Source of the DNA: Thauera propionica
GTDB lineage: Bacteria > Pseudomonadota > Gammaproteobacteria > Burkholderiales > Rhodocyclaceae
Direction of reading: 5' to 3'
Length of the DNA stretch: 64,000 nt
Assembly: GCF_002245655.1 (NCBI RefSeq)
Contig: NZ_NOIH01000003.1
Coordinates: 310,001-374,000 of the forward strand
In this document: positions 1 to 64,000 of the stretch, in pieces
How the letters are laid out: every line of letters begins with the position of its first letter
Numbering within the stretch: the stretch's first letter is position 1
The notes under the pieces: model-generated
The model's input: only the letters and a program-made list of their open reading frames with translations
Told to the model about the DNA's origin: nothing
Database searches by the model: none
Program-made: the position numbers and the translations under genes

Positions 1-584
1 TCGGCATCTTCACGCCGACCGAGGCGGCCGTGGTCGCGGCTGTCTATGCGCTGTTCGTCGCCATCGTCATCTACCGCGAGCTCAAGCTGTCGCAGATCTA
101 CGACGTCGTGGTGTCGGCCGCCAAGACCACCTCGGTGGTGATGCTGCTGGTCGCCGCGGCGATGGTGTCGTCGTGGATGGTGACGGTGGCCGAGCTGCCC
201 TTCCTGCTGGTCGAGCTGCTCGAGCCCTTGCTCGACAGCCCGACGCTGCTGCTGCTGGCGATCATGATCACCATCATCCTGGTCGGCACCAGCATGGACA
301 TGACGCCCACCATCCTGATCCTCGCACCGGTGCTGATGCCGGTGGTGAAGGCTGCGGGCATCGACCCGGTGTATTTCGGCGTGCTGTTCATCATCAATAC
401 CTCGATCGGCCTCATCACCCCGCCGGTCGGCACCGTACTCAACGTCGTGGCCGGCACCGGAAAGATGAGCATGGACGAGATCGTGCGCGGCGTCTGGCCC
501 TTCCTGCTCGCCCAGTTCGCGGTGCTGTTCCTGCTCGTGCTTTTCCCCGAGCTGATCCTGACCCCGCTGCGCTGGCTGACCTAG
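1..584 (+). CDS. TRAP transporter large permease (DctM type), 3' part only
   Basis: This is the C-terminal part of the large membrane subunit of a tripartite ATP-independent periplasmic transporter; the gene starts before the window and the frame is open from base 3. The visible 193 residues begin with the GIFTPTEAA signature of DctM proteins and continue as hydrophobic helices, with the ITPPVG motif near the end. It lies 36 bases upstream of the quinate/shikimate dehydrogenase gene on the same strand, so import of quinate or shikimate is a reasonable inference. Its small permease and binding protein are outside the window; the binding protein at 11865-12878 is another possible partner. Confidence 0.9.
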   Translation, partial: GIFTPTEAAVVAAVYALFVAIVIYRELKLSQIYDVVVSAAKTTSVVMLLVAAAMVSSWMVTVAELPFLLVELLEPLLDSPTLLLLAIMITIILVGTSMDMTPTILILAPVLMPVVKAAGIDPVYFGVLFIINTSIGLITPPVGTVLNVVAGTGKMSMDEIVRGVWPFLLAQFAVLFLLVLFPELILTPLRWLT

Positions 585-620
585 GCACGCACCCACAACG
601 CCTCTCCAAGGAAACACCCG

Positions 621-1505
621 ATGAGCAATACGCCGAACACGCCTTCGCTTCCCTCCATGGTCTGCGGCCTGATCGGCTCGGGCATCCAGGCCTCGCTGAC
701 GCCGGCAATGCACGAGCAGGAGGGCGAAGCCCAGGGCTTCCGCTACGTCTACAAGAAGATCGATCTCGACCCGCTGGGCCTGACGGCCGACGACCTGCCC
801 GAGTTGCTGACCGCCGCCCGGCGCATGGGCTTCTCGGGACTGAACATCACCTTCCCGTGCAAGCAGGCGATCGTGCCGCTGCTCGATGAATTGTCGGACG
901 AGGCGCGTGCACTCAATGCGGTGAACACCGTGGTGATCAGGGACGGCCGCCTGATCGGACACAACACCGACTGCTCGGGCTTTGCCGAGGGTTTCCGCCG
1001 CGGCCTGCCGGGCGCGAAGATGGACAGGGTGGTGCAGCTCGGTGCCGGCGGCGCCGGTGCCGCGGTGGCGCATGCGGCGCTCGGGCTGGGCGCGCGGCAA
1101 CTGACGGTGTTCGACATCGACCCGGCGCGCGCGCGCGAGCTCGCGGCCAGCCTGTGCGCGCGCTTCGGCGCCGGGCGCTGCATCGCGGGCAATGACCTCG
1201 CGACCGCAATGGCCGAGACCGACGGCCTGATCCACTGCACCCCCACCGGCATGGCCAAGCTGCCCGGCCTGCCGTTGCCGGCCGAGCTGATCGACGGCCG
1301 CATCTGGGTGGCGGAGATCGTCTACTTTCCGCTCGAGACCGAACTGCTGCGCGTGGCCCGCGCCAAGGGCTGCCGCACGCTCGACGGCGGCGGCATGGCG
1401 GTGTTCCAGGCCGTCGGCGCCTTCCGCCACTTCACCGGCCTCGAACCCGACGCCGAACGCATGCGCGCGCACTTCCTGTCGATGGTCGCGAACAAGAAGG
1501 ACTGA
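621..1505 (+). CDS. qsuD: Quinate/shikimate dehydrogenase, QsuD type (AroE family)
   Basis: Oxidises quinate to 3-dehydroquinate and/or shikimate to 3-dehydroshikimate in the cytosol. The 294-residue protein has the substrate motif S25-L-T27-P-A-M-H in place of the usual SLS of biosynthetic AroE, the NITFPCK motif with catalytic Lys81, and NTD with catalytic Asp117. The dinucleotide loop GAGGAG (141-146) is followed by an acidic residue (Asp165) after strand 2, which points to NAD rather than NADP and so to a catabolic role. The C-terminal TGLEPD and the TPAMHE segment resemble Corynebacterium QsuD closely. It is followed within 40 bases by usp and then quiC, suggesting one operon. Which of the two substrates is preferred cannot be read from sequence. 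Confidence 0.88.
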   Translation: MSNTPNTPSLPSMVCGLIGSGIQASLTPAMHEQEGEAQGFRYVYKKIDLDPLGLTADDLPELLTAARRMGFSGLNITFPCKQAIVPLLDELSDEARALNAVNTVVIRDGRLIGHNTDCSGFAEGFRRGLPGAKMDRVVQLGAGGAGAAVAHAALGLGARQLTVFDIDPARARELAASLCARFGAGRCIAGNDLATAMAETDGLIHCTPTGMAKLPGLPLPAELIDGRIWVAEIVYFPLETELLRVARAKGCRTLDGGGMAVFQAVGAFRHFTGLEPDAERMRAHFLSMVANKKD

Positions 1506-1510
1506 TCACC

Positions 1511-1933
1511 ATGTACAAGCACATCCTGATTCCGATCGACGGCTCCGACATGTCGACCGACGCCGCCAGGCGCGCCCTCGACTTCGCCAAGATCCACGGA
1601 GCCCGCGCCACCGTGCTCTACGTGCTGACCGACAGCGCCGTGGCGGCCGGCCTGGGCAAGTCCACCCGCGACGAGGCCGCCCGCACGGAGATGGCGCAGG
1701 GCTTCCTGCGCCCGGTCGGCGCGCTGGCGCGACAGGCCGGAGTCGAGGCCGAGTGCTTCTACGTCGAGAGCGACTCGCCCGCCGACGAGATCGTCGAAAC
1801 CGCACGCAAACGCGGCTGCGACCTGATCCACATGGCCTCGCACGCCCGCCGCGGCGTCGTCGAGCTGTTGCTCGGCAGCGTCACCGCCGACGTCCTCAAG
1901 CGCACCAGCGTACCGGTGCTGGTGGTGCGCTGA
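1511..1933 (+). CDS. Universal stress protein, UspA family
   Basis: A 140-residue single-domain Usp protein. It begins with the usual YKHILIPIDGS strand and ends with a nucleotide-loop region read as ARRGVVELLLGS before the final VPVLVV strand. The first glycine of the G-2x-G-9x-G(S/T) ATP motif is Ala here, so ATP binding is likely but not certain. It lies 5 bases after qsuD and 35 bases before quiC, so it is probably co-transcribed with the quinate genes. Its role there is unknown. Confidence 0.9.
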   Translation: MYKHILIPIDGSDMSTDAARRALDFAKIHGARATVLYVLTDSAVAAGLGKSTRDEAARTEMAQGFLRPVGALARQAGVEAECFYVESDSPADEIVETARKRGCDLIHMASHARRGVVELLLGSVTADVLKRTSVPVLVVR

Positions 1934-1968
1934 CGCGGCCTCCCGCCTCGACCCAGGAAACCCGACCG

Positions 1969-3888
1969 ATGCGTCGTTCCATCGCCACCGTGTGCCTCAG
2001 CGGCACGCTCGAGGAAAAGCTCGAGGCCATCGCCTCGGCGCGTTTCGACGCAGTCGAGATCTTCGAGAACGACTTCATCAACTACCACGGCACCGCGGCC
2101 GACGTGCGCCGCCTGTGTCACGACCTGGGCCTCGGGATCGACCTCTACCAGCCCTTCCGCGACTTCGAAGGCGTCAGCGACGCCCAGTTCAGGCGCAACC
2201 TCGATCGCGTCGAGCGCAAGTTCGACATCATGGAAGCACTGGGCGCCCCGCAATTGCTGGTGTGCTCGAGCTGCGCGCCGGACGCCATCGCCGACGATGC
2301 GCGCTCGGCTGCCCAGCTCTACGAACTGGCCGAGCGCGCTGCCCGCCGCAACATCACGATCGGCTTCGAGGCGCTGGCGTGGTCGCGCCACATCCGGCAC
2401 TACCAGCACGCCTGGAAGATCGTGAAGGAGGCCAACCACCCGCACCTCGGCATCCTGCTCGACAGCTTCCACATCCTGTCGCTGGGCGACGACCCCGCCG
2501 CCATCGCGGACATTCCGGGCGACAAGATCGCCTTCCTGCAACTGGCCGACGCCCCCTACAAGGTCATGGACGTGCTGCAGTGGAGCCGCCATTTCCGCTG
2601 TTTCCCGGGACAGGGCAATTTCGACCTGGTCACTTTTCTGGAGAAGGTCCTGCTCGCCGGCTACACCGGGCCGCTGTCGCTCGAGGTGTTCAACGACCAT
2701 TTCCGCGCGGCGCCGACCCGCCCGACCGCAATCGACGCCTACCGCTCCCTGCTGTACCTGGAGGAAGCCGTGGAACGCCGGCTCGCCGCCCCCGGCGATG
2801 AGGTCTTACTGAACCAGGCACGCGAGGCCGCCGCTGCGCGCGTCGAACTGTTCAGCCCGCCCCGCATCCCGGCACTGGACGGCCTGGCCTTCATCGAGTT
2901 CGCCGTCGACACCGAATCCGAACGCGCGCTGGCCCAGGTGCTGGACGCGCTGGGCTTTCGCCGCGCCGGCGAGCACCGCTCGAAGGCCGTCACGCTGTAC
3001 CGCCAGGGCGACATCGACATCATCCTGAATGCGGAGCCCGGTTCCTTCGCGCGCAGCCATTTCATGCAGCACGGGCCCTCGATCTGCGCACTGGGCATCG
3101 CCACCGAAGACAGCCTGCGCGCCCTGAACCGCGCCACCGCCTTCGGCTGCCCCCGCTTCGAAGGCCGCATCGGCCCGAACGAGCTGAAGATTCCAGCGAT
3201 TCGCGCACCCGACGGCAGCCTGATCTACTTCGTACCGTCCACTCAAGGCTCGAAGCGGCTGTTCGAGATCGACTTCCTGCTCGAGGACGAGACCGCAAGC
3301 GCGCTCTCGCCCACCGACCTCCAGGCGGTCGACCACATCGCGCAGGGCCTGCCGCAGCTGCGCCAGGATGCCTGGACCCTGTTCTATCGTGCCATCCTCG
3401 GCGGCGAGCCCGGCGAAAGCATGGACCTCGTCGATCCCTACGGCCTGATCAGCACCCGCGGGGTCGCAACGGCAGACCGCAAGCTGCGCTTCGTGCTCGA
3501 CGTGTCGGACAGCGACACCACCACCACCGCGCGCACCATCACGCAACTGGCGGGCGCCAGCGTGCACCACGTGTCCTTCAGCTGCGCCGACATCTTCGCC
3601 ACGGTGGAGCGGCTGCGTGCCAACGGCGTCAGCTTCATCCCGGTGTCGCCGAACTACTACGACGACCTGCCGACCCGCTTCGTGCTGGACGACGCGCTCG
3701 TCGCCCGCATGGCTGCACTCGGCATCCTGTATGACGCGACGGCCGAGGGCGAGTACTTCCATGTCTACACCCAGGTGTTCGCCGAACGCTTCTTCTTCGA
3801 GATCGTGCAGCGCAACGGTGCCTATGACGGGTACGGCGCAGCGAACGCGCCGGCGCGCATGATGGCCCACCTGCGCACGAACCGCTGA
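1969..3888 (+). CDS. quiC: 3-Dehydroshikimate dehydratase fused to an HPPD-like domain
   Basis: Converts 3-dehydroshikimate to protocatechuate, linking hydroaromatic acids to ring cleavage. The 639-residue protein has an N-terminal AP-endonuclease-type TIM barrel (about 1-280) with metal ligands Glu134, Asp165, Gln191 and Glu239, the same four as in Pseudomonas QuiC1. The C-terminal vicinal-oxygen-chelate half (about 300-639) resembles 4-hydroxyphenylpyruvate dioxygenase and keeps a possible iron triad His456, His534 and Glu611. The ATG at 1969 is chosen because the barrel starts there (MRRSIATVCLSG); the frame is open further upstream but overlaps usp. It is the last gene of the plus-strand operon. 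The role of the HPPD-like half is not settled by sequence. Confidence 0.92.
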   Translation: MRRSIATVCLSGTLEEKLEAIASARFDAVEIFENDFINYHGTAADVRRLCHDLGLGIDLYQPFRDFEGVSDAQFRRNLDRVERKFDIMEALGAPQLLVCSSCAPDAIADDARSAAQLYELAERAARRNITIGFEALAWSRHIRHYQHAWKIVKEANHPHLGILLDSFHILSLGDDPAAIADIPGDKIAFLQLADAPYKVMDVLQWSRHFRCFPGQGNFDLVTFLEKVLLAGYTGPLSLEVFNDHFRAAPTRPTAIDAYRSLLYLEEAVERRLAAPGDEVLLNQAREAAAARVELFSPPRIPALDGLAFIEFAVDTESERALAQVLDALGFRRAGEHRSKAVTLYRQGDIDIILNAEPGSFARSHFMQHGPSICALGIATEDSLRALNRATAFGCPRFEGRIGPNELKIPAIRAPDGSLIYFVPSTQGSKRLFEIDFLLEDETASALSPTDLQAVDHIAQGLPQLRQDAWTLFYRAILGGEPGESMDLVDPYGLISTRGVATADRKLRFVLDVSDSDTTTTARTITQLAGASVHHVSFSCADIFATVERLRANGVSFIPVSPNYYDDLPTRFVLDDALVARMAALGILYDATAEGEYFHVYTQVFAERFFFEIVQRNGAYDGYGAANAPARMMAHLRTNR

Positions 3889-3938
3889 GCGCGACGCCCT
3901 CAGCCCGGAACCGCCCGTGCGAGGACGGCGCGGCGTAC

Positions 3939-4835
3939 TCAGCCCTTCGGCAGTGAGGGGCGCGGCGTCCGGCGGCGTGGCAGATCGATGTGACGCAGGC
4001 GGGCGAGCAGCCAGTGCAGCGAGTCGCGCGCCTGTTCGGCCACGAAGGCGGCCGGCAGCTGGGCATGGTCGGCATTCGCGGCGTTGAGGCAGAAGCCGCC
4101 GTGGAAGCCGATCACCCGCAGACGGCGAATCAGTTCCAGCAGGGCTTCGGCGCTGCTGCCGTCGCCGGGGAATACGCGCACGTAGTCCTGCGTCCGCTCC
4201 CCTGCGGCGGGTGATGCGGCGTCGCCCGCGCGCATCGCGATCGTGTCGCTCAGGCCGACCAGGAACAGGCGGTCTGCATAGCAGCGATCGAGCGCATCGA
4301 GCCCGCCATCGCCAGTGAAGAGATGGCCGGTGTCGATGGCCATGCCAAGGTTGGCGCGATCGGCCGCATTCACGCAGGCCTCGGCGCTCACCACGTCCGC
4401 CGCGACGCGCGAGCCGGGCTGCGCCTGATAGGCGATGTCGATACCCTTGGGCACGGCCAGCGTGGCGAGCTTGGCCAGGTCGCGCGCCACGTGCTCGGCG
4501 TCGTCGCTGGCCTCCGCGACGGTGCTGGCCGTGACCAGCAGTAGCGGCGCCCCGACGGCACGGCACAGGTTGAGCAGCCCCTTGGCGATGTTCACCTTGT
4601 ACTGGTGCAACGGCCCCGACAGTCCTTCGTAGTCCTGCAGTTGGCGCAAGGCCTGCACCCGGACGCCACTGTGGCGCACCAGCGCCACCGCCTCGTCCAC
4701 CCCGCGCGGATGGCTCACCAGATCCGCAGCCGACACCACGACCTGCCGGAAGCCGCTGGCCATGGCCGCTCCCAGGCGTACCTCGAGCGGGCCGGCCATG
4801 GCGCTGGTGTCGAGCGCGACAGAATCGAAATCCAA
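3939..4835 (-). CDS. QuiC-like TIM-barrel protein with degenerate metal site
   Basis: A 298-residue sugar-phosphate isomerase/epimerase-fold protein that aligns along its length with the barrel half of the neighbouring QuiC. Of the four QuiC metal ligands only Asp168 remains; the Glu134, Gln191 and Glu239 equivalents are Gln137, Gly194 and Asn251. The RxFPGxG segment is kept. Dehydratase activity by the QuiC mechanism is therefore doubtful, and a different reaction or a non-catalytic role is possible. The TTG start is supported by GGAGGA just upstream; an ATG 12 codons later is the alternative. It follows the HPPD-like gene by 36 bases, so the two are likely co-transcribed. No function is assigned. 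Confidence 0.82.
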   Translation of the reverse strand: MDFDSVALDTSAMAGPLEVRLGAAMASGFRQVVVSAADLVSHPRGVDEAVALVRHSGVRVQALRQLQDYEGLSGPLHQYKVNIAKGLLNLCRAVGAPLLLVTASTVAEASDDAEHVARDLAKLATLAVPKGIDIAYQAQPGSRVAADVVSAEACVNAADRANLGMAIDTGHLFTGDGGLDALDRCYADRLFLVGLSDTIAMRAGDAASPAAGERTQDYVRVFPGDGSSAEALLELIRRLRVIGFHGGFCLNAANADHAQLPAAFVAEQARDSLHWLLARLRHIDLPRRRTPRPSLPKG

Positions 4836-4871
4836 GACGTCCTCCGCAGGAAATGACGAGCGTCGCCGGGC

Positions 4872-5735
4872 TCAGCCCGCGGCGAACCGGCTGGCGACGA
4901 GTTCGAAGGTGACGCTGCCGAGATAGACCTGCGTCAGCGCGCCCTTCTCGCCCGGATGCAGTGCCCCCTCGTCGATGAAGACCACGCCGCGCTCGCGCAA
5001 CACCCGCATCGCCTCCAGCACGTCGGGCGTCCCCAGGCCGATGCGTACCAGGCCATCGTCCCAATGGATGTCCTCGGCCCCTTCCGGCGGCTCGATAAGC
5101 TGCAGGTAGAAGCGGCCACAGGGGCTCTGCAGAAGCGTGCCCTTGGGCAGGATGCCGACAAAGTCCGCCTCGGTCAGCTGCCGGAAGCCCAGCATCTGAC
5201 GGTAGAAATCCACCCACTCGCTGCTGCGGAAGGCACCCACCGCCTGCACCAGACCGAAGTAATGCAGCCCGGCAAGGGCAGGCGGGTTCGAGTCCGTGCC
5301 GGGCAGCGGCACGAAGTCGACGTCGTAGATCGAGAAGTCCTTGTAGCGGTCGACGAAATAGATCGCGCTTTCGCCGCTGCCGAGGATGCCCGGAATGTTC
5401 AGCTCCATCGCTGCGGCGCGGCGCGGCACCTCCCATGCACCGGCATCGAGCGAATGACGCATGGCGTAGGCGGCGTCACGCACGCGGAAGGCGACCGCAG
5501 AGACGAAGGTGGCTGACGGATCGGCCCCGCCGGGTTCGGCATTGACGATGAGATTCATCGCCCCCTGGCGGTAGAGCACGACCTCGCGCGAGCGGTGGCG
5601 CGCGATCGGCGCGAAGCCGAGCCGCTGCAGCACGCCGCCCAGCGCCTGTGGCCGGCCGGTGACGAATTCGATGAATTCCACCCCGTCGATACCGAGGGGG
5701 TTGAGCGGTTCTGGAACCAGGTCTCGCGCAGTCAT
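4872..5735 (-). CDS. HPPD-like (VOC) protein resembling the C-terminal half of QuiC
   Basis: A 287-residue protein with two vicinal-oxygen-chelate modules. It aligns with residues of about 300-639 of the QuiC at 1969-3888; both share features such as HRS, LYRQG, NAEPG, NIPG-like and IYFV segments. In the expected iron triad His158 and Glu278 are present, but the middle His is Arg231. It is the first gene of a pair with the QuiC-like barrel at 3939-4835, so the pair reproduces QuiC as two proteins in reversed order. A dioxygenase activity is doubtful without the second His. A structural or substrate-binding role is possible. Confidence 0.82.
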   Translation of the reverse strand: MTARDLVPEPLNPLGIDGVEFIEFVTGRPQALGGVLQRLGFAPIARHRSREVVLYRQGAMNLIVNAEPGGADPSATFVSAVAFRVRDAAYAMRHSLDAGAWEVPRRAAAMELNIPGILGSGESAIYFVDRYKDFSIYDVDFVPLPGTDSNPPALAGLHYFGLVQAVGAFRSSEWVDFYRQMLGFRQLTEADFVGILPKGTLLQSPCGRFYLQLIEPPEGAEDIHWDDGLVRIGLGTPDVLEAMRVLRERGVVFIDEGALHPGEKGALTQVYLGSVTFELVASRFAAG

Positions 5736-5838
5736 GGGCTCGCTTTGAAATGGAAGAACACAGCGTGGGTGGCACCACCTCGGGGCACCGCATCGGACGA
5801 CGCCCCGAGCCTAGCCGATGGCGCCTCGTGCTGCAAAT

Positions 5839-5885
5839 GCGTCGGCCGGTCCTGCCCCTCCAAGGAGGCCCGGACCGGCCGACGC
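5839..5885 (-). terminator. Long perfect stem-loop after the dctPQM run
   Basis: Two perfectly complementary 14-base arms (5839-5852 and 5872-5885) enclose a loop that itself holds CCTCC/GGAGG. It sits 24 bases past the stop codon of dctM on the minus strand and 104 bases before the next minus-strand gene. The bases after the stem on that strand are only weakly T-rich (ATTTGC), so it may be a weak terminator or an RNA 3'-end stabiliser. Confidence 0.5.
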
Positions 5886-5908
5886 GTCAGACATCACGGA
5901 TGCTCAGC

Positions 5909-7234
5909 TCAGGATACGGCCCACAGCGCCACCAGCGAGATGCTCGGGAAGAACACCAGCAGGAAGATGCGGATGATGTCCGAGGCGAGGAAAGGCAGCA
6001 CGCCGCGGAAGATCGTCGCCATCGGCACGTCCTTCGCCACCCCGTTGATGATGTAGACGTTCATCCCCACCGGCGGCGTGATCAGGCCCACCTCCATCAC
6101 CACCAGCGCGACCATGCCGAACCAGATCGCCTTCTCTTCCATGCCCAGGCCCCAGTAGTCCAGGCCCAGGATAATCGGCAGGAAGATCGGCACCGTCAGC
6201 AGGATCATCGACAGGCTGTCCATCACGCAGCCCAGCACCAGGTAGATGAGGATGATCGCGAACAGCACCGTGAAGGGACCGAAGCCCATCTCCTGCACCC
6301 AGGCCGCGGCCTCGGCCGGCAGTTGCGACAGCGCCATGAACGAGTTCAGCGTATCGGCCCCGAGCAGGATCAGGAACATCATGCCGGTGCCCGTGGCGGT
6401 GCCATAGATGCACTCCATGAAACCGCGCCCTTTCAGGCCGCCCGACCGCCACGCAGCGATACCGGTCGCCAGCGCACCGACGGCCGCGGCTTCGGTCGGG
6501 GTAAAGAGACCGCCGTAGATACCGCCGATCACCACCAGGAAGATCAGCAGCACCGGCCAGGTATCGATCACCGTCCTGAGGCGCTCGGCCCAGCTGTGCT
6601 TGGGCGAGCCCGGACCGCCTGCAGCGGCATCGACGCGGCACACGATGGCAATCACCAGCATGTAGCCGACCGCCGCCAGGATGCCCGGGACGAAGGCGGC
6701 CAGGAACAGCTTGGCGATGTTCTGCTCTGCCAGGATGGCGTAGATCACCAGCGGCACCGACGGCGGGATCAGGATGCCGAGCGTGCCGCCGGCAGCCAAC
6801 GAACCCGTCGCCAGGCTGGGCTTGTACTGATGGCGCTTGAGCTCGGGCAGCACCACGTGCGACATCGTCGCGGCGGTTGCCAGCGAGGAGCCACAGATCG
6901 CGCCAAAGCCGGCGCACGAGGCCACGCCCGCCATGGCCATGCCACCCTTCCAGTGGCCGATGAAGGCATTGCCCGCCTTGAACAGCGCACGCGACAACCC
7001 GCCGTGGGTGGCGAACTGCCCCATCAGCAGGAAGAGCGGCACCACCGACAGGTCGTACAGCGAGAAACGGCCATAGGGCGCGTTCTTCAGATAGGCGAGC
7101 AGCGGGTCCAGCCCCGACACCCAGATGTAGCCGATGGCACCGGTGAGGAACATCGCGATGCCGATCTGCACGCGCAGCGCCAGCATCGACATCATCACCA
7201 CGCCCATGATCAGGCCGATCGTCGTTCCACTCAT
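5909..7234 (-). CDS. dctM: TRAP transporter large permease, DctM type
   Basis: The 441-residue large membrane subunit of a TRAP transporter, which couples solute import to an ion gradient. It starts with hydrophobic segments and carries family motifs such as GGTLGILIPPS (mid-protein), GLFTPTEAAAVGA and LITPPVGMNVY near the C-terminus. The ATG at 7234 overlaps the dctQ stop by four bases (ATGA). A longer frame open upstream lies within dctQ and was not used. With dctQ and the dctP at 7849-8874 it forms a complete transporter downstream of a LigAB pair, which suggests an aromatic or hydroaromatic acid as substrate. Confidence 0.93.
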   Translation of the reverse strand: MSGTTIGLIMGVVMMSMLALRVQIGIAMFLTGAIGYIWVSGLDPLLAYLKNAPYGRFSLYDLSVVPLFLLMGQFATHGGLSRALFKAGNAFIGHWKGGMAMAGVASCAGFGAICGSSLATAATMSHVVLPELKRHQYKPSLATGSLAAGGTLGILIPPSVPLVIYAILAEQNIAKLFLAAFVPGILAAVGYMLVIAIVCRVDAAAGGPGSPKHSWAERLRTVIDTWPVLLIFLVVIGGIYGGLFTPTEAAAVGALATGIAAWRSGGLKGRGFMECIYGTATGTGMMFLILLGADTLNSFMALSQLPAEAAAWVQEMGFGPFTVLFAIILIYLVLGCVMDSLSMILLTVPIFLPIILGLDYWGLGMEEKAIWFGMVALVVMEVGLITPPVGMNVYIINGVAKDVPMATIFRGVLPFLASDIIRIFLLVFFPSISLVALWAVS

Positions 7235-7755
7235 GCTGCCGCTCCCGAGCGCAGTTCCTGGACAAAGGTGTACAGCGCCGCGATGCCGAGCAGCACGAAG
7301 GCCGGCACCACCGGGACATAGCCCCACCACACCGGCAGCGAGATCACCATCGAGGTCTCGCCGTATTCACGCATCTCCAGCATGCCTTCCCAGATCCGCC
7401 AGGCCAGCACGAAGGCGCAGAACGCCATGAGCAACGCCGCGATCGAATCGAGGAGACGCTTCAGGCCGGCCGGGGCCCACAGGGTGAAGAAATCCACGAA
7501 CACATGACCCTTCTTCAGCTGGCAGTAGGGCAGGCACATCGCGATCCCCATCGCCGAGAGCATCTGCACCAGTTCGTAGTCGCCCGGCACCGGCTCTCCG
7601 ATCGTGGCACGTCCGACCACGCTCACAACCGACATCACCGACTCGATGCAGAACATCACGCCGGCGAGAATCGCCATCGCCGCGCAGGCCCATTCGATAC
7701 TCTTGCCAACCGGCCCTGTCGGAGCCACATACGGTTGGTCCATCGCCTCCGCCAT
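7231..7755 (-). CDS. dctQ: TRAP transporter small permease, DctQ type
   Basis: A 174-residue small membrane subunit with about four hydrophobic helices, as usual for DctQ. The ATG at 7755 is preferred: AAGGAG lies seven bases upstream. A GTG three bases earlier would add one residue. It overlaps dctM by four bases, indicating translational coupling, and is separated from dctP by a 93-base gap that contains a strong stem-loop. Confidence 0.88.
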   Translation of the reverse strand: MAEAMDQPYVAPTGPVGKSIEWACAAMAILAGVMFCIESVMSVVSVVGRATIGEPVPGDYELVQMLSAMGIAMCLPYCQLKKGHVFVDFFTLWAPAGLKRLLDSIAALLMAFCAFVLAWRIWEGMLEMREYGETSMVISLPVWWGYVPVVPAFVLLGIAALYTFVQELRSGAAA

Positions 7756-7794
7756 CACACGTCTCCTTCCGGCATTTTTCAGGCTCTGATCAAC

Positions 7795-7832
7795 AAGGCC
7801 GGCCGCGCCGTCGAGGCGCAGGGGCCGGCCTT
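7795..7832 (-). terminator. Stem-loop between dctP and dctQ
   Basis: Arms AAGGCCGGCC (7795-7804) and GGCCGGCCTT (7823-7832) are perfectly complementary, with an inner GCGCC/GGCGC extension. It lies just after the dctP stop and before dctQ. No T run follows, so partial read-through or protection of the dctP message from decay is more likely than full termination. That would give more binding protein than permease. Confidence 0.45.
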
Positions 7833-7848
7833 CGTCGGGTTGCTTGGA

Positions 7849-8874
7849 TTACTTGGAGTACTGGGTCACGAGCGCATTGGCGTCGTCGAACAGCTTCTGG
7901 CCATCGACGCCCTTGGAGGAAATCTCCTTGATCCACTCCTCGGCGACCGGCTTGGAAGCCGCCTGCCACTTGGCCATCTCTTCGGCCGGCAGGGCATAGA
8001 CGGTGTTGCCGCGACCGACGGCAGCCTCGCGGCCACCCGCGTCCGCATCCTTGAACTGCGCCGACACCCAGGCCGAGGTCTCGCGGCCGCTGTTGTCGTC
8101 GATGACCTTCTTCAGTTCAGGCGACAGGCTGTCGTACTTCTTCTGGTTCATGACGAAGATCATCGTCGCGGTGGTCATCGCATGCGACCCGCCCGCTTCG
8201 GCATGGAACTTGGTCAGTTCGTGCGTCTTGGTCGCGGGGACGACTTCCCACGGGATCAGTGCGCCTTCGATCACGCCCTTGGACAGGCTCTCAGCCATCT
8301 GCGGCACCGGCATGCCGACCGGAGTCGCGCCGAGCGCGGCCAGCAGCTTGGTGCCGAGGCGCGACGGCGCACGCACCTTCATGCCCTTGAGGTCTTCCAG
8401 CGTCTTCACTTCCTTGTCGCGGAAGTGCAGCACGTTCGGACCGTTCACCCAGGTCGCGATCGGCTTCATGCCGGCGAATTCCTTCATCGAGTGCGCCTGC
8501 ACGAAGTCCCACATGGCGCGCGACGAGGCCTCATGGGTGGTGGTGATGAAGGGCAGCTCGAAGACTTCGGAGGTCGGGAAACGGCCCGGGGTGTAGCCCG
8601 GCAGCGTCCACACGATGTCGGCCACGCCGTCGCGGACCTGGTTCAGCAACTGCGGCGGCGTGCCACCGAGACTCATTGCCGGATAGATCTGGCACTTCAT
8701 CTTGCCCTGCGACTCGGCAGCGATCTTGTCGCACCACGGGCTGATGAACTTGGTATGGGCGGGAGAAACCGGCGGCAGGAAATGCGCCACCTTCAGGATG
8801 ACTTCCTCGGCCTGGGCAACGGTCGGGACCAGAGCGGCGGCAGCAAGACCCAGCGCCAGCGAACGAATCTTCAT
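7849..8874 (-). CDS. dctP: TRAP transporter solute-binding protein, DctP type
   Basis: A 341-residue periplasmic binding protein with a clear signal peptide (KIRSLALGLAAAALVP, cleavage after AQA). The ATG at 8874 is preceded by GAGGAG at good spacing. The segments LGGTPPQLLNQVRDG, ADIVWTLPGYTPGRFP and VRAPSRLG are shared almost word for word with the binding proteins at 13277 and 14332. The Arg of the VRAPSR segment matches the conserved carboxylate-binding Arg of the DctP family. It lies 248 bases downstream of ligB in a LigAB-TRAP run, so a carboxylated aromatic or hydroaromatic ligand is inferred. Confidence 0.92.
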   Translation of the reverse strand: MKIRSLALGLAAAALVPTVAQAEEVILKVAHFLPPVSPAHTKFISPWCDKIAAESQGKMKCQIYPAMSLGGTPPQLLNQVRDGVADIVWTLPGYTPGRFPTSEVFELPFITTTHEASSRAMWDFVQAHSMKEFAGMKPIATWVNGPNVLHFRDKEVKTLEDLKGMKVRAPSRLGTKLLAALGATPVGMPVPQMAESLSKGVIEGALIPWEVVPATKTHELTKFHAEAGGSHAMTTATMIFVMNQKKYDSLSPELKKVIDDNSGRETSAWVSAQFKDADAGGREAAVGRGNTVYALPAEEMAKWQAASKPVAEEWIKEISSKGVDGQKLFDDANALVTQYSK

Positions 8875-9011
8875 AGATGTCTCCTCGTGATGTTCTTGCA
8901 ACAAGGAAGTCTGCGGCACGGAACACCACAAGTCTTCCAGACATCACGAGTCTCGCGCGTTGGCCCGGCGGGAAAAAGTCCGGATAAACACTATCAGTTA
9001 TAAAATTTTGA

Positions 9012-9032
9012 AATAGCTGAATACCCGCTATT
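9012..9032. promoter_or_regulatory. Inverted repeat in the ligB-dctP gap, possible LysR site
   Basis: AATAGC (9012-9017) and GCTATT (9027-9032) form a perfect dyad with a nine-base spacer in an AT-rich patch inside the 248-base gap between ligB and dctP. LysR-type regulators bind interrupted dyads of this kind, and a LysR gene starts at 10428. The right arm and flank (GCTATTGCAAT) resemble the GCTATCGCATT of the lig operon promoter at 30441-30449. Its position suggests a separate promoter for dctPQM. The rest of the gap shows nothing else clear. Confidence 0.35.
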
Positions 9033-9122
9033 GCAATACGTATCCCCATTGGGTGATTCAGGCCGGCCATCGTCCCTCTGCGCACGCACCCGCACGGCCT
9101 GAAGACCTCACGCCCGCCCGGA

Positions 9123-9965
9123 TCAGGCCGCAACCTCCATCACCATCAAGCCCGCGGCCGTGTTGGAAATGGGGATGTGGTAGTTCGAATGCACCAACCC
9201 CACCCTGCCCGGCAGGGCGGCCCGGGCTGCCACCCACATCAGCAACTCGACGCCCTGCGTGCCGGTCTTCTCCACGATCTGCTCGTTGCTGAACTGGGTC
9301 ACCCACTCCGGGTCCGAGACGAGGCTGTCCATGAAGGCCTTGTCGAACTCCGGATTGACGAAACCCGCACGTTCGCCGTCGAGCTGGTGCGACAGCCCAC
9401 CGGTACCGATCACGAGGACGCGCAGATCCTTGTCCCACGACCCGATCGCTTCGCCAAGCGCCTTGCCCAGCTTGTAGCAGCGCTTCGCGCTCGGCAGCGG
9501 ATACTGCACGGTGTTGATGCACACCGGCACGGTCGGCACCGGGCACTTCTCGTCGTTCGGCCACAGCAGCTTCAGCGGCAGCGAGTAGGCATGATCCACG
9601 AGCATTTCCTGGCAGGTGGTGAGGTCGAACTCCCTTGCCACCAGCTCGTTGATGACATGCCACGAAAGCTCCGGGTGCCCCTTGAACGGCGGCAGGGTCG
9701 GGATGCCCCAGCCCTCGTCGGCGTTGTGGTACTCGGGTGCCGCGCCAACGGCGAAGGTCGGCATCTTGTCGAGGAAAAAGTTGAGCCCGTGGTCGTTGTA
9801 GAGCACGACCGCAACGTCGGGCCTGACCTTGTCGAGCCAGGCATGAACCGGCGGAAAGCCGTCGAAGAAGGGTTTCCAGTACGGGTCGTCCTGCAGCTTG
9901 CCGGCGATGGCGCGGCCGATGGCCGGGACGTGCGAAGTGGTGATTGCGCCTACGATCTTTGCCAT
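9123..9965 (-). CDS. Protocatechuate 4,5-dioxygenase-type beta subunit (first copy)
   Basis: The 280-residue catalytic subunit of a class III extradiol dioxygenase of the LigB family. Iron ligands His12 (TSHVPAIG), His59 (YNDHG) and Glu240 are present, and so is catalytic His193 (GTGGLSHQL). It follows its alpha partner by 16 bases. It is clearly diverged from the LigB at 25238-26092 in the same window, which lies in the protocatechuate operon. This copy may therefore act on another catechol such as gallate, a methylgallate or a related acid. Context with dctPQM supports uptake and ring cleavage of one compound. Confidence 0.88.
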   Translation of the reverse strand: MAKIVGAITTSHVPAIGRAIAGKLQDDPYWKPFFDGFPPVHAWLDKVRPDVAVVLYNDHGLNFFLDKMPTFAVGAAPEYHNADEGWGIPTLPPFKGHPELSWHVINELVAREFDLTTCQEMLVDHAYSLPLKLLWPNDEKCPVPTVPVCINTVQYPLPSAKRCYKLGKALGEAIGSWDKDLRVLVIGTGGLSHQLDGERAGFVNPEFDKAFMDSLVSDPEWVTQFSNEQIVEKTGTQGVELLMWVAARAALPGRVGLVHSNYHIPISNTAAGLMVMEVAA

Positions 9966-9981
9966 GTGTCGGTTTCCTTCC

Positions 9982-10341
9982 TCAGATGCCTTTGCCCGCG
10001 GCCAGCAGCATGGCCTTGAACTCGTCCTTGCTCATCCCGGTCTGCGCGGCCCCCAGGTCCTGCACATCGAGCCCGAGGATGCCGGCGAACTTCGCGAGGT
10101 AATACACGTTGCCGCCCGCCGCCAGCAGGCCCAGCACGTTGCGCGTACGGATCGCTTCGTACTGTTCCGCATTGAGTCCGAACTGCCTGCAATAGCCCGC
10201 CTCGTCCTGGCGGAAGGCCTCACGGTTCTCGGCACTGTTAAAGGAGAAACACATCTTGTTGAGCGCATAGCCCTTCTGCGCGAGTTCGCCGTCGAACACC
10301 CGGGTGCCCGGGATCTCCAGCTTCTGCGATGCCGCGTTCAT
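9982..10341 (-). CDS. Protocatechuate 4,5-dioxygenase-type alpha subunit (first copy)
   Basis: A 119-residue LigA-family small subunit that packs on LigB and helps close its active site. It has the family features GTRVFDGELAQKGYALN near the start and NVYYLAKFAG in the middle. It is about 28 residues shorter than the second copy in this window, mainly at the C-terminus. It is the first gene of a minus-strand run and diverges from a LysR gene across an 86-base gap, so that regulator probably controls it. Confidence 0.87.
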   Translation of the reverse strand: MNAASQKLEIPGTRVFDGELAQKGYALNKMCFSFNSAENREAFRQDEAGYCRQFGLNAEQYEAIRTRNVLGLLAAGGNVYYLAKFAGILGLDVQDLGAAQTGMSKDEFKAMLLAAGKGI

Positions 10342-10391
10342 TCGAATCTCCTCTCCATCCTCATGCGGGAAATGGCAGTATCACGGAGTCG

Positions 10392-10411
10392 AATGCATCG
10401 ATAAACGCATT
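10392..10411. promoter_or_regulatory. Dyad in the ligA / LysR divergent promoter region
   Basis: AATGC (10392-10396) and GCATT (10407-10411) form a short dyad with a ten-base spacer in the 86-base gap between the divergent ligA-type gene and the LysR gene. This is the usual place for a LysR recognition site. The arms are short, so the call is tentative. Confidence 0.3.
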
Positions 10412-10427
10412 AACACTCATCAAATTC

Positions 10428-11315
10428 ATGAGCGATTTCGATTATTCACACCTCGATGGCCGACTGCTGCAGCTGCTCGTCGCCGTGGTGGAAGAAGGCT
10501 CGATCACCCGCGCCGCCGAGCGCCTCGGCGTCACCCAGTCGGCGGTATCGCACCTGCTCGGCAAGCTGCGCGCCATCGTGGACGACCCGCTGGTAGTCAA
10601 GTCCGGGCGTGGCATCGTCGCCACCGCCCGCGCCGAACTGCTGGCGCGCGAAGCCCGCGTGCTGCTGGAGGACATGCGCCGCTTCGCCACGGCCGAGAAC
10701 TTCGACCCCGCAAGCCTGCGCACCACCTTCACCATCGCCGCCAACGATTTCCAGCGCGACCTGCTGCTGCCGCGCCTGCTGGCGAGGCTACGCGCGCGCG
10801 CACCCCAGGTGTCGCTGCGCGTGATTTCCTCGGACATCCCCGACGCGGACATGCTGCGCGAGGAGCGCTGCCAGCTCGTGATCTCACCGCGCCCGCCGGA
10901 TGCCAGCGACATCCTTCACAAGCGCCTGTTCGACGACGGCTACCGCGTGTTCTACGACGCCAGCCAGCGCAAGGCGCCCGCGACACTGGCGGACTACCTC
11001 GCCGCCGACCACGTCACCGTGCTCTACATGCCCCGCCGCACGCTGGATCTCGACGACGAGCTCGCCGAACGCGGCATCCGCCGCAGCTTCGCCGTCATGG
11101 TGCCGGGCTTCTCCGGCATCCCGGCCTTCATCCGCGGCAGCACCTTGCTCGCCACCGTCCCCGGCGCGCTGGAATCCGGTGCGATGCAGGGGCTGGCGCA
11201 CTGCGCCCCGCCGTTCGACGCGCCGCGCATGCCGATGTACATGATCTGGCACCTGCGCCACCGCCACGATCCCGCGCACAGCTGGCTGCGCGCGGAGCTG
11301 GAGGCGCTGGTGTAG
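10428..11315 (+). CDS. LysR-type transcriptional regulator, divergent from ligAB copy 1
   Basis: A 295-residue LysR regulator. The winged helix-turn-helix is at about residues 8-65 (GSITRAAERLGVTQSAVSHLL), followed by a substrate-binding-protein-like effector domain. The ATG at 10428 is used because the DNA-binding domain begins there; a longer frame would run into the promoter region. It is transcribed away from the LigAB-TRAP run, the classic arrangement for an activator of the adjacent operon. The inducer is probably the imported acid or a product of it. Confidence 0.9.
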   Translation: MSDFDYSHLDGRLLQLLVAVVEEGSITRAAERLGVTQSAVSHLLGKLRAIVDDPLVVKSGRGIVATARAELLAREARVLLEDMRRFATAENFDPASLRTTFTIAANDFQRDLLLPRLLARLRARAPQVSLRVISSDIPDADMLREERCQLVISPRPPDASDILHKRLFDDGYRVFYDASQRKAPATLADYLAADHVTVLYMPRRTLDLDDELAERGIRRSFAVMVPGFSGIPAFIRGSTLLATVPGALESGAMQGLAHCAPPFDAPRMPMYMIWHLRHRHDPAHSWLRAELEALV

Positions 11316-11333
11316 CGAGTGACGCCTGCCGGC

Positions 11334-11771
11334 TCAGCGCAGCTTGCTGGCGACAAACTGCAACGCGAGGTTGTAGCCCAGGGTGCCGAAGCCGGCCATC
11401 ACCGCCTCGGCGATGTCGGACAGGTAGGAGTGATGGCGGAAAGCCTCGCGCTTGTGCACGTTGGAGATGTGCACCTCGACGAAGGGAATCGCCACGCCGC
11501 CGAAGGCATCGCGAATGGCCACGCTGGTGTGCGTGTAGGCGCCCGGGTTGATGATGACGAACTTCACACCCTCGGTGCGCGCCTCGTGGATGCGGTCGAC
11601 GATCCCGCCTTCGTGGTTGCTCTGGAAGCACTCCAGTTCCAGGCCAAGCTCCGTGGCCTGGGCACGCAGGCCGTTTTCGACGTCGGTCAGCGTGGTCGAG
11701 CCGTAGATGTGCGGCTCGCGCGTGCCAAGCAGGTTGAGGTTGGGACCGTTGATGACGAGGACTTTGCTCAT
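11334..11771 (-). CDS. aroQ: Type II 3-dehydroquinate dehydratase
   Basis: Interconverts 3-dehydroquinate and 3-dehydroshikimate, a step shared by the shikimate pathway and quinate breakdown. The 145-residue protein has the [16 protein letters not shown] start with the catalytic Tyr, the [10 protein letters not shown] segment, EVHISN with the catalytic His, and REAFRHHS. The ATG at 11771 is where the family starts; a longer frame is not needed. It follows the dctP at 11865-12878 across a stem-loop. With qsuD and quiC in the same window, it supplies the missing step from quinate to protocatechuate. Confidence 0.93.
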
Positions 11772-11810
11772 GCGGGCAGGCTCCGTTGCAGGGGTTCTTG
11801 AATGCAAGAG

Positions 11811-11848
11811 GGGCCGCGCAGCGGGCGCATGCGCCCCACCCGCGGCCC
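11811..11848 (-). terminator. Stem-loop between dctP and aroQ
   Basis: Arms GGGCCGCG (11811-11818) and CGCGGCCC (11841-11848) are perfectly complementary and enclose the palindrome GGGCGCATGCGCCC. It lies just past the dctP stop codon on the minus strand. The tail has no proper T run, so it may stabilise the dctP message or partly stop transcription before aroQ. Confidence 0.42.
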
Positions 11849-11864
11849 GCGATGCCAGCGGCGC

Positions 11865-12878
11865 TTACTTGCGCAGCTTGGCCAGTTCGGCGTTGATCGC
11901 GTCGACCGTCTCCTGCCCCACCGCAGCCGCATGCGCGGCAAGGACCGGCTTCATCTTCTCGCGCAGCTTGGCCACCTCCTCGGGCGGCAGTTCGGTCACC
12001 TGCATGCCCGCCTTCTTCAGCGCCTCGATCGCGGTCGACGCCTGCTCGCGCGACACCTTGCGCTGATGCGCGATCGCCTCGGCGGCGGCATCCTGGAAAG
12101 CCTTCTTCTCGTCGGCGCTGAAGGTGTCCCACACCTTCTTGCTGATGATCATCGACTGCGGGTTATACACATGGTTGGTCAGCGCCAGGTGCTTCTGCAC
12201 CTCGTTGAACCGGTTGGCGTGGATCACGGTGACCGGGTTCTCCTGGCCGTCGATCGCCTTCTGCTCCAGCGCGGTATACACCTCCGGCCAGGCCAGCGGC
12301 ACCGGGTTGGCGCCGAGCGCCTTCACCCAGTCGAGGTTGATCGGGTTGGGGATCACGCGCAACTTGAGGCCGGCGATGTCCTCGACCTTGTTGATCGGGC
12401 GTACGCCGTTGGTGATGTTGCGGAACCCCAGGTCCCAGTAGCCGAGGCCGACGATGCCCTTCTCTTCCAGCTTCTTGTGCAGGCTCTGCCCGAACGGGCC
12501 ATCGACGACGGCGTCGACTTCCTGCGCGTTGCCGAACAGGAAGGGGAAATCGTAGATCGCCATTTCCTTGACATGCGAGGCCAGGATGCCGGAGTTCAGC
12601 GCGGTCATCTCGATGGTGCCGCCCTGCAGCGCCGAGACGGTCTGCTGGTCACCGCCCAGCACCCCACCAGCGAACACCCGGACCTTGATCTTGCCGCCGG
12701 ACTTCTCGGCGATGAGTTCGGCGAACTTCTGCGCGCCGATCTCCGCCGGATGACCCTTCGGGTTCTGCACCCCGAACTTGAGCGAACGCTCGGAAAAGTC
12801 AGCGGCATAGACCGCCGTGCCGAAGCTGACGGCAGCCAGCGCTGCGAGGGCGGTCTTCATCATCAGACGACGCTTCAT
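11865..12878 (-). CDS. TRAP transporter solute-binding protein, DctP type
   Basis: A 337-residue periplasmic binding protein with signal peptide MKRRLMMKTALAALAAVS and a likely cleavage after VYA. The ATG at 12878 has CAGGAG upstream. The body (NPKGHPAEIGAQKFAE, GLKLRVIPNP) is classic C4-dicarboxylate DctP type and is not close to the three near-identical paralogues in the window. No permease gene is adjacent; aroQ follows instead. It may serve the permease whose end is at 1-584, with quinate or shikimate as ligand, but that is inference. Confidence 0.9.
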   Translation of the reverse strand: MKRRLMMKTALAALAAVSFGTAVYAADFSERSLKFGVQNPKGHPAEIGAQKFAELIAEKSGGKIKVRVFAGGVLGGDQQTVSALQGGTIEMTALNSGILASHVKEMAIYDFPFLFGNAQEVDAVVDGPFGQSLHKKLEEKGIVGLGYWDLGFRNITNGVRPINKVEDIAGLKLRVIPNPINLDWVKALGANPVPLAWPEVYTALEQKAIDGQENPVTVIHANRFNEVQKHLALTNHVYNPQSMIISKKVWDTFSADEKKAFQDAAAEAIAHQRKVSREQASTAIEALKKAGMQVTELPPEEVAKLREKMKPVLAAHAAAVGQETVDAINAELAKLRK

Positions 12879-13276
12879 GAATGTCTCCTGTTTGGCTCGT
12901 ATGCGGCACGCAATCGATGGGTGCAGGGTGCGGCGTGCCGTCACACTCTACAGAAACCGGAACTCGGGCACGCAGCCCTGCGACGAACAGCTCCATCTGA
13001 TTGCCGCATCACTGCAATCTATGCCCCGGACCTGCCCACGCCAAGGCGGGAGGCGCGCAACTGTTCGCCTGGCGCACAATTTACCCGACACGCAGGCTGC
13101 TGTCTCCCCATCCCGACGCACCCGGCCCGCATCGCCCGCCAAAGCTCGAGTGCCGGTTTTGTCCTATTCATCGAGCGATTTGTGGTTTTTATCCGCAAAC
13201 CGTCCGACCTACCATGTCCTCACTTCATAACGGTTGCCGAATGCAGCCAGAACCCATGAAAACAGGAGACACGCCC
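12879..13276. other. 398-base divergent intergenic region between two dctP genes
   Basis: This is the longest stretch without a gene in the window. It separates a minus-strand and a plus-strand binding protein gene, so it should hold both promoters. Open frames here are short, lack ribosome sites and look non-coding. Its right part is relatively AT-rich (about 13155-13230) and contains the motif described at 13169-13195. Confidence 0.6.
13169..13195 (+). promoter_or_regulatory. Motif shared with the SDR operon promoter, possible AraC site
   Basis: This 27-base stretch matches 18225-18251 at 19 positions without gaps, including an ATTTGT core and a downstream TTTnATC. It lies 82 bases upstream of the binding protein gene at 13277. 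The other copy lies between the AraC gene and the SDR operon. A common regulator, most simply the AraC protein at 17287-18183, is inferred. Confidence 0.4.
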
Positions 13277-14302
13277 ATGAAGGCCCGCCAATTCGCCCTC
13301 GGTATCGCTGCCGCAGCACTCGTTCCGGGCGCCGCCCAGGCACAGGAAGTCGTGCTCAAGGTCGCCCACTTCCTGACGCCCACGACGCCGGCCCACGTCA
13401 AGTTCATCGAGCCGTGGTGCGGCAAGATCGAAGCGCAGTCGCAGGGCCGGATGAAATGCCAGCTTTATCCGGCAATGAGCCTCGGTGGCACGCCGCCGCA
13501 ACTGCTCAACCAGGTGCGCGACGGCGTCGCCGACATCGTGTGGACGCTGCCGGGCTACACGCCGGGCCGCTTCCCGATCACCGAGGTGTTCGAGCTGCCG
13601 TTCTTCAGCACGAGCTACGAAGCCACCTCGCGTGCGCTGTGGGATTTCATCGAAGGCAGCGCGGCAAGCGAGTTCGCCGGCCTGCGCCCGATCGCCACCT
13701 GGTCCGCCGGTCCCTACCTGCTCCACTTCCGCAACAAGCAGGTCAACGCGCTGGAGGACCTGAAGGGGCTGAAGGTGCGCACGCCCTCGCGCCTGGGCAA
13801 CAAGATGCTCGCCGCACTCGGCGCCACCCCGGTCGGCATGCCGGCACCGCAGATGACCGAAGGTCTTGCCAAGGGTGTGATCGACGGCGCCCTGCTGCCG
13901 TGGGAAGTCGTGCCCGCCCTGAAGATCCAGGAACTGACCAAGTACCACGCCGAGCCGACCGGCAAGATCGCGCTCAGCACGGCGACGACGATCTTCGTCA
14001 TGAGCCAGAAGAAGTACGACAGCCTGCCGGCCGACCTGAGGAAGGTCATCGACGACAACCGCGGCCGCGAAGTCTCCGCTTTCGCTGCGGGCCAGCTGGC
14101 GGAGGCCGGCAATGCGAGCCGTGACATCACGCTGAAGAACGGCAACACGGTCTACCAGCTCGCACCGGAAGAGCTCGAGCGCTGGAAGCAGACCACCGCC
14201 CCGGTCGCCCAGGAATGGATCAAGGACATGGACGCCAAGGGCCTCGATGGCCGCAAGCTGCACGACGAAGCCGCTGCGCTGGTGCAGAAGTACTCGAACT
14301 GA
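13277..14302 (+). CDS. TRAP solute-binding protein, orphan copy 1
   Basis: A 341-residue DctP-family protein with a signal peptide cleaved after AQA; the ATG at 13277 follows AACAGGAGAC. It has the same length as, and is a close paralogue of, the proteins at 7849-8874 and 14332-15357 (shared LGGTPPQLLNQVRDG, WTLPGYTPGRFP, RTPSRLGNKMLAALGATPVG). No permease lies next to it, so it may feed the DctQM at 5909-7755. It is followed at 29 bases by a second paralogue, so the two are one transcript. Different but related acid ligands are likely. Confidence 0.9.
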   Translation: MKARQFALGIAAAALVPGAAQAQEVVLKVAHFLTPTTPAHVKFIEPWCGKIEAQSQGRMKCQLYPAMSLGGTPPQLLNQVRDGVADIVWTLPGYTPGRFPITEVFELPFFSTSYEATSRALWDFIEGSAASEFAGLRPIATWSAGPYLLHFRNKQVNALEDLKGLKVRTPSRLGNKMLAALGATPVGMPAPQMTEGLAKGVIDGALLPWEVVPALKIQELTKYHAEPTGKIALSTATTIFVMSQKKYDSLPADLRKVIDDNRGREVSAFAAGQLAEAGNASRDITLKNGNTVYQLAPEELERWKQTTAPVAQEWIKDMDAKGLDGRKLHDEAAALVQKYSN

Positions 14303-14331
14303 GCGCCCCCCAACGTCCTCAGGAGACCACC

Positions 14332-15357
14332 ATGAAGATTCGCCGCATCGCCCTCGGCCTCGCCACCGCGGCGCTGGCCCCGGCCGCCGCGCAAGCGCAG
14401 GAAGTGACGCTGAAGTTCGCCCACTTCATGCCCACCACCAACCCCTACCACGTGCATGTCATCGTGCCCTGGTGCGACCGGATCGCCGCCGAATCGAAGG
14501 GCCGCATGGTGTGCCAGATCTACCCCGCCATGCAGCTGGGCGGCACGCCGACGCAGTTGCTGACGCAGGTACGCGACGGCGTGGCCGACGTGATCTGGAC
14601 CATGCCGGGCTACAACGCCGGCCGCTTCCCCAAGCTCGAAGTGTTCGAACTGCCCTTCTTCACCACCACGCCCGAGGCGACGGCCCGCGCAATGTGGGAC
14701 TTCGTGCAGAAGAACGCGCTCGACGAGTTTCCCGGCATGAAGCCGCTCGCCACCTGGACGCCCGGCGCCTACGCCTTCCACATGAACGGCAAGGAAGTGA
14801 CCCGGCTCGAGGACCTCAAGGGCGCGAAGGTGCGCACGCCCTCGCGCCTGGGCAACAAGCTGCTTGCCGCGCTCGGCACCACGCCGGTCGGCATGCCGGC
14901 GCCGCAGATGTCCGAGGGCATCGCCAAGGGCGTGATCGACGGCGCGCTGTATCCGTGGGAGTCCGTGCCCTCGGCCAAGCTGCACGAGCTGACCCGGTTC
15001 AGCTTCGATGCCAACGCCGAGTACCGCATGTCGGCCGCGACGACCATCATCGCGATGAACCGGAAGAAGTACGACAGCCTGCCTGACGACCTGAAGAAGA
15101 TCATCGACGACAGCACCGGCCGCGAGTTCTCGGCCCAGGCCGCGGCGGTGCTGCATGCGCAGGCCACCGTCGGTCGCGATCAGACCATTGCCAACGGCAA
15201 CAAGGTCTATGTGCTGCCCCCCGCCGAGGTCGAGCGCTGGAAGGCGGCGACGGCCGGCATCGCCGGCGACTGGATCAAGGAGACGAACGAGAAGGGGCTC
15301 GACGGTCAGCGCCTGCATGACGAGGCCGCCGCATTGATGGCCAGCTACTCGAAGTAA
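14332..15357 (+). CDS. TRAP solute-binding protein, orphan copy 2
   Basis: A 341-residue DctP-family protein with a signal peptide cleaved after AQA and a clear AGGAGA site before the ATG at 14332. It is a tandem paralogue of the preceding gene but differs in the pocket region (WTPGAYAFHMNGKEV in place of WSAGPYLLHFRNKQV), suggesting another ligand. It ends this two-gene transcript, which closes with a good intrinsic terminator. No permease is adjacent. Confidence 0.9.
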   Translation: MKIRRIALGLATAALAPAAAQAQEVTLKFAHFMPTTNPYHVHVIVPWCDRIAAESKGRMVCQIYPAMQLGGTPTQLLTQVRDGVADVIWTMPGYNAGRFPKLEVFELPFFTTTPEATARAMWDFVQKNALDEFPGMKPLATWTPGAYAFHMNGKEVTRLEDLKGAKVRTPSRLGNKLLAALGTTPVGMPAPQMSEGIAKGVIDGALYPWESVPSAKLHELTRFSFDANAEYRMSAATTIIAMNRKKYDSLPDDLKKIIDDSTGREFSAQAAAVLHAQATVGRDQTIANGNKVYVLPPAEVERWKAATAGIAGDWIKETNEKGLDGQRLHDEAAALMASYSK

Positions 15358-15382
15358 TTCGCGGCCGGCACGCCTCGATCCC

Positions 15383-15424
15383 GCGCCGAACACCCGGTCA
15401 CGCCGCCGGGGTTCGGCGCTTTTT
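15383..15424 (+). terminator. Rho-independent terminator after the tandem binding proteins
   Basis: GCGCCGAAC (15383-15391) pairs perfectly with GTTCGGCGC (15411-15419), extended by a partly paired ACCCGG/CCGGGG, and is followed by TTTTT at 15420-15424. This is a standard intrinsic terminator for the transcript ending at 15357. Confidence 0.85.
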
Positions 15425-15458
15425 CGTACTCCACCGGCTCGTGTTATGCATGAAGCGT

Positions 15459-15480
15459 TCTAGCTGCTATCGCGTTTCAT
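15459..15480 (+). promoter_or_regulatory. Motif upstream of the chemoreceptor, shared with the lig promoter
   Basis: The pattern TCTAnCTGCTATCGCnTTT at 15459-15477 recurs at 30432-30450 between galD and its LysR gene, with 17 of 19 bases the same. It lies about 100 bases before the chemoreceptor start. The simplest reading is a binding site for the lig-operon LysR regulator, placing chemotaxis and degradation under one control. Confidence 0.5.
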
Positions 15481-15581
15481 GAGCGCGGGCGCCGTTGGGC
15501 TCCTCTACCATCAGCCGCCCGCGCGGATGCGGCTGCACACGCGCCTGCGCCGGAATCTCGAACAATAAACAGGGGAGACTC

Positions 15582-17237
15582 ATGAAGAGCACGCATACGT
15601 CCGCCCGCAGCGGCAGCCTTTCCGTACGCAATCTGCTGTACATCGCCATCGCCTTCCAGATCGTGCTAGCGGTCGCGCTCGGCTTGCTCGGCCTGCGCGG
15701 CATGTACTCGACGCTGAATGGACTCAACGAGGTCTACAACGATCGCGTGATCCCCCTGCGCGACCTCAAGGTCATCTCCGACGAATACGCGGTAGCCATC
15801 GTCGACGCGACGCAGAAGGTGCGCGACGGCACCATCCAGGCCGACGCGGCCGCCGCGACGATGGCGCGGGCGCGCAGCCTGATCGACGACAAATGGAAGG
15901 CCTATACCGCCAGCCCCCACCTGTCGGAGGCGGAGCGCGCCCTGATCGCCAAGGCCGAGCCCACGATGGAAAAGGGCAACGCCCTGGTCGACCTGATGGT
16001 CGAGCGCCTGAAGCTCAACGCCTTGTTCGAGATCCACGGCATCGCCGAACAGACCCTCTACCCGACGCTGGACCCGATCACCGAGGTTCTGCGCCAGCTG
16101 ATCGAAACCCAGCTGGAGCATGCGCGCAGTGACTACGAGGCCGAGCAGGCGAACTTCCACGATGCGCTCACGCTGATGATCCTGATGATCGTCGCCGCCG
16201 CGACGCTGTCGGGCATCGGCGGCGTGATCTTCGCACGCAACTTCCTGATGCGTCCGCTGGACGACGCCCGCCGCTTCGCCAACGACATTGCCTCCGGCAA
16301 CCTCGGCAGCCGCATCGAGGTACAGCGCGACGACGAGATCGGCAGCCTCACCGCGGCCCTGCAGACGATGCAGTTGGAACTGCGCAACATGGTGCAGCTG
16401 ATCCAGAACAACGCCGAACAGATCGCCTCGGCAAGCGAGAACCTGGCCAGCAGCACCGGCACGATCTCGGCCGCGACCGTCCAGCAGTCCAGCGCCGCCG
16501 AGGCGATCGCCGCCGCGATCGACCAGATGAGCGGCTCGATCGGCCAGGTCTCGAACTTCACCGCCGAGGCCAAGGACATCGCAACCGACTCGGGCGCGGC
16601 GTCGCGCACCGGGGCCGAGGTGATCCGTCGCGTGGTCGGCGACATCGAGCGCATCGCCGACTCGGTGAACCAGGCGTCTGCTGCCGTGCGTGATCTCGGC
16701 CAGCACAGCCAGGCCATCGCCTCGGTGGTCACCGTGATCAAGGAAGTGGCAGACCAGACCAACCTGCTCGCGCTCAACGCCGCGATCGAAGCCGCTCGCG
16801 CCGGGGAACAGGGGCGCGGTTTCGCCGTCGTCGCCGACGAGGTGCGCAAGCTCGCAGAGCGCACGGCCGCATCGACCCAGGACATCGCCCGCATCGTCGG
16901 CCAGATCACCGCGGGCACCGACTCGGCGGTGAAGGCGATGGACACCCAGGTGCGCAGCGTGGAAGCGAGCGTCGCGCTGGCGGGCGAAGCCGGCGAGGCC
17001 ATCGCCCGCATCAACGCCGCATCGGAAAAGGTGGTGGCGACTGTCAGCGACGTCTCCAGCGCTCTTCAGGAACAATCGCAGACCAGCAGCGACATCGCCC
17101 GCGGCATCGCCGAGATCGCGGACATGAGCGGCCGCAACAGCACCTCGGCACGCGACGTGGACAAGGCCACGCGCCAACTCGCCGCGCTCTCGGCGCAACT
17201 GCGCGAAACCGTACGCCGGTTCCGCCTGCAGGGCTGA
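15582..17237 (+). CDS. Methyl-accepting chemotaxis protein
   Basis: A 551-residue membrane chemoreceptor. An N-terminal transmembrane helix (about 17-38) is followed by a periplasmic four-helix-bundle sensor to about residue 190, a second membrane helix (about 192-215), a HAMP domain (about 215-270), and a cytoplasmic signalling domain. The signalling hairpin shows the highly conserved [20 protein letters not shown] and [16 protein letters not shown] segments. No C-terminal CheR pentapeptide is present. The ATG at 15582 has AGGGGAG upstream. Its location between binding proteins and aromatic genes, and a promoter motif shared with the lig operon, suggest it senses aromatic or related acids. 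Confidence 0.93.
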
Positions 17238-17254
17238 ACCGCCGACCACTGCCA

Positions 17255-17282
17255 CCCTCGCCGGCGCGCCTGCCGACGAGGG
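17255..17282. terminator. Stem-loop between convergent genes
   Basis: CCCTCGCCGGC (17255-17265) pairs with GCCGACGAGGG (17272-17282) with one mismatch. It fills the 49-base gap between the convergent chemoreceptor and AraC genes and could act on both strands, although no T run follows on either side. Confidence 0.4.
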
Positions 17283-17286
17283 CGCG

Positions 17287-18183
17287 TCAGCGCTCGTCGG
17301 CCAGCTGCCGTCGGGCCAGCTCGCGGAATGCCGTCGGCGTACGGCCGGCGTGCTTCTTGAAGAAGCGACCGAAGTAGGCCTCGTCCTCGAAGCCGAGAAA
17401 GCCGGCGATCTGCTTGACGGCGAGGGTCGAATACACCAGTTCGCGCTGTGCCTCGTGCATCAGGCGCGCGTTGATGACATCCAGCGGCGACATGCCGAGC
17501 GATTCGCGACACAGGCGTGCGAGCTGCCCCGCCGAGACCCCCAGTGCCGCCGCATAGTGCTCGACCGGCAGATGCTCGGAAAAGTGGCGGTCGACCATCG
17601 CACGGAAGCGCTCGATACGCGCCGCGCGGCGTGAGCGCTCAACGCCGGCGCCCGCCTCGCGGTTCTCGCCGATGCGCGCAATCTGCACGAACAGCGCCAG
17701 CAGCAGTGCGCTGCCTGCGGCGATCTGCCCCGGCGCATAGGCGCGCGACTCCTGCTCCAGCGCGAGGAAAAGCGGCATCAGCGCATCCGCATGGCGCGCC
17801 TCCTCCGCCACCGGGATCACCGCCGGCGTGCGCAGCACCGACAACAGTTCCGGCCGCCCGACGGCGGCAAGCGCCTCGAGCGGCCGCTGCGGCGCCGTCA
17901 CCACAGGCCCGTCCATCTCGGGCGAGAAATGAAAGCCATGCACCACGTGCGCCGGGATCACGATCAGGCACAGGGGCTCGATTGCCCATTTCGTCCCGTC
18001 GATCAGCGCCTCACCGCTCCCCCTGCAGACATACAGCAGCTGCATCATCGCGTCGTGGGTGTGAGCGTCGATTTCCCAGTTATTGGGCGCGGAACGCTCG
18101 GGAATCCACTCGAAACTGAAGGAATCCAGCCACGCGGGCTTGGCCTCCGTGCCATACAGATCGTAATTTGGGAGGGTCTTCAC
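17287..18183 (-). CDS. AraC-family transcriptional regulator
   Basis: A 298-residue regulator with an N-terminal cupin-type effector domain (histidines in DAHTHDAMMQ and PAHVVHGFHF) and a C-terminal pair of helix-turn-helix motifs (about 195-290), including QIAGFLGFEDEAYFGRFFKK and the GRTPTAFRE tail. The start is GTG at 18183, with AAGGAG about ten bases upstream. It diverges from the SDR-flavoprotein operon across 123 bases and probably controls it. The layout resembles regulators of hydroxybenzoate-type catabolism, but the inducer is unknown. Confidence 0.9.
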   Translation of the reverse strand: MKTLPNYDLYGTEAKPAWLDSFSFEWIPERSAPNNWEIDAHTHDAMMQLLYVCRGSGEALIDGTKWAIEPLCLIVIPAHVVHGFHFSPEMDGPVVTAPQRPLEALAAVGRPELLSVLRTPAVIPVAEEARHADALMPLFLALEQESRAYAPGQIAAGSALLLALFVQIARIGENREAGAGVERSRRAARIERFRAMVDRHFSEHLPVEHYAAALGVSAGQLARLCRESLGMSPLDVINARLMHEAQRELVYSTLAVKQIAGFLGFEDEAYFGRFFKKHAGRTPTAFRELARRQLADER

Positions 18184-18224
18184 GCCATCGAACTCCTTGC
18201 CACCGATGCACGAATTATCCGGCT

Positions 18225-18251
18225 CACCGAAGCATTTGTCGATTTGATCGG
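18225..18251 (+). promoter_or_regulatory. Motif in the AraC / SDR divergent promoter region
   Basis: This is the second copy of the 27-base motif at 13169-13195 (19 of 27 bases identical, ATTTGT core). It lies between the divergent AraC gene and the SDR operon, 56 bases before the SDR start, where an AraC activator would be expected to bind. Confidence 0.42.
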
Positions 18252-18306
18252 ACGATAGACCTCCCTAACATGACCTCACACCAAGACCCCCATGGGAGAC
18301 ACCAAC

Positions 18307-19122
18307 ATGATCGACAACTGGCTCGGCCTCGAAGGCAAGGTCTGCGTCGTGACCGGCGCGGCCAGCGGCATCGGCGCCGCCATCGCCGAGACCCTTGCCG
18401 CTGCAGGCGCACGCGTCGCCCTGCTCGACCTCAATGCCGAAGGCGTGTCGCGCCTGTCGGCGCAACTCAACGCTGCCGGTGCCACGACCCTCGGCCTCGC
18501 CCTCGACACCGCGGACGAGGCGGCAGTGCAGGCTGCCGCTCAGCGCGTGCAAGGCGAACTGGGCCCCTGCCAGGCGCTGATCAACAACGCCGGCCTGCTG
18601 CGCGCCGCGCCGCTGGCCGACGTCAGCCTCGCCGACTGGAACCAGGTGCTGGCCGTGAACCTGACCGGCTACCTGCTGTGCGCGCGCAGCTTCGCCGCGC
18701 ACATGCGCGAACGCGGCGGCGGCAGCATCGTCAACGTCGCCTCGATCTCGGCGCTCAATCCGCAGACCAATAGCGGCGCCTACAGCGCGAGCAAGGCCGG
18801 CGTGCTGCTGTTGTCGCGCCAGATGGCGGCCGAATGGGGCCCGCAGGGCATCCGCAGCAATGCGGTATGCCCCGGCATGATCCGTACCGCGCTGTCGGCG
18901 AAGTTCTACGAGGAGCCGGGCTTCGAGCAGAAGCGCGCGGCCGTCACCGCCAGCCGCCGCATCGGCGAGCCGGTCGATATCGCCAACGTCGCCGCCTTCC
19001 TCGCCAGCGATCGTGCCGCATACGTCAATGGCGCCGAGATCCTGGTCGATGGCGGCATGGACTGCATGCTGATGGATCTGGTGCCGCGCCCCGGCTACAA
19101 CCAGACCGGCAAGGCAGCCTGA
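18307..19122 (+). CDS. Short-chain dehydrogenase/reductase (SDR), first of operon
   Basis: A 271-residue classical SDR. It has the cofactor motif TGAASGIG, an Asp after strand 2 (LLDLN) favouring NAD, the NNAG motif, and the catalytic YSASK with its upstream Ser. The ATG at 18307 is chosen for the GGGAGA before it; a start 15 bases earlier is possible. It opens an operon with a KstD-like flavoprotein, a NIPSNAP-like protein and a second SDR, all on the plus strand. A role in oxidising a ring alcohol to a ketone fits this company but is not shown. Confidence 0.9.
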   Translation: MIDNWLGLEGKVCVVTGAASGIGAAIAETLAAAGARVALLDLNAEGVSRLSAQLNAAGATTLGLALDTADEAAVQAAAQRVQGELGPCQALINNAGLLRAAPLADVSLADWNQVLAVNLTGYLLCARSFAAHMRERGGGSIVNVASISALNPQTNSGAYSASKAGVLLLSRQMAAEWGPQGIRSNAVCPGMIRTALSAKFYEEPGFEQKRAAVTASRRIGEPVDIANVAAFLASDRAAYVNGAEILVDGGMDCMLMDLVPRPGYNQTGKAA

Positions 19123-19156
19123 ACGGCACCCGCCCCCCCATATCAAGGAAGAGACC

Positions 19157-20926
19157 ATGAACCACCCCGTTCCCCCGAGCCGGATCAGCTGCGATCTGCT
19201 CGTCGTCGGCTCCGGCGCCGGCGGCCTGTCCACTGCCATCACCGCGAAGAAGCACGGCCTCGATGTCGTCGTGATCGAGAAGGAAGACGTCTTCGGCGGC
19301 ACCACCGCCTTCTCCGGTGGCGTGCTCTGGATTCCCGGCAACCCGCATGCGAAGAAGGCCGGCATCCAGGATAGCCGCGAGGCCGCCGTCGAATACATGA
19401 AGAACGAGACCGGCGCCTTCTACGACGCCGTCGCGGCCGAGGCCTTTCTCGACGCCGGCCCGGAGATGGTCGAGTTCTTCGAGCGCGAGACCGCGGTGAA
19501 ATTCGTCCCCACCCTCTATCCCGACTACCACCCCACCGTGCCGGGCGGGGTCGACATCGGCCGCTCGATCCTCGCCGCGCCCTTCGACATCCGCGCGCTG
19601 GGCGAGCACATGGGGCGCCTGCGTCCGCCGCTGGAAACGATCACCTTCATCGGCATGATGTTCAATTCGTCCAATGCCGATCTGAAGCACTTCTTCAACG
19701 CCACCAAGTCGCTGAAATCCTTCACCTACGTCGCCCGGCGGCTGGCCACCCACGTCAAGGAACTGGCGCTGTACCGACGCGGCATCAACGTCACCAGCGG
19801 CAATGCGCTGGCCGCGCGGCTGGCGAAGTCCTGCCTCGACCTAGGCATTCCCATCTACACGCGCACCGGCGCCAAGGAACTGGCGCTGCACGACGGCCGC
19901 ATCGTGGGCGCCCTGGCCGACGGTCCGGACGGCAATACCGTGCACATCACCGCCAGGCGCGGCGTGGTACTGGCGTGTGGCGGCTTCTCACACGATGTCG
20001 CACGCATCAGGAAGGCCTACCCGCACCTGCAGCGCGGCGGCGAACACCTGTCGCCCGTGCCGGCCGGCAACACCGGTGACGGCGCGCGCATGGCCGAGCA
20101 GGTCGGCGGCGTGGTCGAGATCCGCTATCCCAACGCCTCGGCCTGGATGCCGGTGTCGCGGGTGCCGCTGGGCAAGGGCCGCTTCGGCGTCTTTCCCCAC
20201 CTGCTCGACCGCTACAAGCCGGGCATCATCGGTGTGACGCGCAAGGGCAAGCGCTTCTGCAACGAGTCCGAGTCCTACCACGACGTCGGCGCCGCCATGA
20301 TCGAGGCCTGCAAGGACGAGAAGGAAACCGCGATGTGGCTGGTGTGCGATCAGGCCACGCTGAGCAAGTACGGCCTGGGCTATGTGAAGCCCGCGCCGAT
20401 GCCGGTCGGCAAGTTCCTCCGCAACGGCTACCTGATCAAGGGCGACACGCTGGCCGAACTGGCGCGCAACGCCGGCATCGATGCCGAGGGCCTGGAGAAG
20501 ACCGTCGCCGCCTACAACCAGGGCGCGGCCGGCGGCCACGACCTGCAGTTCGGCCGCGGCACCACCGCCTTCAACCGCTACCTGGCCGACCCGGAAAACA
20601 AGCCCAACCCCTGCGTCGCACCGGTCGGCAAGGGGCCGTACTACGCGATCAAGGTGGTGATGGGCGATCTCGGCACCTTCGACGGCATCCGCACCAGCGT
20701 GGTCGGCGAAGTGCTGGACGACACCGGCGCCCCCATCCCCGGCCTGTTCTCGGTGGGCAACGACCGCGCCAGCGTGATGGGCGGCAACTACCCCGGCGCC
20801 GGCATCACGCTGGGGCCGATCATGACCTTCGGCTACATCACGGGCCGTCACATCGCCGGTGCGCTGGAAACGGTGCAGATCCCCGCCATTCAGATCGAGC
20901 GCAAGGAGATGGTCCGTGTTGCCTGA
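19157..20926 (+). CDS. FAD-dependent dehydrogenase, 3-ketosteroid delta-1-dehydrogenase-like
   Basis: A 589-residue flavoprotein of the fumarate reductase / KstD family. The FAD-binding GSGAGGLSTAI lies near residues 18-28, GGTTAFSGGVLWIPGN follows, and the C-terminal NYPGAGITLGP places a Tyr and Gly as in the KstD active site. Relatives desaturate the carbon-carbon bond beside a ring ketone. Sitting between two SDR genes, it may introduce double bonds into an alicyclic ketone on the way to an aromatic acid, as 4-oxocyclohexanecarboxylate desaturases do. A steroid substrate is less likely, since no other steroid genes are seen. Confidence 0.88.
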   Translation: MNHPVPPSRISCDLLVVGSGAGGLSTAITAKKHGLDVVVIEKEDVFGGTTAFSGGVLWIPGNPHAKKAGIQDSREAAVEYMKNETGAFYDAVAAEAFLDAGPEMVEFFERETAVKFVPTLYPDYHPTVPGGVDIGRSILAAPFDIRALGEHMGRLRPPLETITFIGMMFNSSNADLKHFFNATKSLKSFTYVARRLATHVKELALYRRGINVTSGNALAARLAKSCLDLGIPIYTRTGAKELALHDGRIVGALADGPDGNTVHITARRGVVLACGGFSHDVARIRKAYPHLQRGGEHLSPVPAGNTGDGARMAEQVGGVVEIRYPNASAWMPVSRVPLGKGRFGVFPHLLDRYKPGIIGVTRKGKRFCNESESYHDVGAAMIEACKDEKETAMWLVCDQATLSKYGLGYVKPAPMPVGKFLRNGYLIKGDTLAELARNAGIDAEGLEKTVAAYNQGAAGGHDLQFGRGTTAFNRYLADPENKPNPCVAPVGKGPYYAIKVVMGDLGTFDGIRTSVVGEVLDDTGAPIPGLFSVGNDRASVMGGNYPGAGITLGPIMTFGYITGRHIAGALETVQIPAIQIERKEMVRVA

Positions 20927-21272
20927 GGCCCTGCCCCGCCCGCTCGACAAGCCGCTGGTGGATCACCGTATCTACACCATCCAGCTGCGCAAGATGAACG
21001 AGTTCATCGAGGTCTTCGACCGTCTCGCGATGCCGATCCTGCTCGAGACCCTCGGTCACCCGGTCGGTTTCTACACCAGCCTCGTCGGCGCACAGAACCA
21101 GTTCGTCCATCTGTGGGCCTACGACAGCATGGCGGACTACGAGGCGCGTTGCCGGGCGCGCGACACGCACCCCGACTTCCCGAAGTACCTTGCTGCCTCC
21201 GGCCACCTGATCACCGCCCAGGAAACGCGGCTGATCCGCATGGTCGACATGCCCAGCCTGCGGAGGACCTGA
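20916..21272 (+). CDS. NIPSNAP-family protein
   Basis: A 118-residue dimeric alpha/beta-barrel type protein with the NIPSNAP features VDHRIYTIQLRKMNEF, FYTSLVG and LWAYDSMADYE. The GTG start at 20916 has AAGGAG seven bases upstream, inside the end of the flavoprotein gene, which it overlaps by 11 bases; this suggests translational coupling. Biochemical function of the family is poorly known. Its tight packing in the operon implies a part in the same pathway. Confidence 0.82.
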   Translation: MLPEALPRPLDKPLVDHRIYTIQLRKMNEFIEVFDRLAMPILLETLGHPVGFYTSLVGAQNQFVHLWAYDSMADYEARCRARDTHPDFPKYLAASGHLITAQETRLIRMVDMPSLRRT

Positions 21273-21275
21273 AGC

Positions 21276-22058
21276 ATGAGCTCACCGACGAAGGGCAAGG
21301 TGGCGATCGTCACCGGCGGCGCCGACGGCATCGGCTGGGCCACGGCCCAGCGCCTGGCCCAGGAAGTCGAACATGTGGTCGTCGCCGACCTGCGTGCGGA
21401 TACGGCGCAGGCACGCGCGGCAGCGCTGGGCGAACACCACTGCGGCCTGGGTGCCGACGTGACCGTGCAGGAGGATGTCGCGGCGCTGGTCGACACTGTC
21501 GTGGACCGCTTCGGCCGCATCGACATGCTGGTGAACAACGCCGGCGTCCCCGAGCAGGTCGCCGCCACCGTCGATCAGCAGCTCGCGGCCTTCGACCGGG
21601 TGATCGGCGTGCACCTGCGCGGCACCTTCCTGATGTCGCAGGCGGTGGGTCGGGTGATGCTTGCGCAGGGATGCGGCAGCATCGTCAACCTCTCCTCCAT
21701 CGCGGGCTTCGCCGGCATTCCCCAGCGCAACGCCTATGCAGCGGCGAAGGCGGGCATCGTCGGCATGACGCGTTCGATGGCCTGCGAATGGGCTCGCCAC
21801 GGCGTGCGCGTCAACGCCGTCGCGCCGGGCTATGTGCGCACCGCGCTGGTGGCCGAACTGGAAGCGAAGGGTGCGCTGAACGCCCGCAGCCTGCTGTCCC
21901 GCACGCCGATGGGCCGGATGGCGCGCCCGGAAGAGATCGCCGAGGTCATCGCCTTCCTCGCCTCCGAGCGTGCCAGCTTCGTCACCGGCAGCACCCTGGT
22001 CGCCGACGGCGGCTGGCTCGCCTGGGGCGCGCCCGAGGACAGCCTTCCCGGGCTGTGA
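21276..22058 (+). CDS. Short-chain dehydrogenase/reductase (SDR), last of operon
   Basis: A 260-residue classical SDR with TGGADGIG, Asp after strand 2 (VADLR) favouring NAD, NNAG and the catalytic Ser with YAAAK. It begins three bases after the NIPSNAP stop, so it is the fourth gene of the operon. It is clearly different from the first SDR, so the pathway probably has two separate alcohol or diol oxidation steps. The exact substrate is unknown. Confidence 0.9.
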   Translation: MSSPTKGKVAIVTGGADGIGWATAQRLAQEVEHVVVADLRADTAQARAAALGEHHCGLGADVTVQEDVAALVDTVVDRFGRIDMLVNNAGVPEQVAATVDQQLAAFDRVIGVHLRGTFLMSQAVGRVMLAQGCGSIVNLSSIAGFAGIPQRNAYAAAKAGIVGMTRSMACEWARHGVRVNAVAPGYVRTALVAELEAKGALNARSLLSRTPMGRMARPEEIAEVIAFLASERASFVTGSTLVADGGWLAWGAPEDSLPGL

Positions 22059-22073
22059 GGCGGTACCCGGGGC

Positions 22074-23030
22074 TCAGCCCAGCCCCGGGATCACCCCGCC
22101 GACCTTCACCAGCCAGATGAACGCGCTGATGGTGATGAAGGAGACCACGGTCGCCATCACCAGCACCGCGGAGCACAGGCCTTCCAGGCCGTACTTCTGG
22201 CCGAGGATGGCGTAGATGCTGAACATCGGCACGCAGGCGAAGAACACCGCGGCGGCCTGCAGCTCGGCGGAAATGCCCGGAACCAGGAACACCGCCAGCA
22301 ACACCGCCAGCGGGTGCAGAAGGAGCTTGCCGCCAGTCACAAGGGCGACCTCGCGCCCCATCCCCTTCACCGTGCTGCCGGCGAGGTTGCCGCCGATGAC
22401 GAACAGCGCGATCGCGGCCGAGGCCAGCGACAGCATGTCGATCGCCTTGAACAGCGGCTGCGGCAGGCGGATGCCGGTGAGCGCGAAGCTGAAGCCGATG
22501 GCGATCGCGATGATCATCGGGTTCTTCAGCAGGTTGAGCGCGATGTCGCGCAGGATGCGCAGGATGCTCGCGCCCCTGTTGCCGGCGCTGTCGGCCAGGA
22601 TCAGCACCAGCGGCAGCATCAGCAGATTCTCGACCAGCATGGTCAGCGCCATCGCCACGGTGGCGATCGGGCCCAGCACCTGCAGCGCCACCGGCAGGCC
22701 GATGAACGCGCTGTTCGACAGCGACGCCCCCATGCCGAACACGACGCTGTCGCGGAAGCTGCGCTTGAACACCCAGCGCGCCAGCAGCACGGTCGCCGCC
22801 ATCGCCGCGAGCGAGCCCAGCGCATAGGCGAGCAGGTAGCCGGAGTTCATCACCTCGCGGAAGGGCCGCTGCGACAGGGCCTGGAACAGCATCGCCGGCA
22901 ACGCGAAGCGGATGACGAAGGTACCGAGCACGCGCATGTCGGGCTTGGAGAACAGGCCCAGGCGCACGGCGCCGAAGCCGAGGCCGATCAGGATGAAGAC
23001 CGGGGTGGTGATGGCGAGGATGTCGAGCAC
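22074..23030 (-). CDS. AEC-family membrane transporter
   Basis: A 318-residue membrane protein of the auxin efflux carrier family with about ten hydrophobic helices, an N-terminal five-helix half (ITTPVFILIGLGFGAVRLG) and a C-terminal repeat ending in ISAFIWLVKVGG. The start is GTG at 23030 with GGAG upstream. Bacterial members carry malonate or other organic acids. It lies downstream of the lig operon and the aldo/keto reductase on the same strand, but a good terminator at 23080-23117 separates it from them, so co-transcription is uncertain. Confidence 0.87.
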   Translation of the reverse strand: MLDILAITTPVFILIGLGFGAVRLGLFSKPDMRVLGTFVIRFALPAMLFQALSQRPFREVMNSGYLLAYALGSLAAMAATVLLARWVFKRSFRDSVVFGMGASLSNSAFIGLPVALQVLGPIATVAMALTMLVENLLMLPLVLILADSAGNRGASILRILRDIALNLLKNPMIIAIAIGFSFALTGIRLPQPLFKAIDMLSLASAAIALFVIGGNLAGSTVKGMGREVALVTGGKLLLHPLAVLLAVFLVPGISAELQAAAVFFACVPMFSIYAILGQKYGLEGLCSAVLVMATVVSFITISAFIWLVKVGGVIPGLG

Positions 23031-23079
23031 GTCAGGCTCCGGCGGCCGGGCTTGCGACCGGCACGCAGGTCAGGGATTC

Positions 23080-23117
23080 AAAAAGAACCCCCGGCCGCGG
23101 GAAGGCGGCGCGGGGGT
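23080..23117 (-). terminator. Rho-independent terminator after the aldo/keto reductase
   Basis: On the minus strand ACCCCCG (23117-23111) pairs with CGGGGGT (23093-23087), with a GC-rich loop, and is followed by TCTTTTTG. It lies about 70 bases past the aldo/keto reductase stop and should end the lig/aldo-keto transcript before the AEC gene. Confidence 0.75.
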
Positions 23118-23185
23118 CGAGGGAACCGGCTCCGCATCCGGGTGGATGACGGAACCGTAGAGGGAGTCGTTGTCCGCGGCACCGC

Positions 23186-24187
23186 TCACGCAGCGAATTC
23201 TTCGGTATCGATCTCGACCTGCGTGGCGGCCGGGTAACGCGGGCCGGAGACGGTCCGGGCGTTGATCAGGGCCTCGAGCCGCGCGACGAGGTCGGGCGCC
23301 AGCGCGATGTCGGCGGCCTTCAGGTTCTCTTCCAGGTGCGCGAGGCTGGTCGTGCCGGGAATAGGCAGGATGTCCGTACCCTTGGCCAGCAACCAGGCCA
23401 GGGCCAGTTGCGCGGGCGTGCAGCCGGCCTCGCGCGCGAGCCCGAGGTAGCCGTCGAGCAGTCGCAGGTTGGCAGCGAAATGCGCGCTCTGGAAGCGCGG
23501 CATCGCGCGGCGGATGTCCTTGGCCTCGAAGGCGGCGACCTGCGCCGGATCGGTCAGCGCGCCGGCGAGGAAACCGCGCGCCACCGGACTGAAGGCGACG
23601 AAGGAGACGCCCAGCTCACGGCAGGCGTCGAGCACCGCGATCTCGGGGTTGCGCGTCCACAGCGAATATTCGGTCTGCAGCGCCGCGACCGGGTGCACCG
23701 CATGCGCGCGGCGCAGGGTGTCGGCCGACACCTCGGACAGGCCGATGCTGCGGATCTTGCCCTCGCGCACCAGGTCGGCCATCGCGCCCATGCTGTCCTC
23801 GATCGGCACCACCTTGTCCCAGCGGTGCAGGTAGTACAGGTCGATGACGTCGGTCTGCAGGCGCTGCAGCGCCTCTTCGCAGGTGCGCTTGATGGTCGCG
23901 GGACGGCCGTCGATGACGCGCTTGCCATCCACGCCGGTCATGCCGCACTTGCTCGCCAGCGTGTAGCGCGAACGGTGCTTGCCCAGCACACGGCCCACCA
24001 GCGTCTCGTTGGCGCCGAAGCCGTACAGCGCGGCGGTGTCGAAGTGCGTCACGCCCAGTTCCAGCGCCCGCAGCAACACGGCTTCGCCCACTTCGGGCGA
24101 AGGCGGCACGCCATAGGCGTGGCTCAGGTTCATGCAGCCCAGGCCGATGGCACCGACCTGGAAGGGACCGAGTTTGCGTTGTTGCAT
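23186..24187 (-). CDS. Aldo/keto reductase
   Basis: A 333-residue NADPH-dependent oxidoreductase with the family tetrad: Asp and Tyr in DTAALYG, Lys in LASKCG and His in YYLHRWD. The later IPGTTSLAHLEEN segment belongs to the NADP phosphate site. It lies 91 bases after ligC, across two small stem-loops, on the same strand. A role in reducing an aldehyde or ketone intermediate of protocatechuate cleavage is possible but not part of the known pathway. Confidence 0.9.
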   Translation of the reverse strand: MQQRKLGPFQVGAIGLGCMNLSHAYGVPPSPEVGEAVLLRALELGVTHFDTAALYGFGANETLVGRVLGKHRSRYTLASKCGMTGVDGKRVIDGRPATIKRTCEEALQRLQTDVIDLYYLHRWDKVVPIEDSMGAMADLVREGKIRSIGLSEVSADTLRRAHAVHPVAALQTEYSLWTRNPEIAVLDACRELGVSFVAFSPVARGFLAGALTDPAQVAAFEAKDIRRAMPRFQSAHFAANLRLLDGYLGLAREAGCTPAQLALAWLLAKGTDILPIPGTTSLAHLEENLKAADIALAPDLVARLEALINARTVSGPRYPAATQVEIDTEEFAA

Positions 24188-24212
24188 GCGGGGCTCCTGC
24201 AGAAAATGACAA

Positions 24213-24264
24213 CGGCTCCAGCCGTGAGGATGGAGCCGGAAAGCCTGATCGGGACGGATCAGGC
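24213..24264 (-). terminator. Two tandem stem-loops after ligC
   Basis: GCCTGATC/GATCAGGC (24243-24250 and 24257-24264) and CGGCTCCA/TGGAGCCG (24213-24220 and 24231-24238) are perfect eight-base stems placed one after the other past the ligC stop. On the minus strand the second is followed by TTGTCATTTTC, a weak T-rich tail. Together they may partly terminate the lig operon before the aldo/keto reductase. Confidence 0.5.
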
Positions 24265-24278
24265 GCGATGCATCGGGC

Positions 24279-25237
24279 TCAGGCGGCGTTCAGTTGCTGC
24301 TCGAGCTGGTGCAGCACCTGGTAGCACGGCAGCACCTTGTGCACGCTCGAGTTCGGCTCGCGGCCTTCGCGGATGGCGGCGAAGAACTCGCGGTCCTGCA
24401 GCTCGATGCCGTTCATCGACACGTCGACCCTGGAGACGTCGATCTTCTCTTCCTTGCCGTTGAACAGGTCGTCGTAGCGGGCGATGTAGGTGCCGGTGTC
24501 GCCGATGTAGCGGAAGAAGGTGCCGAGCGGGCCGTCATTGTTGAAGGACAGCGACAGCGTGCAGATGGCGCCGTTCGCGGCCTTGAGCTGGATGGACATG
24601 TCCATCGCGATGCCCAGCGTCGGGTGGATCGGGCCCTGGATGGCATTGGCCTGCACGATCGGGCTGTTGGCCTGATAGGCGAACAGATCGACGGTGTGGG
24701 CGGCATGGTGCCACAGCAGGTGGTCGGTCCAGCTGCGCGGCTGGCCCAGCGCGTTCATGTTGGTGCGGCGGAAGAAGTAGGTCTGCACGTCCATCTGCTG
24801 GACGTTGAACTCACCCGCCTTGACCTTGTTGTGCACCCACTGGTGGCTGGGGTTGAAGCGGCGCGTGTGGCCGACCATCGCGACCAGGCCGGTTTCCTTC
24901 TGCAGCCGTGCGACTTCCTCGGCGCCCTTCAGCGTGTCGGCGAGCGGGATCTCGACCTGCACGTGCTTGCCGGCCTTCAGGCACTGGATCGACTGGTCGG
25001 CGTGCATCTGCGTCGGGGTGCACAGGATCACGGCATCGACCTCGGGCAGCGCCAGGGTCTCGGCGAGGTCATTGGTGACGTGGCCGACCTTGTACTGCGT
25101 GGCGACTTCGCGGGTCTTTTCCAGGTCACGGCCGATCAGCGAAACCACTTCGACGCCGTCGATGTTCTTGATGCCGTCCAGGTGCTTGATGCCGAATGCG
25201 CCGGCACCGGCGAGTGCGACCTTGATCGTCTTGCTCA

Positions 25238-25238
<1 letters not shown>
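24279..25238 (-). CDS. ligC: 4-Carboxy-2-hydroxymuconate-6-semialdehyde dehydrogenase
   Basis: Oxidises the ring-cleavage product of protocatechuate, in its hemiacetal form, to 2-pyrone-4,6-dicarboxylate. The 319-residue Gfo/Idh/MocA-family protein has the Rossmann motif AGAGAFGIKHLDG, CTPTQMHA, and the LigC hallmark segments HVQVEIPLAD, GHTRRFNPSHQ and WTDHLLWHHAAHTVDLFAYQ. The ATG at 25238 shares one base with the ligB stop (TGATG), so the two are coupled. It is the last core gene of the operon. Confidence 0.95.
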
Positions 25239-26540
<1,302 letters not shown>

Positions 26541-26542
26541 GA

Positions 26543-27457
26543 TCAGCACTCCTCCGGCCAGTAGAGACGCATCGGGTTATCGACCAGCAGCTTGCGCTGC
26601 AGTTCGGCGGTCGGCGCGATGTGCGGGATGAAGTCGACCAGCAGGCCGTCGTCGGGCATGTGGTCCTTCAGGTTGGGGTGAGGCCAGTCGGTGCCCCACA
26701 GCACGCGGTCGGGGAACTGCTCGACGATGCGGCGGGCGAAGGGCACGACGTCCCGGTAGGCATGCTGCTCGCCGTCCAGCGCCTTGGGGCCGGTGACGGA
26801 CAGGCGCTCGGGGCAGCTGACCTTGGACCAGACGTTGGGGTTCTCGCGCATGAATTTCACGAACAGCTCGAACTCCGGCCCGTCGATCGGCTTGGAGACG
26901 TCCGGGCGGCCCATGTGATCGACGACCACGGTGGTGGGCAGCGCGGTGAAGAAGTCCCACAGCTCGGGCAGGTCGACCGCCTCGAAGTAGATCACCACGT
27001 GCCAGCCCAGCGGGGCGATGCGGTTGGCGATCTCGAGCAGTTCGTCCTTGGGCGTGAAGTCCACCAGGCGCTTGACGAAGTTGAAGCGCACGCCGCGCAC
27101 GCCGGCGGCGTGCAGATCCTGCAGTTCCTGGTCGGTGATGCTGCGGCGCACCGTGGCGACACCACGCGCCTTGCCGTTCGAGGCCTTGCACGCATCGACC
27201 ATGGCGCGGTTGTCGGCGCCGTGGCAGGTGGCCTGCACGACCACGTTACGGGCGAAGCCGAGGTGGTCGCGCAGCGCGAAGAGCTGCGCCTTGCTCGCGT
27301 CGCAGGGGGTGTACTTGCGTTCGGGGGCGTAGGGAAACTCCGCGCCGGGGCCGAACACGTGGCAGTGCGCATCCACCGCGCCGGCCGGCAGCGTGAAGCG
27401 GGGCTTGCTCGGGCCGGCGTACCAATCGAGCCAGCCGGGGGTCTTTTCGAATTGCAT
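26543..27457 (-). CDS. ligI: 2-Pyrone-4,6-dicarboxylate hydrolase
   Basis: Opens the lactone 2-pyrone-4,6-dicarboxylate to 4-oxalomesaconate. The 304-residue amidohydrolase-fold protein has His31 and His33 in VDAHCHVFGP, a RKYTP segment, VDHMGRP and the catalytic Asp257 in LWGTDWPHPN, matching LigI of Sphingobium. The family works without a metal. It lies between ligK and ligA in the operon; a 105-base gap precedes it. Confidence 0.95.
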   Translation of the reverse strand: MQFEKTPGWLDWYAGPSKPRFTLPAGAVDAHCHVFGPGAEFPYAPERKYTPCDASKAQLFALRDHLGFARNVVVQATCHGADNRAMVDACKASNGKARGVATVRRSITDQELQDLHAAGVRGVRFNFVKRLVDFTPKDELLEIANRIAPLGWHVVIYFEAVDLPELWDFFTALPTTVVVDHMGRPDVSKPIDGPEFELFVKFMRENPNVWSKVSCPERLSVTGPKALDGEQHAYRDVVPFARRIVEQFPDRVLWGTDWPHPNLKDHMPDDGLLVDFIPHIAPTAELQRKLLVDNPMRLYWPEEC

Positions 27458-27562
27458 GCGTGTCCTCTGGTGTTCTCTCTGTTATGGCTGGGGGTGGGGG
27501 CCGCCGGTGCGGTGCAGCCGGCGCCGGTCGGACCGTCCCTTTTTGTAGTCGGCGGCTGAACC

Positions 27563-28255
27563 TCAGTCGATGTACTTGAGGCCGGCTTTTTCCAGCGGCT
27601 CGCGCATCTTGTAGAGGTCGAGGCCGAGCACGCCGGCAGCGAACTTCTCGCGCTTCTCGCCTTCAAAGGACTCGCGCTTCTCGGCGGCATCGGCCACCTG
27701 CTGGGCGATGGCGGCGGGCACGACGACCACGCCGTCGACGTCGGCAATGACGACGTCACCCGGATTGACCAGCGCACCGGCGCACACCACCGGCACGTTC
27801 ACCGAGCCGAGCGTGGCCTTGATGGTGCCCTTGGCGTGGATGGCCTTGGCGAACACCGGGAAGCCCATCTGCTCGAGATCGGCCACGTCGCGTACGCCGC
27901 CATCGATGATCAGGCCGCGCGCGCCGCGCGCCTTGAACGAGGTGGCGAGCAGGTCGCCGAAGAAGCCGTCGGCGTTGTCGGTGGCGCACGCGGCGACGGC
28001 GACGTCGCCTTCCTGCAGCTGTTCGGCGGCGACGTGCATCATCCAGTTGTCGCCCGGCTGCAGCAGGATGGTGACGGCGGTGCCGCACATCCTGGCGCCG
28101 GTGTAGACCGGGCGCATGTAGGGCTTCATCAGGCCGACGCGGCCCATGGCCTCGTGGATGGTGGCGACGCCGAAGCGCGACAGCTTTTCGACCGCTGCCT
28201 TGTCGGCGCGGACGATGTTGCGCTTGACGATGCCGAGCTGGTTCAGTTGCGTCAT
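27563..28255 (-). CDS. ligK: 4-Carboxy-4-hydroxy-2-oxoadipate aldolase (HMG/CHA aldolase)
   Basis: Splits 4-carboxy-4-hydroxy-2-oxoadipate to pyruvate and oxaloacetate, the last step of the pathway. The 230-residue RraA-fold class II aldolase has the metal and catalytic segment IIDGGVRD (Arg122, Asp123) and GDNWMMHVA. It is preceded by ligJ at 14 bases, so it is in the operon. Confidence 0.94.
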
Positions 28256-28269
28256 CTTCCCCTCTCCTC

Positions 28270-29295
28270 TTACAGGCCCTTGGCCTTCAGCGCGGCATCC
28301 AGGCGCGAATACACGCGGCGGGCGTTGCCTTCGTAGATCATGTGGCGCTCTTCGGCGGTCAGGTTGGCGCTTTCAATGTAGCGCTTGGTGTCGTCGTAGT
28401 AATGGCCGGTCTCGGGGTCGATGCCACGCACCGCACCGATCATCTCGGAGGCGAACAGCACGTTCTTGACCGGGATGACCTTGGTCAGCAGGTCGATGCC
28501 GGGCTGGTGGTACACGCAGGTATCGAAGTAGATGTTGTTCAGCAGGTGCTCGGTGAGCAGCGGCTTCTTCAGTTCCTGCGCCAGGCCGCGGAAACGGCCC
28601 CAGTGGTAGGGTGCCGCGCCGCCGCCGTGCGGAATCACGAACTTCAGCGTCGGGAAGTCCTTGAACAGGTCGCTGGTAAGGCACTGCATGAAGGCGGTCG
28701 TATCCGCGTTGAGGTAGTGCGCGCCGGTGGTGTGGAAGCAGGCGTTGCAGCTGGTCGACACGTGCACCATGGCCGGGATGTCGAGCTCGACCATCTTCTC
28801 GTAGATGGGGTACCAGTGACGGTCGTGCAGCGGCGGGCTGGTCCAGTGGCCGCCGGAGGGGTCCGGGTTCAGGTTGATGCCGACGAAACCGTATTCATTG
28901 ACGCACTTCTCGATCTCGGGGATGCAGGTCTTCGGGTCGACACCGGGCGACTGCGGCAGCATGGCGGCGCCGATGAAGTGGTCCGGAAACAGCTGCGAGA
29001 CGCGATAGCACAGCTCGTTGCAGATCGCCGACCAGGTCGCGCTGGTGTTGAAGTCGCCGATGTGGTGGGCCATGAAGCTGGCGCGCGGCGAGAAGATCGT
29101 CAGGTCCGAGCCGCGCTCCTTCATCAGGCGCAGCTGGTTCTTCTCGATGGTCTCGCGCAGTTCGTCATCGCTGATCTTCAGGTCGGAGACCTTGGGCGCG
29201 ACCGAGGGGTCCTTCAGGCCGGCGATCTGCTGGTTGCGCCAGTCTTCCAGCGCCTTCGGCGCAGTCGTGTAGTGACCGTGGATGTCGATGATCAT
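28270..29295 (-). CDS. ligJ: 4-Oxalomesaconate hydratase
   Basis: Adds water to 4-oxalomesaconate to give 4-carboxy-4-hydroxy-2-oxoadipate. The 341-residue amidohydrolase-superfamily enzyme has zinc ligands His6 and His8 in MIIDIHGHY, His178 (MVHVS), His223 (IPHGGG) and Glu284 ([11 protein letters not shown]), the same positions as in Sphingobium LigJ. Its start overlaps the galD stop by four bases. A longer open frame upstream is inside galD and is not used. Confidence 0.95.
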
Positions 29296-30383
29296 TGCTT
29301 GTCTCCTTTCCAGATGGATGCCGGCACCATGACTTCGCCGCGCATGATGAGGCGAGCGGTGCGCAACAGCGCAGCGCGGGTAACGTTTTGCGGATCGGCC
29401 GGGTCCAGCGCCAGCTCGACCGAGAACTCGCCCGTGGGGTGCTCCACCGACACGGTGCGCGCCAGACCTTCGGGCACCACGGCGATGCCTTCGGTGGTCG
29501 AGCCGCGCAGCACGCAGGCCGTGCCGACCGTCACCGCGGCAAGCACGCCGATGGCGTCGTGGCAGACGTGCGGGATGAAGCTGCGCGTGGTCAGGCTGCC
29601 GCCGTCGCGCGGCGGCGCCACCAGCGTCATCTTGGGGTAGTTCTTGGCGCTCACGTCGCCCAGGCCCATCGCATGGCCGCACGCGATTCGCAGGCGTTCG
29701 ATGCGCGCCTTGAGTTCGGTGTCGGCGTTCAGCTCGGCCACGCTCTCGTAGCCGGTACGGCCGACGTCGGCGGCGCGGAAGATCACCAGCGGCATGCCGT
29801 TGTCGATGCAGGTCACCTCGACGCCATCGATGACATCGCGCACCTTGCCGGTGGGCAGCAGGCCGGAACAGACCGAACCTGCGGTATCAAGAAAATTGAT
29901 CTTGATCGGCGCCGAGCTACCCGGTACACCGTCGATGCGGGCGTCACCCTCGTAGCTCACCCGACCACCGGGGGTCTGCACGGTGATGTCGCAGGCCATG
30001 CCGGTATTGAGGGTCAGCACGCGGAAAGTCGATTCCTCGCCCTGCGCGCGGACCATGCCCGTCTCGAGCGCGAAGGGCACGACGGCCGCCAGCATGTTGC
30101 CGCAGTTGGGCGTGGTGTCGACCGTGTCCTTTTCGGGCTGCAGCTGCGCGAACAGGAAGTCCAGATCCACGCCCGGCCGGGAGCCGGGGCGCACGATACC
30201 GACCTTGCTCGTCAGCGGACTGGCGCCGCCCAGACCGTCGATCTGACGGCGGTCGGGTGACCCCATCACGGCAAGCAGGACTCGATCGCGCGTCGCGACA
30301 TCCGCAGGCAGATCGCTTTCCCGGAAGAACGGGCCTCGCGAAGTGCCGCCGCGCATGAACAGGGTGGGAATGGGTGTTTGCAT
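29292..30383 (-). CDS. galD: 4-Oxalomesaconate tautomerase / isomerase (PrpF fold)
   Basis: Shifts the double bond or tautomer of 4-oxalomesaconate so that LigJ can hydrate it. The 363-residue PrpF-family protein (GalD/LigU group) begins PTLFMRGGTSRGPFF and carries GGASPLTSK with Lys60 and TPNCGNM with Cys94, likely acid/base residues in this fold. It is the first gene of the lig operon and diverges from the LysR gene at 30495. The choice between tautomerase (GalD) and isomerase (LigU) naming cannot be made from sequence. Confidence 0.92.
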   Translation of the reverse strand: MQTPIPTLFMRGGTSRGPFFRESDLPADVATRDRVLLAVMGSPDRRQIDGLGGASPLTSKVGIVRPGSRPGVDLDFLFAQLQPEKDTVDTTPNCGNMLAAVVPFALETGMVRAQGEESTFRVLTLNTGMACDITVQTPGGRVSYEGDARIDGVPGSSAPIKINFLDTAGSVCSGLLPTGKVRDVIDGVEVTCIDNGMPLVIFRAADVGRTGYESVAELNADTELKARIERLRIACGHAMGLGDVSAKNYPKMTLVAPPRDGGSLTTRSFIPHVCHDAIGVLAAVTVGTACVLRGSTTEGIAVVPEGLARTVSVEHPTGEFSVELALDPADPQNVTRAALLRTARLIMRGEVMVPASIWKGDKQ

Positions 30384-30431
30384 GCCGCCAATTCTGGAAC
30401 CACCCCCCTCTGTTCAATAGGGTGGACTGAC

Positions 30432-30459
30432 TCTATCTGCTATCGCATTTTGATATAGA
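30432..30459. promoter_or_regulatory. LysR-type operator candidate in the lig promoter region
   Basis: This AT-rich element lies in the 111-base gap between divergent galD and LysR. It has an outer dyad TCTAT (30432-30436) / ATAGA (30455-30459) and an inner TATC/GATA pair. Its left part, TCTATCTGCTATCGCATTT, is nearly identical to the element upstream of the chemoreceptor at 15459. It is the best candidate for the LysR binding site of the lig operon. Confidence 0.55.
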
Positions 30460-30494
30460 ATCATAGAAGGGATAATAAATAGCGTCGATCGGAA

Positions 30495-31400
30495 ATGGAT
30501 ATCAAGCAGATCGAGTACTTCGTCCACGTCGCCGAACTGGGCAGCTTCACCCGTGCCTCCATCGCGCTGGACATCGCGCAGCCGGCACTCAGCCGGCAGA
30601 TCCGCCAGCTCGAGATCGAACTGCGCCAGCCGCTGCTGCTGCGCAATGGACGCGGCGTGACGACCACCGAGGCCGGCAAGATCCTGCTCGAACACGGCCG
30701 CGGCGTGCTGCACCAGATCGAGCGTGTCCGCGAGGAGCTGGCGCGCGCGCGCGGCGGGGAGGTCGGGCGGGTGGCGGTGGGCATGCCCCCCAGCGTCTCG
30801 CGCGTACTCACGGTGCCGCTGACGCATGCCTTCCGCGAACTGATGCCCGACGCCATCCTGTCGATCAACGAGGGCCTGTCCTTCACGATGCAGGAATCGG
30901 TGATCCAGGGCCGCCTCGACATCGCGCTGCTCTATCAGGCCCGGCCTTCGCCCGACCTCGAAATCCATCCCCTGCTGTCGCAATCGCTCCACCTGTTGCA
31001 GGCCAGGCGGCAGACCAGCGAAACCGGCCCGGTGAGCCTGCGCGAGGTGGCCAGGCTGCCGCTCATCCTGCCTGGCCGCCCGAATGCGATCAGGATGATC
31101 GTTGAGACCGAGATGCAGCGACTCGGCCTGCAGCCTCACATCACCATCGAGGCGGAGGCCACGCCGGCCATCCTCGACCTGGTTGCGGACGGACTCGGCT
31201 CCGGCATCCTCCCTGCCAGCGCATTCGACGCCCATTCGCCGCGACTGCAGAACGATCTCGTGCTGCGGTCGATCCGCGACCCCGGCCTGCTGACACATCT
31301 GTCATGGGCCGTCAGCGCACGGCGCCCGATGACCCAGGTGCAGCGCAATCTGATCGAGCTCATCGAGTCGAAGGTCAGGGAGCTGATCACGCCGGCGTGA
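30495..31400 (+). CDS. LysR-type regulator of the lig operon
   Basis: A 301-residue LysR regulator with an N-terminal helix-turn-helix (GSFTRASIALDIAQPALSRQ, about 16-35) and an effector domain. It is transcribed away from galD and the whole protocatechuate operon, as LigR and PmdR-type activators are. The likely inducer is protocatechuate or a pathway intermediate. An ATG at 30495 gives the standard start. Confidence 0.92.
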   Translation: MDIKQIEYFVHVAELGSFTRASIALDIAQPALSRQIRQLEIELRQPLLLRNGRGVTTTEAGKILLEHGRGVLHQIERVREELARARGGEVGRVAVGMPPSVSRVLTVPLTHAFRELMPDAILSINEGLSFTMQESVIQGRLDIALLYQARPSPDLEIHPLLSQSLHLLQARRQTSETGPVSLREVARLPLILPGRPNAIRMIVETEMQRLGLQPHITIEAEATPAILDLVADGLGSGILPASAFDAHSPRLQNDLVLRSIRDPGLLTHLSWAVSARRPMTQVQRNLIELIESKVRELITPA

Positions 31401-31539
31401 GAACCGCGCCGCGCGCCGCCTCGGGCCAGCCCGCATCACGACGGCCCACGACCGACCCATCCCGCAACCCGAAGAACGCTGGCGACACCGGCCTGGCGCG
31501 CATGCACCAGGCCAGACCACGTCATGGACACACCCCCAC

Positions 31540-32745
31540 ATGACCGACACACGACACCCCACCCCGCGCGACGCCCGTCTGCTCCTGATCCTCGCCGGCA
31601 TCCTGCTGATCGCCGCCAACCTGCGCGCACCGATCACCGGACTGCCGCCGCTGCTGCCGATCCTGCAGCCCGCCCTCGACCTCGACACCACCTTGGCAGG
31701 CCTGCTCACCACGCTGCCGCTGCTTGCCTTCGCGTTCATCTCGCCGCTGGCACCGCGCCTTGCGCGCCGCACCGGCCTCGAAGCCGTGCTGTTCGCCGCA
31801 CTGGTACTGATCGCGGGCGGCATCGCCCTGCGTTCACTCGGGCCGCAGTGGAGTCTCTTCGCCGGCACGGCGGCGATCGGCATCGGCATCGCGCTCGGCA
31901 ACGTCTTGCTGCCGAGCCTGATCAAGCGCGACTTCCCCACCCGCATCCCCAGCATGACCGGCGCCTATGCGTTGACGATGGGCGTGGCGGCGGCCCTGGC
32001 CTCGGCGACGATGACGCCGCTGGCGACCCGTTTCGGACTCGGCTGGGACGGCGCGCTGGCGACGATGATCGTGCTGCCGCTCGCGGCGCTCGCCGTCTGG
32101 TGGACGCGCCTGTCCGGCCGGCACAATCCGGCCGCGATGACGACTGCCGGGACTCGCGCCGCGCCGGTATGGACATCGGCGCTCGCCTGGCAGGTCACCC
32201 TGTTCATGGGCTTGAATTCCTTCGTGTACTACGTGATCGTCGGCTGGCTGCCCACGATCCTGCTCGCGCACGGCCATTCGGCCACCGGCGCCGGATCGCT
32301 GCACGGCCTGATGCAACTCGCATCGGCCGTCCCGGGCCTGCTGCTTGGCCCGCTGATCCAGCGCAGCCGCAACCAGAAGGCGATCGCGGTCGCGGTGTCG
32401 CTGCTGATCGTGCTGGCGCTCGGCGGGCTGTTGGCGCACCCGTCACTGGCAACGCTGTGGGTGGTTTGCTTCGGCTTCGGCGCCGGCGCCGGCGTGACGC
32501 TGAGCCTGATGTTCATGGGCCTGCGCACGCGCAGCCCCGAGCAGGCCGCTGCCCTTTCAGGCATGGCGCAGTGCATCGGTTATCTGCTGGCGGCCAGTGG
32601 CCCGCCACTGATCGGCTGGATGCACGACGCCGCCGGCAGCTGGGACGTACCGCTGGCCGGCTGCCTCGCGCTCGCCCTCGTCATGGCCGTATTCGGCTTG
32701 CTTTCGGGCCGCGACCGGCAGATCCACGATACCAGGCCCGTCTGA
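31540..32745 (+). CDS. MFS transporter, CynX/NimT (cyanate/nitroimidazole) group
   Basis: A 401-residue major facilitator protein with about twelve hydrophobic helices. The start (LLILAGILLIAANLRAPITGLPPLLPIL) with its NLRAP motif and the later NSFVYYVIVGWLPTIL are typical of the CynX/NimT subfamily. It stands alone, 139 bases after the LysR gene and convergent with the acyl-CoA dehydrogenase. The substrate is unknown. The 139-base gap shows no clear signals. Confidence 0.88.
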   Translation: MTDTRHPTPRDARLLLILAGILLIAANLRAPITGLPPLLPILQPALDLDTTLAGLLTTLPLLAFAFISPLAPRLARRTGLEAVLFAALVLIAGGIALRSLGPQWSLFAGTAAIGIGIALGNVLLPSLIKRDFPTRIPSMTGAYALTMGVAAALASATMTPLATRFGLGWDGALATMIVLPLAALAVWWTRLSGRHNPAAMTTAGTRAAPVWTSALAWQVTLFMGLNSFVYYVIVGWLPTILLAHGHSATGAGSLHGLMQLASAVPGLLLGPLIQRSRNQKAIAVAVSLLIVLALGGLLAHPSLATLWVVCFGFGAGAGVTLSLMFMGLRTRSPEQAAALSGMAQCIGYLLAASGPPLIGWMHDAAGSWDVPLAGCLALALVMAVFGLLSGRDRQIHDTRPV

Positions 32746-32759
32746 CGATCGCGCCGCAG

Positions 32760-32791
32760 GACGGGCGGGGCGCCATGCCGCCGCGCCCGTC
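32760..32791. terminator. Stem-loop between convergent MFS and acyl-CoA dehydrogenase genes
   Basis: GACGGGCG (32760-32767) pairs with CGCCCGTC (32784-32791), with further GC pairing inside. It occupies the 54-base convergent gap and may stop transcription from both sides. No T run follows. Confidence 0.4.
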
Positions 32792-32799
32792 CCTCGGCA

Positions 32800-33933
32800 T
32801 CAAGCTGCCAGCGCGCGCCCGATCACCAGCTTCTGGATGTCGCTGGCGCCTTCGTAGATCTGGCACACGCGCACGTCGCGGTAGATGCGCTCGACCGGGA
32901 AGTCGGTGACGTAGCCGTAGCCGCCATGAACCTGGATGGCGTCCGAGCACACGCGCTCGGCCATCTCGGAGGCAAACAGCTTGGCCATCGAGGCTTCCTT
33001 GAGGCACGGCCGGCCGGCGTCCTTCAGGCTGGCGGCGTGCCACACGAGCTGGCGCGCGGCTTCGAGCTGGGTCGCCATGTCGGCGAGGCGGAAGTTCACC
33101 GCCTGATGCTCGAAGATCGGCTTGCCGAAGCTCTCGCGCTCCTGCGCATACTTCACCGCCGCTTCCAGCGCGGCGCGGGCCATGCCCAGGCACTGGGCAG
33201 CGATGCCTATGCGGCCGGCCTCGAGGTTCGACAGCGCGATCCTGTAGCCCTCGCCTTCCGCACCGATCACCGAGTCAGCCGGGATGCGGCAGTTCTCGAA
33301 CAGGATCTGGGTGGTGTCGGAGGCCTTCTGGCCCATCTTCTCCTCGATGCGGCCTACCTGATAACCCGGCGCGTTCGCCGGCACCAGGAAGCAGGTGATC
33401 CCCTTCTTGCCGGCGGCCTTGTCGGTCACCGCGAACACGATGGCGACATCGGCGTGCTTGCCGGTGGTGATGAACTGCTTGACGCCGTTCAGCACCCACT
33501 CGTTACCTTCGCGCACCGCGGAAGTGCGGATGGCCGACGCATCCGAGCCCACGTGCGGCTCGGTAAGGCAGAAGCAGCCGAGCTTCTCGCCACGGGCGAG
33601 CGGCTTCAGCCAGGCTTCCTTCTGCGCATCGGTGCCGAAGCGGTTGATGATCCCGCAGGGCAGCGAGTTCTGCACGCTGACGATGGTCGACGTGGCACCG
33701 TCGCCGGCCGCGATCTCTTCCAGCGTCAGCACCAGGCTCATGTAGTCCATGCCGGCCCCGCCCCACTCCTCCGGCACCACCATGCCGAGCGCACCGAGTT
33801 CGGCAAGCTCGTTCAGCGCCTCGCGCGGGAAGGTGTGGTTGCGGTCCCATTCGGCGGCGAAGGGGGCCAGGCGCTCCTGCGCGAAGGCGCGCATCGAGTC
33901 GCGGATGAGTTCCTGTTCCTGGGTCAGAATCAT
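32800..33933 (-). CDS. Acyl-CoA dehydrogenase
   Basis: A 377-residue flavoenzyme that introduces the alpha-beta double bond into an acyl-CoA. Family signatures are [14 protein letters not shown] and [16 protein letters not shown] with the catalytic Glu in the latter. The ATG at 33933 is used; twelve further in-frame codons upstream lie across an inverted repeat. Short-chain or branched-chain specificity is likely from the catalytic Glu position. It is 176 bases downstream of the thiolase gene on the same strand, across a structured spacer with its own inverted repeat. Confidence 0.92.
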
Positions 33934-33947
33934 GATGAAACCTCTAC

Positions 33948-33968
33948 TGGAACGGACGCACCGTTCCA
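33948..33968. promoter_or_regulatory. Perfect inverted repeat before the acyl-CoA dehydrogenase
   Basis: TGGAACGG and CCGTTCCA form a perfect eight-base dyad with a five-base spacer, 15 bases before the ATG. This is the form of a TetR-type operator and the position suggests repression. No TetR gene is in the window. An mRNA hairpin near the ribosome site is the alternative. Confidence 0.42.
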
Positions 33969-34006
33969 TTGCTCGTCAATATGCGACACGGCCAAGCCGG
34001 CCGCGT

Positions 34007-34080
34007 CGGGGGTTCGTGAAGCCGCCGAGGACTGTCCGAGCCCGCAGGGCGAGTTCCGCAGGCTGCGGAACGAACCCCCG
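34007..34080. repeat. Composite palindromic element between thiolase and acyl-CoA dehydrogenase
   Basis: An outer ten-base pair of arms CGGGGGTTCG (34007-34016) and CGAACCCCCG (34071-34080) encloses a perfect TTCCGCA/TGCGGAA hairpin (34054-34070). The architecture resembles REP or BIME-type elements that sit between genes. Only one copy was noticed in the window. It could also end the thiolase transcript. Confidence 0.42.
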
Positions 34081-34109
34081 GCGCGGCTGGCGGTTCAAAG
34101 CACAGGCAA

Positions 34110-35321
34110 TCAGCCGCCGCAGCCCACCGAGGCCTCGACCTCGATCGCCATCGCCGTCGCCTCGCCGCCACCGATGCACAGGCTGGCGACACCGCGCTTG
34201 AGGCCGCGCTTGCGCAGCGCGCCGATCAGCGAGACCAAGATGCGCGCACCCGAGGCGCCGATCGGATGGCCCAGCGCGCAGGCGCCGCCATTGACGTTGA
34301 CCTTGTCGTGCGCCAGCTTCATTTCGTGCATCGCCGCCATGGTGACGACCGCGAAGGCCTCGTTGATCTCCCACAGATCGACGTCGTCGGTCGACCAGCC
34401 GGCCTTCGCCAGCACCTTCTGCATCGCGCCCACCGGGGCCGTCGTGAACCAGGCCGGCTCCTGCGCATGGGTGGCGTGGCCGACGATGGTCGCGACCGGC
34501 TTGAGGCCCAGCTTGTCGGCGGTGGACTTGCGCATCAGCACCAGCGCCGCGGCGCCGTCCGAAATCGAGCTCGAGTTGGCCGGCGTGACCGTACCGTCCT
34601 TCTTGAACGCGGGCTTCAGGCCCGGGATCTTGTCGATCTGCGCCTTCAGCGGCTGCTCGTCCTTGTCGACGACGACGTCGCCCTTGCGGCCCGACACGGT
34701 GACCGGCACCACTTCCCAGGTGAAGTCGCCGTTGTTGATCGCGGCCTGCGCGCGGGTGGTCGAGGCGATGGCGAATTCGTCCTGCGCCTGGCGGCTGAAG
34801 CTGAAGTGGCTGGCGCACTCCTCGGCGAAGGTGCCCATCAGGCGGCCCTTGTTCTCCTTGGAGTAGCTGTCTTCCAGGCCGTCGAGGAACATGTGGTCGA
34901 ACATCTGGCCGTGACCGAGGCGATAACCGCCGCGCGCCTTGGGCAGCAGGTAGGGCGCGTTGGACATGGATTCCATGCCGCCGGCGACCATCACCTCGTT
35001 GCTGCCTGCCAGGATCAGGTCGTGGGCCAGCATGGTGGCCTTCATGCCCGAACCGCACACCTTGTTGATGGTGGTGCAGCCGGCCGACAGCGGCAGGCCC
35101 GCGCCGAGCGCGGCCTGGCGGGCGGGCGCCTGGCCCAGACCGGCGGGCAGCACGCAACCCATGATAACTTCCTCGACCTGCTCGGGCTTGAGGCCGGCGC
35201 GCTCGACCGCCGACTTGATGGCGATTGCGCCGAGCTGCGGCGTGGTCAGGCTGGACAGTTCGCCCTGGAAACCGCCCAGCGGGGTGCGGGCGACGGAAAC
35301 GATGACGACGGGATCGGACAT
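34110..35321 (-). CDS. Acetyl-CoA C-acetyltransferase (thiolase)
   Basis: A 403-residue thiolase that joins or splits acetyl-CoA units. It has the acyl-binding Cys in INKVCGSGMK, the NEAF motif, catalytic His in GGACALGHPIGASGAR and the second Cys in SLCIGGGEA. It may serve beta-oxidation with the acyl-CoA dehydrogenase, or make acetoacetyl-CoA for PHA, since phaC is a few kb away. It follows the carbonic anhydrase fusion by 36 bases on the same strand. Confidence 0.93.
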   Translation of the reverse strand: MSDPVVIVSVARTPLGGFQGELSSLTTPQLGAIAIKSAVERAGLKPEQVEEVIMGCVLPAGLGQAPARQAALGAGLPLSAGCTTINKVCGSGMKATMLAHDLILAGSNEVMVAGGMESMSNAPYLLPKARGGYRLGHGQMFDHMFLDGLEDSYSKENKGRLMGTFAEECASHFSFSRQAQDEFAIASTTRAQAAINNGDFTWEVVPVTVSGRKGDVVVDKDEQPLKAQIDKIPGLKPAFKKDGTVTPANSSSISDGAAALVLMRKSTADKLGLKPVATIVGHATHAQEPAWFTTAPVGAMQKVLAKAGWSTDDVDLWEINEAFAVVTMAAMHEMKLAHDKVNVNGGACALGHPIGASGARILVSLIGALRKRGLKRGVASLCIGGGEATAMAIEVEASVGCGG

Positions 35322-35357
35322 GCGGTTCTCCTGTTGAATCGGTGTTGTGGGTTGCGC

Positions 35358-36500
35358 TCAAGGCCCGAGCGCTTCGAGCGCCGCGGCATAGCGCGGCATC
35401 AAGTCTTCGCTGCGGCTGACGTTCAGCCCCAGGTCGCGGATGAGGCCGTCCTTCAGACCGTAGATCCAGCCATGCACGGTGAGGCGCTGGCCGCGCCGCC
35501 AGGCGTCCTGCACGACCACGGTCTGCGCGACGTTGGCCACCTGCTCGATGACGTTGAGTTCGCACAGGCGGTCGTGGCGCAGTTCGGGCGGCAGGGTGTC
35601 GACCGCCTGCAGGTGGCGCACATGCACGTCCTGCACATGGCGCAGCCACAGGTCGACCAGGCCGACGCGGGCGCGATCCAGCGCCGCCTTGACGCCGCCA
35701 CAGCCGTAGTGGCCGACCACCATGATGTGCTTCACCTTCAGCACGTCCACCGCGTACTGGATGACGGCCAGGCAGTTGAGGTCGGTGTGCACCACCACGT
35801 TGGCGACGTTGCGATGCACGAACACTTCACCCGGCAGCAACCCGACGATCTGGTTGGCCGGCACGCGCGAATCGGAACAGCCGATCCACAGGTACTCCGG
35901 GCTCTGCAGGTGCGACAGCTTCTCGAAGAAGCCGGCATCGAGCTGCTGCATCTGGCGCGACCAGGCCTGGTTGTAGTCGAACAGGTGGAAGAGGTTCTCG
36001 TTGCGAACCTCGTCCTCGGACCACTTCGACAGGTCGAGGGTGAGGAAGATCGTGCCTTCGATCGGGCTCGGGTAGTAGGCCGGCGCCTCGGTGAAACCGA
36101 GCTCGCGGTACAGTTTCACCGCAATGCGCATCGCCGGCAGGGTGTCGAGCAGGATGCGGCGGTAGCCCAATTCCTGCGCCGTACGGATGGCTGCCAGCGC
36201 AAGCTGGCGCCCCAGGCCATGGCCGCGCGCATCCGGATCGACGTAGAGGCGCTTCATCTCGCACACGCCTTCCGAGAAGCGGCGCACGCCGACGCAGCCC
36301 GCGGGACGGCCGTCGTACTCCGCAAAGAACAGGCGACCGTCGGCCTCGCCATAGGCACCCGGCAGGTTCGCGACCTCGTCGGCAAACCCCTGGTAGTTCA
36401 GGTCCACGCCGAGCCAGGCGGCGTAGTTGCGGAAGAACTGGCGCACGTGCTCCAGTTCGCTCGTGTCGGACGCGGTGAGCGCGCGCAGGCGGACAGTCAT
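35358..36500 (-). CDS. GNAT acetyltransferase - beta-carbonic anhydrase fusion
   Basis: A 380-residue two-domain protein in one uninterrupted frame. Residues about 1-158 form a GNAT domain with the acetyl-CoA loop RLYVDPDARGHGLGRQLA (84-101). Residues about 165-380 form a beta-class carbonic anhydrase with zinc ligands Cys208, Asp210, His264 and Cys267 (GCSDSR and GHYGCGG). Carbonic anhydrases of this type interconvert CO2 and bicarbonate. The GNAT substrate is unknown. It lies between a PaaI thioesterase and a thiolase. Confidence 0.9.
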   Translation of the reverse strand: MTVRLRALTASDTSELEHVRQFFRNYAAWLGVDLNYQGFADEVANLPGAYGEADGRLFFAEYDGRPAGCVGVRRFSEGVCEMKRLYVDPDARGHGLGRQLALAAIRTAQELGYRRILLDTLPAMRIAVKLYRELGFTEAPAYYPSPIEGTIFLTLDLSKWSEDEVRNENLFHLFDYNQAWSRQMQQLDAGFFEKLSHLQSPEYLWIGCSDSRVPANQIVGLLPGEVFVHRNVANVVVHTDLNCLAVIQYAVDVLKVKHIMVVGHYGCGGVKAALDRARVGLVDLWLRHVQDVHVRHLQAVDTLPPELRHDRLCELNVIEQVANVAQTVVVQDAWRRGQRLTVHGWIYGLKDGLIRDLGLNVSRSEDLMPRYAAALEALGP

Positions 36501-36554
36501 CTCAGTCTCTCCGAAACGGTTCGGCTGGCGCGCACGAATGAAAACAGGCTCGCA

Positions 36555-37022
36555 TCAGCCCCCGCGCTCGCTCTTGCCCTGCATGGCCATGATGGTCTGC
36601 TGCATGATCGCGCACAAGGTCCAGCGCTCGTCGCGGATGGCGAACACCTCGGCGCGGGTGATGATCAGCGTGCGCCCCGGCTTGATGACCTCGCCACGCG
36701 CCACCAGGCGCTGACCGTCGGCCGGCGCGACGAGGTTGAGCTTGTACTCGACCGTGAGCACGCTCGTGTCCGAGGGCGTCAGCGTATTGGCCGCATAGCC
36801 CGCCGCCGAGTCCGCGATCATGCCCACCACGCCGCCGTGGATGTACCCGTGCTGCTGCGTGATCTCCGCCTTGTGCGGCAGATGGATCTCGACGAAGCCC
36901 GGCTCGACCACCGCAAGCTGCGCGCCGATCAGCGTCATCGCGTGCTGCAGGTCGAAGCTGGCGCGGACACGGGCGGCGTAGTCGGGGTCCTTGGGCTGGA
37001 ACTGCGGCATTTCCGGGCGCAT
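36555..37022 (-). CDS. PaaI-family hotdog thioesterase
   Basis: A 155-residue hotdog-fold protein with the family motif HGGVVGMIADSAAGYAA (about 62-78). Relatives hydrolyse aryl- or acyl-CoA thioesters and free trapped CoA. It is the first gene of a minus-strand group with the GNAT-carbonic anhydrase, thiolase and acyl-CoA dehydrogenase, and lies just downstream of a MerR gene with a palindromic operator in between. Confidence 0.9.
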   Translation of the reverse strand: MRPEMPQFQPKDPDYAARVRASFDLQHAMTLIGAQLAVVEPGFVEIHLPHKAEITQQHGYIHGGVVGMIADSAAGYAANTLTPSDTSVLTVEYKLNLVAPADGQRLVARGEVIKPGRTLIITRAEVFAIRDERWTLCAIMQQTIMAMQGKSERGG

Positions 37023-37080
37023 GGTCGGTGTCTCCGTGGGTGTATTTATTGCTGTGACGGTATTTTCGTTGTTTTTACGT

Positions 37081-37094
37081 TTACGTCAACGTAA
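37081..37094. promoter_or_regulatory. Palindromic operator and promoter before the PaaI gene (MerR site)
   Basis: TTACGT-CA-ACGTAA is a perfect palindrome. On the minus strand a -35-like TTGACG (37089-37084) overlaps it, and an AT-rich -10 region follows after about 18 bases, toward the PaaI start. Operators set in a long promoter spacer are typical of MerR activators, and the MerR gene is immediately upstream. Betaproteobacterial LiuR-type sites are also ACGT-rich. The exact binding protein is inferred. Confidence 0.6.
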
Positions 37095-37104
37095 GCTTGA
37101 GTCC

Positions 37105-37128
37105 AAAAAAAGCGGGGCAAGGCCCCGC
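37105..37128 (-). terminator. Rho-independent terminator of the MerR gene
   Basis: On the minus strand GCGGGGC, a three-base loop and GCCCCGC are followed by seven T (37111-37105). It lies four bases after the MerR stop codon and just before the PaaI promoter, so the MerR gene is a separate transcript. Confidence 0.88.
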
Positions 37129-37131
37129 GCT

Positions 37132-37575
37132 TCAGCCGATGCTCGCCTTGTCGATATGACGGGCCAGTTCGGCCTGGGCGGCTGCCGCGCCCTCGGCGTT
37201 ATGGCCGAGCAAGGCGTGGCACTGCTGTTCCAGCATGTCGATCTCGAGCAGCACGGCCTCGATGTCCAGGCGTTGCTGCTCGAGCGCGGCGCGACGCTCG
37301 GCGAGCACCTTGAGGAAACTTTCTAGCTGCTGCGCCGAATTGCGTACGTCGCCGTACATGTCGAGCAACTCGCGGATCTCGGCCAGCGACAGGCCGAGGC
37401 GCTTGCCGCGCAAGGTCAGCTTCAGGCGCGTGCGGTCGGCCTTGGTGTAGACCCGGGCCCGCCCCGCACGTGCCGGGGTAAGCAGGCCCTGGTCTTCGTA
37501 GAAACGGATGGCACGCGGCGTGATGTCGAATTCGCGCGCCAGTTCGGTGATGGTGTAGGTTTGTTCGTCGCCCAT
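37132..37575 (-). CDS. MerR-family regulator, LiuR-like
   Basis: A 147-residue MerR protein with an N-terminal winged helix (YTITELAREFDITPRAIRFY, 7-26), the usual coiled-coil dimer helix and a short C-terminus. There is no Cys-rich metal site, so an organic or acyl-CoA effector is more likely than a metal. LiuR and its relatives control branched-chain and fatty acyl-CoA use; the genes downstream (thioesterase, thiolase, acyl-CoA dehydrogenase) fit this. The 162-base gap to the divergent hydrolase gene is AT-rich near 37621-37650. Confidence 0.9.
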   Translation of the reverse strand: MGDEQTYTITELAREFDITPRAIRFYEDQGLLTPARAGRARVYTKADRTRLKLTLRGKRLGLSLAEIRELLDMYGDVRNSAQQLESFLKVLAERRAALEQQRLDIEAVLLEIDMLEQQCHALLGHNAEGAAAAQAELARHIDKASIG

Positions 37576-37737
37576 TGCAATCCGCGGCTGGTCATTGCGC
37601 GGGGAAAATCCCGCTCAATCGACAAGATATTGTTTTATATAAGAAAACTTACAACGACTGGCAAAAGTTAAGCAGATTTCAACGATTTGAGCAACGCAAA
37701 TCGACGCGCTTGCGTGCCCCATGACACCGGGAGTTCC

Positions 37738-38757
37738 ATGTCCGTACTGCACTACCCCTTCCCCGACCTGCCCGCAGAGGGGCACACGCTTGAAGTCGCA
37801 CCCGGCATCCATTGGGTGCGCATGGCCCTGCCCTTCGCGCTGGACCACATCAACCTTTGGCTGCTGGACGACGGCGACGAACGCGTGATCGTCGACTGCG
37901 GCTACGGTGCGGACCGCTCGCGCGCGGCATGGGCGCAGATCCTCGACGCAGCGCCCCAGCCCGTCGCTCGCGTCATCGTCACCCATCACCACCCGGACCA
38001 CCTCGGGCTGGCGACCTGGCTGGCTGCGCGCGACGGCGCCAGCCTGCACATGACGCTGGGCGAGTACCTGGCCGGCCAGGCGATCTGGCACCAGCTGCCA
38101 GGCTACTCGGTGCCCGACATGGTCGCCCAGTTCCGCGCCCACGGCCTCGACACCTCGCGCGCCGACGCGCTGGCCGCGCGCGGCAACGCCTATCGCCGCG
38201 GTGTGCCCGAAATGCCCTCGCGTTACCACCGCCTGCGCAACGGCGACACGCTGTCGATCGGCGGGCGCACCTGGCGCGTCCTCGTCGGCTACGGCCACGC
38301 GCCGGAGCACGCCAGCCTCTACTGCGCCGAACTCGGATTGCTCATTTCGGGCGACATGCTGCTGCCCCGCATCTCGACCAATGTCAGTGTTTATGCTGCA
38401 ACGCCGCACGACGACGCGCTCGGCTATTTTCTTGACTCCATTCAGGAACTCTGCAACTTGCCCGACGACACGCTCGTGCTACCATCCCACGGCAAACCTT
38501 TCAAGGGTACTCGGTCAAGAGTGGAACAACTCGTTGCCCACCACCGCGAACGCTGCGATGCGCTGCTGGCTGAGTGCACTGCAGCAAAAACGGCGGGGGA
38601 GCTGCTGGCGATGCTGTTTCCGCGCGAGCTCGATACCCATCAGGTCATGTTCGCCATGGGGGAGGCGATTGCTCACCTCAACCATCTGGAGAAGCGGGGC
38701 GCGCTTCGCCGGGAGGTCGGCGCGGATGGTCTGACCCGTTTCGTCAAAATCAATTGA
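37738..38757 (+). CDS. Metallo-beta-lactamase-fold hydrolase
   Basis: A 339-residue MBL-fold protein with the metal motif THHHPDHLG (HxHxDH) and later His in GYGHAPEHASLY and the Asp in LLISGDMLLP, so a two-metal site is complete. The ATG at 37738 is chosen because GGGAG lies just upstream. A C-terminal helical region follows, as in LACTB2-like proteins. It is 38 bases before phaC and probably in the same transcript. The substrate is unknown. Confidence 0.88.
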   Translation: MSVLHYPFPDLPAEGHTLEVAPGIHWVRMALPFALDHINLWLLDDGDERVIVDCGYGADRSRAAWAQILDAAPQPVARVIVTHHHPDHLGLATWLAARDGASLHMTLGEYLAGQAIWHQLPGYSVPDMVAQFRAHGLDTSRADALAARGNAYRRGVPEMPSRYHRLRNGDTLSIGGRTWRVLVGYGHAPEHASLYCAELGLLISGDMLLPRISTNVSVYAATPHDDALGYFLDSIQELCNLPDDTLVLPSHGKPFKGTRSRVEQLVAHHRERCDALLAECTAAKTAGELLAMLFPRELDTHQVMFAMGEAIAHLNHLEKRGALRREVGADGLTRFVKIN

Positions 38758-38795
38758 GAGAGACCCGCCGGTCGCCAACCAGGAGTTCAAACAAC

Positions 38796-40625
38796 ATGGC
38801 TGCACCCTCGAACGAAACCCCTCACGCCGAACTGCCCGATCCGCAGGAGGTCGCCAAGACCTATGCCGAGGTCGCGCGCCGTGCCTCGCACCTGATCAGC
38901 GATCACGTCAATCGCCAGCTCAAGAAGGGCATCGCCGCCCCGGCTGACGAACTGGGCATCGCCCAGGCTTTCATGGACATGATGGCGAAGCTGCTGTCCA
39001 ACCCGTACAAGCTCGCCCAGGCGCAGATGAACCTGGTGTGGGATTACTTCTCGCTGTGGCAGCACTCGATGATGCGCTTTGCCGGCCTGCACGCCGCGCC
39101 GGTCGCCGCGCCCGAGAAGTCGGACAAGCGCTTCAAGGACGAAGAGTGGGAAGAGCACTTCCTGTTCGATTTCATCAAGCAGTCCTACCTGATCGCCGCA
39201 CGTCACATCCATGACACCGTGTGCTGCGTGGATGGCCTGGACGAGCAGACGCAGAAGAAGGTCAACTTCTATACCCGCCAGTACATCGACGCGCTGTCGC
39301 CGTCGAACTTCGCGATGACCAACCCCGAGGTCTTCCGCGAGACGGTCAAGAGCCACGGCCAGAACCTGCTGAAGGGCCTGAACAACCTGCTGCGCGACGT
39401 CGAGGAAGGCGGCGGCAACCTGCGCGTGAAGATGACCGACACCACGGCCTTCGAGCTGGGCAAGAACGTCGCCACCACGCCGGGCAAGGTCGTATTCCAG
39501 ACCGACATGATGCAGCTGCTGCAATACACGCCCAGCACCGACAAGGTGCTGAAGAAGCCGCTGCTGATCGTGCCGCCGTGGATCAACAAGTTCTACATCC
39601 TCGACCTGCGCGAGAAGAACTCGTACATCAAGTGGTGTGTGGACCAGGGTCACACCGTGTTCGTGATCTCGTGGGTGAACCCCGACGAGCGCCACGCCGA
39701 CAAGACCTTCGAATCCTACGTGCAGGAAGGCATCATCGCCGCGCTGGACGCCATCGAACAGCAGACGGGCGAAAAGTCGGTCAACGCCGCCGGCTACTGC
39801 CTGGGCGGCACCCTGCTCGCCACCACGCTGGCCTACCTGGCCGGCAAGCGCCAGGCCAGCCGCATCTCGGCCGCCACCTTCTTCACCACGATGACCGACT
39901 TCACCGACCCGGGCGAACTCGGTGTGTTCATCGACGAAGGGCAGGTGTCCAGCCTCGAGAAGAAGATGTTCGAGCGCGGCTACCTCGAAGGCTCGGAAAT
40001 GGCCGGCACCTTCAATATGCTGCGTGCCAACGACCTGATCTGGTCCTTCGTGGTCAACAACTACCTGCTCGGCAAGGACCCGTTCCCGTTCGACCTGCTG
40101 TACTGGAACTCGGACTCCACCCGCATGCCGGCGAAGATGCACAGCTTCTACCTGCGCAAGCTGTACATGGAGAACCGCCTCGTCGAGCCGGGCGGCATCA
40201 CCATCGACGGTGTTGCGATCGACCTGGGCAAGATCAAGACCCCGTGCTACTTCATCTCGACCATCGAAGACCACATTGCGCCGTGGAAGAGCACCTACGC
40301 AGGTGCCCGCAACTTCGGCGGCCCGGTCCGCTTCGTGCTCGGTGGCTCTGGCCACATCGCTGGCATCGTCAACCCGCCGGCGGCCAATAAGTACGGCTTC
40401 TGGATCAACCCGGCCGCCAAGCTGCCCGCCACGCCCGACGACTGGCTGGCCGGCGCGCAGCAGAACGCCGGCTCGTGGTGGACTGACTGGCAGGCCTGGC
40501 TGACCGCCATGGACAGCGAGCAGACCGAGCCGCGCGATCCGGCGAAGGGCAAGCTCAAGGTGCTGGAAGACGCGCCGGGCACCTTCGTCAAGATCCGCAT
40601 CGACGCCAAGAAAGCCGCTGCCTGA
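38796..40625 (+). CDS. phaC: Class I poly(3-hydroxyalkanoate) synthase
   Basis: Polymerises 3-hydroxyacyl-CoA into PHA storage granules. The 609-residue protein has the expected class I length, the lipase-like box GYCLGG with catalytic Cys335, the Asp in TIEDHIAPW (Asp492) and the His in GGSGHIAG (His520). The ATG at 38796 follows AGGAG. It is closed by a strong intrinsic terminator. phaA, phaB and phaP are not adjacent, although a thiolase is about 3.5 kb away. Confidence 0.96.
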   Translation: MAAPSNETPHAELPDPQEVAKTYAEVARRASHLISDHVNRQLKKGIAAPADELGIAQAFMDMMAKLLSNPYKLAQAQMNLVWDYFSLWQHSMMRFAGLHAAPVAAPEKSDKRFKDEEWEEHFLFDFIKQSYLIAARHIHDTVCCVDGLDEQTQKKVNFYTRQYIDALSPSNFAMTNPEVFRETVKSHGQNLLKGLNNLLRDVEEGGGNLRVKMTDTTAFELGKNVATTPGKVVFQTDMMQLLQYTPSTDKVLKKPLLIVPPWINKFYILDLREKNSYIKWCVDQGHTVFVISWVNPDERHADKTFESYVQEGIIAALDAIEQQTGEKSVNAAGYCLGGTLLATTLAYLAGKRQASRISAATFFTTMTDFTDPGELGVFIDEGQVSSLEKKMFERGYLEGSEMAGTFNMLRANDLIWSFVVNNYLLGKDPFPFDLLYWNSDSTRMPAKMHSFYLRKLYMENRLVEPGGITIDGVAIDLGKIKTPCYFISTIEDHIAPWKSTYAGARNFGGPVRFVLGGSGHIAGIVNPPAANKYGFWINPAAKLPATPDDWLAGAQQNAGSWWTDWQAWLTAMDSEQTEPRDPAKGKLKVLEDAPGTFVKIRIDAKKAAA

Positions 40626-40646
40626 CAGGCGCCGGCTCTACAGGCA

Positions 40647-40679
40647 GGGGAGGGGTGACCCTCCCCTTTTTCTTTTTTT
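40647..40679 (+). terminator. Rho-independent terminator after phaC
   Basis: GGGGAGGG and CCCTCCCC with loop GTGA form a perfect eight-base stem, followed by a T-rich run (TTTTTCTTTTTTT). It lies 22 bases past the phaC stop. Confidence 0.93.
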
Positions 40680-40694
40680 CCCACCTCCGCCGAC

Positions 40695-41135
40695 ATGACC
40701 GCCAGGCTCGTCCTCGACACCAACACCGTCCTCGCGCTGTGGATGTTCTGCGATCCGCGCCTAGCCCCGCTGCGCGCGTTCATCGAGGACGGCCGTTGCT
40801 CACTTCATGGTCGCACGGACGCATTGGGAGAGTTGCGCCTCGTGCTCGCCTATCCGCAGTTCGGCGTCGAGCCGGACACGCAGGCAGCACTGCACGACGC
40901 CTACCGCGCGCGCCTGAACCTGCTGGCGGACGCGCCGCCGGCCGATGCCGCGCCCCTGCCGGCCTGCCGCGACAGCGACGACCAGAAGTTCCTCGAGATC
41001 GCCCGTGACGCCGGCGCGAGCCATCTCGTCACGCGCGACAAAGCCCTGCTGAAACTGGCCCGACACCGACTCGTGCGCGACCGCTTCACTGTCCTGACGC
41101 CCGAACGCCTCGTCGCGCAGTTGGCGGACGACTAG
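40695..41135 (+). CDS. PIN-domain protein (COG1569-type putative toxin)
   Basis: A 146-residue PIN-fold ribonuclease-like protein. The first acidic residue is in LVLDTN (about 6-11), further acidic residues occur in DSDDQKFLEIA, and the last lies in the VTRDKALL segment. Proteins of this group are annotated as toxin components, but no small antitoxin gene is found on either side: the preceding feature is a terminator and the next gene is convergent. It may be a solitary nuclease. Its stop region overlaps the end of the BtuF-like gene by four bases. Confidence 0.83.
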   Translation: MTARLVLDTNTVLALWMFCDPRLAPLRAFIEDGRCSLHGRTDALGELRLVLAYPQFGVEPDTQAALHDAYRARLNLLADAPPADAAPLPACRDSDDQKFLEIARDAGASHLVTRDKALLKLARHRLVRDRFTVLTPERLVAQLADD

Positions 41136-41992
41136 CGCGCGAAATCGACCAACTGCCGACGCAGCCCCGCCAGATAGCGCAAGCCGGCAACCACCCGGCT
41201 GCCATACCACGACACCATCTCGCCGTCGATCAATGTCGCCGGACGGCCACTCAGCGCCGTCACCTCGTCCGCATGGTGCAGCTGGAAGTGATAGGGCTCG
41301 CTCGACAGGAACACCCGCTCGACCTCGCCGAGCCAGTCCGCCGACCAGTCGAACACCGGATAGCGCCCGGCGCCGCTGGCGCCCCCCTGCACCTCAGGCA
41401 AGGTCGTCCAGCCAACTTCGGCCAGCATGGCGGACACGTAGGTGTCGCGCGCAACGGTCATCCACGGCTCGCGCCAGATGAGATAGAGCACACGTTCCGC
41501 GGGCAGCGCGGCCTTCACCGCCGCCGCCTCGTCGAGCGCGGAACGCAAATCGGCCTCGAGCGCCTGCGCGGCGTGTTCGCAGCCGAACAGGCCACCGAAG
41601 AGATCGAACAACTCGAGATTGTCCCGCGGCCCGCAAGGATGCGTGACTACGATGTTGGGCACGAAAGCTGCCAGCTCATCAATGGTGTCGCGCCGGTTCT
41701 CGTCGATGTTGACGATCACATGCGTCGGCGCCAGTTCGCGCATGCGGTCCATCTTGACGTCCTTCGTTCCGCCGACCTTGGGCACGGCGCGCAGGGCCTG
41801 ACGCGGATGAATGCAGAACCCGGTGCGCCCCACCACCTGCGCGCCCAGGCCCAGTTCGAACAGCAGTTCGGTGAGCGAGGGTACGAGCGAGACGATGCGC
41901 GCGTCGGCCCCTGCCGGTCGGTGAAGGGCACCCAATGCATCGCGCAGCACGGCAACGGAGGAGTCTGAGGAGCTGCGGTCAGCGAGATGCAT
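41132..41992 (-). CDS. BtuF-like cobalamin-binding protein without signal peptide
   Basis: A 286-residue helical-backbone metal receptor / class III periplasmic binding fold ([24 protein letters not shown] at about 32-55, later IWREPWMTV). Relatives capture vitamin B12 or iron complexes for ABC import. The N-terminus is polar, with no hydrophobic signal peptide, and no ABC permease or ATPase gene is nearby. A cytosolic role is therefore possible. No cobalamin riboswitch was recognised around it. Confidence 0.8.
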
Positions 41993-42289
41993 GGCGTATC
42001 GGCAGTCAGGATCGAACGGCGCGGGCTGGATGCCGCGATGGGCGCGGGCGCCACGGTCCTACTCGACTGCAGCCCGCAGCCGCGCAAGGTACCCGCTTGC
42101 CCGGCCGACGTCCACCTGGCGCGGCCCTCACTTATTGCGGACTACCCGAAGCTGACAAATCCAGTCGACCTATGCAATCCTCCGCCTGTCGTCCCGCCAC
42201 GGGGCCACCCCGTACGCCAAAGCGCATGCGCGGGGGCCTGCAAAGGCGCGACGCGTCAACTCAGACACTTCCTTCCCGAGGATGAACAG

Positions 42290-43258
42290 ATGAAGAAAAT
42301 CACCGCTCTGGCCGCCGCCTTCGCCCTTTTCGGAACGCTCGGCGCCACGCCTGCGCAGGCCCAACAGAAGTTCGTCACGATCGGTACCGGTGGCGTCACC
42401 GGCGTCTATTACGCCGCGGGCGGTGCCATCTGCCGCCTGATGAACAAGGACCGCGCCCAGCACGGCATCCGCTGCTCGGTCGAGAGCACCGGCGGCTCGG
42501 TGTACAACGTCAACACCATCAAGGCCGGCGAACTCGACTTCGGCGTGTCGCAGTCCGACATCCAGTACAACGCGCTGAAGGGCGAGGTCCAGTTCAAGGA
42601 CGGCGGCGCCTTCGCCGACCTGCGCTCGGTGTTCTCGCTGCACGGCGAACCGCTGACCGTGCTGTCGCGCAAGGAAGCCAACATCACCAAGATGGAGGAC
42701 TTCAAGGGCAAGCGCTTCAACATCGGCAACCCGGGCTCGGGCCAGCGCGCCACCCTCGAAGTGCTGCTGCCGGCGATGGGCATGAGCTTCGCTGACTTCT
42801 CGCTCGCCTCCGAGCTGAAGCCCGACGAGCACGGCGCCGCCCTGTGCGACAACAAGATCGACGGCTTCGCCTTCGTCGTCGGCCACCCGGCGGCCAACAT
42901 CCAGGACCCGACCACCACCTGCGGCGCCAAGCTGGTTTCGATCACCGGCCCGGGCGTGGACAAGATCCTGGCCCAGTACCCCTACTTCGCGCCGGCGACC
43001 ATCCCCGCCGGCATGTACGCCAACAACCCGGAAGTCACCAAGACCTTCGGCGTCGTGGCCAGCATCGTGAGCTCGACCAAGGTGCCGGCTGACACGGTCT
43101 ATACCATGGTGAAAGCGGTGTTCGAGAACTTCGAGGACTTCAAGAAGCTGCACCCGGCTTTCGCCAACCTCGAGCCGAAGGACATGATCAAGAACGGCAT
43201 GTCCGCTCCGCTGCACGAAGGCGCGGTGAAGTACTACAAGGAAAAGGGCTGGATGTAA
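42290..43258 (+). CDS. TRAP transporter solute receptor, TAXI family
   Basis: A 322-residue periplasmic receptor with a signal peptide ([14 protein letters not shown], cleavage after AQA) and the TAXI family opening [23 protein letters not shown]. The ATG at 42290 is used because the signal peptide begins there. The frame is open for 100 codons upstream, but that 297-base stretch lacks coding character and must hold the promoter; nothing else was recognised in it. Together with the fused permease 120 bases downstream it forms a complete TAXI-TRAP system. TAXI ligands are often glutamate-like or other carboxylates; the ligand here is unknown. Confidence 0.94.
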
Positions 43259-43268
43259 TTCCGCCGCG

Positions 43269-43339
43269 CGCCGCCCGCGACCCGGGCGGCGCAATCATTT
43301 TGCGAAACGGCGGCGGGCCACCAGCCCTTCGCCGTTTTT
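43269..43339 (+). terminator. Two stem-loops between TAXI receptor and its permease
   Basis: The first is a perfect nine-base stem CGCCGCCCG/CGGGCGGCG (43269-43277 and 43283-43291) followed by CAATCATTTT. The second pairs AAACGGCG with CGCCGTTT (43305-43312 and 43330-43337) and runs into a T stretch ending at 43339. The second has the form of an intrinsic terminator. Both lie inside what should be one operon, so partial termination giving more receptor than permease is likely. Confidence 0.65.
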
Positions 43340-43378
43340 CGTGTTCGACCCAGCAACACACAATGAGGGAGGTGGCGC

Positions 43379-45994
43379 ATGGCCGGCCCTGACAAGAAAG
43401 AACAGCGCAGCATCGAGCTGACCGACGAACAACTCAAACAGATCGTGGCCGAAGCGGACACCGGGGGTCGCAAGCCCACCGGGCTGACCGCCCAGCTGTT
43501 GCTGGTCGTGGCCCTGGCCTGGTCCCTGTTCCAGCTCTGGATCGCCTCGCCCCTGCCCTTCTCGCTCGGCGTGTTCGTGTTCAACGACACCGAATCACGC
43601 GCGATCCACCTCGGCTTCGCCGTCTTCCTCGCGTTTGCGGCCTATCCCGCCTTCAAACGCTCGCCGCGCGACCACATCCCCATCGTCGACTGGGTGCTGG
43701 CTGCGGCCGGCGCATTCTGCGCGGCCTATCTGTTCATCTTCTACAAGGAACTCGCCGGCCGCCCGGGCATGCCGACCACTACGGACCTGGTGGCGGCCGT
43801 CATCGGCCTGACCCTGCTGCTGGAAGCTGCCCGTCGCGCGCTCGGCCTGCCGATGGTGATCCTCGCCGTGGTCTTCCTCGGCTACATCTTCTTCGGCCAG
43901 TACATGCCAGACGTCATCGCCCACCGCGGCGCCTCACTGGCCAAGGGCATGAGCCACCTGTGGCTGACCACCGAAGGCGTGTTCGGCGTGGCGCTGGGCG
44001 TGTCGACCAGCTTCATCTTCCTGTTCGTGCTGTTCGGCGCCCTGCTCGAGACGGCGGGCGCGGGCAACTACTTCATCAAGTCGGCCATCGCCCTGCTCGG
44101 CCACATGCGAGGCGGACCGGCGAAGGCCGCCGTCGTCGCTTCGGCCAGCACCGGTCTCATCTCCGGCTCGTCGATCGCGAACGTCGTCACCACCGGCACC
44201 TTCACCATCCCGCTGATGAAGAGCGTGGGCTATCGCTCGGACAAGGCAGCCTCGGTGGAGGTCGCCTCCTCGGTCAACGGCCAGATCATGCCGCCGGTGA
44301 TGGGCGCAGCCGCCTTCCTGATGGTGGAGTACGTGGGCATCACCTACGTACAGGTGATGAAGCACGCCATCGTGCCGGCGCTCATCTCCTACATCGCGCT
44401 GTTCTACATCGTGCACCTCGAAGCCCTGAAGATGAACCTGCAGGGCCTCCCGCGCAGGGAGCCCCTGCCCTGGCAGAGGGTCGCGATCACCACGACGATG
44501 ACGGTGTCCGGCCTCATCATCCTGTCGGCGATCGTCTATTGGGGCTTCGGCTGGATCAAGGGCCTGGCCGGCGATGCGGCCTTCCTGATCGTCGGCCTGC
44601 TGATGCTCGGCGCTTACATCGCCATCGTGCGCTACGCGGCGAAGTACCCCGAGCTGCACATGGAGAAGCCCGGCGAGACCATGGAGTACCTGCCGGAGAT
44701 CGGCCCGACCCTGAAATCCGGCCTGCACTTCCTGCTGCCGGTCGCGGCGCTGATCTGGAACCTGATGGTCGAGCAGCTCTCGCCGGCGCTGTCGGCCTTC
44801 TGGGCCACGCTGTTCCTTATCTTCATCCTCGTCACCCAGCGTCCGCTGTTCGCCTTCTTCCGCGGCACGGGCGACTTTGGTGCCACGCTCAGGCACGGCT
44901 TCCAGGACCTGTTCGATGGTCTCGTGACCGGCGCCCGCAACATGATCGGCATCGGCATCGCCACCGCGACCGCCGGCATCATCGTCGGCACGGTGACGCT
45001 GACCGGCATCGGCCTGGCCATGACCGAACTGGTCGAGGTGCTGTCGGGCGGCAACCTGATGATCATGCTGGTCCTGGTCGCGGTGATCTGCCTGATCCTA
45101 GGCATGGGCCTGCCTACCACCGCGAACTACATCGTGGTGTCTACGCTGATGGCGCCGGTGATCGTCGAGCTGGGCGCCCAGAGCGGCCTGCTCGTGCCGC
45201 TGATCGCGGTCCACCTGTTCGTGTTCTATTTCGGCCTGATGGCCGACGTGACGCCGCCGGTGGGCCTGGCGTCCTACGCGGCGGCGGGCATCGCCAAGAG
45301 CGATCCGATCAAGACCGGTTTCACCGCCTTCGGCTACAGCGCACGAACGGCAATCCTGCCTTTCATGTTCATCTTCAACACCGAACTGCTGCTGATCGGC
45401 ATCACGAGCACCTGGCACCTGATCCTGACAATCGCGACGGCCACGATCGCGAGCATGATGTTCGCGGCGGCCACGCAGGGCTTCTTCGTCACCAGGAACC
45501 GCGTCCATGAGTCGATCCTGCTGCTGCTCGTGACCTTCACGCTGTTCCGCCCGGGCTTCTGGATGGACATGCTGTATCCGCCCTTCGAGGAAGTGCCGCC
45601 AACCGAGCTCTCCCGCCTGGTGGAAGAGGCGCCGCGCAATGGGAATCTGCGTGTGTGGATCGAAGGCCTAACGCTCGAGGGGCAGGAGATCTCGAAGGGC
45701 GTGCTGCTGCCCCTTGGCGAGCCCGCCGCCAACGCACGCGAGCGCCTGGGCAAGATGGGCCTGACGGTGATGGCGCTGGGCGAAGACGTGCAGGTTGCCG
45801 CAGTGCGCTTCGGCAGCCAGGCGGAAAAACTCGGCCTGGAGCAGGGTTTCACCATCACGACCATCGAACTGCCGTCGGGTGAGCGCCCGACGAAGGAGTG
45901 GATGTTCATCCCCGCCTTCATCCTGCTGGGCCTCGTCTGGTTCATGCAGAAAGCCCGGGCCCGCCGCGGGGCTGCACCACGCCCCGCAGCCTGA
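43379..45994 (+). CDS. TRAP transporter fused permease (4TM/12TM) with C-terminal DUF3394-like domain
   Basis: An 871-residue membrane protein that joins the small (DctQ) and large (DctM) TRAP subunits, as usual for TAXI systems. The N-terminal helices to about residue 180 are DctQ-like. The rest is DctM-like, with VASASTGLISGSSIANVVTTG, VNGQIMPPVMGAAAF and LMADVTPPVGLA. Residues of about 725-845 form an extra soluble domain resembling DUF3394, with a final membrane helix and basic tail. The ATG follows GAGGGAGG at 43379. It ends in a bidirectional terminator. Confidence 0.94.
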   Translation: MAGPDKKEQRSIELTDEQLKQIVAEADTGGRKPTGLTAQLLLVVALAWSLFQLWIASPLPFSLGVFVFNDTESRAIHLGFAVFLAFAAYPAFKRSPRDHIPIVDWVLAAAGAFCAAYLFIFYKELAGRPGMPTTTDLVAAVIGLTLLLEAARRALGLPMVILAVVFLGYIFFGQYMPDVIAHRGASLAKGMSHLWLTTEGVFGVALGVSTSFIFLFVLFGALLETAGAGNYFIKSAIALLGHMRGGPAKAAVVASASTGLISGSSIANVVTTGTFTIPLMKSVGYRSDKAASVEVASSVNGQIMPPVMGAAAFLMVEYVGITYVQVMKHAIVPALISYIALFYIVHLEALKMNLQGLPRREPLPWQRVAITTTMTVSGLIILSAIVYWGFGWIKGLAGDAAFLIVGLLMLGAYIAIVRYAAKYPELHMEKPGETMEYLPEIGPTLKSGLHFLLPVAALIWNLMVEQLSPALSAFWATLFLIFILVTQRPLFAFFRGTGDFGATLRHGFQDLFDGLVTGARNMIGIGIATATAGIIVGTVTLTGIGLAMTELVEVLSGGNLMIMLVLVAVICLILGMGLPTTANYIVVSTLMAPVIVELGAQSGLLVPLIAVHLFVFYFGLMADVTPPVGLASYAAAGIAKSDPIKTGFTAFGYSARTAILPFMFIFNTELLLIGITSTWHLILTIATATIASMMFAAATQGFFVTRNRVHESILLLLVTFTLFRPGFWMDMLYPPFEEVPPTELSRLVEEAPRNGNLRVWIEGLTLEGQEISKGVLLPLGEPAANARERLGKMGLTVMALGEDVQVAAVRFGSQAEKLGLEQGFTITTIELPSGERPTKEWMFIPAFILLGLVWFMQKARARRGAAPRPAA

Positions 45995-46012
45995 TCGCAG
46001 CACGGCGCCCGC

Positions 46013-46054
46013 AAAAAAGCCGCTGCCCCTTCGGGGGACAGCGGCTTTCTTCTT
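46013..46054. terminator. Bidirectional terminator between TRAP permease and PilZ gene
   Basis: AAAGCCGCTG and CAGCGGCTTT form a ten-base stem extended by CCCC-TTCG-GGGG with one bulged A. A run of A precedes it and TTTCTTCTTT follows, so it can stop transcripts arriving from both sides. It sits in the 87-base gap between convergent genes. Confidence 0.88.
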
Positions 46055-46081
46055 TCTGGCTGATGCGCTGCGGGGGCAGGC

Positions 46082-46513
46082 TCAGATCAGCGACGGGCCA
46101 TTGACGATCGCCGCAGCATCCTTCTCGGTGATGCGCACGGTGGCGCTCATGATCACGTGGGCAATCAACCAGTCGCGCAAGCGTTCGACACCATCGCCCT
46201 GGAGCGTCACGAACCGGCAACCGAGCTGGGCTGACCCCGCCAGGTAATTCACGCGGCGCGCCCGCCCGCGGATCTCGTCGGGCACGCTGTCGCGCAGCAG
46301 CACGAAATCGAGCTCCTCGCAGAAGGCCTGCGGATCATCCGCCTGAAACGAGAAACCTTCGGGCGAGATGTCGTTGAGGGCGATGCGCTCGCCACCGATC
46401 ACGACCCAGAAGCACGGTTCGCCGCGGCGCCGCGCCACGAAGCGCTGGCTGCCGCGCCGATCGCCCCCCAGCGCTTCCGCGAGCGGTGTCTGCTCGGGTC
46501 GCGTGTCGCTCAT
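46082..46513 (-). CDS. PilZ-domain protein
   Basis: A 143-residue single-domain protein. The cyclic di-GMP motifs are visible: RxxxR within DRRGSQRF (about 18-25) and DxSxxG in NDISPEG, then GCRFV in a later strand. It is likely a c-di-GMP receptor affecting motility or surface traits. Its start overlaps the dsbA stop by four bases (ATGA), so the two are coupled. Confidence 0.82.
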   Translation of the reverse strand: MSDTRPEQTPLAEALGGDRRGSQRFVARRRGEPCFWVVIGGERIALNDISPEGFSFQADDPQAFCEELDFVLLRDSVPDEIRGRARRVNYLAGSAQLGCRFVTLQGDGVERLRDWLIAHVIMSATVRITEKDAAAIVNGPSLI

Positions 46514-47145
46514 TTGCCGCCGCGCTCCTTTCGGATGCGCTCGATGAGTTCATCGGTGACCTTCAGCGCGTTCTGGTGGCTGCCTGCCATCGACGCCGAG
46601 GTCACGAAGCGGCCATCGACGACCACCGTCGGCACACCCTGGATGCGCATCGCGCGCGCAAGCTGGTCGGCACGCTGCAGCATCGAATTGACGCCGAAGG
46701 ACTTGTACGTGTCCATGAACTTGCCGGCGTCGGCGACCTTGCCGTTGATCCACTCGCGTACGCCCTCTTCGGAATGCAGCGGGCGTTTCTCTTCCTGCAC
46801 GGCCACAAACACCTTGCCGTGGATCGCATGCAGGTCGCCCGACACCTGGGCGGCATAGAAGAGGCGCGCCAGTCCGGCCAGCTGCGGGTTGTTCCAGATC
46901 GCCGGTACCTGGCGGAAGCTCACGTCGCCCGGGAGCTTCTTGCTCCAGGCTTCGACCAGCGGATCGAAGTCGCGGCAATGCGGGCAACCGTAATGGAAGA
47001 ACTCGATGATCTCGATCTTCGAGGGATCATCTGTCTTCTGCGCAGGATTGAGGACGGTGAACGCATCCCGCGCCCACACACCGTTGGCGACGGGCAGGAC
47101 CGCGGCAAAGGCGGCGAGCTGTTTCAGGGCATCACGACGGTTCAT
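46510..47145 (-). CDS. dsbA: Thiol:disulfide interchange protein DsbA
   Basis: A 211-residue periplasmic oxidase that introduces disulfide bonds into exported proteins. A signal sequence with MNRRDALKQLAAFAAVLP leads to the thioredoxin fold, with active site C54-P-H-C57 and the cis-Pro loop GVPTVVV. It sits in the order SPOR protein, dsbA, PilZ on the minus strand, an arrangement seen in related betaproteobacteria downstream of argS. Confidence 0.94.
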   Translation of the reverse strand: MNRRDALKQLAAFAAVLPVANGVWARDAFTVLNPAQKTDDPSKIEIIEFFHYGCPHCRDFDPLVEAWSKKLPGDVSFRQVPAIWNNPQLAGLARLFYAAQVSGDLHAIHGKVFVAVQEEKRPLHSEEGVREWINGKVADAGKFMDTYKSFGVNSMLQRADQLARAMRIQGVPTVVVDGRFVTSASMAGSHQNALKVTDELIERIRKERGGK

Positions 47146-47211
47146 TCAAGGCTCCAGGTTCGATGACGGCTTTCAGACGCCGGAACGCGCGGGGCGTTCC
47201 CGACGAGGATG

Positions 47212-47832
47212 TCAGGGATTGCTGCGGCTCACCGAGGCATTGAAGCCGGCCGCAGCCAGCCGGGCGCGGGTCGGGTTCATGTCCTCCGGGCTCGAGAACG
47301 GGCCGATGCGCACGCGGTGAACCACCCGGCCATCGGCCAGCTGGGCGCGCTGGGCGCTCGCCTCGATACCGGCCAGCGCCAGGCGGGCCTTGAGGTTGTC
47401 CGCCTCGCCCGGGTTCTCGAACGCACCGACCTGCAGGTACAGGCGTTCGACCGGCTTGGCCGCGGCCTCCTGCACCGGCGCGGGCGCCTGCTGGGCCGGC
47501 AGCTTCGGCGGCTGCGCGGGCTTGGCAGCGGGGTCGACGGCCGCCGGCACGTTATCGCCCTGCGGCAGGATCTTGTAGAACTCGAAGTCCTGCTTCACCA
47601 CCGGCCGGTCGCCCGGTTTGCCGGGCAGCGCCGCCGGCGGCTGATCCGCCGAGGGTACGCGCGGCGCAACCGGCGCAGCCTGGAAGGGATTGGAACGGGT
47701 GAAGTACCACGCTGCCCCGGCCGCGATCAGCGCCCCGAACACCAGGCCGATGAAGATGCCGATCAGCGTGCCGCCGCCACTGCGCGACGGCGCGCGCGCG
47801 GGCTTGAGGACAGGCTTGCGATCACGACTCAC
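47212..47832 (-). CDS. SPOR-domain membrane protein
   Basis: A 206-residue protein with a short basic cytoplasmic start, one transmembrane helix (about 22-46), a long Pro/Ala-rich linker and a C-terminal SPOR domain (about 128-204; LYLQVGAFENPGEADNLKARL and VRIGPF). SPOR domains bind denuded peptidoglycan at the septum, so a cell-division or envelope role is likely. It follows argS by 15 bases, the usual position in this group of bacteria. Confidence 0.9.
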   Translation of the reverse strand: MSRDRKPVLKPARAPSRSGGGTLIGIFIGLVFGALIAAGAAWYFTRSNPFQAAPVAPRVPSADQPPAALPGKPGDRPVVKQDFEFYKILPQGDNVPAAVDPAAKPAQPPKLPAQQAPAPVQEAAAKPVERLYLQVGAFENPGEADNLKARLALAGIEASAQRAQLADGRVVHRVRIGPFSSPEDMNPTRARLAAAGFNASVSRSNP

Positions 47833-47847
47833 ATGCGTCTCCGAAAA

Positions 47848-49611
47848 TCACATCGTCTCCGGCGCGGACACACCGAGCAGCGCCAGGCCGCTGACCAGCA
47901 CCTGGCGCACCGCCGCAGCCAGCGCCAGACGGGCAAGTTTGACCGCCTCGTCCTCAACCAGCATCCGCTCGGCGTTGTACCAGCTGTGGAAATCGGCGGC
48001 GAGATCCTTCAGGTAGAAGGCCACCTGATGCGGTGCGTAATCGGCTGCGGCGTTCTGCACCAGTTCCGGGAAGGTCGACAGGCGGGCGCAAAGCGCCAGT
48101 TCGCGCTCGTTCTGCAGCAGGCCGAGGTCGGCCGCTGCCAGTTCGGACGATTCGCCGCCCCACTGGTTCAGTACCGAGCACACGCGGGCGTGGGCGTACT
48201 GCACGTAGTAGACCGGGTTCTCGTTGCTCTGGCTCTTGGCGAGATCGAGATCGAAGTCCAGGTGCTGATCGGACTTGCGCAGCACGTAGAAGAAGCGGCA
48301 GGCGTCGTTGCCGACTTCCTTGCGCAGCTCGCGCAGGGTGACGAACTCACCCGAGCGCGTGGACATCGAGGTCTTCTGGCCATTGCGGTAAAGCACCGCG
48401 AACTGCACCAGGGCCACCTCGAGCTTTTCCGGCGGCAGGCCGAGCGCGGTAATGGCGCCCTTCACGCGCGGGATGTAGCCGTGGTGGTCGGCGCCCCAGA
48501 TGTCGATGATGCGGTCGAAGCCGCGCTCGTACTTGTTGAGGTGGTAGGCGATGTCGGAGGCGAAATAGGTGTACAAGCCGTTCTCGCGCTGCACGACGCG
48601 GTCCTTCTCGTCGCCGAAGGCAGTGGAGCGGAACCACTTGGCGCCGTCCTGCACGTAGATGTGACCCTGCTTCTCGAGCTGGGTCACCGCGCGCTCGACC
48701 AGGCCGGTGTCGAACAGGCTCTGTTCCGAGAACCATTTGTCGAAACGCACGCCGAACTCGCCGAGGTCGTCGCGGCCGTCGCCGAGCTGCTCGTTGAGCG
48801 CGAAGCCATGCACCCAGCCGTAGTCGTCGCCGAGCAGCTTCTTGGCGTTGGCGATCAGCGCGTCGAGATGCTCCTCGCGCTGCTGCTTGGCCTCATCGTC
48901 CTTGCGCTCGGCGGGCGGCAGGCCGGGCGTGCCGGCGAGCACCTGCTCGCGCGTGACCCCGGCGAAGCGGTCCTGGTGGGCGTCGCGCATGTCGCGACCC
49001 ATGTCGATCACGTAGTCGCCCTGGTAGGCATTGGGCGGGAACGGGATCTCGACGCCGAAGAAGGCCAGGTAGCGCAGCCAGGTCGACAGCGCCAGGATGT
49101 CCATCTGGCGGCCGGCGTCATTGACGTAATACTCGCGCGTGACCTCGTAACCGGCGAAGGCCAGCACGTCCGACAGCGAGGCGCCATAGGCCGCTCCGCG
49201 ACCATGACCGACGTGCAGCGGGCCGGTCGGGTTGGCGGACACGAACTCGACCTGCACCTTGACGCCCTTGGCCGCGCCGCGGCCGAAGTCCACGCCTTTG
49301 GCCAGCACGTCGCGCACGACCGCAGTCTTGGCATCGGACGCGAGCGTGAAGTTGATGAATCCCGCGCCGGCGACCTCGGCCTTGGCGACGAGGCCGGTGG
49401 CCGGCAGTTCGGCCAGCAGCAGTGCAGCCAGGTCGCGCGGATTGCGCTTGAGCGGCTTGGCCAGCTGCAGCGCGAGGTTGGTGGCGAAGTCGCCGTGGCT
49501 CGCCTGTTTCGGGCGCTCCAGCAGGATGGCGGTATCGGCGTGATCCGGCGCCACGCTCTTCAGCGCGGTCTTCAGCAGATCGGTCAGCAGGACTTTCGGG
49601 TCGGCGCTCAT
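47848..49611 (-). CDS. argS: Arginyl-tRNA synthetase
   Basis: A 587-residue class I synthetase that charges tRNA-Arg. It has the HIGH-type motif HVGH (133-136, followed by GRGAAYG), a KMSKS-like loop around KTSMSTRSG, and the C-terminal anticodon-binding helices. Length is as expected. It leads a minus-strand group with the SPOR, dsbA and PilZ genes and diverges from ubiB across 173 bases, in which no clear signal was found. Confidence 0.97.
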   Translation of the reverse strand: MSADPKVLLTDLLKTALKSVAPDHADTAILLERPKQASHGDFATNLALQLAKPLKRNPRDLAALLLAELPATGLVAKAEVAGAGFINFTLASDAKTAVVRDVLAKGVDFGRGAAKGVKVQVEFVSANPTGPLHVGHGRGAAYGASLSDVLAFAGYEVTREYYVNDAGRQMDILALSTWLRYLAFFGVEIPFPPNAYQGDYVIDMGRDMRDAHQDRFAGVTREQVLAGTPGLPPAERKDDEAKQQREEHLDALIANAKKLLGDDYGWVHGFALNEQLGDGRDDLGEFGVRFDKWFSEQSLFDTGLVERAVTQLEKQGHIYVQDGAKWFRSTAFGDEKDRVVQRENGLYTYFASDIAYHLNKYERGFDRIIDIWGADHHGYIPRVKGAITALGLPPEKLEVALVQFAVLYRNGQKTSMSTRSGEFVTLRELRKEVGNDACRFFYVLRKSDQHLDFDLDLAKSQSNENPVYYVQYAHARVCSVLNQWGGESSELAAADLGLLQNERELALCARLSTFPELVQNAAADYAPHQVAFYLKDLAADFHSWYNAERMLVEDEAVKLARLALAAAVRQVLVSGLALLGVSAPETM

Positions 49612-49784
49612 GGCACTCGGTAGGCAAACTAAACGCGCGATTATAGCGGATCGCGTCGCCCTCCCCGGCCCGGCTTGTGAGCGGGCATTTCGATGCGGCC
49701 CGGGCGCACAGCACCGGGCGCGACTTCCACCGTTTCGGGCTTTCGGGCTAAAGTCCGGCCTTTCCGGCTGCCTGGCTCTGCAAA

Positions 49785-51314
49785 GTGCGTCTCTTCCGCC
49801 TCACCAAGATCGTTTCCGTCGGCCTGCGCTTCGGCCTCGACCGCATGATCCTCGACGCCGACAGTAGCGGCAGGCTGGCGCGCATCTGGCACACCGTGTT
49901 CTTCTGGCGCCGCTTTTCCGAATCGCGCGCGGTGCGCCTGCGCAAGGCGCTCGAATCGCTCGGCCCGATCTTCGTCAAGTTCGGCCAGATGCTGTCGACG
50001 CGGCGCGACCTGCTGCCGCCCGACCTCGCCGACGAGCTCGCGCTGCTACAGGATCGCGTACCGCCCTTCCCCACCGAGCAGGCGCTCGGCGTGCTGGAAG
50101 GTTTCTATGGACGGCCGATCGACGAGGTGTTCGACGACTTCGAGCGCACCCCGGTGGCCTCGGCCTCGGTCGCACAGGTGCATTTCGCCCGCCTACCCGA
50201 CGGCACCGAGGTCGCGGTCAAGGTGCTGCGCCCGGGCATCGAGCGCGTGATCGAACATGACCTCGCGCTGATGGAAGTGGCTGCGATCCTGCTCGAGAAG
50301 ATCTGGCCCGAAGGCCGGCGCCTGAAGCCGCGCGAGGTCGTCGCCGAGTTCAGCAAGTACCTGCACGACGAGCTCGACCTGATGCGCGAGGCGGCCAACT
50401 GCTCGCAGTTGCGGCGCAACTTCAAGGACTCGTCGCTGCTGATCGTGCCCGAGGTCTACTGGGACTGGTGCGGCAGCAAGGTCATGGTGATGGAGCGCAT
50501 GCGCGGCGTGCCGATCTCGCAGACGCCAGCGCTTCTCGCCCAGGGCACCGACCTGAAGGCGCTGTCGCGCGCGGGCGTGGAGATCTTCTTCACCCAGGTG
50601 TTCCGCGACGGTTTCTTCCACGCCGACATGCACCCGGGCAACATCTTCGTGCATCAGGACGGGCGCTACATCGCGCTCGACTTCGGCATCATGGGCACGC
50701 TCAACGAGGTGGACAAGAACTACCTTGCGCAGAACTTCCTCGCCTTCTTCAAGCGCGACTACCGCCGCGTCGCGCTCGCCCACATCGAGGCTGGCTGGGT
50801 GCCGGCGAAGACGCGCGTGGATGAGTTCGAGGCCGCGATCCGCACCGTGTGCGAGCCGATCTTCGACAAACCGCTGAAGGACATCTCGTTCGGCAAGACC
50901 CTGCTGCGCCTGTTCCAGACCGCGCGCCGCTTCGAGATGGAAGTGCAGCCGCAGCTCGTGCTGCTGCAGAAGACCCTGCTCAACATCGAGGGCCTGGGTC
51001 GCCAGCTCGACCCCGAGCTCGACCTGTGGAAAACCGCCAAGCCCTTCCTCCAGCGCTGGATGGACGAACAGATGGGCTGGCGCGCACTGATGCGCGGCGT
51101 GAAGGAAGAAGCCCCGGCCTGGGCCGGCACGCTGCCACAGCTGCCGCGCCTTGTGCATCACGCGCTGACGGACGCCGGCCGGCAGCAGCTTGAACAACAA
51201 CAGCGCATGGAGCGCCTGGCCGCCGGACAGCGGCTGCAGGGGCGCATGCTCGCGGTGATCGGCGCCATTGCCGCCGCACTGCTCACCCTGGAGCTTTACC
51301 GTCTGTTCGGCTGA
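49785..51314 (+). CDS. ubiB: Ubiquinone biosynthesis protein UbiB (ABC1/ADCK kinase-like)
   Basis: A 509-residue atypical kinase-fold protein needed for ubiquinone synthesis. It has the family KxGQ motif in [16 protein letters not shown], the Ala-rich loop in [11 protein letters not shown], the invariant Lys in VAVKVLRPG, and [10 protein letters not shown] and ALDFGIMG as catalytic and metal loops. A C-terminal hydrophobic helix anchors it in the membrane. The start is GTG at 49785. Confidence 0.95.
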
Positions 51315-51393
51315 ACGTCGGGCGCCGTCCGCGCTCCAACGCGCGGAGCGCCTGCCTGGCCGGCAGTGCGCAAGAACCTGACGGAGACTGGCG

Positions 51394-52350
51394 ATGACGC
51401 TCCCGGCCGGCACCCCGCAACAGCCAGAGCAGGCACTCGCCCTGCTCGGCGCCGCCAGTGCGCTTGGCGCACCCGATCCGGGAAGCGCGCGCGGACCGTC
51501 AGCCCTCGAAGGCAGTGGGCTCGTGGCTAGCCTGCGCGCAGCCGGGCGCACCGCACGCTGGAGCGCCACCCTCGAACCCAGCCCACTGTCTGACACGGCG
51601 CACGACATGCGCACCAGCCTTCAGGTCAACGGTGCCTTCGCAACACGGCTCGCGGACGCGATTGCCGGACTTCCGGCCGGCGAATTTCCTCTCGTCCTCG
51701 GCGGCGACCATGCTATCGCCACCGGCACCTGGCGTGGCGTCGGGCACCGCATCGGCCAAGCGCCCGGACTGATCTGGATCGACGCCCACCTCGACAGCCA
51801 CACGGCGCACACGACACATTCGGGCAACATCCACGGCATGCCGCTGGCTGCCCTGCTCGGCGAGGGCGCGCCCGAACTCACCGATCTTCCCGGCCCCTGC
51901 CTCGATCCTGCGCGCTGCTGCGTCGTCGGCGCGCGCGCCTGGGAAGCCGAGGAGCACGCCCTGCTGCAGCGACTGGGGGTGCGCATCTTCACCATGGACG
52001 AGGTGCATCGCCGCGGGCTGCATGCGGTGATGGGCGACGCGCTGGCGATCACCCGCGCCGGCGGTCGCGGCTTCGGGCTCAGCCTGGACCTGGACGCCCT
52101 CGACCCGGGCGAGCTGCCGGCCGTGACCTGCCCCGAGCCCGACGGCCTCGGTGTCGCCTCGCTCGCGGCCGAGTTGCGCCGGCTGCGCGCCTGTCCCGAC
52201 TTCGTCGCGATGGAGATCGTCGAGTACCGCCCCGACCTCGATCCTGACGGCCTTTGCGCAGCCCGGATCGTGAAGCTCGCGCAGTCCGCCCTGGGTCGCG
52301 AGACCATGCCGGCACCATCCGCCGACCCGAGCGTTGCAAAAGTGCAATAA
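51394..52350 (+). CDS. Arginase-family ureohydrolase
   Basis: A 318-residue manganese hydrolase of the arginase/agmatinase family. The metal-binding motifs are complete: GGDHAIATGT (His106), DAHLDSH (Asp130, His132, Asp134) and SLDLDALDP (Asp232, Asp234). The pattern and the HGMPLA segment fit arginase (arginine to ornithine and urea) best, but a related amidine is possible. It stands between ubiB and a sodium/solute symporter on the same strand; the symporter could import its substrate, but this is only suggested by position. Confidence 0.87.
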   Translation: MTLPAGTPQQPEQALALLGAASALGAPDPGSARGPSALEGSGLVASLRAAGRTARWSATLEPSPLSDTAHDMRTSLQVNGAFATRLADAIAGLPAGEFPLVLGGDHAIATGTWRGVGHRIGQAPGLIWIDAHLDSHTAHTTHSGNIHGMPLAALLGEGAPELTDLPGPCLDPARCCVVGARAWEAEEHALLQRLGVRIFTMDEVHRRGLHAVMGDALAITRAGGRGFGLSLDLDALDPGELPAVTCPEPDGLGVASLAAELRRLRACPDFVAMEIVEYRPDLDPDGLCAARIVKLAQSALGRETMPAPSADPSVAKVQ

Positions 52351-52472
52351 ACCATCGCCAGATCCCTTGCCAGCAATGGAAAACCTGCGCCCCCGCAGCG
52401 CAGCATGTTGCTAAACTCGCGCCTGATTTTCGCAAACAACACGCGCCTGGCTGCGCTTTCACGAAGGGCCTC

Positions 52473-53936
52473 ATGATGCTGCTCTGGCTTGTCGTCGCCT
52501 ACCTCGTCGTTTCCATCGGCATCGGCCTGTATGCGGCCACCCGCGTACACAACGCGCGTGACTACATCACCGCCGGTCGCAACCTGCCGATGATCGTGGT
52601 GCTGGCCATGGTGTTCGCCACCTGGTTCGGCGCGGAGACCGTGCTCGGCATCTCCGCCACCTTCATCGACGAAGGCTTTCGCGGCCTGATCTCGGACCCG
52701 CTCGGTGCCTCGGTGTGCCTGGTGCTGTTCGGCCTGATCTTCGCGCGCCCGCTGTACCGCATGAACCTGCTGACGCTGGGCGACTTCTTCCGCATGCGTT
52801 ACAACCGCACGACCGAGCTGATCCTGTCGATCTGCATCGTGCTGTCCTACCTCGGCTGGGTGGCAGCCCAGATCACCGCGCTCGGCCTGGTGTTCAACGT
52901 GCTGTCGGCCGACGTGGTGTCGATGAACCAGGGCATGCTGATCGGCGCGGCGGTGGTGCTGGTCTACACCCTGTTCGGCGGCATGTGGTCGGTGGCGATG
53001 ACCACCTTCGTGCAGATGATCGTGATCGTGCTGGGCCTGCTCTACGTGACCAGCCTAGCCGGCGACATGGCGGGCGGCTTCGATGTCGTCGTTTCCAAGG
53101 CGGCAGCGGACGGCAAGCTCGACTGGCTGCCCACGCTCGACATGGTCGACATGATTGCCTGGATCGCCGCCTTCGCCACCATGGCGCTGGGCTCCATCCC
53201 GCAGCAGGACGTGTTCCAGCGCGTCAATTCGTCGAAGAACGAGACGGTCGCGGTGTGGGGCACCACGCTCGGCGGCGTCAGCTATTTCTTCTTCGCCGCC
53301 GTGCCGCTGTTCCTCGCCTACACCGCGACGATCATCGACCCCGACATGGTCGGCAGGCTGATGGAACAGGACTCGCAGCTGATCCTGCCGACGCTGATCC
53401 TGCAGTACATGCCCTTCGCCGCGCAGGTCGTGTTCTTCGGCGCACTGCTGTCGGTGATCATGAGCACCGCGTCGGGCACGCTGCTGGCGCCGTCCGTGAC
53501 GTTCTCCGAGAACGTGCTGCGCGGCTTCTTCCCCCAGATGCGTGACCACCAGTTCCTGTGGGCGACGCGCGTCACCGTCGTGATCTTCACCGTGCTCGTC
53601 ACCTGGTACGCCACCAGCACCGAATCGACCATCCACCAGATGGTCGAGAACGCCTATCGCATCACGCTCGCGGGCGCCTTCGTGCCGCTGGCCGCCGGCC
53701 TGTTCTGGCAGCGCGCCAACAACCTCGGCGCAGCGCTGGCAATCGTCTGCGGGCTGGCGACCTGGATCCTGTTCGAACTCTTCGTCCCCGAGGGCGACAT
53801 CGAGCCGCAGCTCTTCGGCCTGGCAGCAAGCGCCCTCGGCATGCTGGTCGGCGGCCTGTTCGGCCGACCCTCGCACCACCGACCGCACGCCGGTCACCAC
53901 CACGCTGCCGCGGCGACGCATCACACCATGCGCTGA
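52473..53936 (+). CDS. Sodium:solute symporter family protein
   Basis: A 487-residue SSS-family transporter with about thirteen hydrophobic helices, starting MMLLWLVVAYLVVSIGIGLY and showing RNLPMIVVLAMVFATWFGAETVLG early in the fold. The ATG at 52473 (or the next one at 52476) follows GAAGGG. The C-terminal 20 residues are unusually His-rich (about eight His). The substrate is not known. A palindrome with an FNR-like core lies just past its stop. Confidence 0.88.
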   Translation: MMLLWLVVAYLVVSIGIGLYAATRVHNARDYITAGRNLPMIVVLAMVFATWFGAETVLGISATFIDEGFRGLISDPLGASVCLVLFGLIFARPLYRMNLLTLGDFFRMRYNRTTELILSICIVLSYLGWVAAQITALGLVFNVLSADVVSMNQGMLIGAAVVLVYTLFGGMWSVAMTTFVQMIVIVLGLLYVTSLAGDMAGGFDVVVSKAAADGKLDWLPTLDMVDMIAWIAAFATMALGSIPQQDVFQRVNSSKNETVAVWGTTLGGVSYFFFAAVPLFLAYTATIIDPDMVGRLMEQDSQLILPTLILQYMPFAAQVVFFGALLSVIMSTASGTLLAPSVTFSENVLRGFFPQMRDHQFLWATRVTVVIFTVLVTWYATSTESTIHQMVENAYRITLAGAFVPLAAGLFWQRANNLGAALAIVCGLATWILFELFVPEGDIEPQLFGLAASALGMLVGGLFGRPSHHRPHAGHHHAAAATHHTMR

Positions 53937-53958
53937 GCGCACCGGCGTACGGTCCATT

Positions 53959-53990
53959 GCAGGGGCTTTGACGCGAGTCAAAGCCCCTGC
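53959..53990. promoter_or_regulatory. 32-base palindrome with FNR-like box before ubiU
   Basis: Perfectly complementary 14-base arms (53959-53972 and 53977-53990) flank GCGA. The core TTGAC-GCGA-GTCAA (53968-53981) fits the FNR/CRP-family pattern TTGAY-N4-RTCAA. A -10-like TATGGT at 54004-54009 would place the start site about 41 bases from the box centre, the usual class II spacing. This fits oxygen-controlled ubiUVT. The stem could also end the symporter transcript, though no T run follows directly. Confidence 0.62.
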
Positions 53991-54041
53991 GTGCTTTGGG
54001 CACTATGGTTGCGGGGCTTTTTTTGCCCCGACCCTGCCCCC

Positions 54042-55055
54042 ATGAATGCCTCCCCGATCGAGCTCGTCTGCCCCGCCGGCAGCCTGCCGGCCCTGAAGAC
54101 CGCCATCGACCACGGCGCCGACTGCGTCTATCTCGGCTTCAAGGACGCCACCAACGCGCGCAACTTCACCGGTCTCAACTTCGACCCGCCGCAGATGCGC
54201 GAAGGCATCGCCTACGCCCACGCCCGCGGCAAAAAGGTGCTGCTCGCGCTCAACACCTATCCACAGACCGGCAACTGGCCGAGCTGGACGCAGGCCATCG
54301 ACCGCGCCGCCGAGTTCGGCCTGGACGCGCTCATCCTCGCCGACCCCGGCCTGATGGCCTACGCGGCCAAGACGCACCCGCAACTGCGACTGCACCTGTC
54401 GGTGCAAGGCTCGGCGACGAGCTACGAGGCGATCAACTGGTACCACGAGCACTTCGGCATCCAGCGCGCGGTGCTGCCACGCGTGCTGTCGATGGCGCAG
54501 GTCGAGAGCGTGGTCGCCAACACGCCGGTCGAGATCGAGGTCTTCGGCTTCGGAGGGCTGTGCGTGATGGTCGAGGGCCGCTGCGCGCTGTCGGCCTACG
54601 CCACCGGCGAGTCGCCCAACTGCAACGGCGCCTGCTCGCCGGGCAAGCACGTGCGCTGGGAAGACACGCCGCGCGGCATGGAGACGCGCCTCAACGGCAT
54701 CCTCATCGACCGTTTCGCCGAGGGCGAGCGCGCCGGCTACCCGACGCTGTGCAAGGGCCGTTTCGAAGTCAACGACGAGACGTACTACGCGCTCGAGGAG
54801 CCGACCAGCCTCAACACCCTCGAGCTGCTGCCCGAGCTCGCCCGCATCGGCATCCGCGCGATCAAGATCGAAGGCCGCCAGCGCAGCCCCGCCTACGTCG
54901 CCCAGGTCACCAAGGTATGGCGCGCCGCGCTCGACAAGCTGAAGGCGGGCGGCGCCGAAGGCTTCAGCGTGCTGCCAGCGTGGATGGCCGAGCTCAACAA
55001 GGTCTCCGAAGGCCAGAGCCACACGCTGGGCGCCTACTACCGCCCGTGGAAGTGA
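54042..55055 (+). CDS. ubiU: Oxygen-independent ubiquinone hydroxylation protein UbiU (U32 family)
   Basis: Works with UbiV in the oxygen-independent hydroxylation steps of ubiquinone synthesis. The 337-residue peptidase-U32-like protein has the four Cys that bind a 4Fe-4S cluster: Cys174, Cys181, Cys198 and Cys237, with the same spacing as in E. coli UbiU. The N-terminal ELVCPAGSLPALKTAIDHGAD is typical. It heads the ubiUVT cluster, so the organism should make quinone without oxygen, as a denitrifier would. Confidence 0.94.
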   Translation: MNASPIELVCPAGSLPALKTAIDHGADCVYLGFKDATNARNFTGLNFDPPQMREGIAYAHARGKKVLLALNTYPQTGNWPSWTQAIDRAAEFGLDALILADPGLMAYAAKTHPQLRLHLSVQGSATSYEAINWYHEHFGIQRAVLPRVLSMAQVESVVANTPVEIEVFGFGGLCVMVEGRCALSAYATGESPNCNGACSPGKHVRWEDTPRGMETRLNGILIDRFAEGERAGYPTLCKGRFEVNDETYYALEEPTSLNTLELLPELARIGIRAIKIEGRQRSPAYVAQVTKVWRAALDKLKAGGAEGFSVLPAWMAELNKVSEGQSHTLGAYYRPWK

Positions 55056-55109
55056 GCGTCGCGCAAGCCGCCTCACCCCGCATCACCCGAACGAACTGAG
55101 ATCCGCCCG

Positions 55110-56021
55110 ATGAAACTCGCCCTCGGCCCCCTGCTCTATTACTGGCCGCACCAGAGCGTGCTCGACTTCTACGCCGACATGGCCGAAGCGCCGGTCGACA
55201 GCATCTATCTCGGCGAGACCGTGTGCTCCCGCCGCCACGAACTGCGCCTGGACGACTGGCTCGAGGTCGGCAAGGTGCTCACCGCCGCCGGCAAGGAAGT
55301 GGTGATGAGCACGCAAGGCCTGATCGAATCCGAATCCGACCTCAAGGTGCTGCGCCGCATCGTGCGCCAGTGCGCCGAAGGCGATCCGGGTTTCCGCGTC
55401 GAGGCCAACGACATGGGTGCGGTGCGCCTGCTGACCGAAGCCGGCATCAGGAACTGGATCGCCGGCCCGACGCTGAACATCTTCAACCCGGCGACGCTGC
55501 AACTGATGATCGATTCCGGCGCCACGCGCTGGGCGGTCGCCCCCGAGATGTCGGGCGCTGCGCTGGCCGAAGTCCGCGCCGCGATCGCAGCACCGGTCGA
55601 GACCGAAGTCTTCGCCTATGGCCGCCTGCCGCTGGCGCACTCGGCGCGCTGCTTCACCGCCCGCCACTTCAACCTGCAGAAGGACACCTGCGAGTTCCGC
55701 TGCCTGTCGCTGATGGACGGCATCACGCTGCGCACCCGCGAAGGCGAGCCCTTCCTGACCCTGAACGGCGTGCAGACCCAGTCGGCGCGCGTGCATAACC
55801 TGCTCGGCGACCTGGCGGCCGTGCAAGGCAGCGCCGAGGTGTTGCGCATCAGCCCGCAGGGCGCGAACACCCGCGCCATCGCGGAGCTTTTCCGCGCTGC
55901 ACTCGATGGCGCCCGCACACCGGCCGACGCCCTCGCCGCCAGTCGCGCATTGATGGTCGAGGCGCCGTGCAACGGCTTCTGGCACGGCCGCGCCGGCGTC
56001 GAACAATACGTCGCGGCCTGA
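55110..56021 (+). CDS. ubiV: Oxygen-independent ubiquinone hydroxylation protein UbiV (U32 family)
   Basis: The partner of UbiU; a 303-residue U32-family protein beginning [20 protein letters not shown]. Its four cluster Cys are Cys39, Cys181, Cys194 and Cys198, matching E. coli UbiV. It lies 54 bases after ubiU and 87 bases before ubiT on the same strand. Confidence 0.94.
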
Positions 56022-56108
56022 CATGGCGGCGACGGCCCTCCCCAGCCAACCGACTTGCCCGCCACGCCCGCTTTCGTCCCCCGCCCGCCTCGCCTCCGGA
56101 GACCGAAC

Positions 56109-56645
56109 ATGCCAGCCCTTCCCGCCCTGCCCCGCCTCCCGCTGCCGACTGAACTGCTGCCCGGCAGCCTGCGCCAGCGCATCAGCGAACGCCTGGAGAA
56201 CCTTCGCATTCCCGACTTCACCGTGCCGGCTCCGGTGGCGAAGCTGGTGTCGCGCCTGCCGCAGCAGCCCCCCACGCACGCGCTGACGTTGGCACTGAAC
56301 CTTGCGCTCGATCGCATCCTGCCGCGCGACACGCTTGCGCCGCTCACCGGCCATCACCTGCAGATGCGCGTGCTCGATGCCGGCCTCACGCTCGACTTCA
56401 CCCTCACGGGCAAGGGCTTCCGCCGCGCCACGCCGGTGGCGGACAGAAAACCGGACCTGATCATCTCCGCCACCACCCGCGACTTCATGGCGCTGGCGCT
56501 GCGCGAGGAGGACCCCGACACGCTGTTCTTCAGCCGCCGCCTGCGCATGGAGGGCGACACCGACCTCGGCCTGCTGGTCAAGAACACGCTCGACGCGGTC
56601 GACTGGGACGCCCTCAAGGCACGCATCGCCGGCCGTCGCGCCTGA
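56109..56645 (+). CDS. ubiT: SCP2-domain lipid-binding protein UbiT
   Basis: A 178-residue protein with a sterol-carrier-protein 2 fold (about 45-175, with LALNLALDRILPRD and ALREEDPDTLFFSRRL), thought to hold hydrophobic ubiquinone precursors for the UbiUV step. The ATG at 56109 follows CGGAGA; a TTG further upstream is not preferred. It completes the ubiUVT cluster. The 183-base gap after it shows only a small imperfect stem (56694-56715). Confidence 0.88.
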   Translation: MPALPALPRLPLPTELLPGSLRQRISERLENLRIPDFTVPAPVAKLVSRLPQQPPTHALTLALNLALDRILPRDTLAPLTGHHLQMRVLDAGLTLDFTLTGKGFRRATPVADRKPDLIISATTRDFMALALREEDPDTLFFSRRLRMEGDTDLGLLVKNTLDAVDWDALKARIAGRRA

Positions 56646-56828
56646 GCGCTGCGCCCCCTGCACGACCCGCCGCAGCCGCCCATCCCCCAGCCCTGTGCGT
56701 CCGGCAGGACGTACAGAGCCTGACTGCCGGCACGCGAACCCTGCGCAACCCCAGCGCCTCATCTGCGTTAAGCTTGCACCCCCTCGATGCAGCGCCAGCC
56801 CCCGACGCAGTGCTGGCCCCGACGTGCA

Positions 56829-57788
56829 ATGCCTTCCGAATTCGACCTGATCCGGCGCCATTTCACCCGGTCCCCGCAGCATACGGACCTCGCGGTCGGT
56901 GACGATGCCGCGCTGCTGCGCCCGCGTGCCGGCGTGCAGCTGGCAGTCTCGACCGACATGCTGGTCAGCGGCACCCACTTCTTCGCCGACACCGACCCCG
57001 AGGACCTCGGCTGGAAGACCCTCGCGGTCAACGTCTCCGACCTGGCCGCGATGGGGGCCGAGCCGCGCTGGGCCTTCCTCGCGCTTGCCCTGCCGGCGGC
57101 CGACGACCCCTGGATCGCGGCCTTCGCGCGCGGCCTGTTCGCCTGCGCCGACGCCTTCGGCGTGGACCTCGCAGGCGGCGACACCACCCGCGGCCCGCTG
57201 AACCTCTCGGTCACCATCGTCGGCGAAGTCCCCGCGGGACAAGCAATCACCCGCACCGGCGCCCGCGCCGGAAACGAACTGTGGATCTCGGGCCAACCCG
57301 GGCTGGCCGCGCTGGGACTGGCCGCGCTGCACGGTGAGGTCGCGCTGGATGCAGCCGGGCGCGCCCGCTGCGTGGACGCACTGCAGCGTCCGCAACCGCG
57401 CGTCGAACTTGGCCTGCAACTGCGGGGCATCGCGACGGCGATGCTCGACGTGTCCGACGGACTGCTCGGCGACCTCGCCCATATCCTGGAAGCGTCCGCG
57501 GTTGGCGCCATTGTCGATGCCGCCGCCCTGCCGCTCGACGCGCTGCGTGCGACCGGCGCCAATGCGGCCATCGCCAGACGCTGCCTGCTGTCGGGCGGCG
57601 ATGACTACGAGCTCCTGTTTGCCGCACCTGCGAGCGCACGCCCCGCGCTGACCGAGCTTTCCACCAGCCTTGGTCTGCCACTGCACCGCATCGGCCAGAT
57701 CACCGGACAGGCTGGCGTCTGCCTGCTGCGCGAACCCGACGGCACACTGGCACCCGCCGGCGCATCGGGCTACGATCATTTCGCCTGA
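56829..57788 (+). CDS. thiL: Thiamine-monophosphate kinase
   Basis: Phosphorylates thiamine monophosphate to the active cofactor thiamine diphosphate. The 319-residue AIR-synthase-fold protein starts SEFDLIRRHF and has GDDAALL, VSTDMLVSGTHF and AVNVSDLAAMGAEP for nucleotide and metal binding, and MLDVSDGLLGDL and SGGDDYELLF later. It is followed by pgpA, the common order in proteobacteria. Confidence 0.95.
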   Translation: MPSEFDLIRRHFTRSPQHTDLAVGDDAALLRPRAGVQLAVSTDMLVSGTHFFADTDPEDLGWKTLAVNVSDLAAMGAEPRWAFLALALPAADDPWIAAFARGLFACADAFGVDLAGGDTTRGPLNLSVTIVGEVPAGQAITRTGARAGNELWISGQPGLAALGLAALHGEVALDAAGRARCVDALQRPQPRVELGLQLRGIATAMLDVSDGLLGDLAHILEASAVGAIVDAAALPLDALRATGANAAIARRCLLSGGDDYELLFAAPASARPALTELSTSLGLPLHRIGQITGQAGVCLLREPDGTLAPAGASGYDHFA

Positions 57789-57846
57789 GCGCGTCCGCGC
57801 AAGCGGCCACGCCCTCATGCCCCGCAACACCGACCAGGACCCCCTC

Positions 57847-58329
57847 ATGCGCCCCACCCCGCGCCTGCTGTTGAGCCACCCGACCCACTTCATCTCCCTC
57901 GGCTTCGGCGCCGGACTGTCACCGTGGGCACCAGGCACGGTCGGCACGCTGCTGGCCTGGGCGCTGTACCCGCTGATCCGCACCCCGCTGTCGGAGTTCG
58001 TCTTCCTCGCCCTGCTCGCCAGCCTGTTCATCGCCGGCGTGATCGCCGCCGAACGCACCGGACAGGCGCTGGGCGTCCCGGACCATGGCGGCATCGTATG
58101 GGACGAGATGGTCGCCACCTGGCTGGTGCTGGTGTTTGCGCCCAAGACGCTGCTGTGGCAAGCCGCCGCGGTCGCGCTGTTCCGCTTCTTCGACATCGTC
58201 AAGCCGCCGCCGGTGCGCTGGGCGGACCGCAGCTTCAAGGGCGGCTTCGGCGTGATGTTCGACGACCTCGTCGCAGCCGGCTACACCCTGCTGGCGCTGG
58301 CGGCGCTGGTCGCGCTGTTCGGCGCCTGA
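57847..58329 (+). CDS. pgpA: Phosphatidylglycerophosphatase A
   Basis: Removes the phosphate from phosphatidylglycerophosphate to give phosphatidylglycerol in the inner membrane. The 160-residue protein shows HFISLGFGAGLSPWAPGT and VWDEMVATW with the acidic catalytic residues, plus DIVKPPPVRW, between hydrophobic helices. The ATG at 57847 is chosen for the AGGA seven bases upstream; an ATG at 57817 would add ten residues. It lies between thiL and pncC. Confidence 0.92.
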   Translation: MRPTPRLLLSHPTHFISLGFGAGLSPWAPGTVGTLLAWALYPLIRTPLSEFVFLALLASLFIAGVIAAERTGQALGVPDHGGIVWDEMVATWLVLVFAPKTLLWQAAAVALFRFFDIVKPPPVRWADRSFKGGFGVMFDDLVAAGYTLLALAALVALFGA

Positions 58330-58348
58330 TCGGGCAGGGAACGGGGAA

Positions 58349-58834
58349 ATGGACGCCGAACTCGACGCGCTCTCGGTCGCGGTGGGCAACGCGCTGGCCG
58401 CGCGCGGCTGGATGCTGGCCACTGCGGAATCCTGCACCGGCGGCTGGATCGCACAGCTCGTCACCGCCACCAGCGGGAGCTCGGCCTGGTTCGACCGCGG
58501 CTTCGTGACCTACTCGAATGCGGCCAAGACGGACATGCTCGGCGTCTCTCCTCAAACCCTCGCCCGCCACGGCGCGGTGAGCGAAGCCACAGTGGTCGAG
58601 ATGGCCGAGGGCGCGCTGACGCGCAGCAGGGCGGACCTGGCGGTTGCGGTGTCGGGCGTTGCCGGTCCGACCGGCGGCACGCCGCAGAAACCGGTCGGCA
58701 TGGTGTGCGTAGCCTGGGCGCAACGCGAAGCACCGACCCTTGTCCGCACGCTCCAGCTGGCGGGGGATCGCACGGCCGTGCGTCGTCAGACCGTGATCCA
58801 CGCGCTCGGCGAAGTGATCGCACTTGCTCGCTGA
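58349..58834 (+). CDS. pncC: Nicotinamide-nucleotide amidohydrolase (CinA C-terminal family)
   Basis: A 161-residue stand-alone CinA C-terminal domain that converts nicotinamide mononucleotide to nicotinate mononucleotide in the pyridine nucleotide cycle. Key segments are LATAESCTGGWIA near the start, VTYSNAAKTDMLGV, AVSGVAGPTGGTPQKPVG. The N-terminal CinA pyrophosphatase domain is absent, as in most proteobacterial PncC. It precedes recA, separated by a LexA-controlled promoter. Confidence 0.93.
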   Translation: MDAELDALSVAVGNALAARGWMLATAESCTGGWIAQLVTATSGSSAWFDRGFVTYSNAAKTDMLGVSPQTLARHGAVSEATVVEMAEGALTRSRADLAVAVSGVAGPTGGTPQKPVGMVCVAWAQREAPTLVRTLQLAGDRTAVRRQTVIHALGEVIALAR

Positions 58835-58862
58835 CGCGGCTGGCGGGCGCCGGCTCGCGGCA

Positions 58863-58891
58863 TTGCTGTATTCATTTACAGGTCTTACACT
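58863..58891 (+). promoter_or_regulatory. recA promoter with LexA (SOS) box
   Basis: CTGT-ATTCATTT-ACAG (58866-58881) matches the LexA consensus CTGT-N8-ACAG exactly. It overlaps a promoter with -35 TTGCTG (58863-58868), a 17-base spacer and -10 TACACT (58886-58891). LexA bound here would block RNA polymerase until DNA damage. Confidence 0.88.
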
Positions 58892-58967
58892 GTCGCCGTC
58901 AGAGATGCCCGACAGCATCACAGCAAGCTCTGTGCCATAATTCGCCAATCACTCAGGAACGACTTTC

Positions 58968-60002
<1,035 letters not shown>

Positions 60003-60013
60003 CCGCCGGAACC

Positions 60014-60463
60014 ATGGCCGAGCCCAGCCTGCGCGAGCGCGCCCTTCGCCACCTCGCCCGCCGCGATCACTCGCGCGCCGAGCTGGCGCGCAAGCTCGCC
60101 GCGCATGGCGAAGCCGACGAGATCGAGGCCGTCATCGCGCGCATGAGCGAACTCGGGCTGCAGTCCGACAGCCGTTTCGCGGAAGCCTTCGTGCGCGGCA
60201 AGGCCGCGCGCTTCGGCGCGAGCCGGCTGCGCAACGAGCTGGCCCGTCGCGGCATCGAGCGCGAGTTGATCGACGAGGCCATCGCCGGCGAATGCACCGA
60301 GTCCGAGGTGGAGCGTGCCCGCAGTGTGCTGCACGGCCGCTTCCGCGAGGCACCTGCCGATGCCCGCGAGTGGGCCCGACAGGCGCGCTTCCTGCAAACC
60401 CGCGGCTTTGCGCCCGATCTGATCCGCAAGCTGCTGAAAGAGCCCTACGATGAGTCTGCTTAA
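60014..60463 (+). CDS. recX: Regulatory protein RecX
   Basis: A 149-residue three-helix-repeat protein that limits RecA filament growth. Features are [23 protein letters not shown], the [28 protein letters not shown] repeat region and [11 protein letters not shown] at the end. It sits directly after recA and overlaps the start of lptB by 14 bases. Confidence 0.93.
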
Positions 60464-61172
60464 GGTCGCCGGTCTGCAGAAGCGCTACAAGGCGCGCACG
60501 GTGGTGCACGACGTCGGCTTCGAGGTCGGCTCGGGCGAGGTCGTCGGCCTGCTCGGCCCCAACGGAGCGGGCAAGACCACCTGCTTCTACATGATCGTCG
60601 GCCTGGTGCGTGCCGACGGCGGCCAGATCGGGCTCGACGGCAAGGACCTCACCCACCTGCCGATCCACGCCCGCGCCCGCCTCGGGCTGTCCTACCTGCC
60701 GCAGGAAATGAGCGTATTCCGCAAGCTCACCGTGGCCGAGAATATCCGCGCGGTGCTCGAACTGCAGGGCCTGGAGCCGCGCCGCATCGACGAACGCCTA
60801 CAGGAACTGCTCGAGGAGCTGGGCATAACCCACCTGCGCGATAACACCGCGATTTCGCTGTCGGGCGGCGAACGCCGCCGCTGCGAGATCGCCCGCGCGC
60901 TCGCCACCGACCCGCGCCTTATCCTGCTCGACGAACCCTTCGCCGGCGTCGATCCGATCGCGGTCATCGACATCCAGAAGATCATCCGCTTCCTCAAGGA
61001 ACGCGGCATCGGTGTGCTCATCACCGACCACAACGTGCGCGAGACACTCGGCATTTGCGATCGCGCCTATATCATCAGCGAAGGTCGTGTGCTCGCCAGC
61101 GGCCAGCCGGACGAAATCATCGCTAACGAGAAGGTGCGCCAGGTCTACCTCGGCGAACATTTCCGCCTCTAG
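60450..61172 (+). CDS. lptB: LPS export ABC transporter ATP-binding protein LptB
   Basis: The 240-residue ATPase that powers lipopolysaccharide extraction from the inner membrane with LptF and LptG. Walker A is GPNGAGKTT, the signature is SLSGGERRR and Walker B is [13 protein letters not shown], followed by the switch His in ITDHNVRET. lptA and lptC are not in the window upstream, where recX stands instead. rpoN follows at seven bases, the usual neighbour. Confidence 0.95.
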
Positions 61173-61179
61173 TGCCCGC

Positions 61180-62640
61180 ATGAAGCCCAGTCTCCAGCTC
61201 AAGCTCTCGCAGCACCTTACGCTGACGCCGCAGCTGCAGCAGTCGATCAAGCTGCTGCAGCTGTCCACGCTCGAGCTGAACCAGGAGATCGAACGCTTCC
61301 TGCTCGAGAATCCGATGCTCGAGCGCGAGGAGATCGACGATTTCGTGCCGCAGCCCGGTCTCGCCACCAGCACGCCGCCCGCCGAGCGTGAGCGGGAGCG
61401 CGAACGCGAGAGCAGCGCCGAGGCTGCCGGCGACGGGGAAGCCGGCAAGGGCGCCGAGCGCGAGGACAACGAGGAAGGCATCGACTGGTCCAACGTCGGC
61501 AGCGGCACCCAGGCCAAGCGCGACGATGACGACGACACCGACTTCCAGGAGTTCCAGGCGGCCGAACTGTCGCTGCGCGACCACCTCGACCAGCAGGTGG
61601 CGCTGTCGCCGCTGTCCGACCGCGACCGCGCGCTGGTGCGCTTCATCATCGAGGCGCTGGACGACGACGGCTACCTGCACCAGCCGCTCGAGGAACTGCT
61701 CGAGCTGCTGCCGCCCGAGCTCGACATCGATCTCGACGAGCTGTCGATCGCGCTGCGTCACGTGCAGCACCTCGACCCCGCCGGCATCGGCGCACGCAGT
61801 CCGCAGGAATGCCTGTCGCTGCAACTGCGCGCAATGCCCGAAACGCCGACGCAGATGCTGGCCCTCGAGATTGTCGACCGTCACCTCGAACTGCTCGCCG
61901 AGCGCAACTTCGCCCGCCTCAAGAAACACACCGGATGCGACGACGACCAGTTGCGCGCCGCCCACGCCCTGATCTGCAGCCTCGACCCGCACCCCGGATC
62001 GCGCCACTCGGCCTCCGAAACGCGCTACGTGTTGCCGGACGTCATCGTGCGCAAGATCCGCGGCCGGTGGACCGTCAGCCTCAACCAGGACGCGATGCCA
62101 CGCCTGCGCGTGAATCGCCTGTACGCCAGCCTGCTGCAACAGAACCGCGGCCAGGGCGGCGGACTCACCGGTCAGCTGCAGGAAGCACGCTGGCTGATCA
62201 AGAACGTCCAGCAGCGTTTTGACACCATCCTGCGGGTCTCCCAGGCCATCGTTGACCAGCAGCGGCAGTTCTTCGATCATGGAGACGTGGCGATGCGGCC
62301 ACTCACTCTCCGGGAGATCGCAGACCAGCTCGAGCTGCACGAATCCACCGTTTCGCGCGTGACAACACAGAAATACATGGCAACGCCGCGCGGTGTGTTC
62401 GAACTCAAGTATTTCTTCGGCAGTCACGTCTCCACCGACACCGGCGGAGCGGCCTCTTCCACGGCGATTCGTGCGCTGATTCGCCAACTGGTAGACGCCG
62501 AGGACAGCAAGAAGCCGCTGTCCGACGCAAGGATTGCAGAAGTTTTGGGCCAGCAGGGTATCGTGGTCGCACGGCGCACCATCGCGAAGTACCGCGAATC
62601 ACTGAATATCCCGCCGGTCAGTCTGCGCAAATCGATCTGA
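61180..62640 (+). CDS. rpoN: RNA polymerase sigma-54 factor
   Basis: A 486-residue sigma-54. The Gln/Leu-rich activator-contact region is at the N-terminus (LSQHLTLTPQLQQSIKLLQL), then an acidic region II (about 60-120) and core-binding domain, the helix-turn-helix (LREIADQLELHESTVSRVT), and the RpoN box ARRTIAKYRE near the end. The ATG at 61180 is the family start; a longer frame lies inside lptB. It serves nitrogen, aromatic and motility genes in such bacteria. Confidence 0.97.
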   Translation: MKPSLQLKLSQHLTLTPQLQQSIKLLQLSTLELNQEIERFLLENPMLEREEIDDFVPQPGLATSTPPAERERERERESSAEAAGDGEAGKGAEREDNEEGIDWSNVGSGTQAKRDDDDDTDFQEFQAAELSLRDHLDQQVALSPLSDRDRALVRFIIEALDDDGYLHQPLEELLELLPPELDIDLDELSIALRHVQHLDPAGIGARSPQECLSLQLRAMPETPTQMLALEIVDRHLELLAERNFARLKKHTGCDDDQLRAAHALICSLDPHPGSRHSASETRYVLPDVIVRKIRGRWTVSLNQDAMPRLRVNRLYASLLQQNRGQGGGLTGQLQEARWLIKNVQQRFDTILRVSQAIVDQQRQFFDHGDVAMRPLTLREIADQLELHESTVSRVTTQKYMATPRGVFELKYFFGSHVSTDTGGAASSTAIRALIRQLVDAEDSKKPLSDARIAEVLGQQGIVVARRTIAKYRESLNIPPVSLRKSI

Positions 62641-62657
62641 CAACAACAGGAGTTACC

Positions 62658-62981
62658 ATGAATCTCAACATCACCGGGCGCCACGTCGAAGTCACCCCGG
62701 CTATCCGTGACTACGTGAGCACCAAGCTCGACCGCGTCATTCGCCACTTCGACAACGTCACCAGCGTGGCGGTGATCCTTTCCGTCGAAAAGCTGAAGCA
62801 GAAGGCCGAAGTCACTCTGCACGTGCGCGGCAAGGACCTCTTCGTCGAGAGCGACGACGCCGACCTGTATGCCGCCATCGACTCGATGGCCGACAAGCTT
62901 GACCGCCAGGTCCAGAAGTACAAGCAGAAGATGGCGGACCACAACCACGAAGCCCTGAAGCACCAGGAGCCCGAGGCCTGA
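62658..62981 (+). CDS. hpf: Ribosome hibernation-promoting factor, short form
   Basis: A 107-residue protein of the RaiA/Hpf family that binds the 30S decoding region and inactivates ribosomes in resting cells. It shows NITGRHVEVTPAIRDYVSTKL at the start and RGKDLFVESDDADLYAAID. Only the N-terminal domain is present, as in the short forms of beta- and gammaproteobacteria. It follows rpoN by 17 bases with AGGAG in between. Confidence 0.95.
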   Translation: MNLNITGRHVEVTPAIRDYVSTKLDRVIRHFDNVTSVAVILSVEKLKQKAEVTLHVRGKDLFVESDDADLYAAIDSMADKLDRQVQKYKQKMADHNHEALKHQEPEA

Positions 62982-63015
62982 TTGCCGGGTTGCGGTTTTA
63001 TGTCCGGGGTGTGGG

Positions 63016-63021
63016 TATAAT
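63016..63021 (+). promoter_or_regulatory. Probable -10 element before ptsN
   Basis: A perfect TATAAT lies in the 136-base gap between hpf and ptsN, about 97 bases before the ptsN ATG. No good -35 is found at 17 bases; TTGCGG lies 20 bases upstream. A separate promoter for ptsN-hprK is plausible. Confidence 0.45.
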
Positions 63022-63117
63022 GCGCGCGTTTTCAAGACGCGGCTTCAACGCATCCCGGTCCGTCCGATCGCCCAGCGCGGCGCCAGCGGTAACGGCGCTG
63101 CGCAAGCTCCACAGCGA

Positions 63118-63603
63118 ATGAGCCTGATACCTCAACTCCTGCCACTGTCCAATGTGGTGGTCGATCTCGACGCGAGCAGCAAGAAGCGCGTATTCGAACA
63201 GGCCGGCCTGCTGTTCGAGAACAATCAGGGCATTGCCCGCAGCCTGGTGTTCGACAGCCTGTTCGCTCGCGAACGGCTCGGCTCCACCGGTCTCGGCCAG
63301 GGCATCGCCATTCCGCACGGCCGCATCAAGGGTCTGAAGGAAGCCGCCGGCGCCTTCCTGCGTCTGGCCGCCCCGGTGCAGTTCGATGCGCCCGACGGCC
63401 GCCCGGTCAATCTCCTGTTCGTGCTGCTGGTGCCCGAGCAGGCCAACGAGACCCACCTGCAGCTCTTGTCCGAACTCGCGCAGATGTTCAGCGACCGCAG
63501 CTTCCGTGAAGCGCTGCTGAACGCACCCGATGCCGAACACATTCACCAGATGTTCCTGAACTGGGGCACCGATGCGGCAGACAAGCGTCGCGCGGCTGTT
63601 TGA
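63118..63603 (+). CDS. ptsN: Nitrogen-regulatory phosphotransferase protein EIIA-Ntr
   Basis: A 161-residue EIIA-type phosphoacceptor of the nitrogen phosphotransferase branch, which links nitrogen, potassium and carbon status. The phosphorylated His is His67 in GIAIPHGRI. Its place between hpf and hprK is standard for betaproteobacteria. The next gene starts inside its last codons (32-base overlap). Confidence 0.94.
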   Translation: MSLIPQLLPLSNVVVDLDASSKKRVFEQAGLLFENNQGIARSLVFDSLFARERLGSTGLGQGIAIPHGRIKGLKEAAGAFLRLAAPVQFDAPDGRPVNLLFVLLVPEQANETHLQLLSELAQMFSDRSFREALLNAPDAEHIHQMFLNWGTDAADKRRAAV

Positions 63604-64000
63604 GGCCCAGCGCGAGCGCCTTGAACTCACCCACGTCAGCGGGCGGCTCGACGCCACGCTGGCCGTCGCCGAAGAGCGCATCTGGCCGGCGGACCTCGTC
63701 GGCCACCTCAATCTGATACACCCCACGCGCCTGCAGATCATGGGCGCCGCAGAGCTGGCCTGGGCGCAGCGCCAGACGACCGAGAAGGTCGCCCATCACC
63801 TCAACGAGATCCTGTCGGCGCGCCCCCCGGCCATCATCATCGCCGACGGCTGTCCCGCGTCCAACATCATCCACGGTGTGTGCGAAGCGCACGACGTGGC
63901 GCTGTTCACCACGCCGCAGCCCGCGGCCGGCGTGATCGACCAGCTGCGCCTGTACCTGTCGCGCGAACTGGCCGAGAAGATTTCGCTTCACGGCGTGTTC
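63572..64000 (+). CDS. hprK: HPr kinase/phosphorylase, N-terminal part
   Basis: Phosphorylates and dephosphorylates a Ser on HPr-like proteins. The first 143 residues are present before the window ends; they match the N-terminal domain (LFEAQRERLELTHVSGRLD, HPTRLQIMG, PAIIIADGC, LYLSRELAEKI). The Walker A loop and kinase domain lie beyond the edge. The ATG at 63572 overlaps ptsN by 32 bases, indicating coupling. Confidence 0.9.
   Translation, partial: MRQTSVARLFEAQRERLELTHVSGRLDATLAVAEERIWPADLVGHLNLIHPTRLQIMGAAELAWAQRQTTEKVAHHLNEILSARPPAIIIADGCPASNIIHGVCEAHDVALFTTPQPAAGVIDQLRLYLSRELAEKISLHGVF

Follow-up and report, generated by a model that had tools for sequence, protein, structure and literature searches.

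Two adjacent minus-strand genes in the window, i.e. the 64,000 nucleotides of Thauera propionica DNA analysed here, encode an HPPD-like protein (HPL) and a xylose-isomerase-like barrel protein (BAR). In our reading, to which we give a probability of roughly 55%, they belong to a probable two-subunit dehydratase whose barrel has lost its own site here, where fused QuiC carries out the reaction, and which is kept as a non-catalytic pair. According to the comparisons below, HPL-BAR is a two-gene family, detected in this analysis for the most part in Burkholderiales-type bacteria, which is related to but distinct from fused QuiC, a bacterial two-domain dehydroshikimate dehydratase involved in the breakdown of plant acids. 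The window pair shows the features of this family, i.e. HPL followed closely by BAR on one strand, and Gly/Arg/Glu at the iron-ligand positions of HPL. As to what keeps the window pair, our first choice is a non-catalytic complex, followed by a relic without present function.

Both ORFs, which the first-pass annotation had already recognized as adjacent and as reversed relative to the domain order of QuiC, are indeed open over their full length (Table 1). HPL is transcribed first and lies 36 bp upstream of BAR, which starts with a TTG codon preceded by GGAGG, as read directly from the sequence. The pair is convergent with an intact fused QuiC gene, whose product has all HPPD-type ligands (His456, His534, Glu611). 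The surroundings constitute a quinate/shikimate cluster comprising genes for a quinate/shikimate dehydrogenase-like protein (SDH), a universal-stress-like protein, QuiC, a TRAP transporter, LigA, LigB, a LysR regulator and AroQ. Related genes for DctP-type TRAP binding proteins occur three times in the window (7849-8931, 13277-15357), two of them in tandem.

Table 1. Features of the HPL-BAR locus, with positions counted from the first nucleotide of the window.
Feature	Position	Strand	Basis
SDH, quinate/shikimate dehydrogenase-like	621..1505	+	NF009201, 469.8 bits, over cut-off
Universal-stress-protein-like gene, between SDH and QuiC	1511..1933	+	NF011581, 40.8 bits, below cut-off
Fused QuiC, 639 aa, intact	1969..3888	+	10/10 barrel active-site residues and 3/3 HPPD-type ligands
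BAR, xylose-isomerase-like TIM barrel (PF01261), 298 aa, metal site predicted to be inactivated	3939..4835	-	open ORF, Pfam, alignment, predicted fold
BAR Asn251, replaces metal ligand Glu239 of QuiC	4083..4085	-	alignment
BAR Gly194, replaces metal ligand Gln191 of QuiC	4254..4256	-	alignment
BAR Asp168, sole metal ligand kept (QuiC Asp165)	4332..4334	-	alignment
BAR Gln137, replaces metal ligand Glu134 of QuiC	4425..4427	-	alignment
HPL, HPPD-like protein (PF14696 + PF00903), 287 aa	4872..5735	-	open ORF, Pfam, sequence and fold matches
HPL Glu278, HPPD Glu ligand, kept; invariant in HPL alignment	4902..4904	-	alignment
HPL Arg231, replaces second HPPD His ligand; nearly invariant in HPL alignment	5043..5045	-	alignment
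HPL Gly161, replaces first HPPD His ligand	5253..5255	-	alignment
DctM, TRAP transporter large subunit; true start inside ORF, probably near 7234	5909..7330	-	PF06808, 300.1 bits
DctQ, TRAP transporter small subunit	7231..7758	-	PF04290, 82.4 bits
DctP, TRAP substrate-binding protein; true start probably inside ORF	7849..8931	-	NF037995, over cut-off
LigB, class III extradiol dioxygenase, protocatechuate 4,5-dioxygenase beta type	9123..9965	-	NF009901, 519.4 bits, over cut-off
LigA, protocatechuate 4,5-dioxygenase alpha subunit	9982..10341	-	NF009918, 196.2 bits, over cut-off
AroQ, type II 3-dehydroquinate dehydratase	11334..11771	-	TIGR01088, over cut-off

The pair had been described as a split copy of QuiC, which would imply fission and rearrangement of a fused gene. 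The two proteins do correspond to the two domains of QuiC, whose NCBIfam model ranks first for BAR and second for HPL, and one branch of the HPL tree, weakly supported (95/65), places HPL and QuiC together against 12 HPPD rows. However, identity to the neighbouring QuiC over the matched parts amounts to only 25% for BAR and 34% for HPL, the order is reversed, and QuiC forms a clade of its own with support of 100/100 in both the HPL and the BAR tree. Moreover, HPL is closer to genuine HPPD than to QuiC, both by sequence among solved proteins (7e-35 versus 2e-18) and by fold among solved structures (2e-27 versus 2e-20). A split copy is therefore very unlikely, while an ancient fission preceding the radiation of QuiC is possible, and so is a distant common ancestry of HPL with the corresponding QuiC domain. 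Recent duplication of the neighbouring QuiC gene is ruled out by the 25-34% identity and by the trees. In the HPL tree, which includes locus L021, 42 HPL rows lie on one side of a branch whose support (91/65) is not strong; in the BAR tree, which includes locus L030, the BAR rows fall outside QuiC, and those of loci L140 and L141 are separate from the other 40. With the NCBIfam model NF042435 the two window proteins score 65.1 and 71.0 bits against a cut-off of 1200, which discriminates poorly, since the intact neighbouring QuiC also misses it with 776.3 bits. This cut-off is passed by none of 399 genomes of the order, in which full-length fused QuiC matches reach 1057 bits. The fused chain that defines QuiC and QsuB is not found in the pair, which consists of two ORFs with the HPPD-like gene first.

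Aligned with QuiC, the window BAR lacks the complete ligand set Glu134, Asp165, Gln191 and Glu239: three of the four ligands are lost and only one Asp is kept, exactly as had been read from the sequence alone. A further loss that had escaped attention concerns the active-site Arg (QuiC Arg64), which is Gln67 in the window. The fold appears to be preserved. BAR passes the gathering score of PF01261 (58.3 versus 31.1 bits), and the predicted single-chain model (pLDDT 90.5) as well as the fold matches confirm a barrel, the best PDB match being 5HMQ, QuiC1 of P. putida (TM 0.81). Among solved proteins, QuiC1 is the closest to BAR by sequence and by fold. The four ligand positions are located within or directly after the last residues of predicted strands 133-137, 163-168, 190-195 and 247-250. 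Compensating ligands elsewhere in the barrel, named by the first-pass annotation as evidence that would speak against its reading, did not emerge: sequence comparison of the seven BAR rows of the Thauera/Azoarcus clade revealed no clear replacement. New acidic, His or Cys residues present in at least six of these seven barrels (positions 2, 152, 176, 185, 263, 282 and 284) show no obvious connection with the site. Judged by its lost ligands and Arg, the window BAR should no longer carry out the metal-dependent reaction.

The situation differs for HPL, whose losses are not peculiar to the window. The annotation had counted one of the three ligands as lost; Arg in place of the second His was read correctly, but Gly161 makes it two of three. 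Gly/Arg/Glu instead of the HPPD iron triad, i.e. two His and one Glu, is found in 47 of 51 HPL rows (duplicates included), also beside intact barrels, and the four exceptional rows come from a single distant genus, with two genomes that are each represented by two rows. HPL of these genomes (L140, L141) keeps the first His, with Asp or Cys at the second position and Glu at the third, and His168 of the barrel is replaced by Gln. Hence, as far as the alignment can tell, ligand loss in HPL is family-wide and without sign of decay specific to the window. The proposed parallel decay in both halves does not hold, since the barrel loss is confined to some lineages. The predicted single-chain model of HPL (pLDDT 85.7) is that of an HPPD-like protein, and the N-terminal HPPD domain is readily detected (PF14696, 135 bits); the score with TIGR01263, 83.7 bits, remains below the cut-off of 277.

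HPL precedes BAR on the same strand in all 42 loci in which both genes were called, a count that omits L021 (contig end) and L126 (both genes missed by the gene caller). According to our own start-codon calls, 39 of the 42 gaps are shorter than 150 bp and 15 are 4-bp overlaps; in three loci (L115, L116, L118) the SDH gene sits between the two. This recurrence at 42 loci, two of which (L013 and L014) are nearly the same, excludes chance pairing. Locus L013, on a Thauera phenylacetica contig, and L014, on a 'Thiobacillus' MAG contig, encode TPP enzymes that are 100% identical, and since the loci are nearly the same, the MAG contig is probably misbinned. A search for related loci yielded 39; HPL with at least 52% identity is present in 20 of them (L012-L031), while most of the others represent fused QuiC. 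HPL is present in 7 of 29 genomes of the window's genus, a sample that includes the Thauera records L012, L013 and L017, and in 19 of 399 genomes of the order, after dropping 4 of 23 that had HPPD-only matches; at E 1e-20, BAR was detected in 8 of the 199 family genomes. In each case the window's own genome is included.

This distribution bears on the idea that the pair is a regulatory or stabilising partner of the neighbouring QuiC, acting through a mixed assembly with its HPPD-like or barrel domains. All six QuiC-bearing genomes among the 29 of the genus also carry HPL-BAR, so that no QuiC was found there without the pair, and the genes in the window are adjacent and convergent. However, the pattern in the genus would be accounted for just as well by a single shared island. 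In the order sample, 12 of the 13 genomes with a QuiC match (13/399) lack the pair, indicating that QuiC generally does not need it, and in Azohydromonas (L028) QuiC is located ~43 kb away from the pair. We consider such a partnership quite unlikely. The overlap of one genome between HPL and QuiC in the order sample is about what is expected by chance given 19 HPL genomes and thus provides no sign of mutual exclusion.

What the pair does elsewhere is suggested by its intact members. Homologues with full metal sites had been named as a further finding that would contradict the first reading. For the barrel they exist, all four ligands being kept in 28 of 51 BAR rows (two genomes are counted twice, and L021 ends before the site); for HPL none was found in the 51-row alignment. 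Each genome was then searched for fused QuiC and for an acetolactate-synthase-type TPP enzyme, and a row was classified as 'neither' when its genome had no fused QuiC match and no TPP enzyme at E 1e-150 or better. In the resulting set of 41 rows, which omits the duplicates or near-duplicates L005-L011 and L014 as well as the truncated L021 and L030, the seven catalytic positions are kept in all 22 'neither' rows. With reference to the ten QuiC active-site residues listed in PMC7442255, Arg64, Glu134, Leu136, Asp165, His168, Gln191, Arg210 and Glu239 are present throughout these 22 rows, whereas Ser206 is uniformly replaced by Ala, and Leu97 by Met in three rows.

The genomic setting of these intact pairs is in line with quinate or shikimate metabolism: 20 of the 22 'neither' loci contain SDH or AroQ, and 10 contain TRAP genes. 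In the Ramlibacter loci L024, L026 and L031 the gene order is TetR, TRAP genes, AroQ, SDH, HPL, BAR, and L029 differs by lacking AroQ. The QuiC model is the only NCBIfam match of the intact L024 BAR at E 1e-8 (168 bits). Since all 22 'neither' barrels are intact and 20 of the loci carry SDH or AroQ, the pair fills the slot of a dehydroshikimate dehydratase, and intact pairs are likely to be this enzyme where neither QuiC nor the TPP enzyme occurs. A candidate protocatechuate dioxygenase, either PcaH-type or a LigB relative, was detected in 23/23 'neither', 7/12 TPP and 5/8 QuiC genomes. This count lends weak support, as no candidate was found in three of the eight QuiC genomes (G202-G204) and as some matches are weak or ambiguous: three PcaH matches are below cut-off, among them the only match of the 'neither' genome G351, and the LigB relatives, at 42-48%, could represent extradiol enzymes of another kind. 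Five control barrels of the same superfamily (cluster c25) all retain Arg64, Glu134, Asp165, His168, Arg210 and Glu239, and two of them Gln191. As other barrels thus share most of the residues, the active site indicates a working metal barrel but not its substrate. The one control barrel compared with NCBIfam, that of L119, had no match at E 1e-10. These second xylose-isomerase-like barrels (L119:1861-2733 and relatives), whose metal site is largely complete, are encoded near SDH in L018, L019, L119, L120 and L139.

Altered barrels, in contrast, coincide with alternative routes. At the seven positions, none of the 22 'neither' rows is altered as compared with 17 of the 19 rows with QuiC or the TPP enzyme, window included (16/19 when metal ligands alone are considered). 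The barrel is altered in 7/7 rows from QuiC-bearing genomes and in 10/12 rows from genomes with the TPP enzyme but without QuiC (9/12 by metal ligands alone). When the TPP gene is in or near the locus (L013, L119, L120, L127, L128, L139, L140, L141) all eight barrels are altered, and when it is elsewhere in the genome (L023, L024, L112, L138) two of four are; L024 and L112 keep intact barrels despite the TPP enzyme. Fisher's test yields p ~1e-9 if relatedness is ignored and with route classes that were defined after the gene neighbourhoods had been seen. Corrected for phylogeny, the comparison is not significant: 3 pairs remain when only supported branches are counted (7 with all branches), and none runs in the opposite direction. 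The tree requires at least five changes of state. The presence of QuiC is not a sufficient explanation of the loss, because L013 of T. phenylacetica shares the ligand letters QDGN with the window but has no fused QuiC match. The homologues point to an ancestral metal-dependent enzyme, from which the barrel loss would have arisen secondarily, later and repeatedly.

Several altered loci without QuiC (L013:10875-16512; L119, L120, L127, L139, L140, L141) adjoin the gene for the TPP enzyme and contain, in varying combinations, aldehyde dehydrogenases, citryl-CoA lyase, CoA-transferase III, SDH and dehydroquinase. We infer from this gene content a non-aromatic ring-cleavage route for quinate or shikimate. 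Five of the 12 TPP genomes scanned revealed no candidate protocatechuate dioxygenase, and none of the papers searched combines quinate with citryl-CoA lyase.

The pair might simply have become redundant beside QuiC and be slowly decaying, without any present function. Ligand sets indeed vary among close Thauera/Azoarcus relatives (QDGN, LDGS, RDES, QDES, EDGN), as expected under relaxed constraint, and HPL is restricted to the 7/29 genomes of the genus mentioned above. The seven Thauera/Azoarcus barrels form a clade (100/100) nested among intact barrels with a stem of 1.25, as compared to a stem of 0.25 for the same rows in the HPL tree, and in this clade the barrel evolves faster than HPL and QuiC. 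Pairwise dN/dS between the window and L012 is 0.115 for HPL, 0.214 for BAR and 0.123 for QuiC; within the clade the values range from 0.09 to 0.15 for HPL and from 0.12 to 0.25 for BAR, while the Ramlibacter pair L024/L031 gives 0.166 and 0.136, respectively. These ratios, for which dS is near or above 1 in several pairs, are compatible with slow decay as well as with a maintained role. Among pairs with altered barrels BAR evolves faster than HPL in 10/10, whereas it is slower in 7/8 intact pairs, the exception being L025-L125.

Nevertheless, several observations argue against a relic, which we regard as unlikely albeit second in our ranking. All seven rows of the clade have retained both reading frames intact, both genes show dN/dS values well below 1, HPL being about as constrained as QuiC, and all six QuiC genomes of the genus still hold the pair. 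A pseudogene is ruled out by the open frames and by dN/dS below 1. By these rates, purifying selection acts on both genes, and on HPL with about the same strength as on QuiC; the barrel is freed from part of its constraint but not from all of it. Of the earlier suggestion that intact frames reflect selection for a new function, the open frames and the selection stand; a wholly new activity does not follow, given the intact homologues. A retained non-catalytic or a new role for the pair is possible.

Such a new role could consist in metal-independent catalysis or isomerisation by the altered barrel together with HPL. The intact predicted fold would allow for it, and Asp168 as well as the barrel Arg corresponding to QuiC Arg210 are kept in all seven barrels of the clade, accompanied by His171 in five. 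In addition, Lys134, Asp165, Asp168, Gln191 and Asp239 (QuiC numbering) are common to the barrels of four genomes from two genera (L119, L120, L138, L139); this Lys/Asp/Gln/Asp set with its second Asp looks like a coherent altered site. However, it belongs to another clade and another gene setting, whereas the altered positions in the clade of the window differ from species to species, unlike those of a selected new site. New catalysis therefore appears decidedly improbable.

Taken together, we favour the following scenario for the non-catalytic complex. In intact members, which make up most of the family, the barrel with its full divalent-metal site very probably converts 3-dehydroshikimate to protocatechuate. 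HPL, lacking an iron site, would have no catalysis of its own and act as a subunit for assembly or ligand binding, for which QsuB of C. glutamicum offers a precedent: according to PMC7442255, QsuB without its HPPD-like domain differs in oligomer state and in product inhibition, its barrel domain retains activity on its own, and activity on protocatechuate was not detected. In the Thauera/Azoarcus lineage, fused QuiC could take over the dehydratase reaction. It presumably came first and the barrel loss followed, removing three of four ligands and the active-site Arg, after which the metal-dependent reaction would no longer be expected. The window pair most likely persists as a putative non-catalytic complex, with a role in binding a pathway acid or in stabilising another assembly. 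More speculatively, HPL-BAR could be a further two-subunit dehydratase class that became, in the Thauera/Azoarcus clade and separately in Azohydromonas, a maintained pseudo-enzyme pair, binding pathway acids and either tuning or stabilising its replacement, the fused QuiC; we offer this extended version tentatively and hold it to be rather unlikely.

Should the intact pairs be active, they would constitute a further class of dehydroshikimate dehydratase. Four classes are distinguished in PMC9324987, none of them, as described there, with two separate subunits, and no split or two-subunit dehydroshikimate dehydratase appeared in the titles and abstracts of the literature matches listed. Activity of the intact pairs would also bear on the puzzling role of the HPPD-like domain, which is kept here as a separate protein without its iron site. 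Loss of the barrel site next to an intact fused enzyme, or next to a different pathway, provides a natural experiment on the transition from enzyme to pseudo-enzyme.

Compared with known systems, HPL-BAR shares its two folds and the quinate/shikimate cluster setting with QuiC1 (5HMQ), QsuB and the proteins described by NF042435, but differs from QuiC and QsuB in that the two parts are encoded by separate genes, arranged in the opposite order. HPL is ~65 residues shorter than the HPPD-like part of QuiC, mainly in the C-terminal half, and lacks two of the three iron ligands. Whereas intact BAR relatives keep nine or eight of the ten QuiC active-site residues, the window BAR is without three of four metal ligands and the active-site Arg. 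With HPPD (1CJX, 9QMF; TIGR01263) HPL has the N-terminal domain and the overall fold in common, but not the complete iron site nor the full-length C-terminal half. The single-domain barrels of the same superfamily, i.e. AsbF (3DX5), described as a single-domain dehydratase in PMC9324987, and IolI (1I60), are likewise fold matches of BAR, albeit weaker ones than QuiC.
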